Assembly: GCF_020010905.1 (NCBI RefSeq)
Contig: NZ_JAGJBY010000001.1
Span: 2,128,001-2,192,000, forward strand
Length of the DNA: 64,000 bases
Source: Streptomyces acidiscabies
Lineage (GTDB): Bacteria; Actinomycetota; Actinomycetes; Streptomycetales; Streptomycetaceae
Direction: 5' to 3'
Below are positions 1-64,000 of this stretch, piece after piece. Under the pieces are notes generated by a model. That model searched no databases. It saw only the letters and a list, made by a program, of their open reading frames with translations, and was not told where the DNA came from. Within the stretch, counting starts at the first letter, position 1. Each line of letters starts with the position of its first letter. The position numbers and the translations under genes were made by a program.

Positions 1-244
1 CGATGATGTCGGGATCGGTGACCCCGTACTTGTCCAACAGCTTGCGCAGATCACCGACGTTGCGGAAGTTGAGCGCGCCCGACTCGATCCGCTGCAAGGA
101 CGCCTCGGAGATCTTCAGCCCCACGACTGCCTGCTTCCGGGAGAGCACCCCACCCCGGTCGCCGAGCCCGCAGTTCTCCCGCAAATGACGCATCTGAAGG
201 CCGAGTTCGAGTCGTTGGGCGGTGCGCCCGCGCTTGGCTGCCAT
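1..244 (-). CDS. XRE-family helix-turn-helix regulator (N-terminal part; runs off the left edge)
   Basis: The minus strand reads from an ATG at 244 to the edge of the window, giving 81 residues starting MAAKRGRTAQRLELGLQMRH. The N-terminal region has the layout of an XRE helix-turn-helix: a basic start, LGLQMRHLRENCGL, the turn around SRKQAVVGLKISEASLQRIE, and SGALNFRNVGDLRKLLDKYGV. In Streptomyces such proteins usually carry a C-terminal DUF5753 ligand-binding half, which would lie outside this window. It is divergent from the small ATPase at 451-876, a pairing typical of whiJ/abaA-like developmental loci. Family confident; target unknown. Confidence 0.8.
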   Translation of the reverse strand, partial: MAAKRGRTAQRLELGLQMRHLRENCGLGDRGGVLSRKQAVVGLKISEASLQRIESGALNFRNVGDLRKLLDKYGVTDPDII

Positions 245-450
245 GTGCACCTCTCTGTGCTGTCGTGCGTACGGCAAGTGACCGTGTGCAGAGTGTGGCA
301 CTCCGTGTGCGACCGGCGCAGGCGAATGCTCAGATTCAGGCATAGTCCACTTCGTCCATCACTGATGATTCAGCGGACTTTCGATTGCAGTCGAACGGCC
401 CACCCCGCCACCGTGGACCCACAGCGGCAACCGAAAGGACCGGACCCCAC

Positions 451-876
451 ATGACCACCCCCGTCCCCACCCCCACCACCCCCGTCACCGAATCCTGGAA
501 CATGAGCTACCCCATGACGCTGCGGAGCGTCCCCCTCGCCCGCCGCCAAACCCTCCGCCGCCTCACCCTCTGGAACTGGCCCGGCAACAAGGACGACGCG
601 ATCCTGATCGTCTCGGAACTGGTAGCGAACGCGATCCGCCACGCCCGCCGCCCCGGCCACGAACTCTGGCTCCACCTGGCCCTGTTGGAGGACGAGGAGA
701 ACACCCTCCTGATCGAGGTCTCGGACCCCACCCTCACGTTCCCCACCCTCTGCGAAACCCCCACGACCGAGGCCGGCCGCGGCCTCCAGGTGGTCACCGC
801 CCTCACCACCCACCTCTCCTGGCACCCCCACCAGGAACTCGGCAAAACGATCACGGCCCACCTCCCGCAGCGCTGA
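451..876 (+). CDS. ATP-binding protein, RsbW/SpoIIAB-like (GHKL ATPase) anti-sigma type
   Basis: A 141-residue protein whose start at 451 is supported by a GAAAGGAC ribosome site just upstream; an in-frame ATG at 385 lacks one. It shows a GHKL fold: N box SELVANAIRHA (Glu and Asn for Mg-ATP), G1 box LIEVSDPT, and G2 box GRGLQVVTALTTHLSW. The first 20 residues are a Pro/Thr-rich leader. Stand-alone proteins of this type in Streptomyces act as anti-sigma kinases or as partners of XRE regulators in abaA/whiJ-like loci. The divergent XRE gene at 1-244 fits the second role. The specific partner cannot be read from sequence. Confidence 0.85.
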   Translation: MTTPVPTPTTPVTESWNMSYPMTLRSVPLARRQTLRRLTLWNWPGNKDDAILIVSELVANAIRHARRPGHELWLHLALLEDEENTLLIEVSDPTLTFPTLCETPTTEAGRGLQVVTALTTHLSWHPHQELGKTITAHLPQR

Positions 877-977
877 ACACCAGTTCCGGTCCAACCACCC
901 GCCACGCCAACGAATCCGCACGGTCACCGAGCCATACGCTCGGCGGACGGAACTCGCCGTCGGCGCAGGAGGCGAAC

Positions 978-1583
978 GTGAGTTGGGCCTGGAACTCGTA
1001 CGCGGACGAACTCGCGACGGCTGTCCTTCTCGGCGTACCGACATGCCTCGGCTTGGCCTGGACGTTCCACAACTGGCGCCGCCGGAACAGAACTCCGGCT
1101 GACGTAAGACGCGACGTACTCCTGGACGGCCTGCTGATCGCGTCGCTCCTGCCGTACCTCTACGTCACGCTGTCCCAGGGATACGGAAACCAGCGAACGC
1201 TGAGCCTGATGCCGTTCGGCGAACTGTCGGCCTCATTCGCCTCCTCCCAACTGGCTTTCTCGGACGTCACACTCCTCAACGTCGGCGGAAACACGGCACT
1301 GCTCCTAGTTTTCGGTGCCCTTCTACCAATCCGGAGTCGCCGTTCCAGAACCCTGGGACGGGTGGCCACCATCGCGGCACTCCTCTCGACGGCCGTGGAA
1401 ATCACCCAGTACGCACTGGCGGTGGGCCGCGTATCGTCCACGGACGATGTCCTGCTCAACACGGCGGGCGCGGTGGCGGGAGCACTGCTGACCCGCAACT
1501 GGTGGCAACCACGAAGCACCGACCGACCCGAGACCGTACCTATCAGGGATAGCTGGTCGTACCGGTCGCACGACGGCTCGTGA
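978..1583 (+). CDS. VanZ-like family membrane protein
   Basis: A 201-residue integral membrane protein. The GTG start at 978 follows GCAGGAGG at 965-972. Hydrophobic helices cover roughly residues 10-30, 48-66, 100-116, 126-145 and 155-170. The VanZ signature is visible in the second half: LLNVGGNTALLLVFGALLP, then TAVEITQYALAVGRVSSTDD and LLNTAGAVAGALL. VanZ proteins are named for teicoplanin resistance, but most chromosomal copies have no proven function. The 3' end overlaps the convergent secreted-protein gene by 41 nt. Confidence 0.8.
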   Translation: MSWAWNSYADELATAVLLGVPTCLGLAWTFHNWRRRNRTPADVRRDVLLDGLLIASLLPYLYVTLSQGYGNQRTLSLMPFGELSASFASSQLAFSDVTLLNVGGNTALLLVFGALLPIRSRRSRTLGRVATIAALLSTAVEITQYALAVGRVSSTDDVLLNTAGAVAGALLTRNWWQPRSTDRPETVPIRDSWSYRSHDGS

Positions 1584-2097
1584 GGTCGTCACTGTCCCAG
1601 TTGCCGGTGACACGTACATAGAAGTAGTAGGTGTCGGCCGGCCTGCCGGTCCAGCTCACGGTTCCGCCGGAGCAGGGCAGGGTCTTCATGCCGTGTGAGT
1701 CATCACCGGGAAAGTCCTCACTGTGGAGTGTCACCTGTACTTCCTGGGACGAGCCGCAGCCTGCCGACGGTGACCCGCTGGTGTTGGAGATGCCGTTGAT
1801 CTGAATCCGGTGGGTGCCTGCGTCGACTGCGGTGTAGTGGCGGGACTCGAACCCGATCTGAAAATCGGCGACCCATGTGAACGATCCACCGCGGAAGCCG
1901 ACTTCACCGCTGGCTGATCCGGATTCCGACCTGAACTCAGAACCTTTGTCGAACAGGATGATCTCCTCGCCGCTGCCCCTGGACACATGCACGGGACCGA
2001 TACGCGAGGAATCGGCTGCACTGGCCGGAGCGACGGTCACCCCGATACTGATCAGCGCGGCAGAGAAGGACAGCAAGGTGCTGGTGGCTCGATTCAC
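1543..2097 (-). CDS. Secreted hypothetical protein
   Basis: A 184-residue protein starting GTG at 2097, behind the strong ribosome site AAGGGGAG. It begins with a Sec signal peptide: MNR, a hydrophobic stretch at residues 8-23, and a likely cleavage after APASA (27/28). The mature part is polar, has two cysteines that could form a disulfide, and is rich in Gly, Ser and Thr, with aromatic and beta-prone stretches such as ADTYYFYVRVTGNW, suggesting an extracellular beta-sandwich. I recognise no enzyme motif. It overlaps the 3' end of the convergent VanZ gene. Confidence 0.7.
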   Translation of the reverse strand: MNRATSTLLSFSAALISIGVTVAPASAADSSRIGPVHVSRGSGEEIILFDKGSEFRSESGSASGEVGFRGGSFTWVADFQIGFESRHYTAVDAGTHRIQINGISNTSGSPSAGCGSSQEVQVTLHSEDFPGDDSHGMKTLPCSGGTVSWTGRPADTYYFYVRVTGNWDSDDLTSRRATGTTSYP

Positions 2098-2293
2098 GTC
2101 TCCCCTTTGAGGTCAGAACAGGCTAATTCCGCGAATTCGACGTCGGCCTGATTATCGGGTCTCCCTAAAGACTCCGCATGCCGCCCACTGAACCTCGCCC
2201 TAACCGTCCACAGACCGCATCACGATCACCGTGACAGCCGCCTCCCTCAATTTCGCTGACCGCATTGGACGCTCCAGGCCAACAGGGAAATCT

Positions 2294-2566
2294 CTCCACA
2301 CCCCCGCGTACGCGGGGACCACAGCGTGACCCCTCTCGCGGGCCGAGAGGGGATGGGAACATCCCCGCGTGCGCGGGGACCACGAGCGGACGGTCCAGGT
2401 CACGCACACGCCCGGGGGAACATCCCCGCGTGCGCGGGGACCACGAGCGGACGGTCCAGGTCACGCACACGCCCGGGGGAACATCCCCGCGTGCGCGGGG
2501 ACCACACGGCGGAATGGTTTCCGACCTGGCTTTTTTCGGGAACATCCCCGCGTGCGCGGGGACCAC
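2294..2566 (-). CRISPR. Type I-E CRISPR array, 5 repeats and 4 spacers, no cas genes in the window
   Basis: Five 29-nt repeats lie at 2294-2322, 2355-2383, 2416-2444, 2477-2505 and 2538-2566. The last four are identical (GGGAACATCCCCGCGTGCGC then GGGGACCAC on the plus strand). All spacers are exactly 32 nt, giving a 61-nt period. On the minus strand the repeat reads GTGGTCCCCGCGCACGCGGG..., matching the type I-E (E. coli-like) repeat orientation, so I infer transcription on the minus strand with the leader beyond 2566. The repeat at 2294 differs at its outer end (CTCC for GGGA, plus two internal changes), as expected of a leader-distal terminal repeat. Spacers 2384-2415 and 2445-2476 are identical. 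No cas gene is visible in these 64 kb. Confidence 0.93.
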
Positions 2567-3033
2567 AGTCCATGACCTGGCCCTTTACCCAGGCGAGCCA
2601 CCGTTTCTCATCGCTTCCCGGGAACCGGACATTTCGTCGCCCCTCCCCGAACCCCCGGCCCAAACCGTATCCCCGCCATCCCTACCCACCCACCTCCGTC
2701 GAACCCCTCAGCGCCCCACCCCACATCCACGCCGAGCCCCCACCTCAACCCGACAACCCGCGCCAGCCCCGTCCGCTCCGTAGGGTGATTGCCGAAGGTG
2801 GAGTGTCCTCGACGCGATCTCTGGTAGCCCGGCGCGAACATCCCCGGCAGCAGAGACGCTCCTCCGGGCCCGTGGAACCCGGCGCACTCCGCAGTGACAC
2901 GCGACGGCCCACCCTCACACGGCGAGGGAAATTACGGGCGAACCGCCGGGCCACTCAACGACCAAACCCACCGAAGAATCGAGGCCAGTACTCCAGCTGC
3001 AGTTCGTGATGATCCGTGGGGCAAAGTGGGGGC
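2567..3033. other. Gene-free stretch between CRISPR array and GNAT gene (probable CRISPR leader side)
   Basis: 467 nt with no convincing gene on either strand. Its left end is next to the conserved (leader-proximal) end of the CRISPR array and should contain the crRNA promoter, reading leftwards; I see no clear -35/-10 pair. A -10-like TAGGGT occurs near 2782. A 10-nt piece, GAACATCCCC at 2836-2845, matches the inside of the CRISPR repeat but has no flanking match. Confidence 0.5.
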
Positions 3034-3537
3034 ATGACTACGTACGAGACGATGCCGTTCCACCTTGAGACCGAGCGGCTGATACTGCGGCCGTGGGCTG
3101 AGTCGGACGCCGCTGAGTTCTGCGCCCTCCTCTCCGAACGCGGCAAGGGGACCCCCACGGTTGAACACATCCGGACGTCCATCGCGGAGCTGCTCACCGC
3201 GACGGCGACTACGGGGATCGCCCTGTTGCCCATCCAGCGCCGCGACGAAGGCGACTTCATCGGCTACTGCGGGCTGATCATCGGCCGTTCCACTGTGGAG
3301 GAGCCTGAAATCGCGTATGAGCTGTTCCAGCGCGCGCATGGGCGTGGCTACGCCACCGAGGCGGCCGGCGCGGTGCTCGATGCCGCTATCGCGACCGGGC
3401 GGAAACGGCTCTGGTCGACTGTCGGTGCGTGGAACACACCGTCGCTCCGTGTCCTTGAGAAGCTCGGGTTCGAGCGGGATCACGTTTCCACGGAAGACAA
3501 CGGTGAAGTGGTCTGGCTCACACGCTCGTTGCCGTGA
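3034..3537 (+). CDS. GNAT family N-acetyltransferase, RimJ/RimL type
   Basis: A 167-residue acetyltransferase. The ATG at 3034 follows a GTGGGGG stretch; an in-frame GTG at 3016 would add six residues. The N-terminus HLETERLILRPWAESDAAEF is the standard opening of RimJ/RimL-like GNATs. The acetyl-CoA pyrophosphate loop is RAHGRGYATEA, followed by a helix and the C-terminal SLRVLEKLGFERD segment typical of the fold. It transfers an acetyl group from acetyl-CoA to an amine; the substrate (ribosomal protein N-terminus, antibiotic or small amine) cannot be deduced. It appears to be a single-gene unit. Confidence 0.85.
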   Translation: MTTYETMPFHLETERLILRPWAESDAAEFCALLSERGKGTPTVEHIRTSIAELLTATATTGIALLPIQRRDEGDFIGYCGLIIGRSTVEEPEIAYELFQRAHGRGYATEAAGAVLDAAIATGRKRLWSTVGAWNTPSLRVLEKLGFERDHVSTEDNGEVVWLTRSLP

Positions 3538-3764
3538 CGTGAGAGCACGCTCCCGGGGCTTCATGCTCGCAGCGACCCGGCCTGACAACACTCACGTACA
3601 CCTCACCGGAACACGGCGAGACAAGCATCCTCCTCAGCGAGGGCGACGCCGAGTCCGTGAAAAAGTCACCGCACGCAGAAGCATGACGTACGTCAAAACC
3701 GCGGAACCCACCCCTCCACCCGCCCCACGCCCTATGCTCCTCCCCCCGCCGAGAGGAGGCCCAC

Positions 3765-4013
3765 ATGTCCCACGTCCGATGCCCCAACCCCACCTGCAAA
3801 GGACCACAGCAGCGATTCCGAGACCTGGAGGGTGCCGAGATCGCCGCAGCGGCGCAGGTCATGAGCAAGTTCGAGAGCGAGCAGGGAGAACGGTTCCGCC
3901 CGTCGGCCTACCACCGGTGCACCGGCACAGGCTGCCGGCGCATCCAGCGGAAGGACAAGTGGACGATGGGCGGAAACCTGCCGGAGGAGATGCAGATCCG
4001 GCCGGAATCCTGA
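3765..4013 (+). CDS. Small zinc-ribbon-like hypothetical protein
   Basis: An 82-residue protein with an excellent ribosome site (GAGAGGAGG) before the ATG at 3765. The N-terminus has CPNPTC and the C-terminal half CTGTGC, two Cys pairs spaced like a zinc ribbon. Charged residues dominate between them. Short proteins like this are usually nucleic-acid or protein adaptors, but nothing here shows the role. It converges with the DsbA-like gene, whose stop lies 4 nt away, leaving almost no room for a terminator. Confidence 0.6.
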   Translation: MSHVRCPNPTCKGPQQRFRDLEGAEIAAAAQVMSKFESEQGERFRPSAYHRCTGTGCRRIQRKDKWTMGGNLPEEMQIRPES

Positions 4014-4017
4014 GCGC

Positions 4018-4656
4018 CTACTCGAAGATCGGCCCCTGCGTACGGGTCCGCTTGATCTCGTAGAAACCCGGCACGGAGGCGACGGCGATCGTGCCGTCCC
4101 ACAGGCGAAGCGCGGCGTCACCCTTGGGAGCCGGGGTCACGACGGGACCGAAGAAGGCGACTTCCTTACCCTCAGGACCGGGCACAGCGATGATCGGCGT
4201 ACCGACGTCCTGCCCGACCTTGTCGATCCCCTCCTTGTGCGACGCACGCAGCTCGGCGTCGAACTCGAAGTCCTCCTGCTCGGCGTAGTCGATGAGATCG
4301 GCGGGAAGACCGACCTCCTCCAGCGCACCGGCGATCGCTTCGAGGGTCGGCCCCTCGCCGTTGTTGTGGAAGCGCGTACCGAGCGCGGTGTAGAGCGGCC
4401 CGACGACGGAGTCACCGTGCTTCTGCCAGGCCGCGGTGACGACCCGGATCGGCTTCCACGCCTTCGTCGCGAGCAGCTCCCGGTACTCCTCGGGAAGCTG
4501 GTCGAGCTTGTCCTCGTTGAGGACGGCGAGGCTGAAGGGGTGCCAGCGGATGTCGATGTCGCGCTGTTTCTGGACCTCCAGGACCCAGCGGGAGGTCATC
4601 CAGGCCCAGGGGCACAGGGGGTCGAACCAGAAGTCGACGGGGGTCTTCTCGGACAT
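4018..4656 (-). CDS. DsbA-family protein, mycothiol-dependent nitroreductase (Rv2466c) group
   Basis: A 212-residue thioredoxin-fold protein. The ATG at 4656 has GAGGAG upstream; the much longer open frame to 6663 is only read-through antisense to pepN. The start VDFWFDPLCPWAWMTSRW is the DsbA/2-hydroxychromene-isomerase-like active-site region, and GTPIIAVPG supplies the cis-Pro loop. Family members such as M. tuberculosis Rv2466c are mycothiol-dependent reductases. Here the site reads C15-P-W-A18, so the second cysteine of a CxxC pair is absent, which suggests a monothiol mechanism. Divergent from pepN with 189 nt between the starts. Confidence 0.8.
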   Translation of the reverse strand: MSEKTPVDFWFDPLCPWAWMTSRWVLEVQKQRDIDIRWHPFSLAVLNEDKLDQLPEEYRELLATKAWKPIRVVTAAWQKHGDSVVGPLYTALGTRFHNNGEGPTLEAIAGALEEVGLPADLIDYAEQEDFEFDAELRASHKEGIDKVGQDVGTPIIAVPGPEGKEVAFFGPVVTPAPKGDAALRLWDGTIAVASVPGFYEIKRTRTQGPIFE

Positions 4657-4845
4657 GTCTCTCCTCAAGAGCGCCACGGCGGGGAATGACGGAGTATTCC
4701 CGTGCCAACGTACGACCCGGGTCAACCATTCCCGGTGGTGTTCCCTCATGTGTCCGGTCAGGCGCGCATGGCAGGATCGGTGCTGTCCAGGCGTACCGCG
4801 AAACAGGTCGCGCCGAGTCCACGACTGTCTGAGGGAGTACCGCCG

Positions 4846-7395
4846 GTGCCTGGTGAGAATCTGTCCCGCGACGAGGCCAGGGAGCGGGCCGCGCTGCTGT
4901 CGGTCGACGCGTACGAGGTGTCCCTCGACCTGCGTTCGGCCGTGGGCGACCCGGTCGGCGACCGCACCTTCCGCTCGGTGACCACGCTCCGGTTCCGCTG
5001 CGCCGAGCCCGGCGCGACGAGCTTCGCCGACCTGATCGCGCCGAGCGTCACCGCCGTCTCCCTGAACGGCCGCGACCTCGACCCCGGCGAGGTGTTCGAC
5101 GGCTCCCGCATCGCCCTGGAGGACCTGGCCGCCGAGAACGAGCTGATCGTCGACGCGCAGTGCGCGTACTCCCGTACCGGCGAAGGCATGCACCGCTTCG
5201 TCGACCCCGAGGACGGCGAGGTCTACCTCTACACGCAGTACGAACCGGCCGACTCCCGCCGGGTGTTCGCCAACTTCGAACAGCCGGACCTCAAGGCGCC
5301 GTTCCGCTTCGAGGTGCGGGCGCCCGAGGGATGGACCGTATGGAGCAACGGAGTTGGGACGCAGACGGACGGCGTATGGCGGTTCGCCGAGACGAAACCC
5401 ATCTCGACGTACATCACTTGTGTGGTGGCCGGTCCCTACCACTACGTGACGGATTCGTACGCGCGGACGCTCGATGACGGTACGACGCTGGAGATCCCCC
5501 TCGGCGCCATGTGCCGCAAGGGTCTCGCCCCGCACTTCGACGCGGACGACGTCTTCCTCGTCACCAAGCAGGGGCTCGACTTCTTCCACGACCACTTCGA
5601 CTACCCGTACCCCTTCGGGAAGTACGACCAGGCGTTCGTCCCCGAGTACAACCTCGGCGCGATGGAGAACCCCGGTCTCGTGACCTTCCGCGAGGAGTAC
5701 ATCTTCCGGGGCAAGGTCACGCAGGCGTCGTACGAGGCCCGCGCGAACGTCATCCTCCACGAGATGGCGCACATGTGGTTCGGCGACCTCGTCACCATGG
5801 AGTGGTGGGACGACCTGTGGCTCAAGGAGTCCTTCGCGGACTTCATGGGCGCGTTCTCCCTCGTCGGCGCGACCCGCTTCGAGGGCGGGTGGATCACGTT
5901 CGCCAACCGCCGTAAATCCTGGGCCTATCGGGCGGATCAGCTCCCCTCCACGCACCCGGTCACCGCCGACATCCGCGACCTCCAGGACGCGAAGCTCAAC
6001 TTCGACGGGATCACGTACGCGAAGGGGGCTTCCGTACTGAAGCAGCTTGTCGCGTACGTCGGTCAGGACGCGTTTCTCGAAGGCGCGCGGCGCTACTTCA
6101 AGCGGCACGCCTACGGGAACACGCGACTTGGGGACCTGCTGTCCGTCCTGGAGGAGACCAGCGGGCGGGACATGGGGACTTGGGCCCAGTCCTGGCTCCA
6201 GACGGCCGGCCTCAACTCGCTGACCCCCGAGGTTCGGGTTGTTGACGGACGGGTCGCTGAACTCGCCGTGCTCCAGGAGGAGTTGCCCGCCCGTCCGCAC
6301 CGGGTCGCCGTGGGGCTGTACCGCCGGACCCCTGCCGACGGGGTCGTACGGTACGCGCGGGCCGAGGTGGACGTCACCGGGGAGCGGACGGTCGTAGCGG
6401 AGCTGGCCGGCGCCGAGGCACCCGACCTCGTGCTCGTCAACGACGACGACCTGACGTACTGCAAGATCCGTTTCGACGCACGGTCGTTGGAGACGCTGCG
6501 GGAGTCCCTCGGGGACATCGCCGACCCGCTCGCCCGCGCCCTGTGCTGGTCCGCGCTGTGGAATCTGACGCGGGACGCGCTGCTTCCCGCCCTGGACTTC
6601 GTGGAGTTGGTGGGGCGGTTCGCCCAACGGGAGTCCGACATCGGGGTGTTGCAGATGCTCCACGCCTGGGCCGGGTCAGCGCTCGTCAACTACGTTCCCG
6701 CTGCGGGGCGTTCGGACGCGGAGGCGTTGGTCGCCCGGGTCGCGCTGCGGGACCTTCGTGCCGCCCAGCCGGGTAGTGAACCTCAGCTCGCGTGGGCCCG
6801 GTTCTTCGCGTCGGGCGCTTCCTCCGCCGAAGACCTGGGGCTGCTGCGGGGGTTGCTCGACGGGACCGAGAAGATCGCCGGGCTCGATGTGGACCAGGAG
6901 CTGCGGTGGACGTTCCTCGATGCCCTCGCTTCTCACGGGGCCGTGGGGGAAGGGGAGTTGGCGGCCGAGCTGGTCCGGGACGACACGGCTTCCGGGAAGC
7001 GGCACCACGTACGGTGCCTCGCGTCCCGTCCGTCCGCCGCCGTCAAGGCGCAGGCCTGGGCGCAGGTCGTCGAGGGGGACGCGCTGTCCAACGCGCTCGT
7101 CGGGGCGACCATCGCCGGGTTCGCCCGGTCGTCCCAGCGGGAGTTGACCGCGCCTTACGTCGCCAAGTACTTCGACTCCATCGAGCGGGTGTGGGCCGAC
7201 CGGTCCATCCAGATCGGGGTGGACGTGGTGTCGGGGCTGTTCCCGGCGTATCCCTTGCCGGGGGCTGAGCGGGAGGTGTTGGGGGCGGCCGATGCGTGGT
7301 TGGCCTCGCACGAGGAGGCTGCGCCCGCGTTGCGGCGGCTGGTGCTGGAGGGGCGGGACGATCTGGCTCGGGCGCTGAAGGCGCAGGGGGTGTAG
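4846..7395 (+). CDS. pepN: Aminopeptidase N (M1 family zinc metallopeptidase)
   Basis: 849 residues from a GTG at 4846, preceded by GAGGGAG; the upstream frame to 4702 lacks family similarity. The start VPGENLSRDEARERAALL is typical of actinobacterial PepN. The catalytic core contains the substrate-binding GAMEN motif (residues 271-275), the zinc ligands HEMAH (H305, E306, H309) and E328, exactly 18 residues after the second His, as in M1 peptidases. The C-terminal half is the helical ERAP1-like domain. It removes N-terminal residues from peptides in the cytoplasm, downstream of proteases such as Clp. A terminator follows at 7411. Confidence 0.95.
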   Translation: MPGENLSRDEARERAALLSVDAYEVSLDLRSAVGDPVGDRTFRSVTTLRFRCAEPGATSFADLIAPSVTAVSLNGRDLDPGEVFDGSRIALEDLAAENELIVDAQCAYSRTGEGMHRFVDPEDGEVYLYTQYEPADSRRVFANFEQPDLKAPFRFEVRAPEGWTVWSNGVGTQTDGVWRFAETKPISTYITCVVAGPYHYVTDSYARTLDDGTTLEIPLGAMCRKGLAPHFDADDVFLVTKQGLDFFHDHFDYPYPFGKYDQAFVPEYNLGAMENPGLVTFREEYIFRGKVTQASYEARANVILHEMAHMWFGDLVTMEWWDDLWLKESFADFMGAFSLVGATRFEGGWITFANRRKSWAYRADQLPSTHPVTADIRDLQDAKLNFDGITYAKGASVLKQLVAYVGQDAFLEGARRYFKRHAYGNTRLGDLLSVLEETSGRDMGTWAQSWLQTAGLNSLTPEVRVVDGRVAELAVLQEELPARPHRVAVGLYRRTPADGVVRYARAEVDVTGERTVVAELAGAEAPDLVLVNDDDLTYCKIRFDARSLETLRESLGDIADPLARALCWSALWNLTRDALLPALDFVELVGRFAQRESDIGVLQMLHAWAGSALVNYVPAAGRSDAEALVARVALRDLRAAQPGSEPQLAWARFFASGASSAEDLGLLRGLLDGTEKIAGLDVDQELRWTFLDALASHGAVGEGELAAELVRDDTASGKRHHVRCLASRPSAAVKAQAWAQVVEGDALSNALVGATIAGFARSSQRELTAPYVAKYFDSIERVWADRSIQIGVDVVSGLFPAYPLPGAEREVLGAADAWLASHEEAAPALRRLVLEGRDDLARALKAQGV

Positions 7396-7410
7396 GGGAG
7401 TTGGTGTCGG

Positions 7411-7443
7411 GCGGGGCCGGCGTTTTCGTCGGCCCCGCTTTTT
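7411..7443 (+). terminator. Intrinsic terminator of pepN
   Basis: A 9-bp perfect stem (GCGGGGCCG / CGGCCCCGC, 7411-7419 with 7430-7438) and 10-nt loop are followed directly by five T residues (7439-7443), 15 nt after the pepN stop. Confidence 0.85.
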
Positions 7444-7523
7444 GATGTTCCAAGTGCGATGAGTTTCGCGGCGGTTCCCCGTCTGTATCCACAGCAACCG
7501 TCGCCGCACTTGAGGAGATCGCC

Positions 7524-8102
7524 ATGACCGCCACCTACACCTGGGACGTCTTCGCCACCCTCGACGGCTACGGCTCCTACGGTCCCGACGGCGACTGGGG
7601 CGGCTACTGGGGAAAGCAGGGCCCCGAATTCCTCGCCAACCGCCTCGCCGAGATGCGCGAAGAGCAGCGGATGGTCCTCGGGGCCAACACCTACCGGCAG
7701 TTCCTGAAACTGCTGGGCCCGATTCCCGAGGCCGACCTCGATCCGGTGAACTCCCGGATGCGCTCCCTGCCGACGACCGTGGTGTCGACGACGCTCACCG
7801 GACCCCTCGCCTGGCCGGACGTGACCGTCGCGCCCGGCGACGCCGTCGACGTCGTCGCCCGCCTCAAGAAGGAGTCCGACGTGCCGTTGCGCTCGCACGG
7901 CAGCCTGTCGCTGAACCGGGCGCTGCTGGCCGCGGGGCTCGTCGACCGCGTCCAGCTGACGATCTTCCCCGTGCTCAGCGGCCGGACCGGGACCTACCGG
8001 GTCTTCGAGGGCGCCGCCGACTTCGACCTCGAACTGATCGGGAGCCGGACGTTCGACGGGCGTACTCAGGAACTCGTGTACCGGCCCACGCTGCATGCCT
8101 GA
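7524..8102 (+). CDS. Dihydrofolate reductase-family protein (RibD C-terminal domain)
   Basis: 192 residues. The ATG at 7524 follows GAGGAGATC. The protein matches the stand-alone RibD-C/DHFR-like fold: an N-terminal strand YTWDVFATLDGYGSYG, the NADPH-binding MVLGANTYRQF, LPTTVVSTTL, and the C-terminal SHGSLSLNRALLAAGLVDRVQLTIFPVLSGR, where the glycine/serine turn and L-V-D-x-x-x-L-x-I-x-P pattern are characteristic. Such proteins are NAD(P)H-dependent reductases of unknown substrate and are common in Streptomyces. It is flanked by terminators, so probably monocistronic. Confidence 0.85.
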   Translation: MTATYTWDVFATLDGYGSYGPDGDWGGYWGKQGPEFLANRLAEMREEQRMVLGANTYRQFLKLLGPIPEADLDPVNSRMRSLPTTVVSTTLTGPLAWPDVTVAPGDAVDVVARLKKESDVPLRSHGSLSLNRALLAAGLVDRVQLTIFPVLSGRTGTYRVFEGAADFDLELIGSRTFDGRTQELVYRPTLHA

Positions 8103-8317
8103 AGCTTTGGCCCTAGGGCCATTAATTCCGCTGTCGGTGACCGTTACGGAATTCGGGTAATCGAACCCGTAACCTCCGGCTCTCTCCCCTTGGACCAGCG
8201 ATTTTCGGGCGCTTATCGGCATCCGAACATCCGTCCTTTAGTACGGCGTTGTCCGCATTTATCGACGAGCGTGTAACACCGGTTAAAGCGCGGGCCGAGC
8301 GCGGGAATCCCGATTCC

Positions 8318-9316
8318 ATGAACGCCGACACCCCCCGCAGCTGCGCCGCCACCGACTCCCTCCTGACGACCCCTCAACTCCGTTCCCACGGCGTCTCCCA
8401 GGCCGAGACGAACGAACGCTGCCGGCCCGGCGGGCCTTGGCAGCAGGTGCTGCCGGGGGTGTACGCGCTGCACGCCGGGCAACTGAGCGACGAGGAGCGG
8501 GTACGGGGGGCGCTGCTGTACGCGGCGCGGGAGAACCGGAGTTCGGGGCGGGGTGCGATTCCCCGGCAAGGCGCCCCCGACGCCGAGTCCATGCTCACCG
8601 GCCTCGCGGCGCTGCGGCTGCACGGCTTCACCTCGCTCCCCACCCACGACCACATCGACGTCCTGGTCCCCCGCCTGCGCCGCCTGCGCTCCACGGGGTA
8701 CGTCCGCATCATCCGCACGGCGACCCCGCCAACTCCGCTGCTCCTGGACGGCGTTCCCGTGGCTCCTGCCGCTCGCGCTCTCGCCGACGCGCTCTCCGGC
8801 CTTACGGACACCGGCGTCGTACGGCGCCTGATGGCGGAGGCGGTACGGGACGGTCACTGTGAACCTGCGGCGGCGGTACGGGAGTTGAGCCGGGCGAAGC
8901 TGTTGACGCGACCGCATGTCGTGGACGCGGTGGACTCGTTGATGGCCGAGAGCCGGGCCCTGGCGGAGAACCGCCTCTACCGCCTGGTCCGCGACCACGC
9001 CCTCCCCGACCCCCTCTGGAACGTCGACCTCCGCCTCCCCGGCGGCCCCCACCTCGGCGGCCTCGACGCGTACTGGCCGGACCACGCGGTCGCCCTGGAA
9101 CTCGACATCCGCACCCCCCACCACAACGACGACACCCTCTGGACGGACCACGCCCGCAAACGCGAAACCCTGGAACGCCTCGGCATCACGGTCGTCCACA
9201 TCACCCCCCGCAAACTCCGCGAGTCGATGGAACAACAGGCGATGGTGCTCCACACAGCACTCCTCACCGCAGCCGACCGCCCCCCGTCCGCCTACGTCGT
9301 GGTGCTGCCCCGGTAA
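8318..9316 (+). CDS. AbiEi-like/DUF559-type protein with a nuclease-like C-terminal domain
   Basis: 332 residues from the ATG at 8318; an in-frame start at 8249 would add 23 residues of unlikely composition. The N-terminus (LLTTPQLRSHGVSQAETNERCRPGGPWQQVLPGVYALH) looks like the winged-helix element of AbiEi-type antitoxins. The middle is arginine-rich. The C-terminus GGLDAYWPDHAVALELDI, then H-x-x-x-x-x-W-x-x-D-H-A-R-K-R-x-T-L-E-R-L-G-I-T-V-V-H, resembles the DUF559/Vsr PD-(D/E)xK fold (acidic pair D and E-x-D). No toxin gene sits next to it. Enzymatic activity is an inference; the family is widespread and uncharacterised in Streptomyces. Confidence 0.6.
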   Translation: MNADTPRSCAATDSLLTTPQLRSHGVSQAETNERCRPGGPWQQVLPGVYALHAGQLSDEERVRGALLYAARENRSSGRGAIPRQGAPDAESMLTGLAALRLHGFTSLPTHDHIDVLVPRLRRLRSTGYVRIIRTATPPTPLLLDGVPVAPAARALADALSGLTDTGVVRRLMAEAVRDGHCEPAAAVRELSRAKLLTRPHVVDAVDSLMAESRALAENRLYRLVRDHALPDPLWNVDLRLPGGPHLGGLDAYWPDHAVALELDIRTPHHNDDTLWTDHARKRETLERLGITVVHITPRKLRESMEQQAMVLHTALLTAADRPPSAYVVVLPR

Positions 9317-9354
9317 AGCAGGAGGGGAACCGAAGCAGCACCCTCCCGGGGGAA

Positions 9355-9394
9355 AGGAGGGGGCACCTGGTCATCACGCCGGGTGCCCCCTCCT
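9355..9394. terminator. Bidirectional terminator hairpin between convergent genes
   Basis: A 13-bp perfect inverted repeat (AGGAGGGGGCACC, 9355-9367, with GGTGCCCCCTCCT, 9382-9394) lies between the convergent stops at 9316 and 9410. No long T-run is present, as is common for Streptomyces terminators. Confidence 0.75.
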
Positions 9395-9409
9395 CCGCGC
9401 AGAAAACGG

Positions 9410-9790
9410 TCAACTACCGCTGAACGCCATCCACACCGCGCCGACTCCCACCGTGAGCACACACAGGGCAAGCGACACATCGGCACTCAGACACCGAGTC
9501 CACTGGACCCGAGGCCCCCCAGCGTCGGCCCCACCACCCGCACGAAGCCAGCCATTGATCCTCAGCGCGGCTTCCCCACCGATCCGAACCACAAGCGTCC
9601 CACCGGTATCAACCTCAACTCTGCGGATCGCCGACCTCGGAATGACGTGACTACGCAACGGATTCACGACCGTGAGCACATCGCCACTCAGGACCACTTT
9701 GCTGTTCGAGATCCGGCCAACGATGGCGGCGGTCACCAAAAAGGCGGGTATGCCTTGCCAGCCGGTCCGGAACCCGTTCACCGAGGTCAC
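9410..9790 (-). CDS. PH-domain-like membrane protein, possibly the 3' piece of a split gene
   Basis: 126 residues from a GTG at 9790. One hydrophobic segment (IPAFLVTAAIVGRI) is followed by the pattern SKVVLSGDVLTVVNPLRSHVIPRSAIRRVEVDTGGTLVVRI, resembling a bacterial pleckstrin-homology-like domain, and a C-terminal membrane helix (LALCVLTVGVGAVWMAF). The start codon overlaps the stop of the upstream 37-residue reading frame by 4 nt (GTGA, 9787-9790). Typical proteins of this kind have two adjacent N-terminal helices before the PH-like part, and here the first helix sits in the upstream frame. So this is either a translationally coupled pair or a frameshifted gene. Confidence 0.55.
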   Translation of the reverse strand: MTSVNGFRTGWQGIPAFLVTAAIVGRISNSKVVLSGDVLTVVNPLRSHVIPRSAIRRVEVDTGGTLVVRIGGEAALRINGWLRAGGGADAGGPRVQWTRCLSADVSLALCVLTVGVGAVWMAFSGS

Positions 9791-9900
9791 CCATAGACCG
9801 CCCCGACCATTCCGATACCGAGCCCTAGGATCATCGCTCCGCCAAAGACAAGCCAGGATCGCCGCCTGAGCGTGACTTCACCAGCTTTGGCTGCCATCAT
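9787..9900 (-). CDS. Very short single-helix membrane peptide (possible 5' piece of the split PH-like gene)
   Basis: 37 residues beginning MMAAKAGEVTLRRRSW at 9900, with a good ribosome site (GGAGAGGGG) upstream. After a basic stretch comes one membrane helix (VFGGAMILGLGIGMVGAV), then the stop. The stop overlaps the GTG start of the next frame by 4 nt. The strong ribosome site and the helix followed immediately by a second helix in the next frame suggest that the two originally formed one reading frame. Confidence 0.5.
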   Translation of the reverse strand: MMAAKAGEVTLRRRSWLVFGGAMILGLGIGMVGAVYG

Positions 9901-10049
9901 GCCCAACCCCTCTCCGAATTTTTCAGCAGGCCCCTGACCGACCGGACGTCGGCGCGAGCGCGCTTTGACGTTCCCCCGGTTCCCGGCACTGCCGAAGTCT
10001 CTCCACGGACCCGGCAGTGTCAGCATCGCCTCCGGGGCTGGACGGCCCC

Positions 10050-10307
10050 TCACGGCGTGACGTAGTCACCCCAGCCGAAGGTTGCCACGTAAGCCCTTCG
10101 GAGAGCGTCGCCGCCTCGTCGGCCTCGGATGAGGATCACGGTCAGGGCGAGCAGGAACCAGACGAGGAACCCTCCGAAGACGAGCAACGCCCGGCGCAGC
10201 CCACCGAAGTGGAAGACGACCGCCAAGATGACGGCGGTACACGCCAGCCCGATGTGCGCACCGGCGGTCTCGACGCGCCAGCTTCTGGGGTTGTGAGCCT
10301 TGGCCAT
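10050..10307 (-). CDS. Small two-helix membrane protein
   Basis: 85 residues from the ATG at 10307, with only a weak ribosome site. Basic N-terminus MAKAHNPRSWRVE, a first helix at about residues 18-34 (IGLACTAVILAVVFHFGG), Arg-Arg turn, a second helix at 40-61 (ALLVFGGFLVWFLLALTVIL), then a basic cytoplasmic tail ending DALRRAYVATFGWGDYVTP. No recognisable family. It lies upstream of and in the same direction as the PH-like pair, so the three may be cotranscribed. Confidence 0.5.
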   Translation of the reverse strand: MAKAHNPRSWRVETAGAHIGLACTAVILAVVFHFGGLRRALLVFGGFLVWFLLALTVILIRGRRGGDALRRAYVATFGWGDYVTP

Positions 10308-10407
10308 GCTTCAGCATCTCGCGAACGGGCGGAAAGCGGCGGCTTCAGGGCTTCCCCCGCACCCATCAACCCCAAGCCCTCGCGCGCCACTTCCCCCAGA
10401 GTGCACC

Positions 10408-11193
10408 ATGGACCGCATGACGAAGATCGACAGCACGGTGCCCCACTCGGCCCGTATCTGGAACTACTGGCTCGGTGGCAAGGACAACTACCCGGTGGAC
10501 GAGGCGGCGGGTGACGCCTACACCGCCGTCTTTCCCGGCATTGTGACCATTGCGCGCAGCAGCCGCGCCTTTCTGGGCCGCTCCATCCGGTACCTCGTGG
10601 AAGAGGCGGGCGTGCGGCAGTTCCTGGACGTCGGTACGGGGCTGCCCACCGCCGACAACACCCACGAGGTCGCCCAGCGGTACGCCCCCGAGTCGAAGAT
10701 CGTGTACGTCGACAACGACCCGCTGATCCTCGCGCACGCGCGTACGCTGCTGTACTCCTCGCCGGAGGGCAAGACCGCGTACGAGCACCTGGACCTGTAC
10801 GACCCCGAGCGCATCATCGAGGCCGCCGGCCGGACCCTCGACCTGGACCAGCCCGTCGCCCTGATCCTCAGCGGCATCCTCGGCCACGTCGACGGCTACG
10901 ACCGCGCCCGCGACCTGGTCCGCGGGTTCCTCGCCGGGCTCCCCTCGGGCAGCTACCTCTCCCTCAACGAGGGCTCCCGGGGCACGGACCCGGCGTACGA
11001 GCACGCCCAGGACGGCTACAACGAGACCGGCGCCGTCCCCTACTTCCTGCGCCCGATCCCCGAGATCGAGGGCTACTTCGAGGGCCTGGACCTCGTCGAG
11101 CCGGGAGTCGTCTCCGTACCGCTGTGGCGCCCGGAACCCGGCGCGAGCACGACGCCGATCGGCCAGCACGGAGGCCTCGGGCGTAAGCCGTAA
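10408..11193 (+). CDS. SAM-dependent methyltransferase, DUF574/Methyltransf_19 family
   Basis: 261 residues. The ATG at 10408 was chosen because the family begins with the diagnostic MDRMTKIDSTVPHSARIWNYWLGG; the 36 preceding in-frame codons have no similarity. That opening (S-A-R-x-W-N-Y-x-L-G-G-K-D-N-x-x-x-D) and QFLDVGTGLPTADNTHEVAQ with VYVDNDPLILAHAR (SAM-binding motif I and acidic motif II) define the family. Streptomyces genomes carry many such copies, often beside XRE/ATPase modules; substrates are mostly unknown. A shared terminator at 11209-11237 separates it from convergent sodF. Confidence 0.9.
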   Translation: MDRMTKIDSTVPHSARIWNYWLGGKDNYPVDEAAGDAYTAVFPGIVTIARSSRAFLGRSIRYLVEEAGVRQFLDVGTGLPTADNTHEVAQRYAPESKIVYVDNDPLILAHARTLLYSSPEGKTAYEHLDLYDPERIIEAAGRTLDLDQPVALILSGILGHVDGYDRARDLVRGFLAGLPSGSYLSLNEGSRGTDPAYEHAQDGYNETGAVPYFLRPIPEIEGYFEGLDLVEPGVVSVPLWRPEPGASTTPIGQHGGLGRKP

Positions 11194-11206
11194 CTCCCCA
11201 TACAGG

Positions 11207-11300
11207 AAACCCCCGTGAGTCACGTCCTCACGGGGGTCTCCCTCAATCCGCCTGCCCCGGTGACAGTTGAGAAGACGATCACGAGGCAGGACGCCTAAAA
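11207..11300 (-). ncRNA. Candidate s-SodF-type small RNA from the sodF 3' UTR
   Basis: In S. coelicolor a small RNA processed from the sodF 3' UTR silences the nickel SOD gene sodN. Here the sodF stop (11314) is followed by about 100 nt of non-coding sequence ending in a strong terminator hairpin, the same layout and size. The assignment is by analogy: sodN is not in this window, so complementarity cannot be tested and the 5' processing point is only approximate. Confidence 0.35.
11209..11237. terminator. Bidirectional terminator between methyltransferase gene and sodF
   Basis: An 11-bp perfect stem, ACCCCCGTGAG (11209-11219) with CTCACGGGGGT (11227-11237). Reading leftwards it is followed by TTTCC, suiting sodF; reading rightwards it would also end the methyltransferase transcript. 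Confidence 0.8.
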
Positions 11301-11313
11301 GAGCATCAGAACC

Positions 11314-11955
11314 TCAGGGGTTCAGCAGCAACACATCCGTACGGGACTTCGCCGCCGCATAACGCCGCGCCACGTCCTGCCAGTTGACGACCGCCCACAT
11401 CGCGTCGATGAAGTCGACCTTCTGGTTCCGGTACTGGAGATAGAACGCGTGCTCCCACGCGTCGAAGACGAGGATCGGCGTCGACCCCTGCCCCACGTTC
11501 CCCTGATGGTCGTAGACCTGCTCGACGATCAGGTGCCCGCTCAGCGGCTCGTACGCGAGCACCCCCCACCCCGAACCCTGCGTCGTGGCAGCGGCTTTGG
11601 TGAGCTGCGCCTTGAACCCCGCGTAGGACCCGAAGGATTCGGCGATCGCGTCGGCCAACTCCCCGACCCCGTCGGCCGCGAGGGGCTCGCCACCCCCGTC
11701 GCCGGTCATGTTGTGCCAGTAGATGGAGTGCAGGACATGCCCGGAGAGATGGAACGCGAGGTTCTTCTCCAGCCCGTTGACCGCCCCCCACACCTCCTTG
11801 TCCCGCGCCTCCGCGAGCTGCTCCAGCGTGTCGTTGGCACCCTTCACGTACGCCGCGTGGTGCTTGTCGTGGTGCAGCTCGATGATCTCCGGGCTGATGA
11901 CGGGGGCGAGCGCGGAGTAGTCGTACGGGAGTTCAGGCAGCGTGTAGACGGGCAT
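11314..11955 (-). CDS. sodF: Iron (Fe/Mn-type) superoxide dismutase
   Basis: 213 residues starting [16 protein letters not shown], with an AGAGGACC ribosome site. It is a complete Fe/Mn SOD: metal ligand H28 in [12 protein letters not shown], the second His in [11 protein letters not shown], then QGSGWGVL and the [11 protein letters not shown] motif carrying the last Asp and His ligands. It converts superoxide to oxygen and peroxide. In Streptomyces this Fe enzyme (SodF) is repressed by nickel through Nur, while NiSOD (SodN) is made. A near-perfect Nur box lies in the promoter (11996-12012) and overlaps the predicted -10, which strongly supports the name sodF. Confidence 0.95.
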
Positions 11956-11995
11956 GGGGGGTCCTCTCAGAACCTTTCCTGCGCACAGCTTCTTG

Positions 11996-12029
11996 TTGCA
12001 AGATACTTGCAGTTAGAGGATCACAGCAA
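11996..12029 (-). promoter_or_regulatory. sodF promoter with predicted Nur (nickel-responsive Fur family) operator
   Basis: The plus strand at 11996-12012 reads TTGCAA-GATAC-TTGCAG, matching the published Nur consensus tTGCaa-N5-ttGCAA except at the last base. Its core TGCAAG-ATA-CTTGCA is a perfect palindrome. On the minus strand a -10 (TATCTT, 12005-12000) sits inside the operator and a -35 (TTGCTG, 12029-12024) lies 18 nt upstream, so bound Nur-Ni would exclude polymerase. Confidence 0.75.
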
Positions 12030-12060
12030 GAACCCCAGCCCCGGCAGACCCCCCCCCGCG

Positions 12061-13425
12061 TCACCCCTTCCGCGCCCGCTGCCACCCGTACCCAACCCCC
12101 GCCAGCACCACAGTCATCGCCCCCGTCCACACGAGCTGCGTCCGCGTATCCCCCTCCCGCGCCATCAGCACGAACACCGCGACCATCCCCGCCAGCGCAA
12201 CCCACGTCAGCCACGGAAACCCCCACATCCGCACGGCCAGCCGCTCCGGCGCCGTACGCCCCCGCAGCCGCAACTGCGAGACGGCGATGAAGATCCAGAC
12301 GACGAGGATGACCGCGCCGATCATGTTCAGCAGCCACATGAAGACGTCGTCCGGCCGCCAGTAACTCAGCAGCACGCACCCGAACCCGACGACCGACGAG
12401 ACGAGTACGGCGACCCGCGGCACCCCACCGGACACGGCGCCCAGCGCACGCGGCGCCTGCCCCCGCTCCACCAGCGAGTACGCCATGCGCGAGGCGCCGT
12501 AGATGTTCGCGTTCATCGCGGAGAGCAGCGCGACCAGGACGATGACGTTCATCAGCTGACCGGCGCCCGGGATGTCGAGGTGGTCGAGCGCGGCGACGTA
12601 CGGGCCCTTCGCGGTGACCTCCTTCGCGTTCCACGGGACCAGCGTCACGATGACGGCCATCGAGCCGACGTAGAACAGCGCGATGCGCCACATCGCGGTG
12701 CGGACCGCGCTCGCCACACCCCGTACGGGGTCCTCCGACTCGGCCGCCGCGATCGTGACGGTCTCCAGACCGCCGTACGCGAAAACCGTCGCGAGCAGGC
12801 CGATCACGAAACCCTCGCCGCCGTTCGGGAGGAAGTCCGTGAGGTTCGCGGTGCCCGGCGCGTCCGTGCCGGGGAGCAGGCCCGCGATCGCCAGCACGCC
12901 GAGGACCAGGAACAGGGAGATCGCCCCGACCTTCAGCGCCGCGAACCAGAACTCGAACTCGCCGAAGTTCTTCACGGCCGCGAGATTCATTCCGCAGAAC
13001 ACAACCATGAACAGGGCGACCCACAGCCACTCCGGCGTCCCCGGCAGCCACCCCGTCACGATCTTCGCGGCGCCGATGCCCTCCAGTCCGACGACCGTGC
13101 AGAGCAGGATCCAGAACGCCCACCCGACCGTGAACCCGGCCCACGGGCCGATCGCGCGCTCGGCGTGCGCGGAGAACGAGCCCGACGACGGGTACGCCGC
13201 CGACATCTCGCCCAGCATCCGCATCACCAGCATCACGAGGGCGCCGGACAGGGCGTAGGCGAGGACGATCGAGGGGCCGGCGGCGGCGATGCCGGAACCG
13301 GAGCCGACGAACAGGCCGGCGCCGATGACTCCGCCGAGGGCGATCATCGAGAGGTGGCGTTGTTTGAGGGCGTGCGTGAGACCGGGCGCGGTGGCGGGGG
13401 TCTCCGAGGTGGTGCGTATGGGCAT
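12061..13425 (-). CDS. Amino-acid permease (APC superfamily, GABA-permease-like)
   Basis: 454 residues with about 12 membrane helices. The N-terminus LTHALKQRHLSMIALGGVIGAGLFVGSGSGIAAAGPS is the hallmark of the AAT amino-acid permease subfamily: the G-A-G-L-F-x-G motif in helix 1 binds the substrate backbone. MRMLGEMSAAYPSSGSFSAHAERAIGPWAGFTVGW and FGEFEFWFAALKVGAI are further family blocks. It imports an amino acid or GABA by proton symport; specificity is not resolvable. A close paralogue lies at 17061-18491 on the same strand, with bioY, an LPxTG gene and a kinase between them. Confidence 0.88.
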   Translation of the reverse strand: MPIRTTSETPATAPGLTHALKQRHLSMIALGGVIGAGLFVGSGSGIAAAGPSIVLAYALSGALVMLVMRMLGEMSAAYPSSGSFSAHAERAIGPWAGFTVGWAFWILLCTVVGLEGIGAAKIVTGWLPGTPEWLWVALFMVVFCGMNLAAVKNFGEFEFWFAALKVGAISLFLVLGVLAIAGLLPGTDAPGTANLTDFLPNGGEGFVIGLLATVFAYGGLETVTIAAAESEDPVRGVASAVRTAMWRIALFYVGSMAVIVTLVPWNAKEVTAKGPYVAALDHLDIPGAGQLMNVIVLVALLSAMNANIYGASRMAYSLVERGQAPRALGAVSGGVPRVAVLVSSVVGFGCVLLSYWRPDDVFMWLLNMIGAVILVVWIFIAVSQLRLRGRTAPERLAVRMWGFPWLTWVALAGMVAVFVLMAREGDTRTQLVWTGAMTVVLAGVGYGWQRARKG

Positions 13426-13598
13426 GGGCGCGGCTCGTCCAATGCGGCTAGGTGGGCAAAACGTTCACCCTATCGACGCCGGTCACGTTCGATCCGTGAC
13501 CGGGATCACGTGTGGGGGAGCGGTTTGTGTAGAGCCCACCAATGCGTTGACCTGCCGTTTGTCGACGCCTGACGGTTCGCGGGGGTGGGGGGCTGGGA

Positions 13599-13604
13599 TA
13601 GCGT
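13599..13604 (+). promoter_or_regulatory. Candidate bioY -10 box
   Basis: TAGCGT lies 40 nt before the bioY start, the usual form of a Streptomyces HrdB -10. No matching -35 is clear, so this is tentative. I looked for a biotin-repressor palindrome here and saw none. Confidence 0.35.
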
Positions 13605-13644
13605 CCTTAGGTCCCCTTTACTCACCGTCCTCGCGGAGTCCTGC

Positions 13645-14226
13645 ATGAGCATCCTCGCCGCCACGTCCGCCCCCGGGCGGGTCCTCGCCGACCTCCTCCC
13701 TGCCGGTCGCGTCCGCGACGCCTCGCTCGTCATGAGCGGCGCGGCTCTCACCGGGCTCGCGGCCCAGATCGCGGTTCCGGTGCCCGGTTCTCCGGTGCCG
13801 GTCACTGGTCAGACCTTCGCCGCGTTGCTCGTTGGTACGTCGCTGGGTGCGGGGCGGGGGTTCCTCGCGCTTGCGCTGTACGCCGTTGCCGGGGTGGCCG
13901 GCGTGCCGTGGTTCGCGCAGGGGGCGTCCGGGGCGGGGATGGTGTCGTTCGGGTACGTCCTTGGGTTGCTGCTGGCGTCGACGGTTGTCGGGGCGTTGGC
14001 TCGGCGGGGGGCTGATCGGAACGTGTGGCGGATGGCCGGGGCTGTGGTGTTGGGGGAGGCGTTGATCTACGCGGTCGGTGTGCCGTATCTCGCGTACGCG
14101 GCGGACATGTCGGCGTCTCAGGCGGTTGCCGCTGGGCTTACGCCGTACTTGCTCGGCGATGCGTTGAAGGCGGCGTTGGCGATGGGGTTGGTGCCGGGGG
14201 TGTGGAAGTTGCTCGAACGGCGGTAG
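13645..14226 (+). CDS. bioY: Biotin transporter BioY (S component)
   Basis: 193 residues; the ATG at 13645 has GCGGAG upstream, and the further in-frame start at 13585 lies outside the conserved part. Six hydrophobic helices. The family blocks are present: AALTGLAAQIAVPVPGSPVPVTGQTFAALLVGTSLGAGRGFLAL (biotin-binding PxPVTGQT loop), GVAGVPWFAQGASG, GYVLGLLLAS and TPYLLGDALKAALA at the end. BioY captures biotin as the substrate-binding unit of an ECF transporter or, alone, as a low-capacity importer. No bioMN genes are adjacent, so it probably works solo or with a shared energising module. Confidence 0.92.
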   Translation: MSILAATSAPGRVLADLLPAGRVRDASLVMSGAALTGLAAQIAVPVPGSPVPVTGQTFAALLVGTSLGAGRGFLALALYAVAGVAGVPWFAQGASGAGMVSFGYVLGLLLASTVVGALARRGADRNVWRMAGAVVLGEALIYAVGVPYLAYAADMSASQAVAAGLTPYLLGDALKAALAMGLVPGVWKLLERR

Positions 14227-14230
14227 TTGG

Positions 14231-14283
14231 TCGGGTGCGGGCCGGTGGGGGTTGTTCGCGCAGTTCCCCGCGCCCCTAAAAGA
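14231..14283 (-). repeat. Interspersed Streptomyces intergenic repeat, copy A
   Basis: Read on the minus strand it contains the 20-nt core GGGGCGCGGGGAACTGCGCG (plus-strand 14257-14276), identical to cores at 30780-30799 and 38760-38779. The match extends about 47 nt, ending in a GCACCCG segment at 14231-14237. A degenerate relative sharing CCTAAAAGA follows at about 14328-14345. Confidence 0.8.
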
Positions 14284-14358
14284 TCGACGGTGGCCGTTCG
14301 TTGTGAGTGCGGCGGGGGCTGGTTGCGCTCCTAAAAGACCGACTGTTGCCCGGCACTG

Positions 14359-14391
14359 AGAGGCTCGCGAGTTTCGCTCGCGAGCCTCTTT
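14359..14391. terminator. Terminator hairpin between convergent bioY and LPxTG gene
   Basis: A 13-bp perfect stem, AGAGGCTCGCGAG (14359-14371) with CTCGCGAGCCTCT (14377-14389), loop TTTCG, followed on the plus strand by TT. It separates two convergent genes. Confidence 0.8.
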
Positions 14392-14425
14392 GGCGTTTCT
14401 CCTGCCGGAGATACTCCCCGCTCTC

Positions 14426-15145
14426 CTACCGGAGTTGCTCCCCGCGGCGGCGTTGCGACCACCACAGGCCCGCTGCTCCTGCCGTCAGGAGTGCGGCTCC
14501 CGCTGCTCCCAAGGGCAACAACTCATCTGCCGGGCCCGTGTTGGGGAGTTGGTCTCCTCCCGGGGTTACCGGCTTGTTGTCCGTGCCCAGGAGGAGGGGG
14601 GTTGCGGGGGCGTTGGGGGCCGGGTTGGATGCGCCGAAGGGGACCGGGCCCTGTTGCCAGTACGTCTTTTTGCCGTCCGCCGATTGGACGGGGAGGCAGA
14701 TCTTGCCCTGCTTTTTGAGGTCGTATGTCGCGTTGACTTTGTACGACTTGGTTGCGCCCGCCGCTAGGGTGTCTATCGGGCAATTGAAACCGCTGTTCGA
14801 GCCCTCGGGGAGGTTTTCTTTCGGGAGTTGCGTGCAGCCTTCTACGCTGTTGATCGAAAGGCCCTCGAAACCGACGACCAGGAGCCTGATCGCGCCGCTC
14901 TCCTTCGTGCCCTCGTTTTTCACGGTCGCGGTGAGGGTGGTTTTGCTGGTGCTGTTGTCGACCGAGATGCGCTCGGGAAGTGTCGTGGTCAGTTTGACGC
15001 CGGCCGGCGCGGGATCGACCGCCTTGCCGCCCATGCCGCTGCCGGGCCCCTCGTCCGCGCCCGCCTGCGGCGCCAGGACCAGCAACGCGGCCAGCCCGGC
15101 CACGACGGCCGCACCGGCGGCAGCCGTACCGTGTCGAGAACTCAT
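14426..15145 (-). CDS. LPxTG-anchored surface protein (sortase substrate)
   Basis: 239 residues from the ATG at 15145, preceded by AGAGGGGGAC. A Sec signal peptide ends near QAGA/DE (30/31). The extracellular part (about 31-195) is a beta-rich domain with a Cys pair and phrases such as TTTLPERISVDNSTSKTTLTATVKNEG, reminiscent of an Ig-like surface fold. The C-terminus is a textbook sorting signal: LPNTG at 200-204, a hydrophobic helix, and the basic tail SQRRRGEQLR. A class E/D-type sortase should attach it to peptidoglycan. The ligand is unknown. It is divergent from the Ser/Thr kinase gene. Confidence 0.85.
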   Translation of the reverse strand: MSSRHGTAAAGAAVVAGLAALLVLAPQAGADEGPGSGMGGKAVDPAPAGVKLTTTLPERISVDNSTSKTTLTATVKNEGTKESGAIRLLVVGFEGLSINSVEGCTQLPKENLPEGSNSGFNCPIDTLAAGATKSYKVNATYDLKKQGKICLPVQSADGKKTYWQQGPVPFGASNPAPNAPATPLLLGTDNKPVTPGGDQLPNTGPADELLPLGAAGAALLTAGAAGLWWSQRRRGEQLR

Positions 15146-15295
15146 GTCCGTCCCCCTCTTTCGCTCCCCCTGATACCGCACCTGAATTCGCGGTACTTGA
15201 AGAGGTACCACAAGATTTCCCGCCACTATGCTGGTACGGCCTGAAGTGTGACCATTGTGTTTCTGGTGGTACGGCCGGTGAAAGGGAGCAGTGGA

Positions 15296-17074
15296 TTGCC
15301 GAGGAACAGCAGCAGCGGCGGTGTTCCCGGGCTTTTGGTGGCCGGGCGATATCGATTGGTCGAGAGTATTGGGCAGGGGGGAATGGGGCGGGTGTGGCGG
15401 GCCGCCGACGAAATCCTCGACCGCCTGGTCGCGGTGAAGGAAATACGCATCGACGGCACCGACGCGGAGGACACCAGGACCCGCCGCGAACGCACCCTGC
15501 GCGAGGCCCGCGCGACCGCCCGCATCGACCACCCCAACGTGGTCCGTGTCTACGACGTCGTCGACGAGGGCGAACTCCTGTGGATCGTCATGGAGTTGGT
15601 GCGGGGCCGCTCCCTGGAGCGGATCACCGTGGAGGACGGCCCCCTCGGCCCCGTCGCCGCCGCCAGGGTCGGCCTCGGACTCGTCGCCGCGCTCCAGCGG
15701 GTCCACGCGCGGGGCGTCCTGCACCGGGACATCAAACCCGGGAACGTCCTGGTCGAGGGCGACGGCGACCGGGTCGTCCTCACCGACTTCGGCATCGCCG
15801 CGATCCAGGACGCCAAGGCGCTCACGATGGTCGGCATGCTCGTCGGCTCCCCCGACTACATGGCCCCCGAGCGTATCTCCGGCCGCCCGCAGGGCCCGCC
15901 GTCCGACATCTGGTCGGTGGGAGCGACGCTGTGCGCGGCACTCGCCGGTCACTCACCCTTCGCGCGCGACACGACGATGGCGACGCTGCACGCGGTCCTG
16001 TACGAGGAGCCTCGACTCCCGGACGGCGCGGGGGAGTTGGGCGGGGTACTGGAACGGCTGCTGGCGAAGGAACCCGAAGGACGCCCGGACCTCGCCGAGT
16101 TGGAGACGGAGCTGCGCAGAGTGGCGTTCCCGGAACCGACGCCGACGGTACGGGTGGGGTTCGAGCCGGGGTACGGGGAGGCGCCGCAGGCAACACATAC
16201 GCCGCAGGCAATACAGCCACCGCAGGCAATGCAGGCACCGCAAGCAGCACAGGCACCGCAAGTACCTCAGCCGCCCCAGCCGACTCAGCTCCCCTACGCG
16301 TCACAACTCGCCCAAGCCGAGCCCGCCCAGGCCGAGTTGCCACCCCCGCCGTCACCCCACCCCGACCTCGCCACCACACCCCCACCCCCACCCGACCTCA
16401 CCACCACGCCGTTCTCCCGTCCGCCCAGGACACCCCCCTCCCCCTTCCCCCCACCCCCCACCACCCCCCAAGACCCACCCCGCCACCGCCGCACAACAGC
16501 CTTCGCCGCAGCCGGAGTAGCCGCGGTGGCCGCGATCATCGTCACCGCCGTCCTCCTCACCTCCGGCGGCGGCGCCGACAACGAAGCGACCGGCGCCACG
16601 ACAACCCCCGCCCCCACCCCCACAGTCGAGGGAACCACCCACCCCCGCACCCCACCCCCCGGCACCCACGAAGAAGCCGGCGGCTACGCCTGGAAGACCC
16701 CCGCCGGCTGGCGGCGGGACGTGAAGACCGGCGCCGAGGTCCACTACACGTCCCCCGACGGCACCCAGGAACTCCTCGCCAAGTCCGCCCTCGCACGCGG
16801 CACGTTGATCGACTCCTGGCGCAAGTCCGAGCAGGACGCGCACCGTGGCCAGAACTACCGCAAACTCCGCCTGGAGGAGACGGAGTTCAGAGGCAACCCG
16901 GCGGTCGTGTGGGAGTACACGTTCACCCTGAAGGGCACCCCCTGGCACGCCCGGCTCCTCGGGTTCGACCAGGACGGAAAGTCGTTCCAGGTCAACACGT
17001 GGTACCAGCCGGGCGTGGAGGAGAGTGCCCTCAAGGTCTACGAGGAGGTGAAGACGAGCTTCACCGTGCTGTGA
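15296..17074 (+). CDS. Ser/Thr protein kinase (Pkn/STK type, single-pass membrane)
   Basis: About 592 residues. The TTG at 15296 has AAGGGAG upstream at good spacing; GTG 15278 and GTG 15248 are alternatives. The kinase domain shows the Gly loop SIGQGGMGRVWRA, VAVKEI, the catalytic HRDIKPGNVLV, DFGIA, and YMAPERISG, so all catalytic residues are intact. A Pro/Gln/Ala-rich linker (about residues 285-400) contains imperfect PQA/PPQ repeats encoded by a short tandem repeat. A helix (AAGVAAVAAIIVTAVLLTS) then crosses the membrane, leaving a roughly 165-residue extracellular sensor domain. It overlaps the convergent permease by 14 nt. Confidence 0.9.
   Translation: MPRNSSSGGVPGLLVAGRYRLVESIGQGGMGRVWRAADEILDRLVAVKEIRIDGTDAEDTRTRRERTLREARATARIDHPNVVRVYDVVDEGELLWIVMELVRGRSLERITVEDGPLGPVAAARVGLGLVAALQRVHARGVLHRDIKPGNVLVEGDGDRVVLTDFGIAAIQDAKALTMVGMLVGSPDYMAPERISGRPQGPPSDIWSVGATLCAALAGHSPFARDTTMATLHAVLYEEPRLPDGAGELGGVLERLLAKEPEGRPDLAELETELRRVAFPEPTPTVRVGFEPGYGEAPQATHTPQAIQPPQAMQAPQAAQAPQVPQPPQPTQLPYASQLAQAEPAQAELPPPPSPHPDLATTPPPPPDLTTTPFSRPPRTPPSPFPPPPTTPQDPPRHRRTTAFAAAGVAAVAAIIVTAVLLTSGGGADNEATGATTTPAPTPTVEGTTHPRTPPPGTHEEAGGYAWKTPAGWRRDVKTGAEVHYTSPDGTQELLAKSALARGTLIDSWRKSEQDAHRGQNYRKLRLEETEFRGNPAVVWEYTFTLKGTPWHARLLGFDQDGKSFQVNTWYQPGVEESALKVYEEVKTSFTVL
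16186..16272 (+). repeat. Short tandem repeat encoding the PQA linker of the kinase
   Basis: Imperfect 15- to 18-nt units built on CCGCAGGCAA/CAGGCACCG encode successive P-Q-A-x-x-x-P-Q-A blocks. They lie in the proline-rich juxtamembrane linker, a place where length variation is tolerated. Boundaries are approximate. Confidence 0.5.
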
Positions 17075-18491
17075 CGCCGTCCCGCGCGCGCAGCCGCGAC
17101 TTCACGACGGCCACGGCGAGCACCCCGGCCGCGACGAGCAGCGACAACAGCACCGTCGTACGCCCGTCGTGCTCCGTATCGGTCAGCATGTAACCGAGCA
17201 CGAACACGATCAACCCGACCGTCGCCCACGTCAGATACGGGTACAGCCACATCTTCACGACGAGCTTCTCCGGCGCCTCGGCCTGGATGATCTTCCGCAT
17301 CCGCAGCTGCGAGAGGCAGATGACCAGCCACACGAACAGGGCGACGGCGCCGGAGGAGTTGACCAGGAACAGGAACACCGAGTCCGGGTACGCGTAGTTG
17401 AAGAACACCGCGACGAACCCGAACACCACGGACGACAGGATCGCCGCCAGCGGCACACCCCGCGAGGTGGTCCGCGCGAACGCCTTCGGCGCGTCCCCGC
17501 GCTGGCCGAGCGAGAACGCCATCCTGGACGCCGTGTACAGACCGGAGTTGAGACACGACAGCACCGACGTCAGCACGATGAAGTTCATGATCTGCCCGGC
17601 GTGCGCGATGCCGAGGGAGTCGAGCGCCGCGACGTACGACCCCTCCTCCTTGATCGACGGGTCGTTCCACGGCAGCAGCGTCACCACCACGAAGATCGAC
17701 CCCAGGTAGAACACCGCGATCCGCCAGATCACACTGTTCGTCGCCTTCGTCACCGCCTGCTGCGGGTTCTCCGACTCACCCGCCGCCAGCGTCGGGATCT
17801 CACTCCCCATGAAGGAGAAGACGACGAGCAGTACGCCGGTGAGGATCGCCCCGGCGCCGTTCGGCAGGAAGCCGCCGTGGTCCGTGAGGTTCCCGAGCCC
17901 CGCCTTGTCGCTGTCCACACCCGGCAGCACCCCGAACACCGCGAGCCCGCCGACCACGATGAACGCGCCGATCGCGACGACCTTGATCCCGGCGAACCAG
18001 AACTCGAACTCGCCGTACGAGCCGACCGAGACCAGGTTCGTGGCGGTCAGCACGATCATCACGATCAGCGCCCAGCCCCACTGGGGCACGGCGGGGATCC
18101 ACGACTCCAGGATCTTCGCCCCGGCCGTCGCCTCCACCGCCAGCACCACGACCCAGAAGAACCAGTACAGCCAGCCGATCGTGAACCCCGCCCACGGACC
18201 GAGCGCGCGGTCCGCGTGCGCCGAGAACGAACCCGACGTCGGGTTCGCCACGGACATCTCACCCAGCATCCGCATCACCAACACCACGAGCGTGCCGACG
18301 AGCGCGTACGACAGGAGGATGCCGGGCCCCGCTGTCGCGATGCCGGTGCTCGACCCGACGAACAGACCGGCGCCGATCACCCCGCCGATCGCGATCATCG
18401 ACAGGTGCCGGTTCTTCAGTCCCGCCTGGAGACCGGGGCCGGGTTCCTGGGGGTTCTCGGGAGCCTTGGAGAGAGTCGGGGGCGAAGTCAT
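17061..18491 (-). CDS. Amino-acid permease (APC superfamily, GABA-permease-like), second copy
   Basis: 476 residues; the ATG at 18491 has AAAGGACG upstream, and the open frame to 18683 is non-conserved. It carries the same blocks as the permease at 12061-13425: LKNRHLSMIAIGGVIGAGLFVGSSTG, MRMLGEMSVANPTSGSFSAHADRALGPWAGF and YGEFEFWFAGIKVVAIG. About 12 helices. The two are clearly paralogues but diverge in helix 1 and the C-terminal tail, suggesting different substrates. Its end overlaps the kinase stop by 14 nt. Confidence 0.88.
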   Translation of the reverse strand: MTSPPTLSKAPENPQEPGPGLQAGLKNRHLSMIAIGGVIGAGLFVGSSTGIATAGPGILLSYALVGTLVVLVMRMLGEMSVANPTSGSFSAHADRALGPWAGFTIGWLYWFFWVVVLAVEATAGAKILESWIPAVPQWGWALIVMIVLTATNLVSVGSYGEFEFWFAGIKVVAIGAFIVVGGLAVFGVLPGVDSDKAGLGNLTDHGGFLPNGAGAILTGVLLVVFSFMGSEIPTLAAGESENPQQAVTKATNSVIWRIAVFYLGSIFVVVTLLPWNDPSIKEEGSYVAALDSLGIAHAGQIMNFIVLTSVLSCLNSGLYTASRMAFSLGQRGDAPKAFARTTSRGVPLAAILSSVVFGFVAVFFNYAYPDSVFLFLVNSSGAVALFVWLVICLSQLRMRKIIQAEAPEKLVVKMWLYPYLTWATVGLIVFVLGYMLTDTEHDGRTTVLLSLLVAAGVLAVAVVKSRLRARDGVTAR

Positions 18492-18692
18492 GGGGACGTC
18501 CTTTGCGCGGCGTGGGGGAGGGGAGAGGGGTGCGGGTGCTGGCGGCCAGTGAAACGGAGGCGGGGCACGGGGTGTACCTGCCATTAAGGATCGGCGACAA
18601 CTGTGATCTGGACGTTTCGTCGAATTACCGGTGTGTGCCGCCCGACGCCCACCCCTGACCCTCCCCAGCAACCCGCATGTCACACTCGTCCC

Positions 18693-19178
18693 ATGCGTGT
18701 GTACCTAGGCTCCGACCATGCCGGCTACGAACTCAAGAACCACCTCGTCGACTGGCTCAAGGCAGCCGGCCACGACCCCGTCGACTGCGGCCCCCACATC
18801 TACGACGCCCAGGACGACTACCCCCCGTTCTGCCTCCGGGCAGCCGAACGCACCGCGTCCGACCCGGACTCCCTGGGCATCGTCATCGGCGGCTCGGGCA
18901 ACGGCGAACAGATCGCCGCGAACAAGGTGAAGGGCGTAAGGGCGGCCCTGGCCTGGAGCGCGGAAACGGCGTCCCTCGGCCGCCAGCACAACAACGCGAA
19001 CGTCATCGCGGTAGGCGCCCGCATGCACACGCAGGACGAGGCCACGACCTTCGTCGAAACCTTCCTGGCGACCCCTTTCTCGAGTGACGAACGCCACATC
19101 CGCCGAATCGACATGCTGAGCGAGTACGAAACGACGGGCGACCTCCCGGAGATCCCCGCACACCACCCGCAGCAGTAG
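18693..19178 (+). CDS. rpiB: Ribose-5-phosphate isomerase B
   Basis: 161 residues starting MRVYLGSDHAGYELKNHL at 18693. It interconverts ribose-5-phosphate and ribulose-5-phosphate in the pentose phosphate pathway. The active-site loop reads GGSGNGEQIAANKVKGVRAAL: like the mycobacterial enzyme it has Glu where the E. coli RpiB loop has the catalytic Cys. ARQHNNAN-type and MLSEYE segments are as expected, though the first here begins G-R-Q-H-N-N-A-N. No ribosome site is visible; a weak -10 (CACACT) ends 6 nt before the ATG, so the message may be leaderless. The fpg-like gene follows after 69 nt and may be cotranscribed. Confidence 0.93.
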   Translation: MRVYLGSDHAGYELKNHLVDWLKAAGHDPVDCGPHIYDAQDDYPPFCLRAAERTASDPDSLGIVIGGSGNGEQIAANKVKGVRAALAWSAETASLGRQHNNANVIAVGARMHTQDEATTFVETFLATPFSSDERHIRRIDMLSEYETTGDLPEIPAHHPQQ

Positions 19179-19247
19179 GGAGAGCAGGGGGCCGGACGGC
19201 CCCCTCTCGACGCCGGTCCGCACCTTCGAACAAGAAGAGGAAGCGCT

Positions 19248-20057
19248 GTGCCAGAAGGTCACACGATCCACCGCCTGGCACAGGACTACGCAGCCCGCTT
19301 CCAAGGCACCACCCCCGAAGTGACCAGCCCCCAGGGCAAGTTCTCCGACGCCGCCCCCCTCCTCACGCGTACGGAACTGACCTCCACCGAGGCCCACGGC
19401 AAACACCTCTTCCTGGCCTTCCGGCATGCGCACTGGATCCACATCCACCTGGGCCTCTTCGGCAAGGTCACCTTCGGAGACACCCCCGCACCCCCACCCA
19501 CGGACACCACCCGCCTCCGCCTGGCGAACAGGACGTCGTACGTGGACCTGAAGGGCCCGACGACCTGCGCCCTGATCACCCCGGAGGAGAAGGCGGCGAT
19601 ACACGACCGCCTGGGCCCGGACCCCCTCAGGGACGACGCGACCCCGGACACGGCGTACGACAGAATCCACCGCAGCCGGACGACGATCGCGGCCCTCCTC
19701 CTGGACCAGAAGATCATCGCGGGAGTCGGCAACGTGTACCGGGCGGAAGTCCTGTTCCGCCACAACATCGACCCGTACCGCCAGGGCAAGGACCTCACGA
19801 AGCCGGAGTGGGACGGCATCTGGACGGACCTGGTGGACCTGATGCGGGAGGGCGTGAAGAACAACCGCATCGACACGGTCCGCCCCCAGCACACCCCCGA
19901 GGCGATGAACCGCCCCCCGAGGGTGGACGACCACGGCGGCGAGGTCTACGTCTACCGCCGCACGAACCAGCCGTGCCACCTCTGCGGCACGAAGATCCGC
20001 ACAGCGGACCTCTCGAACCGCAACCTCTTCTGGTGCCCGACTTGCCAACAGGCGTGA
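19248..20057 (+). CDS. Fpg/Nei family DNA glycosylase (endonuclease VIII-like)
   Basis: 269 residues from a GTG at 19248 with GAAGAGGAAG before it. The N-terminus MPEGHTIHRLAQ gives, after Met removal, the catalytic Pro and neighbouring Glu of the family; the H rather than L at residue 5 is typical of Nei-type enzymes. The helix-two-turn-helix segment LLDQKIIAGVGNVYRAEVLF binds DNA, and CHLCG with CPTC at the end is the zinc finger. It removes oxidised bases by beta,delta-elimination. Whether it is Nei1 or Nei2 cannot be told from sequence alone. Confidence 0.92.
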   Translation: MPEGHTIHRLAQDYAARFQGTTPEVTSPQGKFSDAAPLLTRTELTSTEAHGKHLFLAFRHAHWIHIHLGLFGKVTFGDTPAPPPTDTTRLRLANRTSYVDLKGPTTCALITPEEKAAIHDRLGPDPLRDDATPDTAYDRIHRSRTTIAALLLDQKIIAGVGNVYRAEVLFRHNIDPYRQGKDLTKPEWDGIWTDLVDLMREGVKNNRIDTVRPQHTPEAMNRPPRVDDHGGEVYVYRRTNQPCHLCGTKIRTADLSNRNLFWCPTCQQA

Positions 20058-20194
20058 CCACACCGAGCCACTCCACCCCGAACCACCCCAACCCGGGACG
20101 ACAGATCGAATTTCGCCCTCCCCGCCCACGAACCGCTCTCCATGAAGTTCACTGGGAGGTCAAACCTCGGACGGGGGACAAGTGGGACCTCCCG

Positions 20195-20223
20195 TGCCAA
20201 GCGGCGGGTTGGATGGATAGGGT
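20195..20223 (+). promoter_or_regulatory. Promoter of the PP2C gene (near-leaderless)
   Basis: TAGGGT at 20218-20223 is a good -10; a weak -35 (TGCCAA, 20195-20200) lies 17 nt upstream. The ATG at 20233 is 9 nt beyond the -10 and has no ribosome site, so transcription should begin within a few bases of the start codon. Confidence 0.55.
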
Positions 20224-20232
20224 CCCGAACTA

Positions 20233-21414
20233 ATGGCAGCAGGACGACAGCGGCGCGCGGAAGCCGAGACGTTCACGGCCCGGTTGAGGCATCTGATGCA
20301 CCGGGTCCGCACCGGCCTGCGCAGAAGCGCGGTGGACTACTTCAGGGGCGACGGCTCGGACTGGATAGCGCTGGCCGGCCTCCTGCTCACGGTCCCGGTC
20401 ATCATGATGGCGACCCTGGCGAACTCGGTGTGGTTCTCCCCGGCGGCCCTGGTCCTCCCGATCGTGGCCGGCGGCCTCCTGCTGCGCCCCTCCAGCCTGC
20501 TGGCCCTGTACGCGGCGGCGGCGACGGCCCTGATCATCGAGTCGGTGCGCCTCGGCCCGTACACGGAGGGCCCGTCGCGGGTGACCCCCGGCGTGGTCCT
20601 GGTGGTCGCGGCGTGCGGCTTCTTCGGCCTGCTGATCGCCCAGTTCCGCAGCAGGGTCGGCGTCCCGTGGCGGCGGGGCGGCACGATGCTGTTCGACCTG
20701 CGCGAACGCATCCGCGTACAGAGCAAGCTCCCGAAGCTCCCCCCGGGCTGGCACCGCGAGATGGCGCTGCGCCCGGCGGGCGGCCAGTCCTTCTCGGGCG
20801 ACTTCGTGGTGGCCGCGCGCACCAACGGCGGCCGGACGATGGAGGTCGTCCTCACGGACGTGTCCGGCAAGGGCATGGACGCGGGATCGAGGGCCCTCCT
20901 CCTGTCCGGCGCGTTCGGCGGCCTCCTCGGCTCCCTGCCCCCGCACGCCTTCCTCCCGGCCGCGAACGGCTACCTCCTGCGCCAGGACTGGGACGAGGGC
21001 TTCGCGACCTCCATCCACCTGGTCCTGGACCTCGACTCGGGCGACTACGAGCTGTACTCGGCGGGCCACCCGCCGGGCCTCCAGCTCAGCGCGGGCAGCG
21101 GACGCTGGGAGGAGAAGGCGGCGGAAGGCCCCCTCCTCGGCGTCTACGAGGGCGCCCAGTTCGACCCGGTGAAGGGCTCCCTGCGCCCCGGCGACGTCCT
21201 GATGCTCTTCACGGACGGCCTGGTGGAGACCTCCGACCGCGACATCGTCGAAGGCATAGACCGCCTCACCGGCGAGGCCGACCGCTACGTCGCGGGCGGC
21301 TTCCAGGGCGCCGCCTGGCACTTGATCGAGGCGGTGGCGAAGGACGTCAACGACGACCGGGCCCTCCTCCTGGTCTGCCGCGAGGGCCCCACGGCGTCGT
21401 CGGCGCGCTTTTGA
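20233..21414 (+). CDS. Membrane PP2C-family (SpoIIE-type) Ser/Thr phosphatase
   Basis: 393 residues. The N-terminal third has about four membrane helices (residues about 45-140). The C-terminal two thirds is a PPM/SpoIIE domain with the metal-binding elements GDFVVAAR, VVLTDVSGKGMDA, YSAGHPPGLQL and LMLFTDGLVETSD. Such phosphatases activate anti-anti-sigma factors by dephosphorylation, antagonising RsbW-like kinases. One of those is encoded at 451-876, but nothing links the two directly. No sensor PAS or GAF domain is present. Confidence 0.9.
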   Translation: MAAGRQRRAEAETFTARLRHLMHRVRTGLRRSAVDYFRGDGSDWIALAGLLLTVPVIMMATLANSVWFSPAALVLPIVAGGLLLRPSSLLALYAAAATALIIESVRLGPYTEGPSRVTPGVVLVVAACGFFGLLIAQFRSRVGVPWRRGGTMLFDLRERIRVQSKLPKLPPGWHREMALRPAGGQSFSGDFVVAARTNGGRTMEVVLTDVSGKGMDAGSRALLLSGAFGGLLGSLPPHAFLPAANGYLLRQDWDEGFATSIHLVLDLDSGDYELYSAGHPPGLQLSAGSGRWEEKAAEGPLLGVYEGAQFDPVKGSLRPGDVLMLFTDGLVETSDRDIVEGIDRLTGEADRYVAGGFQGAAWHLIEAVAKDVNDDRALLLVCREGPTASSARF

Positions 21415-21543
21415 GCCAGGGCGGCGGACGGCACGGACAAGGCTGTACAGAACGGATTTGTGACCAACACCCCGCATGACATGCGCCTGTTGGTGGCACG
21501 ATGCTCTCGGGAGAGCGAACCGACCTAGGGCGTGTGATCAGTC

Positions 21544-21738
21544 ATGGCCATTTCTCTGTCAGTGGTGCTGTTGTTGGCGATCGTCCTGGTGGTCATGATC
21601 CGCAGCGGAAGCATCAAGGGCGGTCCGGCGGTCGTCGCCGTCCTCTTCGGCTTCTTCCTCGCCTCGACCGGCCTGGCGCCGACGATAAACGACCTCATGA
21701 ACTCGATCACGAAGGCGATCGCGGACATCAACTTCTGA
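21544..21738 (+). CDS. Small conserved two-helix membrane protein
   Basis: 64 residues, MAISLSVVLLLAIVLVVMIRSG, with helices at about 4-18 and 27-43 and an amphipathic C-terminus NDLMNSITKAIADINF. I recognise it only as a short membrane protein of the type conserved in this neighbourhood in Streptomyces. No ribosome site is obvious. It lies between the phosphatase gene and the tRNA-Gly terminator. Confidence 0.55.
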   Translation: MAISLSVVLLLAIVLVVMIRSGSIKGGPAVVAVLFGFFLASTGLAPTINDLMNSITKAIADINF

Positions 21739-21760
21739 GCGGACACCGGCTTCTGGCAAG

Positions 21761-21799
21761 ACAAAAGCCGGACCAGGAGGGTCAACCTCCGGTCCGGCT
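21761..21799 (-). terminator. Terminator of the tRNA-Gly gene
   Basis: Stem AGCCGGACC (21766-21774) with GGTCCGGCT (21791-21799), continued by GGAGG/CCTCC with one bulged A. On the minus strand the hairpin is followed by TTTTG, the correct side for the tRNA transcript. Confidence 0.8.
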
Positions 21800-21814
21800 C
21801 GGGCCGTTGAAGAG

Positions 21815-21885
21815 AGCGGGCGACGGGAATCGAACCCGCGTAGCCAGTTTGGAAGACTGGGGCTCTACCATTGAGCTACGCCCGC
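21815..21885 (-). tRNA. tRNA-Gly (anticodon TCC)
   Basis: 71 nt on the minus strand folds as a cloverleaf: acceptor GCGGGCG/CGCCCGC, D arm GCTC-AATGGTA-GAGC, anticodon arm CCAGT-CTTCCAA-ACTGG with TCC, and T arm GCGGG-TTCGATT-CCCGT. The discriminator base is U; CCA is not encoded. Confidence 0.96.
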
Positions 21886-22031
21886 ACAGAGCGCGCCGCA
21901 GGTCAGAGAAGCCCGCGACACAGGAGCATCGTAGCGGCTGATCCCCCTCCACCGCACACCCCTTCCAGGGCCTGCGGCGAATGCGGCAGCCGGACCGCGT
22001 CCGGGCATGTACCCTACGTGTCGCACCGGCA

Positions 22032-22108
22032 CGGGGTATGGCGCAGCTTGGTAGCGCGTCCGCTTTGGGAGCGGAAGGCCGTGGGTTCAAATCCCGCTAC
22101 CCCGACCA
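22032..22108 (+). tRNA. tRNA-Pro (anticodon TGG), CCA encoded
   Basis: Acceptor CGGGGTA (22032-22038) with TACCCCG (22098-22104), anticodon arm TCCGC-TTTGGGA-GCGGA containing TGG, T arm GTGGG-TTCAAAT-CCCGC. Discriminator A at 22105 followed by an encoded CCA. It lies 170 nt upstream of tig. Confidence 0.96.
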
Positions 22109-22277
22109 TTTACGCGATCACCTCGGTGATCGGCTTTGGGGGGCCTCGGCGGCTGCGGTTACTATGCAGGCTGCACGCCCGTGTCTCTCACTCTCTGGAA
22201 GTCTCCGGGCGGCGATCGGCCGGACCAATCGAGGTCCCGGCGGAACCCAAGAAGTCAGCCCCCAAGGAGACCGAACC

Positions 22278-23660
22278 GTGAAGAGCGCCGTGGAGACCCT
22301 GAACCCGACTCGGGTTCGGCTCAGCATCGAGGTGCCCTTCGAGGAGCTCAAGGACAGCCTCGACGCGGCGTACAAGAAGATCAACCAGCAGGTCACGGTC
22401 AAGGGCTTCCGCAAGGGCAAGATCCCGGCCCGGATCATCGACCAGCGCTTCGGCCGCGGTGCGGTGCTGGAGGAGGCCGTCAACGACGCCCTCCCGAAGT
22501 TCTACACCGAAGCCGTGAACGAGGCCGAGCTGAGCGTCCTGGGCCAGCCCGAGGTCGACATCACGGAGCTGAAGGACGGCGAGACGCTGAACTTCACCGC
22601 CGAGGTCGACGTCCGTCCCGCCCTCGAACTCCCCGCGGACTTCTCCTCCATCGAGGTCGAGGTCGACGCGGTCGAGGTCACCGACGAGGACATCGAGAAG
22701 TCGGTCGAGCAGCTGCGTGAGCGCTTCGCCTCCACCTCCCCGGTGGAGCGCGCCGCCGAGGACGGCGACGTCGTGACCGTCGACCTGGAGGCCAAGGTCG
22801 ACGGCGAGGTGCTGGAGGACGGCATCGCCAACGGCGTCTCCTACACCATCGGCTCCGGCGAGCTGCTGGAAGGCATCGACGACGCCGTCAAGGGCCTGGA
22901 GGCCGGTGGCGAGGCCACCTTCGCCTCCGAGCTGAAGGGCGGCACCGGCGCGGGCAAGGAGGCCGAGGTCACCGTCAAGGTCACCCAGGTCGCCGCCCGT
23001 GAACTCCCCGAGCTGGACGACGAGTTCGCGCAGCTCGCCTCGGAGTTCGACACGCTGGAGGAGCTGAAGGCGGACAGCCGCAAGCGCCTGGAGAACATGA
23101 AGCAGTACGACCAGGCCACGCAGGCCCAGGAGCGCGTCCTGGAGAAGCTCCTCGACATCGTCGAGGTGCCGGTGCCCGAGAAGCTCCTCGAAGAGGAGAT
23201 CAACACCCGCAAGCACAACCTGGAGCACCACCAGCTGCCCCAGATGGGTCTCGAGCTCGACAAGTACCTGGAGCTCCAGGGCAAGACCGCCGAGGAGTTC
23301 GACACCGAGACCCGTGACGCCGCGGTCAAGGGCATCAAGACCCAGTTCGTCCTCGACGAGCTGACCAAGCGCGAGAAGCTCTCCGTGAACCAGGAAGAGC
23401 TGACCGAGCACCTGATGCGCCGCGCCGCCTCCTCCGGCATGTCCCCGGACCAGTTCGCGCAGGCCGTCGTCGAGGGCAACCAGGTCCAGCTGCTCGTCGG
23501 CGAGGTCGCCCGCGGCAAGGCCCTCGCGCTCGTCGTCGAGTCCGCGACGGTCAAGGACACCAACGGCGAGGTCATCGACCTCGACGACGAAGAGGATGAG
23601 GAAGAGGCCACCGAGGACGCTGCCGTCGAGGCCGCTTCCGAGGAGAAGGCCGACGCCTGA
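22278..23660 (+). CDS. tig: Trigger factor, ribosome-associated chaperone
   Basis: 460 residues from a GTG at 22278, with AAGGAGA eight bases upstream. The N-terminal domain holds the ribosome-docking signature [18 protein letters not shown]. The middle FKBP-like PPIase domain starts near [18 protein letters not shown]. The C-terminal helical chaperone domain is followed by a very acidic tail ([16 protein letters not shown]). It binds nascent chains at the ribosome exit. Genomic linkage to clpP1/clpP2/clpX places folding and degradation together. It has its own terminator at 23682. Confidence 0.97.
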
Positions 23661-23681
23661 TCGGTAGCAGACTGACGACGG

Positions 23682-23707
23682 GCCCCGGGTTCTTGCGAAC
23701 CCGGGGC
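23682..23707 (+). terminator. Terminator of tig
   Basis: An 11-bp perfect stem GCCCCGGGTTC (23682-23692) with GAACCCGGGGC (23697-23707) and a TTGC tetraloop, 21 nt after the tig stop; followed by TCGTTCGTTCG rather than a pure T-run. Confidence 0.85.
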
Positions 23708-23746
23708 TCGTTCGTTCGTTTCCGGTCTTTGAGGGGCGCGGGTCTA

Positions 23747-23804
23747 CGCCCCCGGCGAACACCAACCTTTGCGGGATTCCCTGGAGGGACCCGCGCGTTA
23801 GGGT
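23747..23804 (+). promoter_or_regulatory. clpP1 upstream region: candidate ClgR site and -10
   Basis: The minus strand at 23760-23747 reads GTTCGCCGGGGGCG, close to the Streptomyces ClgR motif (GTTCGCT-N5-GCG) but with one base less spacing. TAGGGT at 23799-23804 is a -10 candidate about 40 nt downstream, a suitable distance for an activator. Both assignments are tentative. Confidence 0.35.
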
Positions 23805-23900
23805 CCATGAACAGGGCCTGCGTTATCGGCTGAACCGCCGGAGGCCCCGCAGGGAAACGCGAGACGGCCCGGCGCCGTCGTAAGACGAGCAGGTGGATAC

Positions 23901-24521
23901 GTGACGAATCTGATGCCCTCCGCCGCCGGTGAGCCCTCCATCGGTGGTGGCCTCGGCGACCATGTCTACAACCGACTGCTCAACGAGCGGATCATCTTCC
24001 TCGGCCAGCCGGTGGACGACGACATCGCGAACCGGATCACCGCGCAGCTGCTGCTTCTCGCAGCCGCGGACCCCGAGAAGGACATCAACCTCTACATCAA
24101 CAGCCCCGGCGGCTCGATCACGGCCGGCATGGCGATCTACGACACGATGCAGTTCATCAAGAACGACGTGATGACCATCGCGATGGGCCTGGCCGCCTCC
24201 ATGGGACAGTTCCTCCTCAGTGCGGGCACCCCGGGCAAGCGCTTCGCGCTCCCGAACGCCGAGATCCTGATCCACCAGCCGTCCGCCGGCCTCGCCGGTT
24301 CGGCCTCGGACATCAAGATCCACGCCGAGCGTCTCCTCCACACGAAGAAGCGCATGGCCGAGCTGACGTCCCTCCACACCGGCCAGTCCGTCGAGCAGAT
24401 CACCCGCGACTCGGACCGCGACCGCTGGTTCGACCCGGAAGAGGCCAAGGAATACGGCCTCATCGACGACGTCATCGCCACGGCCGCCGGCATGCCGGGC
24501 GGCGGCGGCACCGGGGTGTAG
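23901..24521 (+). CDS. clpP1: ATP-dependent Clp protease proteolytic subunit ClpP1
   Basis: 206 residues from a GTG at 23901. The serine-protease triad is S100 (in GLAASMGQF), H125 (in ILIHQPSAG) and D174 (in RDRWFD); the handle region [18 protein letters not shown] is typical. ClpP1 and ClpP2 form a heteromeric tetradecamer fed by ClpX or ClpC; in Streptomyces this pair affects differentiation. The first ~15 residues are probably a processed propeptide. clpP2 follows after 243 nt. Confidence 0.96.
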
Positions 24522-24764
24522 CCCCCGGGAGGGGCACCCAGGGTCCGGATCCGGTCCGGAAGCCGGGAGGGACCGGTCCGGGAGGTCCGTATGGGACCTC
24601 CGGAGCCCGCTGAAGCTCCTGGAGGGGTCCCGGCGGGTCCCCGACCCGGCAGGGCCCCTCGAAGGCCCTGGAGGGCCTCAGGGCCCGTACGGCCCCGGCC
24701 CCACCCCGTCAGCCCCTCCACCCCCACCAGCCACCGCCCAGCACAGCCTTCTCAGGAGAAACCC

Positions 24765-25445
24765 GTGAACACCTTTCCCGGCAACGGCCTGTACGAGAGC
24801 GCCCAGGCCGAGTACACCGGCCCGCAGGCCGAGTCCCGCTACGTGATCCCGCGCTTCGTCGAGCGCACCTCGCAGGGCGTCCGTGAGTACGACCCGTACG
24901 CGAAGCTCTTCGAGGAGCGCGTCATCTTCCTCGGCGTGCAGATCGACGACGCGTCCGCCAACGACGTCATGGCGCAGCTCCTGTGCCTGGAGTCGATGGA
25001 CCCGGACCGGGACATCTCGGTCTACATCAACAGCCCCGGCGGCTCGTTCACCGCGCTCACCGCGATCTACGACACGATGCAGTTCGTGAAGCCGGACATC
25101 CAGACGGTCTGCATGGGCCAGGCGGCCTCCGCCGCCGCGATCCTGCTGGCCGCCGGCACCCCCGGCAAGCGGATGGCCCTGCCGAACGCCCGCGTCCTGA
25201 TCCACCAGCCCTACAGCGAGACGGGCCGGGGTCAGGTCTCGGACCTGGAGATCGCGGCCAATGAGATCCTCCGCATGCGCGCGCAGCTGGAGGACATGCT
25301 GGCCAGGCACTCGACCACGCCGATCGAGAAGATCCGCGAGGACATCGAGCGCGACAAGATCCTGACCGCCGAGGACGCGCTCGCGTACGGCCTGGTCGAC
25401 CAGATCATCTCCACCCGGAAGATGAACAACGCGTCCATCCGTTGA
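24765..25445 (+). CDS. clpP2: ATP-dependent Clp protease proteolytic subunit ClpP2
   Basis: 226 residues; the GTG at 24765 has CAGGAGA upstream and starts [17 protein letters not shown]. Triad residues are S122 (GQAASAAAI), H147 (LIHQPYSE) and D197 ([11 protein letters not shown]). Compared with ClpP1 it has a longer N-terminal extension including a [23 protein letters not shown] stretch, likely removed or shaping the axial pore. It acts in one complex with ClpP1. A 15-bp hairpin separates it from clpX. Confidence 0.96.
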
Positions 25446-25468
25446 CGCGCGGGCGAATCCGTCTGCCG

Positions 25469-25520
25469 CCCCTTGGCACGGTTTGACACGTTCCACGTCA
25501 AAGTGAACCGTGCCAAGGGG
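25469..25520 (+). terminator. Large hairpin between clpP2 and clpX (terminator or attenuator)
   Basis: A perfect 15-bp inverted repeat, CCCCTTGGCACGGTT (25469-25483) with AACCGTGCCAAGGGG (25506-25520), encloses a smaller TGAC/GTCA stem (25484-25487 with 25497-25500). No T-run follows. It could end the clpP1P2 transcript or reduce read-through into clpX. Confidence 0.65.
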
Positions 25521-25625
25521 GACCCGAACGGGGGGTCAGGCAAGGTACCGTCGACATAAGGCAGCACCAGGAGCCGCTGGACTCGTATCGTCCAGGCGTC
25601 TCCCATGGCGAAGGGGAAGCACACC

Positions 25626-26915
25626 GTGGCACGCATCGGTGACGGCGGCGATCTGCTCAAGTGCTCGTTCTGCGGCAAGAGCCAGAAGCAGGTCAAGAAG
25701 CTCATCGCAGGGCCTGGTGTGTACATCTGCGACGAGTGCATCGATCTCTGCAACGAGATCATCGAGGAGGAACTCGCGGAGACGAGCGAGGTGCGCTGGG
25801 AGGAACTCCCCAAGCCCCGCGAGATCTACGAGTTCCTGGAGGGGTACGTCGTCGGCCAGGAGGCCGCGAAGAAGGCCCTCTCGGTAGCGGTGTACAACCA
25901 CTACAAGCGCGTCCAGGCCGGTGAGAACGGCGGCGGCCAGAGCCGCGAGGACGCCATCGAGCTCGCGAAGTCCAACATCCTCCTGCTCGGCCCCACCGGC
26001 TCGGGCAAGACCCTCCTCGCCCAGACCCTCGCGCGCATGCTGAACGTCCCGTTCGCGATCGCGGACGCGACGGCGCTGACCGAGGCCGGGTACGTCGGCG
26101 AGGACGTCGAGAACATCCTCCTGAAGCTGATCCAGGCGGCCGACTACGACGTCAAGAAGGCCGAGACCGGGATCATCTACATCGACGAGATCGACAAGGT
26201 CGCCCGCAAGAGCGAGAACCCGTCGATCACGCGTGACGTCTCCGGTGAGGGCGTCCAGCAGGCCCTGCTGAAGATCCTGGAGGGGACCACCGCGTCGGTG
26301 CCCCCGCAGGGCGGCCGTAAACACCCGCACCAGGAGTTCATCCAGATCGACACGACGAACGTCCTGTTCATCGTGGGCGGCGCCTTCGCCGGGCTGGAGA
26401 AGATCATCGAGTCCCGCGCGGGCGCGAAGGGCATCGGCTTCGGCGCGACGATCCGCTCCAAGCTCGAACTCCAGTCGAAGGACCAGTTCGAGGCGGTCAT
26501 GCCGGAGGACCTGGTCAAGTTCGGCATGATCCCCGAGTTCATCGGCCGCCTCCCCGTCATCACCTCGGTCCACAACCTGGACCGCGAGGCCCTCCTCCAG
26601 ATCCTCATCGAGCCGCGCAACGCCCTGGTCAAGCAGTACCAGCGCCTCTTCGAACTCGACGGCGTGGAGCTGGACTTCGAGCGCGAGGCCCTCGAAGCCA
26701 TCGCCGACCAGGCGATCCTCCGCCAGACCGGCGCCCGCGGCCTGCGCGCCATCATGGAGGAAGTCCTCCAGGGCGTGATGTACGAGGTCCCGTCCCGCAA
26801 GGACGTGGCACGTGTCGTCATCACCGCCGACGTGGTCCTCTCCAACGTCAACCCGACGCTGATCCCGCGCGATTCGCGCGGCGGCCGGGGTCCGGGGGAG
26901 CAGAAGTCCGCGTAG
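25626..26915 (+). CDS. clpX: ATP-dependent Clp protease ATP-binding subunit ClpX
   Basis: 429 residues. GTG 25626 is preferred over ATG 25605 because AAGGGGAAG lies before it and the product begins [19 protein letters not shown] as in relatives. The zinc-binding domain has CSFC and CDEC. The AAA+ core contains Walker A GPTGSGKT, pore loop GYVG, Walker [10 protein letters not shown], the RKH-type loop GRKHPHQE and sensor-2 GARGLRA. An IGF-like docking loop is visible as GIGFGATI. It unfolds tagged substrates into ClpP1P2. A 25-bp terminator follows. Confidence 0.97.
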
Positions 26916-26925
26916 AGCTTGGACA

Positions 26926-26980
26926 GTTACGACGATGAGGGGCCCCCAACAGCGAGTTGGGGGCCCCTCATCGTCGTAAC
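26926..26980. terminator. Exceptionally long bidirectional terminator hairpin
   Basis: A perfect 25-bp stem (26926-26950 with 26956-26980; core GAGGGGCCCCCAAC/GTTGGGGGCCCCTC) around a 5-nt AGCGA loop, between the convergent stops of clpX (26915) and the membrane-anchored protein gene (26983). Confidence 0.85.
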
Positions 26981-26982
26981 CG

Positions 26983-27963
26983 TCAGACCTTGACCCGAAC
27001 TTCCTTGCGCAGCTTGGTCGTCACGTCCACGGCCGTCGCCTTGTCGATACTCTTCGTGTTGTCGCCGGGGGAGACCATGCCGACCGTGCTGTAGTCGGCC
27101 CAGACGCAGAACCAGTCCGTGGAGACCTTCTTCGTCAGGGCGTTGACGCTCGACGCCGCCTGGCACTTGGCCACCGCGCCGTCGATGTCGACCTTCTCCG
27201 GCTGGCCCTCCAGCGTCGTCTTCGAGGCGCCGCCGGACGACGTGCCACCCGCCTCGATCTTCTTGTTGTTCGCGTCGATCTGCGCGGTGATCGCGAGGAA
27301 GTACCTGTCGAGGGTCGACTGCGGGTCGGCTATCTCGCCGTAACCGCCCAGCAGCGTCACCCCGCGCGCGGTCAACAGCTCGGCCTGGGACGGGAGATCG
27401 GCCGGGTCGGGGTTCTTCGGGTCGTAGTCGCCGAAGTCCGCCGTCGACCACTGCCCGAGGACGGCCTTGCCGCCCTGGACGCCGCTGGTCCGGAGGTACT
27501 TGACGGTGTCCGCGTCGGACGTCTCGCCGCCCTTGCCGACCCGCTTGTACTCGGAGACGACCGTCGCGGGGGTGTCGAGCCGGTGCGCCCCGTCGTTCTC
27601 CAGCCCGCCACCGCCGCCGCCCTGCGTCACGACGTACGCCCCGACCGCGAGAGCCACGACGACTGCGGCGACCCCGACGATCAGCCCGGCACGCTTCTTC
27701 TTCCCGGCGGGGACGGGGGGTTGCTGCACGGGCGGACCGCCGTAGGGAGGCTGCTGGCCGTACGGCGGCTGCTGGCCGTAGGGAGCCTGGCCCATCGGCT
27801 GCGTGGGCTGGTTGTACGGGTTGGCCTGCGGCGGAACACCACCCTGGGGGTACCCGTAGCCGGGCTGCGGCGCCTGCGGCTGGCCGTACGGGCCGGGCTG
27901 GCCCCCGTACGGACCGGACTGCTGCGGCGGACCGCCGTACGGACCCGGCTGGTTGTTGCTCAT
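26983..27963 (-). CDS. Membrane-anchored protein with Pro/Gly/Gln/Tyr-rich cytoplasmic N-terminus
   Basis: 326 residues. Residues 1-87 are a low-complexity run of P-Y-G-Q-Q-P-type units, followed by KKKR and one membrane helix (about 92-113). After a Gly run the extracellular part (about 120-326) is soluble, with two Cys (CQAASS and WFCVWADYS) likely disulfide-bonded and the motif FCVWADYSTVGMV. The architecture matches a family of Streptomyces membrane-anchored proteins of unknown function that sit next to clpX. Divergent from valS with 137 nt between starts. Confidence 0.75.
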   Translation of the reverse strand: MSNNQPGPYGGPPQQSGPYGGQPGPYGQPQAPQPGYGYPQGGVPPQANPYNQPTQPMGQAPYGQQPPYGQQPPYGGPPVQQPPVPAGKKKRAGLIVGVAAVVVALAVGAYVVTQGGGGGGLENDGAHRLDTPATVVSEYKRVGKGGETSDADTVKYLRTSGVQGGKAVLGQWSTADFGDYDPKNPDPADLPSQAELLTARGVTLLGGYGEIADPQSTLDRYFLAITAQIDANNKKIEAGGTSSGGASKTTLEGQPEKVDIDGAVAKCQAASSVNALTKKVSTDWFCVWADYSTVGMVSPGDNTKSIDKATAVDVTTKLRKEVRVKV

Positions 27964-28064
27964 CCCTGGGTTCCCCTCCAGATGCTTTTAGGTGCTCCTG
28001 TCATCCTGGCCCAGGCACGGGGAACTCCCGGCATCGGGGTCTGCCCCGTTACAGAACAATCGAG

Positions 28065-28094
28065 TTCTGGACAGTCCCGCGACCCCTTTAAACT
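28065..28094 (+). promoter_or_regulatory. valS promoter giving a leaderless mRNA
   Basis: TAAACT at 28089-28094 ends exactly 6 nt before the GTG start of valS (28101) and no ribosome site exists. A weak -35 (TTCTGG, 28065-28070) lies 18 nt upstream. Transcription should start at the start codon itself. Confidence 0.6.
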
Positions 28095-28100
28095 GGCTGC

Positions 28101-30722
28101 GTGACCGAGAACCCTCAGCAGCACACAGCGCCCACCACCGACCTGCCGACGCAGTACGCGCCGGCCGAGGTAGAAGGGCCGTTGTACGAGCGCTGGGTAG
28201 AGCGCGGTTACTTCGCGGCGCACGCGGACAGCGACAAGCCGCCGTACACGATCGTCATCCCCCCGCCGAACGTCACCGGCTCCCTGCACCTGGGCCACGC
28301 CTTCCAGCACACGCTGATGGACGCGCTCACCCGCCGCAAGCGCATGCAGGGCTTCGAGTCCCTGTGGCTGCCCGGCATGGACCACGCGGGCATCGCCACC
28401 CAGAACAAGGTCGAGCAGCAGCTCGCCGAGGAGGGCAAGTCCCGCCACGACCTCGGGCGCGAGGAATTCACCGCGCGCGTGTGGCAGTGGAAGGACGAGT
28501 ACGGCGGCAGGATCCTCGGCCAGATGCGCCGCCTCGGCGACGGCGTCGACTGGTCCCGCGAGCGCTTCACCATGGACGAGGGCCTCTCCAAGGCCGTCCA
28601 GACCATCTTCAAGCGCCTGTACGACGACGAGCTGATCTACCGGGCCGAGCGCATCATCAACTGGTGCCCGCGCTGTCTGACGGCCATCTCGGACATCGAG
28701 GTCGAGTACCAGGAGGACGCCGGCGAGCTGGTCTCCATCCGGTACGGCGAGGGCGAGGACAGCCTCGTCGTCGCGACGACCCGCGCGGAGACGATGCTCG
28801 GGGACACGGCCGTCGCCGTCCACCCCGACGACGAGCGGTACAAGCACCTCGTCGGCAAGCGCATCAAGCTCCCGCTGACCGACCGCACGATCCCGGTCGT
28901 CGCGGACACGCACGTCGACCCCGAGTTCGGCACCGGCGCCGTCAAGGTGACCCCGGCGCACGACCCGAACGACTTCGAGATCGGGCGGCGGCACGACCTG
29001 CCGAACCTGACGATCATGGACGAGCGCGGGATCATCACCGTCCACGGCCCCTTCCTCGGCCTCGACCGCTTCGAGGCGCGCTCGGCCGTCGTCGGCGCGC
29101 TCAAGGAGCAGGGGCGGATCGTCGCCGAGAAGCGGCCGTACATGCACTCCGTGGGCCACTGCTCGCGCTGCAAGACGACCGTCGAGCCCCGGCTGTCCAT
29201 GCAGTGGTGGGTCAAGGTCGCGCCGCTCGCCAAGGCCGCCGGGGACGCCGTCCGGGACGGGCGCGTCGCCATCCACCCCGAGGACATGTCGAAGCGGTAC
29301 TTCGACTGGGTCGACAACATGCACGACTGGTGCATCTCGCGCCAGCTGTGGTGGGGGCACCGGATCCCGATCTGGTACGGCCCCGAGGGCGAGGTCGTCT
29401 GCGTCGGCCCCGACGAGGAGCCGCCGACCGGCGAGGGCTGGACCCAGGACGCCGACGTCCTCGACACCTGGTTCTCCTCCGGCCTGTGGCCCTTCTCCAC
29501 CCTCGGCTGGCCCGAGAAGACGCCCGACCTGGAGAAGTTCTACTCGACCGACGTCCTGCTCACCGGCCACGACATCATCTTCTTCTGGGTCGCCCGGATG
29601 ATGATGTTCGGCCTGTACGCCATGGACGGCGAGGCTCCCTTCAAGACGATCGCGCTCACCGGCCTCGTCCGGGACGAGTTCGGCAAGAAGATGTCCAAGT
29701 CGAACCCCAACGCCGTCGACCCCCTGGTCTGGATGGACAAGTACGGCTCCGACGCCGTCCGCTTCACCCTCGCCAAGGGCGCGAACCCGGGCGCGGACGT
29801 GCCGATCGGCGAGGACTGGGTCCAGGCGTCCCGCAACTTCACCAACAAGGTGTGGAACGCGACGCGGTTCGCTCTGATGAACGGCGCGACCGTCGAGGGC
29901 GACCTCCCGCCGGCCGAGCAGCTCTCCGCCACCGACCGCTGGATCCTCTCCCGCCTCAACAAGACCGTCGCCGAAGTCGACGCCCTCTACGACGACTTCC
30001 AGTTCGCCAAGCTCAGCGAGGCCCTCTACCACTTCGCGTGGGACGAGGTCTTCGACTGGTACGTCGAACTCTCCAAGCCGACGTTCTTCGCGGGCGGCGC
30101 CCAGGCGAAGGTCTCGGCGCGCGTCCTGGGCGAGGTCCTGGACGTCATGCTGCGCATCCTGCACCCGGTGATCCCGTTCGTCACGGACACCCTGTGGACG
30201 ACGCTGACGGGCGGCGAAACGCTGGTCACGGCGCCGTGGCCGTCCGACTCGGGCTTCCGCGACGACGCCGCCGAGCAGGAGATCGCCCTGGTCCAGCAGG
30301 TCGTCACCGAGGTCCGCCGCTTCCGCAAGGACCAGGGCCTGAAGGACGGCCAGAAGGTCCCGGCCCGCCTGTCCCTGACCGGCACGCCCCTCTCGGCCCA
30401 CGAGGCCGCGATCCGCCAACTCCTCCGACTCCAGCCGGAAACGGAAGAGTTCGCGGCAACGGCGACGCTGCCGGTGGCAGGAGCGACGGTGGCGTTGGAC
30501 CTCTCCGGCACGATCGACGTGGAGGCGGAGCGCAAGCGCCTCACGAAGGACTTGGTCGCGGCGGAGAAGGAAAAGAGCGACGCCGAGAAGAAGCTGGGCA
30601 ACGAGGCGTTCCTCGCGAAGGCCCCGGACCAGGTGGTCGACAAGATCAAGGGCCGCCTGACGAAGGCGGAGACGGACATCGCGAGGATCACGACACAGCT
30701 GGAGAACTTGCCGAAGGCGTAG
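28101..30722 (+). CDS. valS: Valyl-tRNA synthetase
   Basis: 873 residues, class I synthetase. The HIGH motif appears as [16 protein letters not shown], the KMSKS motif as [14 protein letters not shown], and the editing (CP1) domain contains [20 protein letters not shown] and the [19 protein letters not shown] block. A C-terminal coiled coil (about 800-870, [21 protein letters not shown]) binds the tRNA. It charges tRNA-Val and clears mischarged Thr. The actinobacterial form is a little shorter than E. coli ValRS. The 5' end appears leaderless; a terminator follows at 30734. Confidence 0.97.
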
Positions 30723-30733
30723 TTTTCGTGGAC

Positions 30734-30771
30734 AGGTCCTCCGGTTGCTTTTCAGCGCCGGGGGACCTTTT
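30734..30771 (+). terminator. Terminator of valS
   Basis: An 11-bp stem AGGTCCTCCGG (30734-30744) with CCGGGGGACCT (30758-30768; one G-T pair), followed by TTTT, 11 nt after the stop. Confidence 0.85.
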
Positions 30772-30779
30772 CGCCGTTA

Positions 30780-30827
30780 GGGGCGCGGGGAACTGCGCGA
30801 CCAGCCACAACGCATCCCGCACCCGCC
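30780..30827 (+). repeat. Interspersed Streptomyces intergenic repeat, copy B
   Basis: Begins with the 20-nt core GGGGCGCGGGGAACTGCGCG (30780-30799) and continues ACCAGCCAC... to GCACCCGCC. It matches copy C inside mrdA over about 47 nt with only a few differences, and copy A at 14231-14283 on the opposite strand. Confidence 0.85.
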
Positions 30828-30876
30828 GTTCTCGCTGTACCCCCCACTCCTTAGGCGCACTGTCATACCTCCTCCG

Positions 30877-30882
30877 TAGACT
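30877..30882 (+). promoter_or_regulatory. folC -10 box (leaderless start)
   Basis: TAGACT ends 6 nt before the folC GTG (30889). There is no ribosome site. The best -35 is a poor TTAGGC at 30851-30856. Confidence 0.55.
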
Positions 30883-30888
30883 GGACCC

Positions 30889-32373
30889 GTGACACAAAGC
30901 GACCCGTTCGACGAGATCATCGCCGCCGAGACCGACCGAGACCCCGACCTCGCGGTCATCGAAGCGGGGAGCCGCACGCTGCGTACCCAGGGCGCCCACC
31001 CGGAGGGCGACGTACCGACCCGCCCCACCGACCCCGAGGTCGACAAGGCGCTGCGCGGCGTAGAGACGGAACTGGCGACCCGCTGGGGCGAGACCAAGCT
31101 GGAGCCCTCGGTCAAGAGGATCGCCGCGCTGATGGACGTCCTGGGGGAACCCCAGAACGCGTACCCGTCGATCCACATCACCGGAACGAACGGCAAGACC
31201 TCCACGGCCCGCATGATCGAGGCCCTGCTCGGCGCGTTCGAGCTGAGGACGGGCCGGTACACGTCACCGCACGTCCAGTCGATCACCGAGCGCATCAGCC
31301 TGGACGGCGCCCCCATGTCGGCGGAGCGGTTCATCGAGACGTACGAGGACATCAAGCCGTACGTGGAGATGGTGGACGCGAAGGAGCAGTACCGCCTCTC
31401 CTTCTTCGAGGTGCTGACGGGCATGGCGTACGCGGCGTTCGCGGACGCGCCGGTGGACGTCGCGGTCGTAGAGGTCGGCATGGGCGGCACCTGGGACGCG
31501 ACGAACGTGATCGACGCGGACGTAGCGGTGATCACCCCCATCTCCCTGGACCACACGGACCGCCTCGGCTCGACCCCGGCGGAGATCGCGGGCGAGAAGG
31601 GCGGCGTCATCAAGCAGGACGCGACGGTGATCCTGTCCCAGCAGCCGGTGGACGCGGCCCAGGTGCTGCTGAAGCGCGCGGTCGAGGTGGACGCGACGGT
31701 CGCGCGGGAGGGCCTGGAGTTCGGCGTCGTCGAGCGGCAGGTCGCGGTGGGCGGCCAGCTCATGACCCTGCGCGGACTCGGCGGCGAGTACCCCGAGGTC
31801 TTCCTCCCGCTGCACGGCGCCCACCAGGCGCACAACGCGGCGGTGGCCCTGGCTGCGGTGGAGGCGTTCTTCGGCGTCGGCGCGGCCCGCGCGGAACCCC
31901 TGGACCTCGACGTGGTCCGCAAGGCGTTCGCGAAGGTCACGTCCCCGGGCCGCCTGGAGATCGTGCGCCGCTCCCCGACGGTCGTCCTGGACGCCGCGCA
32001 CAACCCGGCGGGCGCGCGCGTGACCGCGGAAGCGATCAGCGAGGTCTTCGACTTCAGCAAGCTGATCGGCGTGGTCGGCGCGGCGGGCGACAAGGACGTA
32101 CGGGGCCTGCTGGAGGCGTTCGAGCCGATCTTCGCGGAGATCGTGGTGACGCAGAACTCGACGGCGAGGGCGATGGACGCGGATGCGCTCGCCTCGGTCG
32201 CTGTCGAGGTCTTCGGCGAGGACAGGGTCCAGGTCGAGCCCCGCCTCCCCGACGCCCTGGAGGCCGCGATCACCCTGGCCGAGGAGGACGGCGAGTTCTC
32301 CGGCGCGGGCGTCCTGGTCACCGGTTCGGTCATCACGGTGGGCGAGGCCCGCCTGCTCCTGGGAAGGCGCTGA
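30889..32373 (+). CDS. folC: Bifunctional folylpolyglutamate synthase / dihydrofolate synthase
   Basis: 494 residues. The ATP-binding loop is HITGTNGKTSTARMIEAL; further Mur-ligase-family blocks are YTSPHVQSITERI, VEVGMGGTWDATNVID and TPISLDHTDRLGSTPAEIAGEKGGVIK; the second domain has VVLDAAHNPAGARVTAEAI. It adds glutamate to dihydropteroate and folates. The first ~60 residues are an actinobacterial extension (VIEAGSRTLRTQGAHPEGD). The DUF4233 gene starts 2 nt after the stop, and ndk follows, so a folC-DUF4233-ndk transcript is likely. Confidence 0.96.
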   Translation: MTQSDPFDEIIAAETDRDPDLAVIEAGSRTLRTQGAHPEGDVPTRPTDPEVDKALRGVETELATRWGETKLEPSVKRIAALMDVLGEPQNAYPSIHITGTNGKTSTARMIEALLGAFELRTGRYTSPHVQSITERISLDGAPMSAERFIETYEDIKPYVEMVDAKEQYRLSFFEVLTGMAYAAFADAPVDVAVVEVGMGGTWDATNVIDADVAVITPISLDHTDRLGSTPAEIAGEKGGVIKQDATVILSQQPVDAAQVLLKRAVEVDATVAREGLEFGVVERQVAVGGQLMTLRGLGGEYPEVFLPLHGAHQAHNAAVALAAVEAFFGVGAARAEPLDLDVVRKAFAKVTSPGRLEIVRRSPTVVLDAAHNPAGARVTAEAISEVFDFSKLIGVVGAAGDKDVRGLLEAFEPIFAEIVVTQNSTARAMDADALASVAVEVFGEDRVQVEPRLPDALEAAITLAEEDGEFSGAGVLVTGSVITVGEARLLLGRR

Positions 32374-32375
32374 GG

Positions 32376-32732
32376 ATGCGCACGCTCTGTTCGTCGACGC
32401 TGATCGGCGAATTCTTCTTGATCGGTTTCGCCGGCCTGGTCGCGATGAAGGACCCGGACCTGTCGATGGGCACGGTCTGGACGGTCTGCGGAACGCTGAT
32501 GTTCCTGAGCGTCCTGCTGTGCGGCGTGGTCACCCGGCCCGGCGGCATCGCGCTGGGCTGGGCGCTCCAGATCGCCCTGATCGTGTCCGGCGTCTTCGTC
32601 CCGCTGATGTTCTTCATGGGCGCGGTCTTCGCGGCCCTGTGGGGTGCCTCGGTCCACTACGGCCGCAAGGTCGACGAGGCGAGGGCGAGGTTCGCCGCGC
32701 AGGCCGCCTCCACTACACCTGACGCTGCGTGA
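32376..32732 (+). CDS. DUF4233 membrane protein
   Basis: 118 residues with three or four hydrophobic helices (about 9-22, 32-48, 58-75, 78-92) and a charged C-terminal tail. It begins MRTLCSSTLIGEFFLIGFAGLVAMK, the DUF4233 opening. The ATG is 2 nt after the folC stop, so translation is coupled. The family sits after folC across actinobacteria; function unknown. Confidence 0.85.
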   Translation: MRTLCSSTLIGEFFLIGFAGLVAMKDPDLSMGTVWTVCGTLMFLSVLLCGVVTRPGGIALGWALQIALIVSGVFVPLMFFMGAVFAALWGASVHYGRKVDEARARFAAQAASTTPDAA

Positions 32733-32795
32733 CGGCGGCACCGACACGCCCTGTAGCCTCGTGACACCGCACATCAGCAGCGAAGGAGCTACTCC

Positions 32796-33209
32796 GTGAG
32801 CCAGCGCACCCTCGTCCTCCTCAAGCCCGACGCCGTTCGTCGTGGCCTGACCGGCGAGATCATCGGCCGTATCGAGCGCAAGGCGGACTGGCGGATCACC
32901 GCGCTGGAGCTGCGGACGCTGGACCGGGCGATCCTGGAGCAGCACTACGCGGAGCACGTCGGACGGCCGTTCTACGAGCCGCTGGTGGAGTTCATGGCGT
33001 CCGGTCCGGTCGTCGCGCTGATCGCCGAGGGCGAGCGGGTCATCGAGGGCGTGCGCCAGCTGGCCGGTCCGACGGACCCGATCGCCGCCGCGCCGGGCTC
33101 GATCCGGGGCGACTTCGGGGTCATCGTCCGGGAGAACCTGATCCACGCCTCGGACTCGGAGGAGTCGGCGGAGCGCGAGGTCAAGCTGTTCTTCCCGGGT
33201 CGCGCCTGA
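32796..33209 (+). CDS. ndk: Nucleoside diphosphate kinase
   Basis: 137 residues, with GAAGGAGCT before the GTG at 32796. The N-terminus RTLVLLKPDAVRRGLTGEII, the Kpn-loop region, the GSIRGDFG block and the phosphorylated histidine H117 in NLIHASDS are all present. It equilibrates nucleoside triphosphates using ATP. One departure: the usual GPVVAMVLEG is replaced by GPVVALIAEG, a conservative change. A hairpin at 33296-33321 may terminate it. Confidence 0.96.
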   Translation: MSQRTLVLLKPDAVRRGLTGEIIGRIERKADWRITALELRTLDRAILEQHYAEHVGRPFYEPLVEFMASGPVVALIAEGERVIEGVRQLAGPTDPIAAAPGSIRGDFGVIVRENLIHASDSEESAEREVKLFFPGRA

Positions 33210-33529
33210 CCTTCCTACAACGGCGTTCATGAACACTCAGGGAGTTTTCGTGGACGTTTCTGACGCCGGGTCAGATCGTCTGTTCGTCAGCCTGGGGACG
33301 GCCGTACATTTTCGGCCGTCCTTCGGCATATGCGGTGCCGATCGGGGGAACGCGTGCCCCCGATGGACCGTCTCCACAAGCGAGGCGGGTCGGCACGTGC
33401 TGACAATGGCGAAGACCCTCGCGCGGTGTCCGTGAAGGCGCGTCTACGATGTAATCCTTCACGTCACCGCACCCACTTCGCCGTCCTGATAAGCCCTCAA
33501 AAGCTCGTGGGAAGGCCAGACGAATCCTG
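33210..33529 (+). other. Gene-free leader region between ndk and mreB
   Basis: 320 nt. It contains a 9-bp hairpin GGACGGCCG (33296-33304) with CGGCCGTCC (33313-33321), probably the ndk terminator, and a -10-like TACGAT at 33445-33450 that could drive mreB with a long untranslated leader. Short reading frames here (33229-33435 and 33330-33530) overlap each other, lack ribosome sites and resemble no family. Confidence 0.55.
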
Positions 33530-34561
33530 ATGGGGAACTCAATGTCGTTCATCGGCCGTGACATGGCTGTCGACCTCGGGACCGCCAACACGCTGGTGTA
33601 CGTCAGGGGTCGCGGGATCGTCCTCAACGAGCCGTCCGTGGTGGCGATCAACACCAACACCGGTGGGATCCTCGCGGTCGGCTCCGAGGCGAAGAAGATG
33701 ATCGGACGCACCCCCGGCAACATCGTCGCCGTACGTCCGCTCAAGGACGGCGTGATCGCGGACTTCGAGATCACCGAGCGGATGCTGCGCTACTTCATCC
33801 TGAAGATCCACAAGCGCCGCTACCTCGCCCGCCCGCGCGTCGTCGTGTGCGTGCCCAGCGGCATCACCGGCGTCGAGCGCCGCGCCGTCATCGAGGCGTC
33901 GACGCAGGCCGGCGCCCGCCAGGTGCACATCATCGAGGAGCCCATGGCCGCGGCCATCGGCTCGGGTCTGCCGGTCCACGAGGCCACGGGCAACATGGTG
34001 GTGGACATCGGCGGCGGCACCACGGAGGTCGCGGTCATCTCCCTCGGCGGAATCGTCACCGCCCAGTCCATCCGCGTCGCGGGCGACGAGCTGGACAACG
34101 CGATCATCCAGCACATCAAGAAGGAGTACTCCCTCCTCCTCGGTGAGCGCACGGCCGAGCAGATCAAGATCACGATCGGTTCGGCGTACGACCTCGACGA
34201 CGACGAGCACACCGAGATCCGCGGCCGGGACCTCGTCTCCGGCCTCCCCAAGACCGTCGTCATCTCGGCCGCCGAGGTCCGCAAGGCGATCGAGGAACCC
34301 GTCAACGCGATCGTCGACGCGGTGAAGACGACCCTCGACAAGTGCCCGCCCGAGCTGTCCGGCGACATCATGGACCGCGGCATCGTCCTCACCGGCGGCG
34401 GCGCCCTGCTGCGCGGCCTCGACGAGCGGCTGCGTCGGGAGACCGGCATGCCGATCCACATCGCCGAGGACCCGCTCGACAGCGTCGCGCTCGGCTCCGG
34501 CAAGTGCGTCGAGGAGTTCGAGGCGCTCCAGCAGGTCCTGGACGCCGCGCCGCGCAGATGA
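33530..34561 (+). CDS. mreB: Rod shape-determining protein MreB (actin homologue)
   Basis: 343 residues. The actin-fold phosphate-1 motif is [13 protein letters not shown], the phosphate-2 motif [16 protein letters not shown], and the adenosine motif [17 protein letters not shown] 33530 starts [11 protein letters not shown]; an internal ATG at 33542 has a better placed GGGGAA and may be the true start (339 residues). In Streptomyces MreB is dispensable for tip growth but needed for spore-wall synthesis together with MreC, MreD, PBP2 and RodA encoded just downstream. A hairpin separates it from mreC, consistent with a separate mreB transcript. Confidence 0.97.
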
Positions 34562-34576
34562 CGTGACGCTTCGATT

Positions 34577-34610
34577 CCGCCGTACGAGACGATCTCCTCT
34601 CGTGCGGCGG
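34577..34610 (+). terminator. Hairpin between mreB and mreC (partial terminator or processing site)
   Basis: A 13-bp stem CCGCCGTACGAGA (34577-34589) with TCTCGTGCGGCGG (34598-34610), one G-T pair, 8-nt loop, no T-run. Placed to make most mreB mRNA monocistronic. Confidence 0.6.
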
Positions 34611-34664
34611 ATCGTTGATATAGAGGCACAAGCCCCCTGATTTTTCTGGTTTTCCCGATTTTCT

Positions 34665-35642
34665 ATGAGGAAGGCACGGCCGCCGCACGTGAGGGACACA
34701 CGAGAGAGCCGGCTGCTCCTGGTACTGCTGGTCGCCGTCTCGTTCGCGCTGATCACGGTCGATATCAGGGGAGGTGAGGACTCTCCGGTCGACGGCGCCC
34801 GGCAGGCCGCCGCGACGGTCTTCGGACCCATCGAGAACGGCATGGCCTCGGCCGTCGACCCCGTCGGCAACGCGGTCTCCGCCGTACGCGACTCCGGCAA
34901 GCGCCACGACCGGCTCGCGGGCCTGGAGAAGGAGAACGCGGCCCTCAAGGCGAAGCTCGGCAGCGACGACCGCAACCGCAGCCGCCTCACCCAGCTCGAC
35001 CGGATGCTGAAGATCGCGGGCGAGGGCCAGTACGGCATCAAGGGCGCGCAGGTCATCGCCATAGGGGCGGCCCAGGGCTTCTCCTGGACGATCACCATCG
35101 ACGTCGGCGCGAACGACGGCATCCAGCGCGACATGACCGTACTCAACGGGGACGGACTGGTCGGCCGCGTCACGACCGTCGGCCCCAACGCGTCGACCGT
35201 GCTCCTCGCCAACGACCCCGACTTCACGGTCGGTACGCGCATGGAGTCGTCCGACGAACTCGGGTTCGCGTCCGGCCAGGGCGACCGGCCGCTGCGCGTC
35301 GAACTGCTCAACGGCAAGGCCGAGGTGAAGAAGGGCGACCGGCTGGTCACCTTCGGCTCCCAGGCCGACAAGCCGTTCGTGCCGGGCGTACCGGTCGGGA
35401 TCGTGTCCCGGGTCGACCCCTCGGGGGGCGACCTGACGCGGACGCTGTACGTCACGCCGTACGTCAGCTTCACCAAGCTGGACATCGTGGGGGTCGTCGT
35501 CGAGGCGCCGAAGAAGGACCCGCGTGACACGGTCCTGCCGGCCAAGCCGAAGCCGGTCCCCACGCCGACGGTCACCGTCACGGTGACGCCGGGAGCCGCG
35601 GCGCCGGGCCAGGGCCGGACCAACGACCAGCAAGAGCAGTAG
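34665..35642 (+). CDS. mreC: Rod shape-determining protein MreC
   Basis: 325 residues. One membrane helix near the N-terminus (RLLLVLLVAVSFALITVD), a coiled coil (DRLAGLEKENAALKAKLG), then the beta-domain with VIAIGAAQGFSWTITIDVGANDGI, GLVGRVTTVGPNASTVLLANDPDF and DRLVTFGSQ. A long Pro/Val/Thr tail ends the protein. It links MreB to the periplasmic side of PBP2/RodA. ATG 34665 has no ribosome site and follows a T-rich run; the GTG at 34689 (MRDTRESRLL...) with AGGAAGG 14 nt upstream is a real alternative start. Confidence 0.94.
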   Translation: MRKARPPHVRDTRESRLLLVLLVAVSFALITVDIRGGEDSPVDGARQAAATVFGPIENGMASAVDPVGNAVSAVRDSGKRHDRLAGLEKENAALKAKLGSDDRNRSRLTQLDRMLKIAGEGQYGIKGAQVIAIGAAQGFSWTITIDVGANDGIQRDMTVLNGDGLVGRVTTVGPNASTVLLANDPDFTVGTRMESSDELGFASGQGDRPLRVELLNGKAEVKKGDRLVTFGSQADKPFVPGVPVGIVSRVDPSGGDLTRTLYVTPYVSFTKLDIVGVVVEAPKKDPRDTVLPAKPKPVPTPTVTVTVTPGAAAPGQGRTNDQQEQ

Positions 35643-35657
35643 GAGCTGAAACCCCCC

Positions 35658-36332
35658 ATGCGTGTGAACCGCATCCTGCTCTCCACGACCCTCGTCGTCG
35701 TGGCCCTAGTCGTCCAGGTCAGCGTCCTGGCCCGGCTCCACCTCCCCGGCGCGGTCCCCGACCTGCTGCTCCTCACGGTCCTCGGGCTCGCGATGGTGTA
35801 CGGCCACACGAGCGGCGCCCTCATCGGGTTCGGCGCCGGTCTCCTCGCGGACCTCGCGCCGCCGGCCGACCATGCTGCGGGGCGGTACGCCCTTGTCCTC
35901 AGCGTCATCGGGTACGCGGCGGGGCTGATCAAACCCGAGACGGGCCGGCTGAAGTCGGCCACCGCTCCGATGCTGGTCGTCGTCGCCTCCGCGATCGGCT
36001 CGACGCTGCTGTACGCGGCGGTCGGGGGGCTCGTCGGGGACACGTCCGCCCGGCATGTCGGGATCGGGGGGCTGCTGTTCAGCGCCGCCCTGTACGACCT
36101 GCTGCTCGCGCCGTTCGTCGTGCCCGCCGTGATGTTCCTGGCCCGCCGCGCCGACAACGACCCGCTCGCGGAGGCCGGTTCGGGTTCCTCGGCGCGGGAC
36201 GTGTCCACCGGGTGGCTGTCGTCCGGGACCGGGCTGCGGATCGGGGGGCAGCGGGGGAGCGGGCTGAAGATGAAGGCGGCGAAGAGGTCGGCCGCGCGGA
36301 CGGGGCGGATCAAAGGGGTGAAGCGGCTGTGA
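35658..36332 (+). CDS. mreD: Rod shape-determining protein MreD
   Basis: 224 residues with AGGAGCTG before the ATG. Five or six membrane helices in residues 1-170, starting MRVNRILLSTTLVVVALVVQVSVLARLHLPGAVPDLLLL, where the P-D-L motif is typical of MreD; GFGAGLLADLAPP is another family block. The last ~60 residues are a basic cytoplasmic tail rich in Gly, Arg and Lys. It works with MreC and PBP2 in the spore-wall complex. Confidence 0.93.
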   Translation: MRVNRILLSTTLVVVALVVQVSVLARLHLPGAVPDLLLLTVLGLAMVYGHTSGALIGFGAGLLADLAPPADHAAGRYALVLSVIGYAAGLIKPETGRLKSATAPMLVVVASAIGSTLLYAAVGGLVGDTSARHVGIGGLLFSAALYDLLLAPFVVPAVMFLARRADNDPLAEAGSGSSARDVSTGWLSSGTGLRIGGQRGSGLKMKAAKRSAARTGRIKGVKRL

Positions 36333-36354
36333 GGGTGGGGGAGTCGAGCGGGGC

Positions 36355-36396
36355 TTTTTCTGGATTTTCCGGGTGGAATTCACCCGTGAGGGTGAA
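36355..36396 (+). promoter_or_regulatory. T-rich motif and GTGA-tetraloop hairpin upstream of mrdA
   Basis: TTTTTCTGGATTTTCC (36355-36370) is strongly T-rich for this genome and resembles TTTTTCTGGTTTTCCC upstream of mreC (34641-34656). A perfect 7-bp hairpin TTCACCC-GTGA-GGGTGAA (36379-36396) follows. Function unknown; promoter or RNA element. Confidence 0.35.
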
Positions 36397-36486
36397 CGGT
36401 GGCGGAACGCGGGCGGGTGGCCCGGCCGTTCATGAGGCGTACGGACATTCGATTCACGGCGTGGCAAGTGTTGGGAGGGGGCGGCA

Positions 36487-38874
36487 GTGACGAACATCCC
36501 GGAGACCGGGCGGACACCAAGGGTCCAGACGCGGCTCGTGGTGATCCAGATCCTCGTCCTCTCCCTGCTCGGGACGCTCGGCGGGCGCCTGTGGTACCTC
36601 CAGATCCGGGAGGGCGACGAGTACGCGAAGCAGGCGTCGGGCAACCACGTCCAGCAGGTCGTCCAGCCGGCGGTGCGCGGCTCGATCCTGGACGCGCGGG
36701 GAGTGCCCCTCGCGGACAACGAGACCCGGCTCGTGGTCTCCGCGTCGCGTACGGACCTGCTGAAGCAGAAGGACGACGGCAAGGCGGTCCTCGCCAAACT
36801 CGCGGGCGTGCTCGGCATGACGCCCGAGGAGGTCCAGCAGAAGGTCCGCCTCTGCGACGCGCAGACCCCGCAGCCCTGCTGGAACGGCTCGCCCTACCAG
36901 CCGATCCCGATCACCGACGAGGCCACCGCCAAGCAGGCCCTCCAGATCCGCGAGCGCGCCGAGGACTTCCCCGGCATCACGGCCGAGCCGGAAGCGGTCC
37001 GCCGCTACCCCGGCCCCGGCAAGTCGAACACCGCGCAGGTCCTCGGCTACCTCTCGCCGGTCACGGACGACGAGATCCAGCAGGCCAAGGACAGCGACTC
37101 GCCGTACCTGCGCTCCGACCAGGTCGGCCGGTCGGGGATCGAGCGGGAGTACGACAAGGAGCTGCGCGGCAAGGCGGGCGTCACGCGCTACGAGGTCGAC
37201 AACCTCGGCCGCGTCATCGGCCAGGCCGAGGCGACCCCGGCCCAGCCCGGCGCCAACCTCGTCACCAGCATCGACGCCCGGGTGCAGCGCGTCGCGGAGT
37301 ACGAGCTGAACGACGCGATGAAGGAAGCCCGCAAGCAGTGGGACCGCAACACCAATGAGCGGTACAAGGCGGACTCCGGCGCCGTCGTCGTGATGGAGGC
37401 CAAGACCGGCCGCATCGTCGCGATGGCCTCGAACCCGACGTACGACCCGAACGCGTGGGTGGGCGGGATCTCCGCCAAGGACTACAAGTCGCTCACCGGC
37501 AAGGACTCCAACTACCCGCTGCTGAACCGGGCCATACAGGGTCAGTCGGCACCGGGCTCCACCTTCAAGGTGATCTCCACGGCGGCGGCGGTGGAGGCGG
37601 GCTACGACTTCAACGGGCGCTACCCCTGCACGAGTTCGTACTCGGTGGGCGGGCAGGTCTTCAAGAACTTCGAGTCGGAGAACTTCGGCCCGATCAGCCT
37701 CGGCCGCGCCCTCGAAGTCTCCTGCGACACCGTCTTCTACGGCCTGGCGCACAACGAGTGGCAGAAGGACGGCGGCATCAAGCCGAAGAAGAACCCCGGC
37801 GACTACTTCTTCAAGGCCGCCCACCAGTTCGGCCTCGGCAAGGAGACCGGCATCGACCTGCCGAACGAGGTCACCGGCCGCGTCCCCGACCGCCAGTGGA
37901 AGCAGAGCTACTGGAAGGCCAACAAGGACGCCTGGTGCAAGCAGGGCAAGAAGGGCGGCACGTACGTCGAGCAGATCGCGTACGAGAACTGCCTCGAAGG
38001 CAACCAGATGCGCGCCGGTGACGAGATCAACTACTCCATCGGGCAGGGCGACACCCTGGTCACGCCGATCCAGATGGCCACGATCTACGCGGCGATCTCC
38101 AACGGCGGCACCCTCTGGAACCCGACCGTCGGCAAGGCCGTCATCAGCCCCGACGGCCGGACGACCACCGAGATCAAGCCCGAGTCCCACGGCAAGCTGC
38201 CCATAAGCCAGACCACGCTGGGCCAGATGGACAAGGCCCTCGCCGGCGTCGCCACGGAAGGCACCGCCGCCTGGCGGTTCGCCCAGGTCGGCTGGCCGCA
38301 GGCGAAGATCCCGATGCACGCGAAGACGGGTACCGCCGAGGTCTACGGCAAGCAGACGACGTCCTGGTTCGCGACGTACACCAAGGACTACGCGATCGTG
38401 ATGACGATCTCCCAGGGCGGCACGGGCTCCGGCGCGTCGGGCCCGGCGGTCCGCAACATCTACGACGCCCTGTACGGCGTCGCGGACGACGGCACGATCA
38501 CCCCGAAGAACGCGCTCCTCCCGACCCCCCAGAAAACCCTCCCGAAGGTCCAGCCGGACGGCACGATCACGTCCCCGAAGGTGGCGAAGGACCCGGCAAA
38601 GGACCAGAGGGCCAGCCAGACGGACAAGCCGAAGCAGGACGACACGCTGCCGCCGGGAACGGCCCCCACGAACACGGGCGGCAACCAGGACACGCGCCGA
38701 AAGTCGAGGCGTAGGAGGCCGGGTCCTGGGGCTGGCGTCCCAGGGGGCGCAGCCCCCCAGGGGCGCGGGGAACTGCGCGACCAGCCACGACGGTGCCGCA
38801 CCCGCCAGCTCACCAGACGAGGTACCCCCGGTCTGCGATCCCTCCTCCGCCGCCCTAGAAGGGAAGCCAAATGA
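36487..38874 (+). CDS. mrdA: Penicillin-binding protein 2 (class B transpeptidase), C-terminus extended by a repeat insertion
   Basis: 795 residues from a GTG at 36487 with GGGAGGGGG upstream. N-terminal anchor helix (about 17-35), the dimerisation domain, then the transpeptidase with the catalytic S358-T-F-K361 (in SAPGSTFKV), S412-C-D and K613-T-G615. It cross-links peptidoglycan with RodA in the Streptomyces spore wall. From about residue 746 the chain changes to a Pro/Gly/Arg-rich string (GPGAGVPGGAAPQGRGELRD and on), which is translated from the interspersed repeat at 38721-38806. That tail is not part of the PBP2 family. The stop overlaps the rodA start by 4 nt. Confidence 0.94.
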   Translation: MTNIPETGRTPRVQTRLVVIQILVLSLLGTLGGRLWYLQIREGDEYAKQASGNHVQQVVQPAVRGSILDARGVPLADNETRLVVSASRTDLLKQKDDGKAVLAKLAGVLGMTPEEVQQKVRLCDAQTPQPCWNGSPYQPIPITDEATAKQALQIRERAEDFPGITAEPEAVRRYPGPGKSNTAQVLGYLSPVTDDEIQQAKDSDSPYLRSDQVGRSGIEREYDKELRGKAGVTRYEVDNLGRVIGQAEATPAQPGANLVTSIDARVQRVAEYELNDAMKEARKQWDRNTNERYKADSGAVVVMEAKTGRIVAMASNPTYDPNAWVGGISAKDYKSLTGKDSNYPLLNRAIQGQSAPGSTFKVISTAAAVEAGYDFNGRYPCTSSYSVGGQVFKNFESENFGPISLGRALEVSCDTVFYGLAHNEWQKDGGIKPKKNPGDYFFKAAHQFGLGKETGIDLPNEVTGRVPDRQWKQSYWKANKDAWCKQGKKGGTYVEQIAYENCLEGNQMRAGDEINYSIGQGDTLVTPIQMATIYAAISNGGTLWNPTVGKAVISPDGRTTTEIKPESHGKLPISQTTLGQMDKALAGVATEGTAAWRFAQVGWPQAKIPMHAKTGTAEVYGKQTTSWFATYTKDYAIVMTISQGGTGSGASGPAVRNIYDALYGVADDGTITPKNALLPTPQKTLPKVQPDGTITSPKVAKDPAKDQRASQTDKPKQDDTLPPGTAPTNTGGNQDTRRKSRRRRPGPGAGVPGGAAPQGRGELRDQPRRCRTRQLTRRGTPGLRSLLRRPRREAK
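38721..38806 (+). repeat. Interspersed Streptomyces repeat, copy C, inside the 3' end of mrdA
   Basis: The core GGGGCGCGGGGAACTGCGCG at 38760-38779 is identical to copies A and B, which are intergenic. A palindromic segment precedes it (TGGGGCT... CAGCCCCCCA, 38728-38759), a combination often seen in this repeat class. The reading frame of mrdA passes through it uninterrupted and continues about 20 codons more to the rodA overlap. Confidence 0.85.
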
Positions 38875-40067
38875 CGGGCAACACCTTCTCCGTCTCGGGC
38901 TACGGCCCAGACCGCGCAGGCTGGACAAGGATCTTCGCGAGGGACTCGCTAGCAAGGCGCCTGGACTGGCCGATACTCCTCTCGGCCCTGTCCCTCTCCT
39001 TCATCGGCTCCCTCCTGGTCTTCTCCGCGACGCGAAACCGCACGGAGATCAACCAGGGCGACGAGTACTACTTCCTCCTCCGCCACCTCATGAACACCGG
39101 CATCGGCTTCTGCCTGATGCTGGCAACGGTCTGGCTGGGCCACCGCACCCTGCGCAACGCGGTCCCGATCCTGTACGGCCTCTCCGTGTTCGGCATCCTC
39201 CTGGTGCTGACCCCCCTGGGCTCCACGGTGAACGGCGCACACTCCTGGATCGTGCTCGGCGGCGGCTTCTCCCTCCAGCCCTCGGAGTTCGTGAAGATCA
39301 CGATCATCCTCGGCATGGCGATGCTGCTCGCGGCGAGGGTGGACGCGGGTGACAAGCCGTACCCCGACCACCGCACGGTGCTCCAGGCACTGGGCCTCGC
39401 GTCCGTACCGATGCTGGTCGTCATGCTGATGCCGGACCTGGGTTCGGTCATGGTGATGGTGATGATCGTGCTCGGCGTACTGCTCGCGTCCGGCGCGTCG
39501 AACCGCTGGGTCTTCGGCCTCCTCGGCGCGGGCGCGTCCGGCGCGCTCGCGGTGTGGCAGCTCGGGATCCTCGACGAGTACCAGATCGCACGGTTCGCCG
39601 CGTTCGCCAACCCCGAGCTGGACCCGGCGGGCGTCGGCTACAACACGAACCAGGCCCGCATCGCGATCGGCTCCGGCGGCCTCACGGGCTCGGGCCTCTT
39701 CCACGGCTCCCAGACGACGGGCCAGTTCGTCCCCGAACAGCAGACGGACTTCGTCTTCACGGTCGCCGGCGAGGAACTGGGCTTCGTGGGCGCGGGCCTG
39801 ATCATCCTCCTCCTCGGCATCGTCCTCTGGCGGGCCTGCAAGATCGCCCGCGAGACGACGGAGCTCTACGGCACGATCGTCGCGGCCGGCATCGTCGCGT
39901 GGTTCGCCTTCCAGGCGTTCGAGAACATCGGCATGACCTTGGGCATCATGCCGGTCACCGGCCTCCCGCTGCCGTTCGTGTCGTACGGAGGTTCATCGAT
40001 GTTCGCGGTCTGGGTGGCGGTGGGCCTGCTCCAGTCGATCAAGGTCCAGAGACCGATGTCGGCGTAA
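38871..40067 (+). CDS. rodA: SEDS-family peptidoglycan glycosyltransferase RodA
   Basis: 398 residues with 10 membrane helices; ATG 38871 overlaps the mrdA stop (ATGA) and has AAGGGAAG upstream. SEDS motifs are clear: STVNGAHSWIVLGGGFSLQPSEFVK in the main loop, the essential-acid region GSGGLTGSGLFHGSQTTGQFVPEQQTDFVFTVAGEELGF, and PVTGLPLPFVSYGGSSM near the end. It polymerises glycan strands and partners PBP2. In Streptomyces this gene (also called sfr) belongs to the spore-wall cluster. Confidence 0.95.
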   Translation: MTGNTFSVSGYGPDRAGWTRIFARDSLARRLDWPILLSALSLSFIGSLLVFSATRNRTEINQGDEYYFLLRHLMNTGIGFCLMLATVWLGHRTLRNAVPILYGLSVFGILLVLTPLGSTVNGAHSWIVLGGGFSLQPSEFVKITIILGMAMLLAARVDAGDKPYPDHRTVLQALGLASVPMLVVMLMPDLGSVMVMVMIVLGVLLASGASNRWVFGLLGAGASGALAVWQLGILDEYQIARFAAFANPELDPAGVGYNTNQARIAIGSGGLTGSGLFHGSQTTGQFVPEQQTDFVFTVAGEELGFVGAGLIILLLGIVLWRACKIARETTELYGTIVAAGIVAWFAFQAFENIGMTLGIMPVTGLPLPFVSYGGSSMFAVWVAVGLLQSIKVQRPMSA

Positions 40068-40084
40068 GCCTCCGGCGGTTGGGC

Positions 40085-40118
40085 GGGAGACAGGGCGGCT
40101 GGGGCCCGCCGGTCTCCC
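40085..40118 (+). terminator. Candidate terminator after rodA
   Basis: GGGAGAC (40085-40091) pairs with GTCTCCC (40112-40118), with further GC pairing inside. It starts 18 nt after the rodA stop. No T-run. Confidence 0.5.
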
Positions 40119-40304
40119 CGGAACGGGGTCCGACGGGACGTCGCCGTCCGACAGGGAGGCCGGTCCGTGCGGCGGCTGTTCCCGGAACCCCTCGCGTCCC
40201 CACCCCGCACACCCCCGCCCCCCAACCACCCCGCACCCGGTTATCTGCACGTTCGTCGTGAATTCACCCTCCGGTTCCCTCTGCCGCTTTGGCCCGGGTG
40301 CCAC

Positions 40305-40310
40305 TAGATT
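40305..40310 (+). promoter_or_regulatory. -10 box of the CYTH/CHAD gene (leaderless start)
   Basis: TAGATT ends exactly 6 nt before the ATG at 40317; no ribosome site is present and no good -35 is seen. Confidence 0.55.
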
Positions 40311-40316
40311 CAATCT

Positions 40317-41984
40317 ATGGCGGAGACGAAACGCGAGATCGAGCGCAAGTACGAATCCGACGAGAGCGGGCTTCCGGATCTGACGGGTGTCGCCGGGATC
40401 GAGGCCGTGCTGGACAAGGGTGTGGCGGAGCTGGACGCCACGTACTACGACACCCCGGACGGGCGGCTGGCGGCGGCGTCGATCACGCTGCGGCGGCGTA
40501 CCGGGGGGTCGGACGCGGGGTGGCATCTGAAGTTTCCGGTGGGGCCGGGGGTGCGGGACGAGGTACAGGCACCCCTCTCGCCGACCCTGCCACGGAGCCT
40601 CGCCGGGCTGGTCAGGTCGAGGGTCAGGGACGCCGAACTCGTACCGGTCGTGAGACTGCGCTCCGCGCGGGACGTACGGGATCTGGTGGACGGAGAGGGC
40701 AAGCTCCTCGCGGAGGTCAGCGTGGACGCGGTCCGCGCGGAGCGGCTGAGCGGCGGCGAGGGCGTGGCCCAGTGGTCGGAGATCGAGGTGGAACTCGCCG
40801 ACGGCGGGGACCCCGCCTTCCTGGACCACGTGGAGAAACGCCTCCGCAAGGCGGGGGTACGCCGCTCGAAGTCGGAGTCGAAACTGGCGCGAGCCTTGGC
40901 GGAGACGGCGACGAGCCCCGGAACCGCCGGTAAGGCCAAGGCGGATGAGCCGGCCCCCGAAAAGTCCGGCAAGAAGGAAAAGCCGGCCAAGTCCAAGAAG
41001 CCGGCGAAGCCCTCCGCCGACACCTCGACCGACCCCGCCACCCGACGTACCGCCAAGACCCCGGACACCCCCAGCACCCCCCGTACAGCCAAGACCACCC
41101 CCACCGCCCCCCAAACCGCCGCCGACCACGTCCTCGTCCACCTCCGTGCCCAGCGCGACGCCATCGTCGCCCTCGACCCCGCCGTCCGGCAGGACGAGTA
41201 CGACTCCGTGCACAGGATGCGCGTCGCCACCCGCAGGATGCGCAGCGCGTTCCGGTCCTTCGGCAAGGTGCTGGACCGTACGGTCACCGACCCCGTCGGG
41301 GAGGAGCTGAAGTGGCTCGCGGGAGAACTCGGCGTCGACCGTGACCAGGAGGTCCTCACCGAGAGGATCGCCGCCGGCCTCGACGACCTCCCGCGCCACC
41401 TGGTCGTCGGCCCCGTCCGCACCCGCGTACGGACCTGGTCGCACGCCCGCCGGGGCGGCTCACGCAGGCGCCTCATCGCCGTACTGGACGGAAAGCGGTA
41501 CCTGACGCTGCTCGACAAGCTGGACGCGCTGATCGCGGAGCCCCCGCTCGCCGGAAAAGCGGCCGGGACGCCCGAGAAGGTCATCGCCGCAGCCGTCCGC
41601 AAGGACTTCGCGAAGGTCGCCGCCCTCGTGGAGGACGCCCTCGCGCAGCCCTCGTCCGGCCCGGAGCGGGACTTCGCGCTGCACGAGGCGCGGAAGAAGG
41701 CGAAGCGGACCAGGTACTCGGCGGAGGCGGCGGAACCCGCGCTGGGCGCTCCCGCGACGGCCTTGGTGAAGATCGCCAAGTCCCTCCAGAACCTCCTAGG
41801 CGACCACCAGGACAGCGTGATGGCCCGCGACGCGCTCCGCGAGATCGCCGCCCAGGCCCACGCGGCGGGCGAGAACGGCTTCACGTACGGCGTGCTGTAC
41901 GGCAGGGAGGAACGCCGCTCGGCGACGGACGAGGCGGAGCTGCCGGGGTTGTGGGCGGAGGCGAAGGGCGGGACGGGGATCTGA
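40317..41984 (+). CDS. CYTH and CHAD domain-containing protein (polyphosphate-related)
   Basis: 555 residues. The CYTH domain (1-205) opens with the signature REIERKY (ExExK) and has ATYYDTPDGRLAAASITLRRR and WHLKFPVG, the cation- and phosphate-binding tunnel pattern. A Lys/Ala/Pro/Thr linker (about 206-270) follows. The CHAD domain (about 275-545) is helical with conserved histidine/arginine repeats such as DSVHRMRVATRRMRSAFR and LHEARKKAKRTRYSAE. CHAD binds inorganic polyphosphate; CYTH enzymes hydrolyse tripolyphosphate or make cyclic AMP. Polyphosphate handling is the likely role; it appears monocistronic and leaderless. Confidence 0.9.
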   Translation: MAETKREIERKYESDESGLPDLTGVAGIEAVLDKGVAELDATYYDTPDGRLAAASITLRRRTGGSDAGWHLKFPVGPGVRDEVQAPLSPTLPRSLAGLVRSRVRDAELVPVVRLRSARDVRDLVDGEGKLLAEVSVDAVRAERLSGGEGVAQWSEIEVELADGGDPAFLDHVEKRLRKAGVRRSKSESKLARALAETATSPGTAGKAKADEPAPEKSGKKEKPAKSKKPAKPSADTSTDPATRRTAKTPDTPSTPRTAKTTPTAPQTAADHVLVHLRAQRDAIVALDPAVRQDEYDSVHRMRVATRRMRSAFRSFGKVLDRTVTDPVGEELKWLAGELGVDRDQEVLTERIAAGLDDLPRHLVVGPVRTRVRTWSHARRGGSRRRLIAVLDGKRYLTLLDKLDALIAEPPLAGKAAGTPEKVIAAAVRKDFAKVAALVEDALAQPSSGPERDFALHEARKKAKRTRYSAEAAEPALGAPATALVKIAKSLQNLLGDHQDSVMARDALREIAAQAHAAGENGFTYGVLYGREERRSATDEAELPGLWAEAKGGTGI

Positions 41985-42062
41985 ACGGCCGGGGATGACC
42001 CCCAGCCGCGTTAGGCTGGGTGGTCACCCCTGTCGTTACCCCCGCTCACGAAAGTTCGCGCG

Positions 42063-43991
42063 ATGTCTGTCGAGTCGGTCTTCCCGCAGCTCGAAGCTCT
42101 GCTCCCGCATGTGCAGAAGCCGATCCAGTACGTGGGCGGCGAGCTGAACTCCACCGTCAAGCCTTGGGACAGTACTGACGTCCGCTGGGCGCTCATGTAC
42201 CCCGACGCCTACGAGGTCGGACTCCCCAACCAGGGCGTCATGATCCTCTACGAGGTGCTGAACGAACGGGACGGCGTCCTCGCCGAGCGCACGTACAGCG
42301 TGTGGCCGGACCTGGAGGCGCTGATGCGGGAGCACGGCGTCCCGCAGTTCACCGTGGACTCGCACCGCCCGGTGAAGGCGTTCGACGTGTTCGGCCTGTC
42401 CTTCTCCACGGAGCTGGGCTACACGAACATGCTGACGGCCCTCGACCTCGCGGGCATCCCCCTGGAGGCCAAGGACCGTGGCCTGGACGACCCGATCGTC
42501 CTCGCGGGCGGCCACGCCGCGTTCAACCCCGAGCCGATCGCCGACTTCATCGACGCGGCGGTCATCGGGGACGGCGAGCAGGCGGTGCTGGACATCACGG
42601 ACATCGTCCGGCAGTGGAAGGCGGAGGGCCGTCCGGGCGGCCGGGAAGAGGTGCTGTTCCGCCTCTCCAGGACCGGCAACGTGTACATCCCCCGGTTCTA
42701 CGACGTCGAGTACCTCGCGGACGGCCGTATCGCCCGCGTCGTCCCCAACCGCAGCGGCGTCCCGTGGCGCGTGTCGAAGCACACCGTCATGGACCTCGAC
42801 GAGTGGCCGTACCCGAAGCAGCCGCTCGTACCGCTCGCGGAGACCGTCCACGAGCGGATGTCCGTCGAGATCTTCCGCGGCTGCACGCGCGGCTGCCGCT
42901 TCTGCCAGGCCGGGATGATCACGCGGCCCGTGCGCGAGCGGTCGATCACCGGCATCGGCGAGATGGTCGACAAGGGCCTGAAGGCGACCGGCTTCGAGGA
43001 GGTCGGCCTCCTGTCGCTGTCGAGCGCCGACCACAGCGAGATCGGCGAGATCGCCAAGGGCCTCGCCGACCGCTACACCGAGGACAAGATCGGCCTCTCC
43101 CTGCCCTCCACCCGCGTGGACGCCTTCAACGTCGACCTCGCGAACGAGCTGACCCGCAACGGCCGCCGCTCCGGCCTCACCTTCGCCCCCGAGGGCGGCT
43201 CCGAGCGGATGCGTAAGGTCATCAACAAGATGGTCTCCGAGGACGACCTGATCCGTACGGTCGCCACCGCGTACGGCAACGGCTGGCGCCAGGTGAAGCT
43301 GTACTTCATGTGCGGCCTGCCCACCGAGACCGACGACGACGTCCTCCAGATCGCCGACATGGCCGCGAACGTCATCGCCAAGGGCCGCGAGGTCTCCGGC
43401 GCGGGCGACATCCGCTGCACCGTCTCCATCGGCGGCTTCGTCCCCAAGCCCCACACCCCCTTCCAGTGGGCCCCCCAGCTCTCCGCCGAGGAGACCGACG
43501 CCCGCCTCGGCAAACTCCGCGACAAGATCCGCGGCGACAAGAAGTACGGCCGCTCCATCGGCTTCCGCTACCACGACGGCAAGCCCGGCATCGTCGAGGG
43601 CCTGCTCTCCCGGGGCGACCGCCGCGTGGGCGCCGTCATCCGCGCCGTCTACGAGGACGGCGGCCGTTTCGACGGCTGGCGCGAGCACTTCTCCTACGAC
43701 CGCTGGATGACCTGCGCGGACAAGTCCCTGGCCCTGTTCGGCGTGGACGTCGACTGGTACACGACCCGCGAGCGCACGTACGAGGAAGTCCTCCCCTGGG
43801 ACCACCTGGACTCCGGCCTGGACAAGGACTGGCTCTGGGAGGACTGGCAGGACTCCCTCGACGAGACCGAGGTCGAGGACTGTCGCTGGACCCCGTGCTT
43901 CGACTGCGGGGTGTGCCCGGCGATGGACACCCGCATCCAAGTCGGCCCCACGGGCAAGAAGTTGCTGCCGCTGAGCGTCGTGAACAAGTAG
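42063..43991 (+). CDS. Radical SAM protein, TIGR03960 family
   Basis: 642 residues starting MSVESVFPQLEALLPHVQKPIQYVGGE. It has an N-terminal cobalamin-binding-like region (VFGLSFSTELGYTNMLTALDLAG... DPIVLAGGHAAFNPEPIADFIDA) and the radical-SAM cluster motif CTRGCRFC in IFRGCTRGCRFCQAG. The barrel contains GLSLPSTRVDAF and GLTFAPEGGSERMR, and the end CRWTPCFDCGVCP adds extra cysteines. Its usual partner is the TIGR03936 protein, here encoded at 47704-48507, separated by three genes. The substrate is not known. A TAGGCT -10 is present at 42012-42017. Confidence 0.9.
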   Translation: MSVESVFPQLEALLPHVQKPIQYVGGELNSTVKPWDSTDVRWALMYPDAYEVGLPNQGVMILYEVLNERDGVLAERTYSVWPDLEALMREHGVPQFTVDSHRPVKAFDVFGLSFSTELGYTNMLTALDLAGIPLEAKDRGLDDPIVLAGGHAAFNPEPIADFIDAAVIGDGEQAVLDITDIVRQWKAEGRPGGREEVLFRLSRTGNVYIPRFYDVEYLADGRIARVVPNRSGVPWRVSKHTVMDLDEWPYPKQPLVPLAETVHERMSVEIFRGCTRGCRFCQAGMITRPVRERSITGIGEMVDKGLKATGFEEVGLLSLSSADHSEIGEIAKGLADRYTEDKIGLSLPSTRVDAFNVDLANELTRNGRRSGLTFAPEGGSERMRKVINKMVSEDDLIRTVATAYGNGWRQVKLYFMCGLPTETDDDVLQIADMAANVIAKGREVSGAGDIRCTVSIGGFVPKPHTPFQWAPQLSAEETDARLGKLRDKIRGDKKYGRSIGFRYHDGKPGIVEGLLSRGDRRVGAVIRAVYEDGGRFDGWREHFSYDRWMTCADKSLALFGVDVDWYTTRERTYEEVLPWDHLDSGLDKDWLWEDWQDSLDETEVEDCRWTPCFDCGVCPAMDTRIQVGPTGKKLLPLSVVNK

Positions 43992-44088
43992 CGAGCCGCT
44001 TACCGGGCCCTTCCCTCCGGGGGAGGGCCCATTTCCATGATCGCTGGATAGAGTCGTCCTGTTCACAGCGGGGGAGGGACTCGGGCCG

Positions 44089-46107
44089 ATGAGTCGTCGT
44101 AGGTCCGCAGCGGTCGGCGCCTGGGCCGAGATGCAGCGCCGGCAGCAGCAACAGGAGCAGGCCGCCGCCCGGCAGCTCAGGGAGCGGGAGCGGCAGGCGC
44201 GCGCGTACCAGCGGCAGGCCGCGCAGGACCACAAGGCGGAAGCCGCCCGGCGGACCGCCGAGCTGGAGGCGCGAGTGGCCGCGCTCCAGGGGCTGTTGGC
44301 GACCGGATGCAGTGCGGCGCCGTTCCACCCGGACGCGCTGCTGCGCGCCGAGCAGGTCCCGCCGTTCGACCCCGGCGCACTGGCCCACCCCGTGCTCATG
44401 CCCGACCCGAGCCAGTTCCCCGTGCACGGCGGCGGCTGGACGGCGAACGCACGCGCCCAGGCCCAGGCCGAGGCCCGCGCCCGCTTCGAGCAGGCGTGGT
44501 ACGCGGCCCAGGCCGCCGAGGCCCAGCGCCTGGAGCAACTCGCCGTTCAGCAGCGGCAGTACGAGCAGTGGGCCGAGGGCCTGCGGACCGAGGTACGCCG
44601 CCACAACACCGGCGTCGCCGAAGCGGCCCGGGGCGTCCAGCGGGGCGAACCGGACGCCGTCGTCGAGTACTTCACCGCCGCGCTGTACGCCTCCCCGTCC
44701 TGGCCGGAGGAGTTCCCCCGGCAGCTCTCGGCGGCCTACGACCAGGCGGCCCGCCAACTCGTCCTGGACTGGGAGCTCCCCGGCTACGGCGTCGTCCCCG
44801 AGGCGAAGGCGGTGCGCTGGTCGCCGGGCGATGACCAGTACCGGGAGAGCGCCCGTCCGCTGACCCAGCGCCGGGCGCTGTACCGGGAGACGCTGGCGCA
44901 GTCCGCGCTGCTCGTCCTGCACGAGCTGTACGCCGCCGACACCGCCGGCGCGCTGGAGTCCGTCGTCCTCAACGGCTTCGCCGACGGCCCCGACCCCGTG
45001 ACCGGCCTGCGCGCCCAGCACATCCTGGTCACCGTCCTGGCCCAGCGCGCCGCCTTCACGCCCTTCAACCTCGCGCAGGTCGACGCGGTCAGCTGCCTCA
45101 CGGACGGGCTGCGCGGCCAACTCTCCGCCCGCCCCGACCAGTTGACCCCCGTACGCCCGGACCGCCGCCCCCAGGACGTCGGCAACCGGGTCGTCACCCA
45201 CCGGGACGACGACGAGCCCGACCTTTACGCGATGGACCCGCTCGCCTTCGAGGAACTCGTCGCGGAGCTGTTCCGGGCGATGGGGATGGAGGCGGTGACG
45301 ACGCAGCGGTCCGGCGACGGCGGGGTGGACGTCGACGCGACCGATCCGACGCCGGTCCGGGGCGGGACCATAGTCGTCCAGGTGAAGCGGTACCGGAACA
45401 CGGTGTCGCCCACGGCAGTCCGGGACCTGTACGGCACGGTGCTCGACCGGGGCGCCAACAAAGGCGTCCTCGTGACGACGTCGTCCTTCGGACCCGGTTC
45501 GCGCGACTTCGCCACCGGGAAACCGCTGGAGCTGATCTCCGGCCCCGAACTCGTCGACCTCCTCCACCAGCACGGCCTGCGGGGACGGTTGGGCGACGGC
45601 ACCCCGCCGGACCTGGACGACGACGGGTACAACATCCTCGGCATGTCCTGGTCCGGCACGGTCGCGCTCGACGTCTGCGCGCTGGTCTGCCAGGGCGACC
45701 GGGTCCTCTCCGACGACCACTTCGTCTTCTTCAACAACCCGGCGACCCCGGACGGTTCGGTACGGGCCCTGCCGCCGACCGCCCCCGACCGGGCCTCCCT
45801 GCGGGTCGCGTTCGACGCGCTCCCGGCGACGGCCGACCGCCTCGTCCTGGTCGCCGCCGTCGACCCCGAGACCGACCCGCACGCGGACCTGGCCGGCTTC
45901 ACCGACGCCCGCATCCGCCTCCTCGACGCCCACGCGGCCGAACTCGGCGTCCTGGAGGTCTCCGACGGCCGCCCCTCCGAAACCGCCCTGGTCCTCGGCT
46001 CCTTCCGCCACCGCACCACCGGCGACTGGGACTTCGTCCTGGGCGGCAAGGGCTACCGGGGCGGCCTGGAGGAACTGGTACGCGACTTCGGCCTCGACGT
46101 GGAATAG
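44089..46107 (+). CDS. Coiled coil / Mrr-type nuclease / TerD fusion protein
   Basis: 672 residues. Residues 1-75 and 120-185 are Gln/Arg/Ala-rich coiled coils. The middle (about 190-375) is an unrecognised helical region. A PD-(D/E)xK restriction-endonuclease domain of the Mrr type follows (382-500): MDPLAFEELVAELFRAMG, D414 in GDGGVDVD, Q431-V-K433 in VVQVKRY, and GVLVTTSSFGPGSRDFA. Residues about 509-672 form a TerD domain: GYNILGMSWSGTVALDVCALVC, the Ca-binding-like DDHFVFFNNPATPDGSVR, FTDARIRLLDAHAAELGVLEV and DFVLGGKGYRGGLEELVRDFGL. All nuclease residues look intact. Possible phage-defence or stress effector; function unproven. Confidence 0.8.
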   Translation: MSRRRSAAVGAWAEMQRRQQQQEQAAARQLRERERQARAYQRQAAQDHKAEAARRTAELEARVAALQGLLATGCSAAPFHPDALLRAEQVPPFDPGALAHPVLMPDPSQFPVHGGGWTANARAQAQAEARARFEQAWYAAQAAEAQRLEQLAVQQRQYEQWAEGLRTEVRRHNTGVAEAARGVQRGEPDAVVEYFTAALYASPSWPEEFPRQLSAAYDQAARQLVLDWELPGYGVVPEAKAVRWSPGDDQYRESARPLTQRRALYRETLAQSALLVLHELYAADTAGALESVVLNGFADGPDPVTGLRAQHILVTVLAQRAAFTPFNLAQVDAVSCLTDGLRGQLSARPDQLTPVRPDRRPQDVGNRVVTHRDDDEPDLYAMDPLAFEELVAELFRAMGMEAVTTQRSGDGGVDVDATDPTPVRGGTIVVQVKRYRNTVSPTAVRDLYGTVLDRGANKGVLVTTSSFGPGSRDFATGKPLELISGPELVDLLHQHGLRGRLGDGTPPDLDDDGYNILGMSWSGTVALDVCALVCQGDRVLSDDHFVFFNNPATPDGSVRALPPTAPDRASLRVAFDALPATADRLVLVAAVDPETDPHADLAGFTDARIRLLDAHAAELGVLEVSDGRPSETALVLGSFRHRTTGDWDFVLGGKGYRGGLEELVRDFGLDVE

Positions 46108-46118
46108 GGGAAGAGCCC

Positions 46119-46580
46119 ATGCCGGACGAGATCGTCATCAGGGCCGCCGAAGAGCGGGAGTTGGACGCCGTCGCCGGGTTGCGGTGGCGGTGGTTCGAGG
46201 AGGACGGGAAGGCGGCGGTCGTCGAACGGGAGGAGTTCGTGCGGGGGTTCGTGGCGTGGGCGAAGGAGAACGCCGGGTCGCATGGGTGCACGGTGGTGGT
46301 CCGGGGGGAGCGGGTCGTCGGCATGGCGTGGGTGGCCATCGTGTCGCGCGTGCCCACACCCACCGCGCCGGAGCGGCTCTCGGGGGACGTGCAGTGCGTG
46401 TACGTGGTGCCGGAGGAGCGTGGGGCGGGGGTGGGCGGGCGGCTGCTGGGGGCTGTGGTGGAGCGGGCCCGGGAGCTGGGCGTCGAGCGGCTGACCGTGC
46501 ATTCGTCGGGGCGGGCCGTGCCCGCGTACGTGCGGGCCGGGTTCGCGGGGTCCGAGCGGTTGTTGCAGGTTCGGTACTGA
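46119..46580 (+). CDS. GNAT family N-acetyltransferase
   Basis: 153 residues from the ATG 12 nt after the TerD-fusion stop, so probably in the same transcript. N-terminus EIVIRAAEERELDAVAGLRWRWFEED, the beta-strand VQCVYVVPEERGAGVGGRLLGAVVERA with the R-G-x-G-V-G-G-R-L coenzyme-A loop, and HSSGRAVPAYVRAGFAGSE at the end. The substrate is unknown. Association with the nuclease-TerD gene is by position only. Confidence 0.82.
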   Translation: MPDEIVIRAAEERELDAVAGLRWRWFEEDGKAAVVEREEFVRGFVAWAKENAGSHGCTVVVRGERVVGMAWVAIVSRVPTPTAPERLSGDVQCVYVVPEERGAGVGGRLLGAVVERARELGVERLTVHSSGRAVPAYVRAGFAGSERLLQVRY

Positions 46581-46631
46581 GGACGGGAGTTTGGCCGCAC
46601 CCTTGTGGGCTGGCGTAGCGTCTATGCCGTT

Positions 46632-47711
46632 ATGGATCTGGAGAAGCGCGGGACGCAGTCGGCAGTACCCCGGCGGGATGCCGAGGGGTGTCTTGTCGTC
46701 GCGATCCGGATTCCGGTGCGGATCGTGGTGTTGGTGCTGGTCGTGCCGGTGCGGGTGGTGTGGGACGGGCTTGTCGTGGTGGGGCGGGTGCTGAGGTATT
46801 CCGTGCTGCGGCCTGTGGGGCGAGGGCTGTTGTGGGTGGGGAAGGCGGTGTTCGTCTGGCCGTTGGTAGGGGTCTGGCGGTATGTCGTCGTGCCCGTGGG
46901 GGTCGGGCTGGGGTGGCTCGGGCGGGTGCTCGTCGTGGTGCCGGTGGTGTGGGTCTACCGGAATGTGCTGGTCGCGCTCGGGCATGGCGTCGTGTGGGTG
47001 GTCGCGCCTGTCGGGCGCGGGGTGATGTGGGTCCTGCGCGGGATCGGTACGGGTATTGCGGCGCTCGGCGCCGGAGGCGCGTGGCTGACGCGGTATCTGG
47101 TCGTCGTGCCCGCGCGGTGGTTGTACGACTGGGTGCTCGCGCCGGTCGGCAGGGGGATCGGGTGGTGTGCGCAAGGGGTGTGGCGAGGGGTCGTGCTCGT
47201 CGCCACCGGCGTGTGGCTCGCCCTCTACTGGACGGTCCGCATCCTGCTCGTGCTGCCGCTGGTGGCGCTGTGGCGGTGGGTGCTCGCGCCGGTGGGGCGG
47301 GTGCTCGGGGTGGTCGCGCGGGAGGTGGGGGACGCGCTGGGGCATGCGTGGCGGGTCGCCGGGTGGGTCTCGCTCGCCGTGTGGCGGTTCCTCGTCGGGG
47401 TGTTCCGGTGGGTGTTCGTGGAGCCCGTGCGGTGGGTCTATACGGCGATGCTGACTCCCGTCGGCCATGTCGTACGGGACGCCGTCCTGCGGCCCGCCGC
47501 CGAGGCCGTACGCAGTGTGGGCCGCGTCACCCGACAGGTCCTCGCGTCCGCGCGCGAGACGGCCCGACAGACCCGCGCCGACCTGCGCAGAGCGCTGTTC
47601 GGGGCACCTCGTGAGAGGGAAGAGGTCGCTCGTCGGGAACCTGGGAGCGGCGACGGACGTACTCTTGGTAGAGGTACGACAGCTCTCACTAAGGAACAGA
47701 ACACTGGGTAA
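46632..47711 (+). CDS. Repetitive Val/Trp/Arg-rich membrane protein of unknown function
   Basis: 359 residues; ATG 46632 lies 10 nt after a TAGCGT -10 (46616-46621) with no ribosome site. Residues 20-285 are built from about six imperfect repeats of 30-45 residues, each a Val/Leu/Trp-rich hydrophobic stretch with Trp-Arg pairs and ending in a P-V-G-R-G-type turn (RPVGRG, VPVGVG, APVGRG, APVGRG, APVGRV, TPVGHV). The tail after 300 is polar and basic. Arginines inside the hydrophobic stretches argue against ordinary helices; amphipathic membrane-surface helices fit better. I recognise no family. It overlaps the probable start of the TIGR03936 gene. Confidence 0.7.
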   Translation: MDLEKRGTQSAVPRRDAEGCLVVAIRIPVRIVVLVLVVPVRVVWDGLVVVGRVLRYSVLRPVGRGLLWVGKAVFVWPLVGVWRYVVVPVGVGLGWLGRVLVVVPVVWVYRNVLVALGHGVVWVVAPVGRGVMWVLRGIGTGIAALGAGGAWLTRYLVVVPARWLYDWVLAPVGRGIGWCAQGVWRGVVLVATGVWLALYWTVRILLVLPLVALWRWVLAPVGRVLGVVAREVGDALGHAWRVAGWVSLAVWRFLVGVFRWVFVEPVRWVYTAMLTPVGHVVRDAVLRPAAEAVRSVGRVTRQVLASARETARQTRADLRRALFGAPREREEVARREPGSGDGRTLGRGTTALTKEQNTG

Positions 47712-48507
47712 GCGACAGCCCGAAGGCCCGCCGCCCGCTCCGGCGGTGCAGCGTATTCGACTGCGGTACACCAAGCGTGGTCGCCTTCGGTTCACCAGCC
47801 ACCGTGACTTCCAGCGCGCCTTCGAGCGGGCGTTGCGCCGGGCCGAGGTGCCGATGGCGTACTCGGCGGGGTTCACGCCGCACCCGAAGGTGTCGTACGC
47901 CAATGCCGCACCCACCGGCACGGGCAGCGAGGCGGAGTACCTGGAGATCGCGCTCACGGCGGCGCGGGACCCGCAGCGGCTGAGGGCACTGCTCGACGAG
48001 TCGCTGCCGGACGGCCTGGACATCACCGACGCGGTGGAGGCCAGGACCTCGGGGCTCGCGGACCGGCTGACGGCTTCCGTGTGGGAGCTGCGGCTCGCCG
48101 GTGTGGAGCAGGGCGACGCCGAGAAGGCCGTGGCCGCGTTCAACGCCGCCGAGGTCGTCGAGGTCCAGCGGACCACGAAGAACGGCGTCAGGAATTTCGA
48201 CGCGCGCGCCGCTGTCGTACACCTGGAAACAACACAGAGTGAAACGGCTGATAGGCCGACGGACCAGCCCTGTGCGATACTGCGGCTGGTTGTTCGGCAC
48301 GTGACGCCTGCCGTTCGACCCGACGACGTCCTGTCCGGTCTCCGCGCCGTGGCCGACCTGGCGCCGCCGGTCCCCGCTGCGGTGACCAGGCTGGCGCAGG
48401 GGCTGCTCGATGAAGAGACCGGCACGGTGACCGACCCGCTCGCGCCCGACCGCGAGGCAGCTCAGGCCCTCTCAACGGCCGAACCGGCTGCCGCCGCGAA
48501 GGCGTAG
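47704..48507 (+). CDS. Radical-SAM-associated protein, TIGR03936 family (probable CTG start)
   Basis: The conserved sequence begins at L-G-K-R-Q-P-E-G-P-P-P-A-P-A-V-Q-R-I-R-L-R-Y-T-K-R, reading from a CTG at 47704 that has AAGGAA at 47691-47696, ideally spaced. No ATG or GTG occupies that place; the nearest in-frame alternative is a TTG at 47665 without a ribosome site. From there 267 residues show the family blocks GRLRFTSHRDFQRAFERALRRAEVP, YSAGFTPHPKVSYANA and CAILRLVVRHVTPAVRPDDVL. This family accompanies TIGR03960 radical SAM enzymes. Start overlaps the preceding gene's end by 8 nt. Confidence 0.85.
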   Translation: MGKRQPEGPPPAPAVQRIRLRYTKRGRLRFTSHRDFQRAFERALRRAEVPMAYSAGFTPHPKVSYANAAPTGTGSEAEYLEIALTAARDPQRLRALLDESLPDGLDITDAVEARTSGLADRLTASVWELRLAGVEQGDAEKAVAAFNAAEVVEVQRTTKNGVRNFDARAAVVHLETTQSETADRPTDQPCAILRLVVRHVTPAVRPDDVLSGLRAVADLAPPVPAAVTRLAQGLLDEETGTVTDPLAPDREAAQALSTAEPAAAAKA

Positions 48508-48608
48508 GCAGGGGGAAGGTCCCGCGAAGGACGGACATCGTAGCGCCGCCCTCGTACTCGGGAGCCACCTGGGTCGGGCAGCGCACCCACCACAAGACTT
48601 TCGCCAGG

Positions 48609-48630
48609 CCGTACGCAACACGGCGTACGG
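48609..48630 (+). promoter_or_regulatory. Hairpin in the rne upstream region
   Basis: CCGTACGC (48609-48616) pairs with GCGTACGG (48623-48630) around a 6-nt loop, 160 nt before the rne start. RNase E commonly cleaves its own 5' UTR, so structure here might be regulatory. No terminator T-run. The rest of the 283-nt gap has nothing I can name. Confidence 0.3.
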
Positions 48631-48790
48631 AACCGGCGAGACAGGACACGGAAAGCTCCCGTGCGGCGCACGCGCCCCGGCGGCGGTGAACGCGAATCGC
48701 GTACCCCGCGGACGTCAGCGGTGACCGGCCCTCATGGCCGGCGCCGGACCAGGCGCGGCGCCCGGGAGCCCGAACGGGAGATACCCCCGC

Positions 48791-51700
48791 ATGCTCGAAC
48801 CGACCGACCCCATCGAGGGTTCCGAACAGAACACTCCCAGCGACACCCTGCCGCCGCGTCGTCGGCGCCGTGCCGCGTCCCGCCCGGCCGGTCCGCCCGC
48901 CGGCGCTGAGGGAGGCGCCGAGAACACCTCGGCCATACAGGCCGACGAGGCCGCACAGACCGCAACAACACCGGCCGAGGCCACGCCCGCGCCGTCCGTC
49001 GCAGCCGAGGAGCGGGCGGCCGACGCGCCGGTTGAGACCGCTCCGCGTGCCCGCCGCCGGGTGACCCGTCGGGCGTCCGCGCCGGCGGGGGCTCCGCAGG
49101 CCGCCGAAGAGGCGGTCGTCGTGGCCGCGCCCGCCGTGGAAGAGGCTCCCGCCGTCGAGGACGAGGCGCCCGCTCCGCGTACCACCCGTCGCCGGGCGAG
49201 CCGTCGGGCGTCCGCGCCTGCCGGGGCGCCCAAGGCCGCCGAGGCCGAGGCCGTTGTCGAGACGCCCGTCGAGGCTCCGGTGGCTGTCGAGGCCCCCGCC
49301 GCCGTAGAGGCGCCGGTCGTTGAAGAGGCCGTCGCGGAGGAGACCGGCTCGCGCCGTCGCCGCCGTGTCACGCGCCAGGTGACCGCACCCGCCGAGGAGA
49401 GCGAGGCCGTCGCCGAGGCTCCCGCACAGGACGAGGCGCCGGCCACGAAGACGCGCGCGACCCGGGCCAAGGCGCCCGCCAAGACTCCCTCCCCCGTCGC
49501 GGAGGCTCCGGAGGAGGGCGGTCCCCGCCGCTCCCGCCGCCGTGTCGTGAGCAAGGCCGCCGGTGGCTTCTCCGAGCCCGCGCCCGCTGCGGACGAGTCG
49601 CCGAAGCGCGCCGGGCGGCCTGCCGTGGCCGTGTTCCAGGCGCCGGTGTTCACCGAGCCGAAGTTCCAGTTCCAGACGCTCCAGCGGGCGGCGGCCGAGG
49701 CCGCTGCCGCGGAGGCCGAGGCACCGGCGGAGGTCGACGCCGAGGTCGAGGAGGAGATCGAGGCCACCGAGCCCATCTCGCTCCCCGAGGCCGTCGCCGA
49801 GGAGCCCGCGGGCTCGCGTCGCCGCCGCCGTCGCCGGGGTGCAGCCGCGCCCGCCGAGGACGTCGTCGAGACGGTCGTGGAGCCCGAGCCCGTTGTCGAG
49901 GAGGAGCCGGAGGACGTCGAGGACGCCGTCGACGCCGAGGACTCCGCCGACGACGACGCCGAGGAGTCCGGTTCGCGCCGTCGCCGCCGTCGCGGTGGCC
50001 GTCGCCGTCGCCGTGGCGAGAGCGCCGAGGACGAGGCAGACGCCGAGGAACTGGCCGCCGAGCAGGCGGAGCAGGATGCCGAGGACAGCGCCGAGCAGGA
50101 CGAAGAGGACGCGGAGGACGGGGCCGCCGGCTCCACCGCCGGGAGCCGTCGCCGGCGTCGTAGGCGTCGTCGGGCCGGGGACTCCGGTGGCGAGGCCGAG
50201 CAGAGTGACGGGGATCCCGAGCGGACCGTCGTGAAGGTCCGTGAGCCGCGCAAGCAGGCCGAGCCGTCCGACGAGGTGCAGTCGATCAAGGGGTCGACGC
50301 GCCTTGAGGCCAAGAAGCAGCGCCGCCGTGAGGGGCGCGAGCAGGGGCGTCGCCGGGTTCCGATCATCACCGAGGCCGAGTTCCTCGCGCGCCGCGAGGC
50401 CGTCGAGCGCGTCATGGTCGTACGGCAGAGCCACGAGCGTACGCAGATCGGCGTTCTGGAGGACGGGGTGCTCGTCGAGCACTACGTCAACAAGGAGCAG
50501 TCGACCTCGTACGTCGGCAACGTGTACCTCGGCAAGGTGCAGAACGTGCTGCCGTCCATGGAGGCCGCGTTCATCGACATCGGCAAGGGGCGCAACGCCG
50601 TCCTGTACGCCGGTGAGGTCAACTTCGAGGCGCTCGGGATGTCGGGCGGTCCCCGGCGTATCGAGTCCGCGCTGAAGTCCGGGCAGTCCGTGCTGGTGCA
50701 GGTCACCAAGGACCCGATCGGGCACAAGGGCGCGCGTCTGACCAGCCAGGTCTCGCTGCCGGGGCGCTACCTCGTGTACGTCCCCGAGGGCTCCATGACC
50801 GGGATCAGCCGCAAGCTGCCCGACACCGAGCGGGCGCGTCTGAAGACGATCCTCAAGAAGATCGTCCCCGAGGACGCGGGCGTCATCGTGCGCACGGCGG
50901 CCGAGGGCGCCAGCGAGGACGAGCTGCGGCGTGACGTCGAGCGGCTCCAGGGGCAGTGGGAGGAGATCCGCAAGAACGCGAAGACCGGGAACGCGCCGAC
51001 GCTGCTGTACGGCGAGCCGGACATGACGGTCCGCGTCGTCCGCGACATCTTCAACGAGGACTTCACCAAGGTCGTCGTCAGCGGTGACGAGGCCTGGCAG
51101 ACCATCCACGGGTACGTCGCGCACGTCGCGCCGGACCTCGCCGGGCGGCTGTCGCGGTGGACGTCCGAGGTGGACGTGTTCGCGACGTACCGGATCGACG
51201 AGCAGCTCGCGAAGGCGCTGGACCGGAAGGTGTGGCTGCCCAGTGGTGGGTCGCTGGTCATCGACCGGACCGAGGCGATGGTCGTCGTCGACGTCAACAC
51301 CGGGAAGTTCACCGGGCAGGGCGGGAACCTCGAAGAGACCGTCACGCGCAACAACCTGGAGGCGGCCGAGGAGATCGTCCGGCAGCTGCGGCTGCGGGAC
51401 CTCGGCGGGATCATCGTCATCGACTTCATCGACATGGTCCTTGAGTCGAACCGGGATCTGGTGCTGCGGCGGCTGCTGGAGTGCCTCGGCCGGGACCGGA
51501 CGAAGCACCAGGTCGCCGAGGTGACGTCGCTCGGGCTCGTGCAGATGACGCGTAAGCGGGTCGGGCAGGGGCTGCTGGAGTCGTTCTCCGAGACGTGCGT
51601 GCACTGCAACGGGCGGGGTGTGATCGTTCACCTCGACCAGCCGTCGGCTGTCGGCGGGGGCGGGAAGCGGAAGAAGCGCGGGCGGGGTGGGGATGAGCAC

Positions 51701-52573
51701 GGTGCTCACGAGCACGTCGTCGAGGATCTGACGCCGGTCGCCGTCGAGGAGAGCGTGGAGGAGGTCGCCGCTGAGGTGGCGGCTCCTGTTTCGCTGCCCG
51801 CGCCTGAGTTTGAGCCCGATGAGGAGCTGTACAGCAGCGTGGCTGAGGCCGAGGCTGCGGCTACTCGGGGGCGGGGGCGTCGGCGGGCCAGTCGGCGGGT
51901 TTCCTCTCCCGGGGGGGCTTCGGCCCGGCGGGATGTGGTGGCTTCGGCTGCTGAGGTTGCCGCTGATCCGGTTGCCATCGAGGACCCGGTTGCTGAGGTG
52001 CCGGTTGTCGAGGCGCCGGTTGTCGTCGAGGAGCCTGTGGTTGAGGCGCCGGTCGTCGAGGCTGTTGCTGAGCCCGTCGTCGAGGGGCGTCCGCGTCGGC
52101 GGGCCACTCGGAAGGCGTCCGCGCCTGCGGGGTCGCCTTCCGGGGCTGAGGCCGGTGTCGTGACGGTTGTCGAGGCTGCGGCTCCGGTGGCGGAGGCTGT
52201 GGTCGAGGCGCCGGTTGTCGAGGAGACGGTCGCTCCGGCTCCGGCTCGGGCGCGGCGGCGGGCTGTGCGGGAGGTTGCGGCGCCTACGTCCTCCGATGAG
52301 GCGGCTGTTGTTGTCGTGCCGGCTGTTGTCGAGGAGGAGGCGCCTGCGCCTGCCAAGAAGACGGCGGCTCGGAAGACGGCCACGAAGAAGGCGACCGCCA
52401 AGAAGGCTGCTCCCGCGAAGAAGACTGCGGCCAAGAAGACGACCACGGCTGCCAAGAAGACTGCGGCCAAGAAGACGACGGCCAAGAAGACGACGAAGGC
52501 TGCGGCCAAGAAGACCGCTGCGGCTGAGCAGGCTTCTTCTCCGTCCGTGTCTGCTGCGGCTGACGAGAGCTGA
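48791..52573 (+). CDS. rne: Ribonuclease E/G (Streptomyces RNase ES type)
   Basis: 1260 residues; ATG 48791 has GGGAGA upstream ([14 protein letters not shown]). The catalytic core is central (about 522-960), with an S1-like part ([35 protein letters not shown]), Mg-binding D834 ([10 protein letters not shown]) and D878 (IVIDFIDM), and the zinc link C936-x-x-C939. It is flanked on both sides by low-complexity scaffolds: the N-terminal ~520 residues have Arg blocks (RRRRRRGG) and acidic runs, and the C-terminal ~300 end in lysine/alanine/threonine H1-like repeats (KKTAAKKTT). It cuts single-stranded RNA in rRNA processing and mRNA decay and recruits partners such as PNPase. Confidence 0.94.
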
Positions 52574-52590
52574 GTCGAGGGTTGAGCTGA

Positions 52591-52636
52591 GCGGCCCTTC
52601 CTACGGAGCGTGGTGCTTCGCAGGAAGGGCCGCTTT
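52591..52636 (+). terminator. Terminator of rne
   Basis: A 12-bp perfect stem GCGGCCCTTCCT (52591-52602) with AGGAAGGGCCGC (52622-52633) followed by TTT, 18 nt after the rne stop. Confidence 0.85.
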
Positions 52637-52665
52637 GTGTTGTGGGGCGTTGCACTCGACTCAGT

Positions 52666-52695
52666 TTGACCTGTACGGGGGACACCTCGTAGCCT
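52666..52695 (+). promoter_or_regulatory. rplU-rpmA promoter (HrdB type)
   Basis: TTGACC (52666-52671) and TAGCCT (52690-52695) are 18 nt apart, the best promoter in the window. Transcription would start near 52702. Confidence 0.8.
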
Positions 52696-52701
52696 GGGGC
52701 G

Positions 52702-52844
52702 TCGGCGTGCTAATGAGTGCGTCACATCCCCGTAAACCTTTCTTCCCTCCGGGTGCGCCTCGTGGCCGGGAGAGGCTGGCTGTGTTTATGACCGGTCGGC
52801 TGGACTGCGGGGGTGCCGGTTCCGAGCGAGAGAGTGAGATCCGC
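52702..52844 (+). promoter_or_regulatory. Long 5' leader of rplU (possible L21 autoregulatory leader)
   Basis: About 140 nt of untranslated leader lie between the predicted start of transcription and the rplU GTG. L21 leaders acting in feedback control are described in several bacterial groups; I see no confident conserved fold here, so this is a suggestion only. Confidence 0.35.
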
Positions 52845-53165
52845 GTGTACGCCATCGTGCGCAGCGGTGGTCGCCAGCACAAGGTTGCTGTCGGCGACAT
52901 CGTTGAGGTTGACAAGATTCCCACTGCCAAGGTTGGCGACACGGTCGAGCTCTCGACCCTGCTCGTTGTCGACGGCGAAGCTGTCACCAGCGACCCGTGG
53001 GTGCTGGCCGGCATCAAGGTCCAGGCTGAGATCGTGGACCACCACAAGGGTGTGAAGATCGACATCCTGCGCTACAAGAACAAGACCGGCTACCGCCGTC
53101 GCCAGGGTCACCGTCAGCAGTACACGGCGATCAAGGTCACGTCCATCCCGTCGGCCGCGAAGTAA
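52845..53165 (+). CDS. rplU: 50S ribosomal protein L21
   Basis: 106 residues from a GTG at 52845 with GAGAGAG upstream; the longer open frame to 52167 is out of family. [25 protein letters not shown] opens the protein and [31 protein letters not shown] is the rRNA-binding part. It sits with rpmA (15 nt gap) and obg, the usual arrangement. Confidence 0.98.
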
Positions 53166-53179
53166 AGAGGGACTGAGCA

Positions 53180-53434
53180 ATGGCACACAAGAAGGGCGCA
53201 TCGTCCACCCGGAACGGTCGCGACTCCAATGCCCAGCGGCTCGGCGTGAAGCGCTTCGGCGGTCAGGTCGTCAACGCTGGTGAGATCCTGGTCCGTCAGC
53301 GCGGCACGCACTTCCACCCGGGTTCGGGTGTGGGTCGTGGCGGCGACGACACGCTGTTCGCGCTCCAGCCCGGTGCGGTGGAGTTCGGTACGTTCCGCGG
53401 CCGTAAGGTCGTGAACATCGTTCCGGTCGGCTGA
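53180..53434 (+). CDS. rpmA: 50S ribosomal protein L27
   Basis: 84 residues, [29 protein letters not shown], with the short N-terminal tail that reaches the peptidyl-transferase centre. It lacks the cleavable N-terminal extension of Firmicutes L27. A ribosome site (GAGGGACTGAGCA) precedes it. Cotranscribed with rplU and ended by the hairpin at 53460. Confidence 0.98.
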
Positions 53435-53459
53435 AAAGCCTGATCCGGAAGCTTTCGCG

Positions 53460-53501
53460 AGGCGGACCTCACTTCCCGTTCGGGAAGGCGGGTCCGCCTT
53501 T
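53460..53501 (+). terminator. Terminator of rplU-rpmA
   Basis: Outer stem AGGCGGACC (53460-53468) with GGTCCGCCT (53491-53499) plus inner CTTCCCG/CGGGAAG, followed by TT. It leaves obg to its own promoter in the A/T-richer region 53508-53540. Confidence 0.8.
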
Positions 53502-53550
53502 CGCGTGTTGGTATAGGTAACACCTGTTTAGCTTTTTGGAGGCACTAACC

Positions 53551-54987
53551 ATGACCACCTTCGTGGACCGCGTCGAACTGCATGTCGCCGCGGGTAACGG
53601 AGGCCACGGCTGTGCCTCCGTCCACCGTGAGAAGTTCAAGCCGCTCGGCGGGCCCGACGGCGGCAACGGCGGGCGCGGCGGCGACGTGATCCTCACGGTC
53701 GACCAGTCCGTGACCACGCTCATCGACTACCACCACTCCCCGCACCGCAAGGCCACGAACGGCAAGCCGGGCGAGGGCGGCAACCGCTCCGGCAAGGACG
53801 GCCAGGACCTGGTCCTCCCGGTCCCGGACGGCACGGTCGTCCTCGACAAGCACGGCAACGTCCTCGCGGACCTCGTCGGCCACGGCACCTCGTACGTCGC
53901 CGCGCAGGGCGGCCGGGGCGGGCTCGGGAACGCGGCGCTGGCGTCGGCCCGCCGCAAGGCGCCCGGGTTCGCGCTGCTGGGGGTGCCGGGGGATCTCGGG
54001 GACATCGTCCTGGAGCTGAAGACGGTCGCGGACGTCGCGCTGGTCGGGTACCCGAGTGCGGGGAAGTCCTCGCTGATCTCGGTGCTGTCGGCCGCGAAGC
54101 CGAAGATCGCCGACTACCCGTTCACGACCCTGGTCCCCAACCTGGGTGTGGTGACGGCCGGTTCGACCGTCTACACCATCGCGGACGTTCCCGGTCTGAT
54201 CCCGGGAGCCAGCCAGGGCAAGGGGCTCGGCCTGGAGTTCCTGCGGCACGTCGAGCGGTGCAGTGTCCTCGTGCACGTCCTCGACACGGCGACGCTGGAG
54301 TCCGAGCGCGACCCGATCTCCGACCTCGACATCATCGAGGAGGAGCTGCGGCAGTACGGCGGTCTGGGTGGCCGTCCGCGCATCGTCGTCCTGAACAAGA
54401 CCGACATCCCCGACGGCAAGGACCTCGCGGAGATGGTCCGGCCCGATCTGGAGGCGCGTGGTTACCAGGTCTTCGAGGTGTCCGCCGTCGCGCACCTGGG
54501 CCTGCGTGAACTCTCCTTCGCGCTGGCCGAGTTGGTGGGTCAGGCGCGGGCCGCGAAGCCGCTCGAGGAGGCCACCCGGATCGTGATCCGGCCCAAGGCC
54601 GTGGACGATGCGGGCTTCACCGTCGTCCAGGAGGAGGACGGTCTCTTCCGCGTCCGGGGCGAGAAGCCCGAACGCTGGGTGCGGCAGACCGACTTCAGCA
54701 ACGACGAGGCCGTCGGCTACCTCGCCGACCGCCTCAACCGCCTCGGCGTCGAGGACGCGTTGATGAAGAAGGGCGCCCGCGCGGGCGACGGCGTCGCGAT
54801 CGGGCCCGAGGACAACGCGGTCGTCTTCGACTGGGAGCCGACGGTCATGGCCGGCGCGGAGATGCTGGGCCGCCGAGGCGAGGACCACCGCCTCGACGAA
54901 CCCCGCCCCGCGACGCAACGCCGCCGCGACAAGCAGGCGGAACGCGACGAGGCGACCCAGGAGTTCGAGGGCTTCGAGCCCTTCTGA
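53551..54987 (+). CDS. obg: Obg GTPase (ObgE/CgtA)
   Basis: 478 residues; ATG 53551 has TTTTTGGAGG before it. The glycine-rich Obg fold is at the N-terminus ([20 protein letters not shown]... [14 protein letters not shown]). The GTPase domain has G1 [13 protein letters not shown]2 [15 protein letters not shown]3 [10 protein letters not shown] and G4 NKTD. A C-terminal OCT domain (about 360-440) and a charged tail follow. It is a ribosome-assembly GTPase; in Streptomyces Obg is linked to the onset of aerial growth. Cell-wall genes converge from the right. Confidence 0.97.
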
Positions 54988-55084
54988 CAGGCCGGTCACC
55001 GACGTAGCTGAAAAGGGCCCGCCCACCGTCCCCGTAGGGAAGGTGGGCGGGCCCTCGGCATAAGGGATGCCCCGAGGCTGAGCC

Positions 55085-56650
55085 TCAGGCGACCGGTTCC
55101 GGTGAAGCCTCGGGCTCCTTCTGCTTCGTCGCCTCCGGCCTTGCCGAAGCCTTCGTCGACGGTTCCGCCGTCACCGCCTCCGGCACCCGCCCCCACTTCG
55201 GCCGGGCCGCCAGCAGCGGGATCGTCATGATGCCCAGGAACATCGGCGCGAACATGTAGCGGGCCAGCGGTGCCGGGTTGGCGGCGACCACCGTCAGCTG
55301 GAGGGCCAGCGGGATGGACAGGATGCCGATCGGTGCCCAGGAGCGGTTGCGGCGGGAGAAGACGTAGAAGACCGCGTACGCGGCGTAGCACCAGAACGCG
55401 CCCCGGAAGAGGATCCACTGGAGCTGCGGGGTCTTGCTGGCCTTCCACGTGAAGAACGCGGCGTCGTGGAGGGTGTCGCTGAGGGGGCGGATCTTCAGCT
55501 CGTCCCGGTAGGGGCTGTTCGCCATCTCCGGGTTCCAGTCGGCCCAGCCGTACAGGTTCTTGGGGACGGACGGGACGGAGATGAGGGTCTCGCCGTCCAG
55601 GTCGGCGGGGCCGGGGAAGATGCCCCAGGCGATCTGCGAGCGGCACAGGCGCGCGCCGATCATCTGGTCCGGGGTGCGCTTGAGGACGCGGCCCCACAGG
55701 TCGAGCAGCTCGGTGTTGAGCTCGGCTGCCTTCTGGCGGTTCATGGGCTTCTTCATGGCCCAGTCGGCGTTCCAGCAGTTCGCCGCGCGCCCGCCCCAGT
55801 GGGAGAGCGGCGCGACCTCGGCCATGAGCTTCTTGTCGGCGGCAGTGAACGTCCACGGCGCCTTGCCGTACACGACGGCGATGTCGGCGTAGTTGAGGGC
55901 GTACACCTGGTCCTTGGTCGGCGTCTGGACGCCGAGCGCGGGATAGATGACGAGCTGGAGCGCGGCGGAGATGACCGTCGGGACGACGGTCGCGACGAGT
56001 ATCGCGCGCCGCATCCTCGGCAGCACCAGCAGCAGCACGGGGCAGGCGATGACGGCGACGAGGAGCCCGTTGTTGCGGAACAGCCCCATCATCAGGAACC
56101 CGGCGAACAGCACGATCACCTGGTTGCGGAACACCGTGTCGTGCACCGCCTGCCGCTCCCGCATCCGCCGTACGGTGAGCCGCCCCGCCGCCCCGAACGC
56201 GAGGAGCGCGCCGATGACGAACGGGACGTCCTTCCACACGAAGATGGTGAACGTGCCGATGGACGGCAGCACCGCGCAGGCGATCGCCGCGAGCGCGCTC
56301 CACTTGCCGGGGACCCCGAAGTGCCGCAGCGTGACGGCGACATAGGCGAGCGCGGCGGCCATGCCGACGGACTGGCCGAACGTCAGCAGCGCCAGGTCAC
56401 CGGTGAGCTTGATGGAGAGCCAGACCAGCCCGTCGTACGCCACCGAGTGGTTGGACATCCAGTGTCCGGTGGTGACGTGCCAGACGTACGAGATGGAGTC
56501 GTAGCTCATCCCGCCCGGATAGAAGGCCGCCCACCACAGCAGGAAGACGAACTGCGTGACGGCGTACACCGTCAGGGGCATGCGGCGCTTGGGCGGGATC
56601 CGCTCCCAGCGTTCGTGCAGGCTGGTCCTCATCGAGGAGACTGTGGGCAC
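55085..56650 (-). CDS. Multi-pass membrane protein of the wall-glycopolymer cluster (GT-C-like)
   Basis: 521 residues from GTG 56650, preceded by GGAG and overlapping the previous gene's surroundings (its stop is at 56653); ATG 56632 is an alternative. About ten membrane helices. After helix 1 comes a large extracytoplasmic loop with GGMSYDSISYVWHVTTGHWMSN, whose aspartate sits where GT-C glycosyltransferases have their catalytic acid. The middle segment with RNNGLLVAVIA and a long soluble loop (residues ~235-385) is followed by further helices and a Glu/Pro/Lys-rich tail. Probable lipid-linked sugar transferase or polymer modifier; not proven. Confidence 0.7.
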   Translation of the reverse strand: MPTVSSMRTSLHERWERIPPKRRMPLTVYAVTQFVFLLWWAAFYPGGMSYDSISYVWHVTTGHWMSNHSVAYDGLVWLSIKLTGDLALLTFGQSVGMAAALAYVAVTLRHFGVPGKWSALAAIACAVLPSIGTFTIFVWKDVPFVIGALLAFGAAGRLTVRRMRERQAVHDTVFRNQVIVLFAGFLMMGLFRNNGLLVAVIACPVLLLVLPRMRRAILVATVVPTVISAALQLVIYPALGVQTPTKDQVYALNYADIAVVYGKAPWTFTAADKKLMAEVAPLSHWGGRAANCWNADWAMKKPMNRQKAAELNTELLDLWGRVLKRTPDQMIGARLCRSQIAWGIFPGPADLDGETLISVPSVPKNLYGWADWNPEMANSPYRDELKIRPLSDTLHDAAFFTWKASKTPQLQWILFRGAFWCYAAYAVFYVFSRRNRSWAPIGILSIPLALQLTVVAANPAPLARYMFAPMFLGIMTIPLLAARPKWGRVPEAVTAEPSTKASARPEATKQKEPEASPEPVA

Positions 56651-56652
56651 TC

Positions 56653-59600
56653 TCAACGCTCCGTGGCAGGTCGGTCGGGGTGCGCGAGCTCCAGCATCCG
56701 GGTGATGACCCGCTCGGCGGCGTGGCCGTCGTCGAGGTCGCAGAACATCTTCCTGAACTCGGTGTACGCGTCGGCGTAGGAGGCGTGGATGCGCTCGATG
56801 TCGCCGAGCGCCTCGATGAGTCCGTCGGAGGTCTGCAGCAGCGGGCCGGGGGCCTGCCGCTCGAAGTCGAAGTAGAAGCCCCGCAGTTGGTCGCGGTAGT
56901 ACTCGAGGTCGTACGTGAAGAACAGCATCGGACGGCCGGTGTTCGCGAAGTCGAACATCAGGGACGAGTAGTCCGTGACCAGGATGTCCGTGATCAGGTA
57001 CAGCTCGGCGATGTCCGGGTAGCTGGAGACGTCGAAGACGAAGCCGTCCCCGGCGCCGGGCACCGCGTCGACGATGTTGGAGTGCTTGCGCACCAGCAGG
57101 ACGTGGTCCTCGCCGAGCTGCTCGCGGGCCTTCTTCACGTCGACCCGCAGGTCGAACTTGTAGTTGCCGGCCCGGTAGAACTGGTCGTCGCGCCAGGTCG
57201 GCGCGTACAGCACGACCTTCTTGCCCTCCGGCAGCCCGATCCGCTCCCGCACCTTGCGCGCGGTGTCCTCGGTCTTCGGCGCGAGCAGGAGGTCGTTGCG
57301 CGGGTAGCCCGACTCCAGGATCTCCCCGTCGTACTGGAAGGCCCGCTTCATGATCGGCGTCGAGAAGCGGTTCGGGGAGACGAGGAAGCTCCAGCTCGGC
57401 GTCTCCTCGGCGACCTTGGTCAGGTACTTGCGGTCGGCGAACTGGACGCTGTCGATGTCGTGGCCGATGCGCTTGAGGGGGGTGCCGTGCCAGGTCTGCA
57501 CGATGACCTGGCCCTCGCGGCGCCGGATCCAGTGCGGCAGGTGCGTGTTGGTGACGATGTACCGGGAGCGGCCCAGCGCCTCGTACCACTCGCGGCTCCA
57601 CCGGCGGATCACCCGGACCCCCTCGGGGATCTGCGCCCGCTTGTCCTCGACGACCCAGATGTGCTCCAACTCGTCACCCCGGCGCACGAGTTCCTCGTAC
57701 ACCGCGCGCGGCGAGTCGGAGTACTGGCGGCCGGAGAACGACGCGTACAGCACGGTGTCCCGCAGCGGCGCGGTGCGCGCGTCGGCGTACACGCCCGTGC
57801 GCAGCTCGCGCTGGCGGAACCAGCCGAACTCGTCGGGCAGCAGGTCGGGCGCCGCCTCGATGAGGAGGCGGTCGAAGAAGCGGTGGGTGAGCGCGTAGTC
57901 CCGGCCGCGTACGGCGAACCGCAGCGGGAGCGTGCCGAGCGCGGCCGGGGCGACGCGCAGCGGCACCTCCGTACGGCTCTCGGCGGCGCGCGCCGTCAGG
58001 TACCAGCGGCCCTGCCGGAGCGGTACCTCGCTGAGGCTGTCCGGGACGGGCAGGAACTCGGCGCGGAAGACGCCGTCGACGAGGGTCGCCGGGGCGGAGT
58101 GCTCCTCGGAGTGGCGGCTGTGCCGCATGACGATCTCGACGGGCTCGTCCACCGTCACCGGCAGCGCCCCGGCGAGCGTGATCCGCCCCTCGGGGTCCAC
58201 GGACAGCTCGGTGACCGCGGGCTGCGCGGCCTGCGTGCGCAGCGCGAGGCGGCCCACGCCGTCGTCGGCGACACAGACCGCGCGCCCGCCCCAGACGGGT
58301 TCGCCGTCGACGGGGTACTGGCCGGTGAGGCCGCCCTCCTTCGGCGCGACGGCGACCGGGTGGAAGCGGCCGTCCACCGACAGCTCGGCCGTCCACTTGT
58401 CGGTGAGGTCCCAGTTGCCGAGGTCGCGGCCGTCGACGGCGAGGTCGGCCAGCGGGACCCGCGCGGTGAACGTCGCGCCGTCGCGCTCGACGTCGTACGC
58501 CAGCGTCGCCTGCGTCGAGCCGTGCGTGAGGCGCAGGCCGAGCTTGCCGCCGACCGCCTCGTGGCCCAGCGCGCCGGTCAGCTCCAGGACGCCGTCGGTG
58601 ACCCGGTGGCCGGTGAGCTTGGCGCGGACGCGCTCGACGCGCAGGTAGATGTGGTCGTCGGTGACGAACGGGACGACCCGTACGTCCTTCTCGACCCAGT
58701 ACGGCACGGGGCTCTCGGCGCTGCCGCTCTCGCCGGCCTTCAGGCGGGTGCGGCGCACGATGCCCTGCTGGACGGTGGCGACGGTCAGCCGCCACACGCC
58801 GTCCCGCCAGCCGCCGCGCGCCTTGAACTTGCGCGGGTCGAGGTCGAGGGAGAACCCGGACCAGTCGTAGTTGTGCAGCGACTGACCGGACGTCTGCGTG
58901 GCACGGGCCGCCTGGACGCGGTTCGGGCGGACCAGGACCGTGCGGCGGCTGCCGTTCTCGCGCAGCATCAGGACGCGCAGCGCCGTCGGCTGGGGGCGCT
59001 CGGCGGCCAGGTTGCGGATGTAGGCGTGGCCGGTGATGCGCAGCTTGCCGCCGTCCCAGACGACCTCCTCGGCGCGGGCCCGCGCCGAGAAGTCGGAGTC
59101 GACGCGCAGCACCGAGCGCGGCACCGCGCCCTTGCCGGACAGCACCGGGTAGTCGGCGAAGTGCTTGAGGCCCTGCCGGACCACGGGGACCGCGCGGCCG
59201 GTCTCCCGCTCGTAGGCGAGGAGGTCCATCAGCTCGTCCAGGCGCTTCTCCTGGATGAGGTGGCACTTCAGGCGCAACGAGACGGGCAGCCGGGGGAAGA
59301 CCGCCGGGTCGACGCGGCCCAGGAAGCCGGCGGCGCCCGTCATGAACAGATCGCGGAACTCGTCCCCCGCCTCGTCCAGGACGCCCATGAACAGGGGGAG
59401 TTCGTCGGTGATGAAGATCTCGTCGTACCAGCGCTTGTGCGCCGCGTACTTCTCGCCGGGCTGGGAGCCGAGGAAGCGGCTCACCGAGTCGCAGGACCGG
59501 ATGCGGTCACGGACGTTGACGGGCTCGGTGCGCCGCTGGGTGATCGAGGGGGCGCCGCCGGTGCGCTGGCGCCACAGGTAGACCGGCTCGCCCAGCACGT

Positions 59601-60195
59601 CGACCGCCTTGGCGAGGAAGTGCGCGGGGAGGGTCACCGGGGCGTCCTCGTAGAGGATGCCGGGGAACTCGAAGTGGTGCTGGTCCCAGAAGGAGCGGCG
59701 GAAGACCTTGTTCCACGCCGTGCGGTCGTAGACGAGGTCCTTGTCGCGGGTGATGTGGGTGCGCTCGCGGTCGGTGCGCAGCCGCTTCTGGTGCAGCGGG
59801 GAGGTGAGGATCTCGCCGGCCTTCAGCAGGTTGACGTTCCCGCTGGCGAAATCCGACCCGGTCTTGTCGAGGCTGGTGATGAACCGCTCGTACGCGTCCG
59901 CCAGGACGATGTCGTCGCTGTCGACGAACGCGACGAACTCCGTCCCCTCGGTGAGGTTCGCGACCCCCGTGTTCCGCGCCGGCCCGAGACCCTGGTTCTT
60001 CTGCGGGACGACCCGGAAGCGGTCGTCCTTCGCCGCCCATCTCTCCGCGATCGCGAGGCTGCCGTCCGTCGAGCCGTCGTCCACGACGACGGCCTCCCAG
60101 TCGGTGAACGTCTGGTCCGCGATCGACTGGAGACATTCGTCGAGGAAGAGTTCCACGTTGTAGACGGGAACGACTACTGACAGACGGGGAGGCAT
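56653..60195 (-). CDS. Bifunctional GT2 glycosyltransferase / CDP-glycerol (TagF-like) polymerase
   Basis: 1180 residues from ATG 60195 (MPPRLSVVVPVYNVELFLDE). The N-terminal GT2 domain (about 1-230) has VVVDDGSTDGS and the metal-binding FVDSDD. A large beta-rich middle (about 380-790) is unlike either enzyme. The C-terminal CDP-glycerol glycerophosphotransferase domain (about 820-1175) has VQTWHGTPLKRIG, GYPRNDLLL, VLYAPTWRD and the catalytic-pocket TDYSSLMFDFAN. It would build a poly-glycerol-phosphate or related teichoic acid and decorate it. A second copy lies at 60269. Confidence 0.9.
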   Translation of the reverse strand: MPPRLSVVVPVYNVELFLDECLQSIADQTFTDWEAVVVDDGSTDGSLAIAERWAAKDDRFRVVPQKNQGLGPARNTGVANLTEGTEFVAFVDSDDIVLADAYERFITSLDKTGSDFASGNVNLLKAGEILTSPLHQKRLRTDRERTHITRDKDLVYDRTAWNKVFRRSFWDQHHFEFPGILYEDAPVTLPAHFLAKAVDVLGEPVYLWRQRTGGAPSITQRRTEPVNVRDRIRSCDSVSRFLGSQPGEKYAAHKRWYDEIFITDELPLFMGVLDEAGDEFRDLFMTGAAGFLGRVDPAVFPRLPVSLRLKCHLIQEKRLDELMDLLAYERETGRAVPVVRQGLKHFADYPVLSGKGAVPRSVLRVDSDFSARARAEEVVWDGGKLRITGHAYIRNLAAERPQPTALRVLMLRENGSRRTVLVRPNRVQAARATQTSGQSLHNYDWSGFSLDLDPRKFKARGGWRDGVWRLTVATVQQGIVRRTRLKAGESGSAESPVPYWVEKDVRVVPFVTDDHIYLRVERVRAKLTGHRVTDGVLELTGALGHEAVGGKLGLRLTHGSTQATLAYDVERDGATFTARVPLADLAVDGRDLGNWDLTDKWTAELSVDGRFHPVAVAPKEGGLTGQYPVDGEPVWGGRAVCVADDGVGRLALRTQAAQPAVTELSVDPEGRITLAGALPVTVDEPVEIVMRHSRHSEEHSAPATLVDGVFRAEFLPVPDSLSEVPLRQGRWYLTARAAESRTEVPLRVAPAALGTLPLRFAVRGRDYALTHRFFDRLLIEAAPDLLPDEFGWFRQRELRTGVYADARTAPLRDTVLYASFSGRQYSDSPRAVYEELVRRGDELEHIWVVEDKRAQIPEGVRVIRRWSREWYEALGRSRYIVTNTHLPHWIRRREGQVIVQTWHGTPLKRIGHDIDSVQFADRKYLTKVAEETPSWSFLVSPNRFSTPIMKRAFQYDGEILESGYPRNDLLLAPKTEDTARKVRERIGLPEGKKVVLYAPTWRDDQFYRAGNYKFDLRVDVKKAREQLGEDHVLLVRKHSNIVDAVPGAGDGFVFDVSSYPDIAELYLITDILVTDYSSLMFDFANTGRPMLFFTYDLEYYRDQLRGFYFDFERQAPGPLLQTSDGLIEALGDIERIHASYADAYTEFRKMFCDLDDGHAAERVITRMLELAHPDRPATER

Positions 60196-60268
60196 CGGGG
60201 TACTGCGCCTTTCTCGGAACTGCGGCTGGCGATGACGGACATGACCGGACTCGCCGGACACCGTGGCA

Positions 60269-62443
60269 CTAGCCTCGCACGGGAGGCTCCGGTTCCTGCC
60301 CCAGGAAGACGCGGCGCACGACACGCTCCGCCGCCCGCCCGTCGTCGTACTCGCAGAACCGGCGCCGGAACTCGCCGCGGGCCTTCGCGGACGTGTCGTC
60401 GGACCAGCGGCCGGAGCGGAAGACGTCGATGAGGTCGTCGCGGGTGGCCACCACCGGACCGGGTGACACGGAGTGGATGTCGAAGTAGGTGCCGCGCGTG
60501 GCGCGGTAGACGTCCCAGTCGCTCGCGAACAGGACGATCGGCCGGTCGAGGAGCGCGTAGTCGAACATCAGGGACGAGTAGTCCGTGAGGAGACAGTCCG
60601 CGGCGAGGTACAGCTCCTCGACGTTCGGGTGGCCGCTGACGTCGATGACGCCCTCGCTGTTGCCGTGCCCGGTGTCGAGGTTGAAGTAGTGGGCGCGCAC
60701 CAGGACCGTGAACTCGGCGCCGATGCTGTGCGCGAAGTGCTCGACGTCCAGCAGGGGCTGGGGCGTCGACTGGTAGTCGCGGTGGGTCGGCGCGTACAGG
60801 ACGACCTTCTCGTCCGGCTCCAGACCGAGCTTCGCGCGGGCCTGCGCGCGGTCCTCGGCGGTCGCGTTCGCGAGGACGTCGTTGCGCGGGTAGCCGTAGT
60901 CGAGGGACGTGTACGCCGTGGAGGGGTAGGCGCGGTCCCAGACGGCGGTGGTGAAGCTGTTGGAGGAGACGCTGTAGTCCCAGCGGTCGACCCGGTCCAT
61001 CAGCAGCCGCATGTCCAACTGGGCGGCGCCCAGCGGGTATTCGACCTGGTCGACACCCATCCGCTTGAGCGGCGTGCCGTGGTGGGTCTGCACGAAGACC
61101 TGACCGCGCCGCTTCACCACGCGCGTCGGGAAGTTGACGTTGTTGACGAAGTACTGCGAGCGCGCCATCGCCCGCCAGAACCCGAACGACCCCGGGTGCA
61201 CGGTCGGCGTCCCGGCCGGCGGCCGGTTGCGCGGGCTCGGCTTCAGCACCCACGTCGGCTTCACGTTCGGCGCCAGCTCGCGCAGCTTCTGGTCGATCGC
61301 CGCCGGGTTGCAGGAGTAGTCGGCGTTCCAGTACGCGGCGAACACCGCCGTGTCCTTCTTCACCGGCAGCATCCGCTGCGCCCGGTAGTACGCCATCAGG
61401 ACGGCCGTCCGCACCGGCTTCTTCAGCTTGGCCGCCGCCCGGTACGCACTGCGCGCGGGCCTGCGCAGCCGGTTCGGCAGCCGGTTCGCGACCCGCCGTA
61501 CGCCCGACTTGGCCGGCTTCTTCGCGGGGTCCCGGTAACCCGCCGGACGGTACCGGCGCTCGGCCTCCAGGCGCCGGCCCCGGAACTCGGCGCGGGCGCC
61601 CGCCGGGAGGCGGCCCGGCATCCGCTCGATGACACCGAGGTGGAACGCCATCCGCTCGAACAGGGGCCCGCGCCAGCGGTCGAACTCGGGGTGCGCGGCG
61701 AGGAACCCGAAGACCAGGTCGTACTGGTCGAACACCTCGAAGTGCTTACGGCTCGCCGACGACAGGATCGACCCCTGCCGCCGCTGCCGGTAGTGCACGC
61801 ACACCCGGTCCAGCACGGCGATCGTCTCGGCGGCGACCAGCACCGGGTACGTCCACGGGGTGTCCTCGTAGTACCCGGTCGGGTACACGAACCCCCACCG
61901 CTCGATGAAGTCCCGCCGGTACGCCTTGTTCCAGGCGACCTGGAGCAGTTCGAGCAGCACCGGGTGGTCGTCGAGCGCGAACGCGCCGGACGGGGCGTCG
62001 GTGAGCGCCTTGCGCTTGGCGTTCGGCGTGACCCGCCCGTCCCAGTACGTACGGTCGTAGTCGTAGACCAGCAACTCGGGGTCGCCGGTGTCCTCAAGCC
62101 GTCCCGCTATGGCCTGGAGCGACCCCGGCAGCATCACGTCGTCGCTGTCCAGGAAGATCAGGTACTCGCCCCGCGCCCGCTCCATCCCGGCGTTGCGCGC
62201 CCGGCCCAGACCGACGTTCTCGGCGAGCTGTACGGCGATCACGCGCGAGTCGGCCGCCGCGTATTCGGACATGATCTCGCCGCACGAGTCCGGCGACGCG
62301 TCATTGACCGCGATGACCTCGAAGTCCCCGTACGCCTGCTCCAGCACGGAGTCGAGGCAGTCACGCAGGTATGCCTCCACGCCGTACGCGGGCACGACGA
62401 TGCTGAAACGGGGGGACCGGTCTTCGGAGCCAGTGGCAGTCAT
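60269..62443 (-). CDS. Bifunctional GT2 glycosyltransferase / CDP-glycerol polymerase, second copy
   Basis: 724 residues, MTATGSEDRSPRFSIVVPAYG. GT2 domain (1-230) with VNDASPDSCGE and FLDSDD, then a basic linker (about 285-350, RRVANRLPNRLRRPARSAYRAA) and a TagB/F domain (about 365-710): VQTHHGTPLKRMG, YGYPRNDVLA, VLYAPTHRDY and TDYSSLMFDYAL. It lacks the ~400-residue beta-rich middle of the neighbour. Having both suggests separate priming and elongation steps of one polymer. Confidence 0.9.
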   Translation of the reverse strand: MTATGSEDRSPRFSIVVPAYGVEAYLRDCLDSVLEQAYGDFEVIAVNDASPDSCGEIMSEYAAADSRVIAVQLAENVGLGRARNAGMERARGEYLIFLDSDDVMLPGSLQAIAGRLEDTGDPELLVYDYDRTYWDGRVTPNAKRKALTDAPSGAFALDDHPVLLELLQVAWNKAYRRDFIERWGFVYPTGYYEDTPWTYPVLVAAETIAVLDRVCVHYRQRRQGSILSSASRKHFEVFDQYDLVFGFLAAHPEFDRWRGPLFERMAFHLGVIERMPGRLPAGARAEFRGRRLEAERRYRPAGYRDPAKKPAKSGVRRVANRLPNRLRRPARSAYRAAAKLKKPVRTAVLMAYYRAQRMLPVKKDTAVFAAYWNADYSCNPAAIDQKLRELAPNVKPTWVLKPSPRNRPPAGTPTVHPGSFGFWRAMARSQYFVNNVNFPTRVVKRRGQVFVQTHHGTPLKRMGVDQVEYPLGAAQLDMRLLMDRVDRWDYSVSSNSFTTAVWDRAYPSTAYTSLDYGYPRNDVLANATAEDRAQARAKLGLEPDEKVVLYAPTHRDYQSTPQPLLDVEHFAHSIGAEFTVLVRAHYFNLDTGHGNSEGVIDVSGHPNVEELYLAADCLLTDYSSLMFDYALLDRPIVLFASDWDVYRATRGTYFDIHSVSPGPVVATRDDLIDVFRSGRWSDDTSAKARGEFRRRFCEYDDGRAAERVVRRVFLGQEPEPPVRG

Positions 62444-62569
62444 ATGGGGTCAGTAGCTTTCGCGACGGGGGGAGGGGCGAGCCTCGCACTGGAGGACGGG
62501 ACCCGGCGGAGTGGGGTTCCACGAGTCCCCGGACATCGGGTGCTTCTTTGCGGTTCTTCGGCCGAGCCG

Positions 62570-63466
62570 TTACTCGGCCCGGGTCAGCGCGTACCCCAGC
62601 AGCCTGCGCACCGCGTCCGAGCGGCGCTGGCGCAGGGCGCCCGGCAGCATCGTCAGCGCGTGCAGCCGCATCGACAGGTGACGGCGCGCGGCCTTGGCGG
62701 CCTTGTGCCAGCCGTGCGCGTCCAGATCGTCGGCGACCTCGTTGAAGAACCGCACCGCCTCCCCGAACCGCGACCCGGTCGCCGCCTCCGAGGAGGACAG
62801 GGACGCCGAGTGACGGCGGTAGCGGAACGCCGGGGCCGGGTCGACGACGAGGGACTCGCCGCGCCGGATCAGCTCGATGATCAGCGCCAGGTCCTGGATG
62901 ACGGAGAGCTCCTCGCGGAACCCGATCGCCTTCACCGCGTCCGCACGCCAGCAGATCGACGGGAAGTACAGCCAGTTCCCGCCCAGCAGATTCGCGGCCA
63001 GCGGCTCGCCGGACAGCACCAGGCGCTTGCCGTCACTGGTCTTCGGCGCGTACAACCGCCGCTTCACCTCGTCGCCGAGCGTCGTCACCGGCTTGCCGTG
63101 CTCGTCGATGACCTCGACGCCGGGCTGGTAGATCGCGGCGCCGGGCTCGGCCTCGATCGCCGCGCGCAGCGTCTCGACGTACGTCGGCATCATCAGGTCG
63201 TCGCTGCCGAGCATCGTGAAATGCGTGGCCTCCACGAGGTCCACGCACTTCTGGAAGTTGCGGGTGATGCCGAGGTTGACCTCGTTGCGCAGATAGCGCA
63301 CCCGCTCGTCGCCGAGGGCGGCGAACCACTCGGGGACGTCCGGCTCGCGGCCGTCGTCGACGACGGTCAGCCGCCAGTCCTTGTCGGTCTGGTCCAGCAC
63401 ACTCTGCACGGCCGCCTGCATCAGGGCGGTGTCGCCGTAGTGCGGCAGCATGATGTCGATGGTCAC
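62570..63466 (-). CDS. GT2 family glycosyltransferase
   Basis: 298 residues from GTG 63466; the start overlaps the stop of the right-hand gene by 4 nt and has GAGAAGCAGG before it. GT-A fold features: TIDIMLPHYGDTALMQAAVQSVLDQT, VVDDG, NLGITRNFQKCVDLV and MLGSDDLMMP (DxD-like), then GNWLYFPSICWRADAVKAIG. It transfers a sugar from a nucleotide donor to a lipid-linked or polymer acceptor in the cytoplasm. Confidence 0.88.
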   Translation of the reverse strand: MTIDIMLPHYGDTALMQAAVQSVLDQTDKDWRLTVVDDGREPDVPEWFAALGDERVRYLRNEVNLGITRNFQKCVDLVEATHFTMLGSDDLMMPTYVETLRAAIEAEPGAAIYQPGVEVIDEHGKPVTTLGDEVKRRLYAPKTSDGKRLVLSGEPLAANLLGGNWLYFPSICWRADAVKAIGFREELSVIQDLALIIELIRRGESLVVDPAPAFRYRRHSASLSSSEAATGSRFGEAVRFFNEVADDLDAHGWHKAAKAARRHLSMRLHALTMLPGALRQRRSDAVRRLLGYALTRAE

Positions 63467-64000
63467 GAGGCCTGCTTCTCCAGTGCCTTCTGCTGGGACC
63501 GCTTGCGCGCCGGGCCCAGTGCGGAACGGCGGCTGAACGCCAGCAGCAGGATCATCCCGATCCGGCCCAGGTACATCGTCGCCTTCCACGGCGACTGGCT
63601 CGGCGTGCCGGTGGTGCGCGCCCGCATCGCGACCGGCACCTGCTCGACCTTGTACCCGGCGCGCACCACGGCGATCGTCGACTCGACGGTGTCGCCCAGG
63701 TACTCCACGGGGTACCAGCGCGCGAACGCGTCGATCAGATCGGGCCCGCAGGCCCTGAAGCCCGAGGTCACGTCGGTCAGCTTGGTGCGGGCCATCCGCG
63801 ACAGCCAGAACGCGAGGACGAGCATCGCCCAGCGGCGCGGCCCGCGCGCCTCGTACTCGCCGGTCCCGGCGAACCGGGCGCCCATCACGAGGTCGGCGCC
63901 CGCGTCCAGGCGCGCGATCAGCTCCGGGACGTTGCGCGGGTCGTGCTGGCCGTCCGCGTCGACCTGGATGGCGATGTCGTAGCCCCGGTCGTGCGCGAAC
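63463..64000 (-). CDS. GT2 polyprenyl-phosphate glycosyltransferase (C-terminal part; runs off the right edge)
   Basis: 179 codons are visible, ending at 63463. The exposed part reads FAHDRGYDIAIQVDADGQHDP, giving the DxD acid motif of DPM1/polyprenol-phosphate hexosyltransferases, followed by LIARLDAGADLVMGARF and DVTSGFRACGPDLIDAF. The last ~40 residues have a hydrophobic stretch (YLGRIGMILLLAF) and a basic tail. The N-terminal third is outside the window. It probably supplies a polyprenyl-linked sugar to the wall-polymer pathway. Confidence 0.88.
   Translation of the reverse strand, partial: FAHDRGYDIAIQVDADGQHDPRNVPELIARLDAGADLVMGARFAGTGEYEARGPRRWAMLVLAFWLSRMARTKLTDVTSGFRACGPDLIDAFARWYPVEYLGDTVESTIAVVRAGYKVEQVPVAMRARTTGTPSQSPWKATMYLGRIGMILLLAFSRRSALGPARKRSQQKALEKQAS

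Follow-up and report, generated by a model that had tools for sequence, protein, structure and literature searches.

The reading frame of mrdA (PBP2) passes, in the 64,000-nt stretch of the Streptomyces acidiscabies genome analysed here (the window), through a copy of a short interspersed repeat and ends in a 4-nt overlap with rodA. We explain this arrangement by insertion of a REP-like repeat into the codons of the Arg-rich PBP2 tail after the split from the nearest resolved relatives, with the frame left open to the ATGA overlap, a reading to which we assign a probability of about 0.8 (Table 1). An earlier note on this DNA had stated that the mrdA frame runs through the repeat into the overlap, and the open reading frames confirm it.

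Table 1. Coordinates of the mrdA–rodA junction, its repeat copies and two other in-frame captures (window positions unless a locus is given)
Feature	Position	Strand	Remarks
mrdA (PBP2)	36487–38874	+	GTG start, 795 aa; PF00905 208.8 bits, PF03717 145.6 bits
rodA	38871–40067	+	398 aa
ATGA, overlap of mrdA stop and rodA start	38871–38874	+	4 nt
NQDTRR codons	38683–38700	+	ancestral Arg-rich tail begins here; near relatives have NRDTRRRRR..
Lineage-specific insert within the mrdA frame	38701–38856	+	left boundary known to within a few bases
AGAAGGGAAGCC	38857–38868	+	to the right of the insert; taken to be kept from the ancestral junction; contains GAAGGGA
GC palindrome GGGGGC-GCA-GCCCCC	38743–38757	+	adjoins the left repeat edge, in the place of TTTA; seen in the sequence
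Interspersed repeat proper, ~50 nt	38759–38808	+	delimited by own-genome matches
21-nt repeat core GGGGCGCGGGGAACTGCGCGA, mrdA tail	38760–38780	+	
Core copy 2	14256–14276	-	outside called genes
Core copy 3	30780–30800	+	outside called genes
EamA transporter	L280:2040-3005	-	tail ..VSFRGAGNCASNHEAPAPEKQTT repeat-encoded, including the T-run; frame differs from that of mrdA
CobW-family protein, 499 aa	L292:1137-2636		PF02492 and CobW_C above cut-offs

Both proteins score above the curated cut-offs of their families (TIGR03423, 608.1 bits against 455, for MrdA/PBP2; TIGR02210, 355.9 bits against 336.7, for RodA). The transpeptidase domain of MrdA comprises residues 298–659, where the domain match ends, and the insertion would have occurred beyond it, in the codons of the Arg-rich C-terminal tail. 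This tail is presumably translated, and from the topology of class B PBPs we take it to be disordered and extracellular, outside the membrane; the AlphaFold2 result for 26 MrdA sequences (mean pLDDT 46.7) is too poor for judging it. Based on gene name and order, the mrdA–rodA pair of the window would be the counterpart of the system treated in PMC4416010, and a spore-wall role for the window PBP2 may be extended from the sections of that paper used here. The same sections give T80, S87, S216 and T558 as the prevalent phosphosites of S. coelicolor PBP2, none of the four being located in the tail.

The core of the repeat has three exact matches in the window (14256 -, 30780 + and 38760 +), and the earlier note was right both in describing the two other copies as identical to that of mrdA and in placing them between genes. 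Shuffled windows contain a mean of 0.03 core copies with up to three mismatches, and none of 100 shuffles reaches three. The copy at 30779–30812 is 97% identical to the mrdA copy across 34 nt. In the 11.0-Mb genome, 166 core copies are present (up to two mismatches) versus one for the reversed pattern, and a longer sister form, starting with GGGGCGCGGGGCTGTATCGA, occurs 71 times at the same tolerance. With the mrdA copy itself excluded, at least 54 own-genome matches were found among the 40 of 250 candidates that were scored, with identities of 82–98% and a best E of 1.1e-16. GC-rich coding sequence may look repetitive, and an ordinary Pro/Gly/Arg tail might resemble the repeat by chance, but copy number, the long match to the 30779 copy and the shuffles reject this explanation and leave it a negligible probability.

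Nearly all of the matches from the candidates scored (40 of 250) fall in or around 38759–38808, and five copies extend the match to 38828 or 38829. At the own-genome loci examined, the left part (38660–38759) has matches of 13–19 nt only and the right part (38800–38880) a single match of 17 nt. The interval 38719–38874 had been proposed for the repeat; its central portion at 38759–38808 stands, but the remainder, with short matches only, does not. A consensus of 34 register-aligned copies has TTTA preceding the core. The mrdA copy lacks these bases, and the GC palindrome found in their place (38743–38757) has short matches only at the same loci, of 13 and 19 nt. Folding of 38700–38900 as RNA gives a short stem at the core and a stability no greater than that of shuffles (z = -0.04). 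Rfam returned no match up to an E of 1 in 38600–39000 and, for four repeat-rich loci, four microRNA-type matches below the gathering score (in L019 and L014), so that assignment of the repeat to a known RNA family is rejected. Of 295 Streptomyces genomes sampled across the genus, 180 contain the core (up to one mismatch) and 115 lack it; copies per genome range from 0 to 845, with several hundred in some, and this patchiness suggests bursts of spread.

The placement of the repeat was examined for 183 copies, the first-listed and hence non-random matches, of which 102 are distinct copies of the own genome (from the 166) and 81 come from seven other genomes; the gene statistics rest on a simple codon-usage gene caller made for this analysis. 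Copies lie outside called genes in 99 of 102 cases in the own genome and in 75 of 81 in the others, where called genes cover 70% and 84% of the loci examined, respectively. The nine genic copies (3/102 and 6/81) are far fewer than expected (P ~6e-95 for 9/183, on the assumption that 0.76 of the DNA is coding). The left edge of two further own-genome copies provides a TAG stop and nothing more. Intergenic gaps that hold a copy are more often convergent than divergent (29 versus 7 in the own genome, 29 versus 3 in the others; pooled, 58 versus 10, P ~1e-9), and 17 of the 183 copies have no called gene on one flank. In the proposed mechanism, the element that entered mrdA would be a REP-like repeat that is normally intergenic and situated mostly beside gene 3′ ends. 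At L019:1480-1600 and 2560-2680, repeat copies on opposite strands begin 51 nt apart, giving inverted repeats whose centers contain A/T tracts; a minus copy followed by a neighboring plus copy recurs among the genome places listed.

Six of the nine genic copies are located within 100 bp of a stop codon: mrdA, L280 (the EamA transporter), L315, L337, L355 and L359 (P ~6e-5, assuming that 10% of coding sequence lies there; 5/8 when the mrdA copy, the starting point of this analysis, is left out). The others are in the CobW-family gene of L292, internal in L303 and at a gene start in L327. The last of these is doubtful, as the start may be misplaced, and the gene score of L315 is weak; both are included in the nine. 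Within the genome of the window, in-frame captures are seen in three genes: mrdA, the EamA transporter and the CobW-family protein. In the latter, three tandem repeat copies (two long and one short) encode, in frame, a linker joining its two domains, and models for hibernation GTPases and ZigA score under their cut-offs. The captures in L280, L292 and L359 are read in a neutral frame (RGAGN), and an Arg-rich frame is used at the C-terminus of the unrelated gene in L355.

mrdA–rodA junctions were compared across 207 loci, two of which, L031 (where the contig ends) and L086, have no usable junction; 181 distinct junctions remain after removal of duplicates. They are the best-matching places listed, a non-random sample, and six are from outside Streptomyces (L059, L085 and L087–L090). 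MrdA lengths, counted from the aligned query residue since many stretches lack the N-terminus, range from 699 to 838 aa with a median of 751, compared with 795 in the window. Because 15 of the 180 other junctions also have at least 775 aa, length alone is not unusual, and the repeat-free tails of L120, L220 and L193 argue likewise that a long tail is not unusual by itself. Long tails without the repeat, with for example PKN or GS runs, also occur in L207 and L241.

An Arg-rich tail motif is present in 138 of the 181 junctions (median 19 residues, charge +9) and absent in 43; NRDTRRRRRKRGSRRMCT is an example of the short Arg-rich tail of a near relative. Several relatives have tails that are short and not Arg-rich. 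The insertion had been credited with adding a basic tail to the protein, which is incorrect: given the Arg-rich tails already present in most junctions, the repeat lengthened a tail that was basic before. Both the length and the content of the tail vary widely across the sampled junctions, and changes in length seem to be a general feature of this site.

In a FastTree tree of 177 rows, from which five motif-less junctions were left out (L049, L054, L084, L085 and L237), the window joins S. niveiscabiei first (support 100) and then L161 and L032 (support 84). With a protein identity of 97%, S. niveiscabiei (L031) is the closest record, but its mrdA breaks off near codon 678. When its assembly was searched, with 40 of 221 candidates scored, the 47 matches obtained were confined to the repeat section of the query, and the rodA start was not among them. 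Of the relatives whose tail is resolved, L161 (749 aa) and L032 (S. phaeofaciens, 751 aa) are the nearest, and the 795 aa of the window point to a lineage-specific insertion. An extension of about 50 residues had been claimed; lengthening by the repeat insertion is borne out, with a measured difference from these two relatives of 44–46 residues. Apart from S. niveiscabiei, DNA identity over the 3′ region of mrdA is at most 86% in any genome (392 and 394 genomes), so the age of the insertion is not closely bracketed.

An alignment of 14 sequences resolves the junction of the window into the NQDTRR codons, one inserted block that is absent in the relatives, the relatives-matching AGAAGGGAAGCC, a replacement of 13 nt by 2 nt and, finally, ATGA. 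Homology to the relatives stops at the NQDTRR codons or at most two codons beyond them. The earlier note had predicted shorter proteins in relatives and an end of homology near residue 745; most relatives are indeed shorter, but homology ends at about residues 738–740. The net gain from the insert is 132–138 nt relative to L032 and L161. In the orientation and frame in which the block is read it contains no stop, and since the net change is a multiple of three the frame would continue to the old ATGA. The outcome would be a tail lengthened from the 18 residues and net charge of +9 found in near relatives to the 63 residues and +17 of the window MrdA.

The GC content of the extension at the three codon positions is 0.75/0.75/0.68 versus 0.62/0.47/0.97 in the mrdA body, and the lack of the third-position signature of coding DNA is as expected for recently gained non-coding DNA. 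Each of the three forward frames has negative codon log-odds, with -28.5 for the one in use and -14.0 for the next, which is also open, so composition lends no support to translation of the extension. These same values, with the used frame not the best, and the error-prone nature of GC-rich palindromes would be accommodated by an assembly or sequencing error in which the mrdA frame seems to cross an intergenic repeat owing to a missed indel. We regard this as very unlikely, as the frame spans the conserved body and arrives precisely at the kept ATGA overlap, the tails of three other genomes (L192, L221 and L242) likewise read through copies of the same family without a frame break, and 15 of the 180 other junctions encode long tails. 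Returning to insertion of the repeat, the flat GC profile and the freedom with which the tail varies among the sampled junctions fit a tolerated insertion whose composition has not yet adapted, and the tail may have been kept mainly through tolerance of change.

At the start of rodA, ATGA is found in 139 of 181 junctions, GTGA in 12 and other arrangements in 30, and GGAGG is present upstream of rodA in 127 of 151 comparable junctions. In the window this GGAGG is lost. Just before ATGA, 2 nt would have taken the place of an ancestral 13-nt stretch that included GGAGG, and GAAGGGA now occupies the Shine–Dalgarno position. The predicted anti-Shine–Dalgarno energy of this GAAGGGA is -9.9 kcal/mol versus a median of -10.3 kcal/mol, and 41 of 150 other junctions are as weak as the window or weaker; the 16S end entered in these energies is the one we take to apply. 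With GGAGG gone, translational coupling, if kept, depends on the replacement GAAGGGA. We think, on the basis of the junction sequence, that coupling has probably been kept with its site replaced, and that rodA translation would be little altered. The earlier note had coupling preserved as well; the 4-nt overlap is retained as it said, but the loss of GGAGG had escaped it.

The proximity of the repeat to ATGA and the 11-nt net loss immediately before it would also fit targeted insertion at the overlapping start and stop codons of operons, as for MIRUs. The core, however, begins 111 nt upstream of ATGA, the insert and the overlap have 12 presumably ancestral nt between them, and other copies of the repeat are mostly intergenic. 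The position of the repeat thus disfavors insertion at ATGA, which we consider highly improbable.

Insertion into the tail codons is not restricted to the window. The same repeat family occurs in the MrdA tails of three genomes of a distant clade, L192 (838 aa), L221 (798 aa) and L242 (817 aa). L192 and L221 carry the long form, L192 with an additional GC-rich stretch within the repeat that is likewise in frame, and L242 carries a degenerate short form. A similar tail in distant species had been put forward in the earlier note as a sign of coincidental resemblance; such tails do occur, but with the same repeat family, which supports insertion over coincidence. The three have flanks in common. 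FastTree places L192 and L221 as a pair (support 99) and joins L242 to the repeat-free L220 (support 96); the five-member group that they form with the repeat-free L114 has a support of 25 and is nested in a nine-member group supported at 93. The presence of the repeat requires three state changes over 176 junctions of known state, with the window apart from the other carriers. We read this pattern as at least two, and possibly three, independent captures of the repeat in the MrdA tail.

All four carriers (the window, L192, L221 and L242) share the Arg-rich frame GRGEL or GRGAV, and their tails have charges of +13 to +17. Could the longer polybasic tail, on the outer face of PBP2, have been selected, for example for binding of anionic wall polymers in spore-wall synthesis? 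The ancestral tail was already strongly basic (a median of +9 over 138 junctions), and the use of one Arg-rich frame by 4/4 carriers, when captures in other genes include the neutral RGAGN, would agree with such an exaptation. Against it, the carriers may represent only two events, for which the chance of a shared frame is ~1/3 to 1/6; the Arg-rich frame also appears at the C-terminus of the unrelated gene in L355; insertion in an Arg-rich region may in itself favor continuity; and there are relatives whose tails are short and not Arg-rich. Selected exaptation is thus unlikely in our estimate, though parallel capture in the same frame could reflect more than tolerance. A broader version, in which the repeat family is a recurrent supplier of C-terminal tails and the PBP2 captures share the Arg-rich frame because longer polybasic tails are useful, we put forward as a doubtful but conceivable proposal.

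No name was found for the repeat family, which may already be described in the subscription literature. Core strings of 14–16 bases were absent from the text of the 5.39 million papers searched, a coverage that excludes figures, supplements and most subscription papers, and a search by topic for Streptomyces repeats gave, among the listed titles and abstract starts, none on this repeat. The portions of PMC4681348 consulted mention REP elements for E. coli only. The window also contains, at 2294–2567, five 30-nt repeats with 61-nt spacing that resemble a short CRISPR array; two consecutive repeat–spacer units (2355–2415 and 2416–2476) are identical, indicating that a CRISPR-like spacer has been duplicated.

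Three known systems offer comparisons. Rickettsia palindromic elements, as described in PMC10969869, are short palindromic interspersed repeats of ~150 bp that are found in frame inside unrelated protein-coding genes and encode a conserved peptide. The Streptomyces repeat is like them in lying in frame in coding genes (mrdA, the EamA transporter and the CobW-family protein), but differs in being ~50 nt long, read in several frames and overwhelmingly intergenic. With REPs and BIMEs it shares a high copy number, small size, GC-richness, a mostly extragenic location beside gene 3′ ends and an occasional arrangement in inverted pairs; unlike them, it has no REP-associated transposase linked to it and has been captured in frame in mrdA. 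The genome has three Y1_Tnp genes, and their 3.4-kb loci contain no exact 11-nt core, leaving mobilization by a RAYT unsupported. According to PMC12548453, MIRUs are short repeats of mycobacteria whose insertion takes place at start codons and preserves a -4 nt spacing. The resemblance to MIRUs is that of an actinobacterial repeat at coupled genes whose 4-nt overlap is retained; the difference is that the Streptomyces repeat lies in tail codons well upstream and not at the start codon. As it fails a defining feature of each of the three, we assign the repeat to none of them. What is new here is the occurrence of one repeat family in the same tail and the same frame in the three genomes of a distant clade. 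The mrdA captures offer a comparable example in which a non-coding repeat has entered the reading frame of a conserved bacterial cell-wall gene more than once, and they draw attention to a repeat family that reaches 845 copies per genome.
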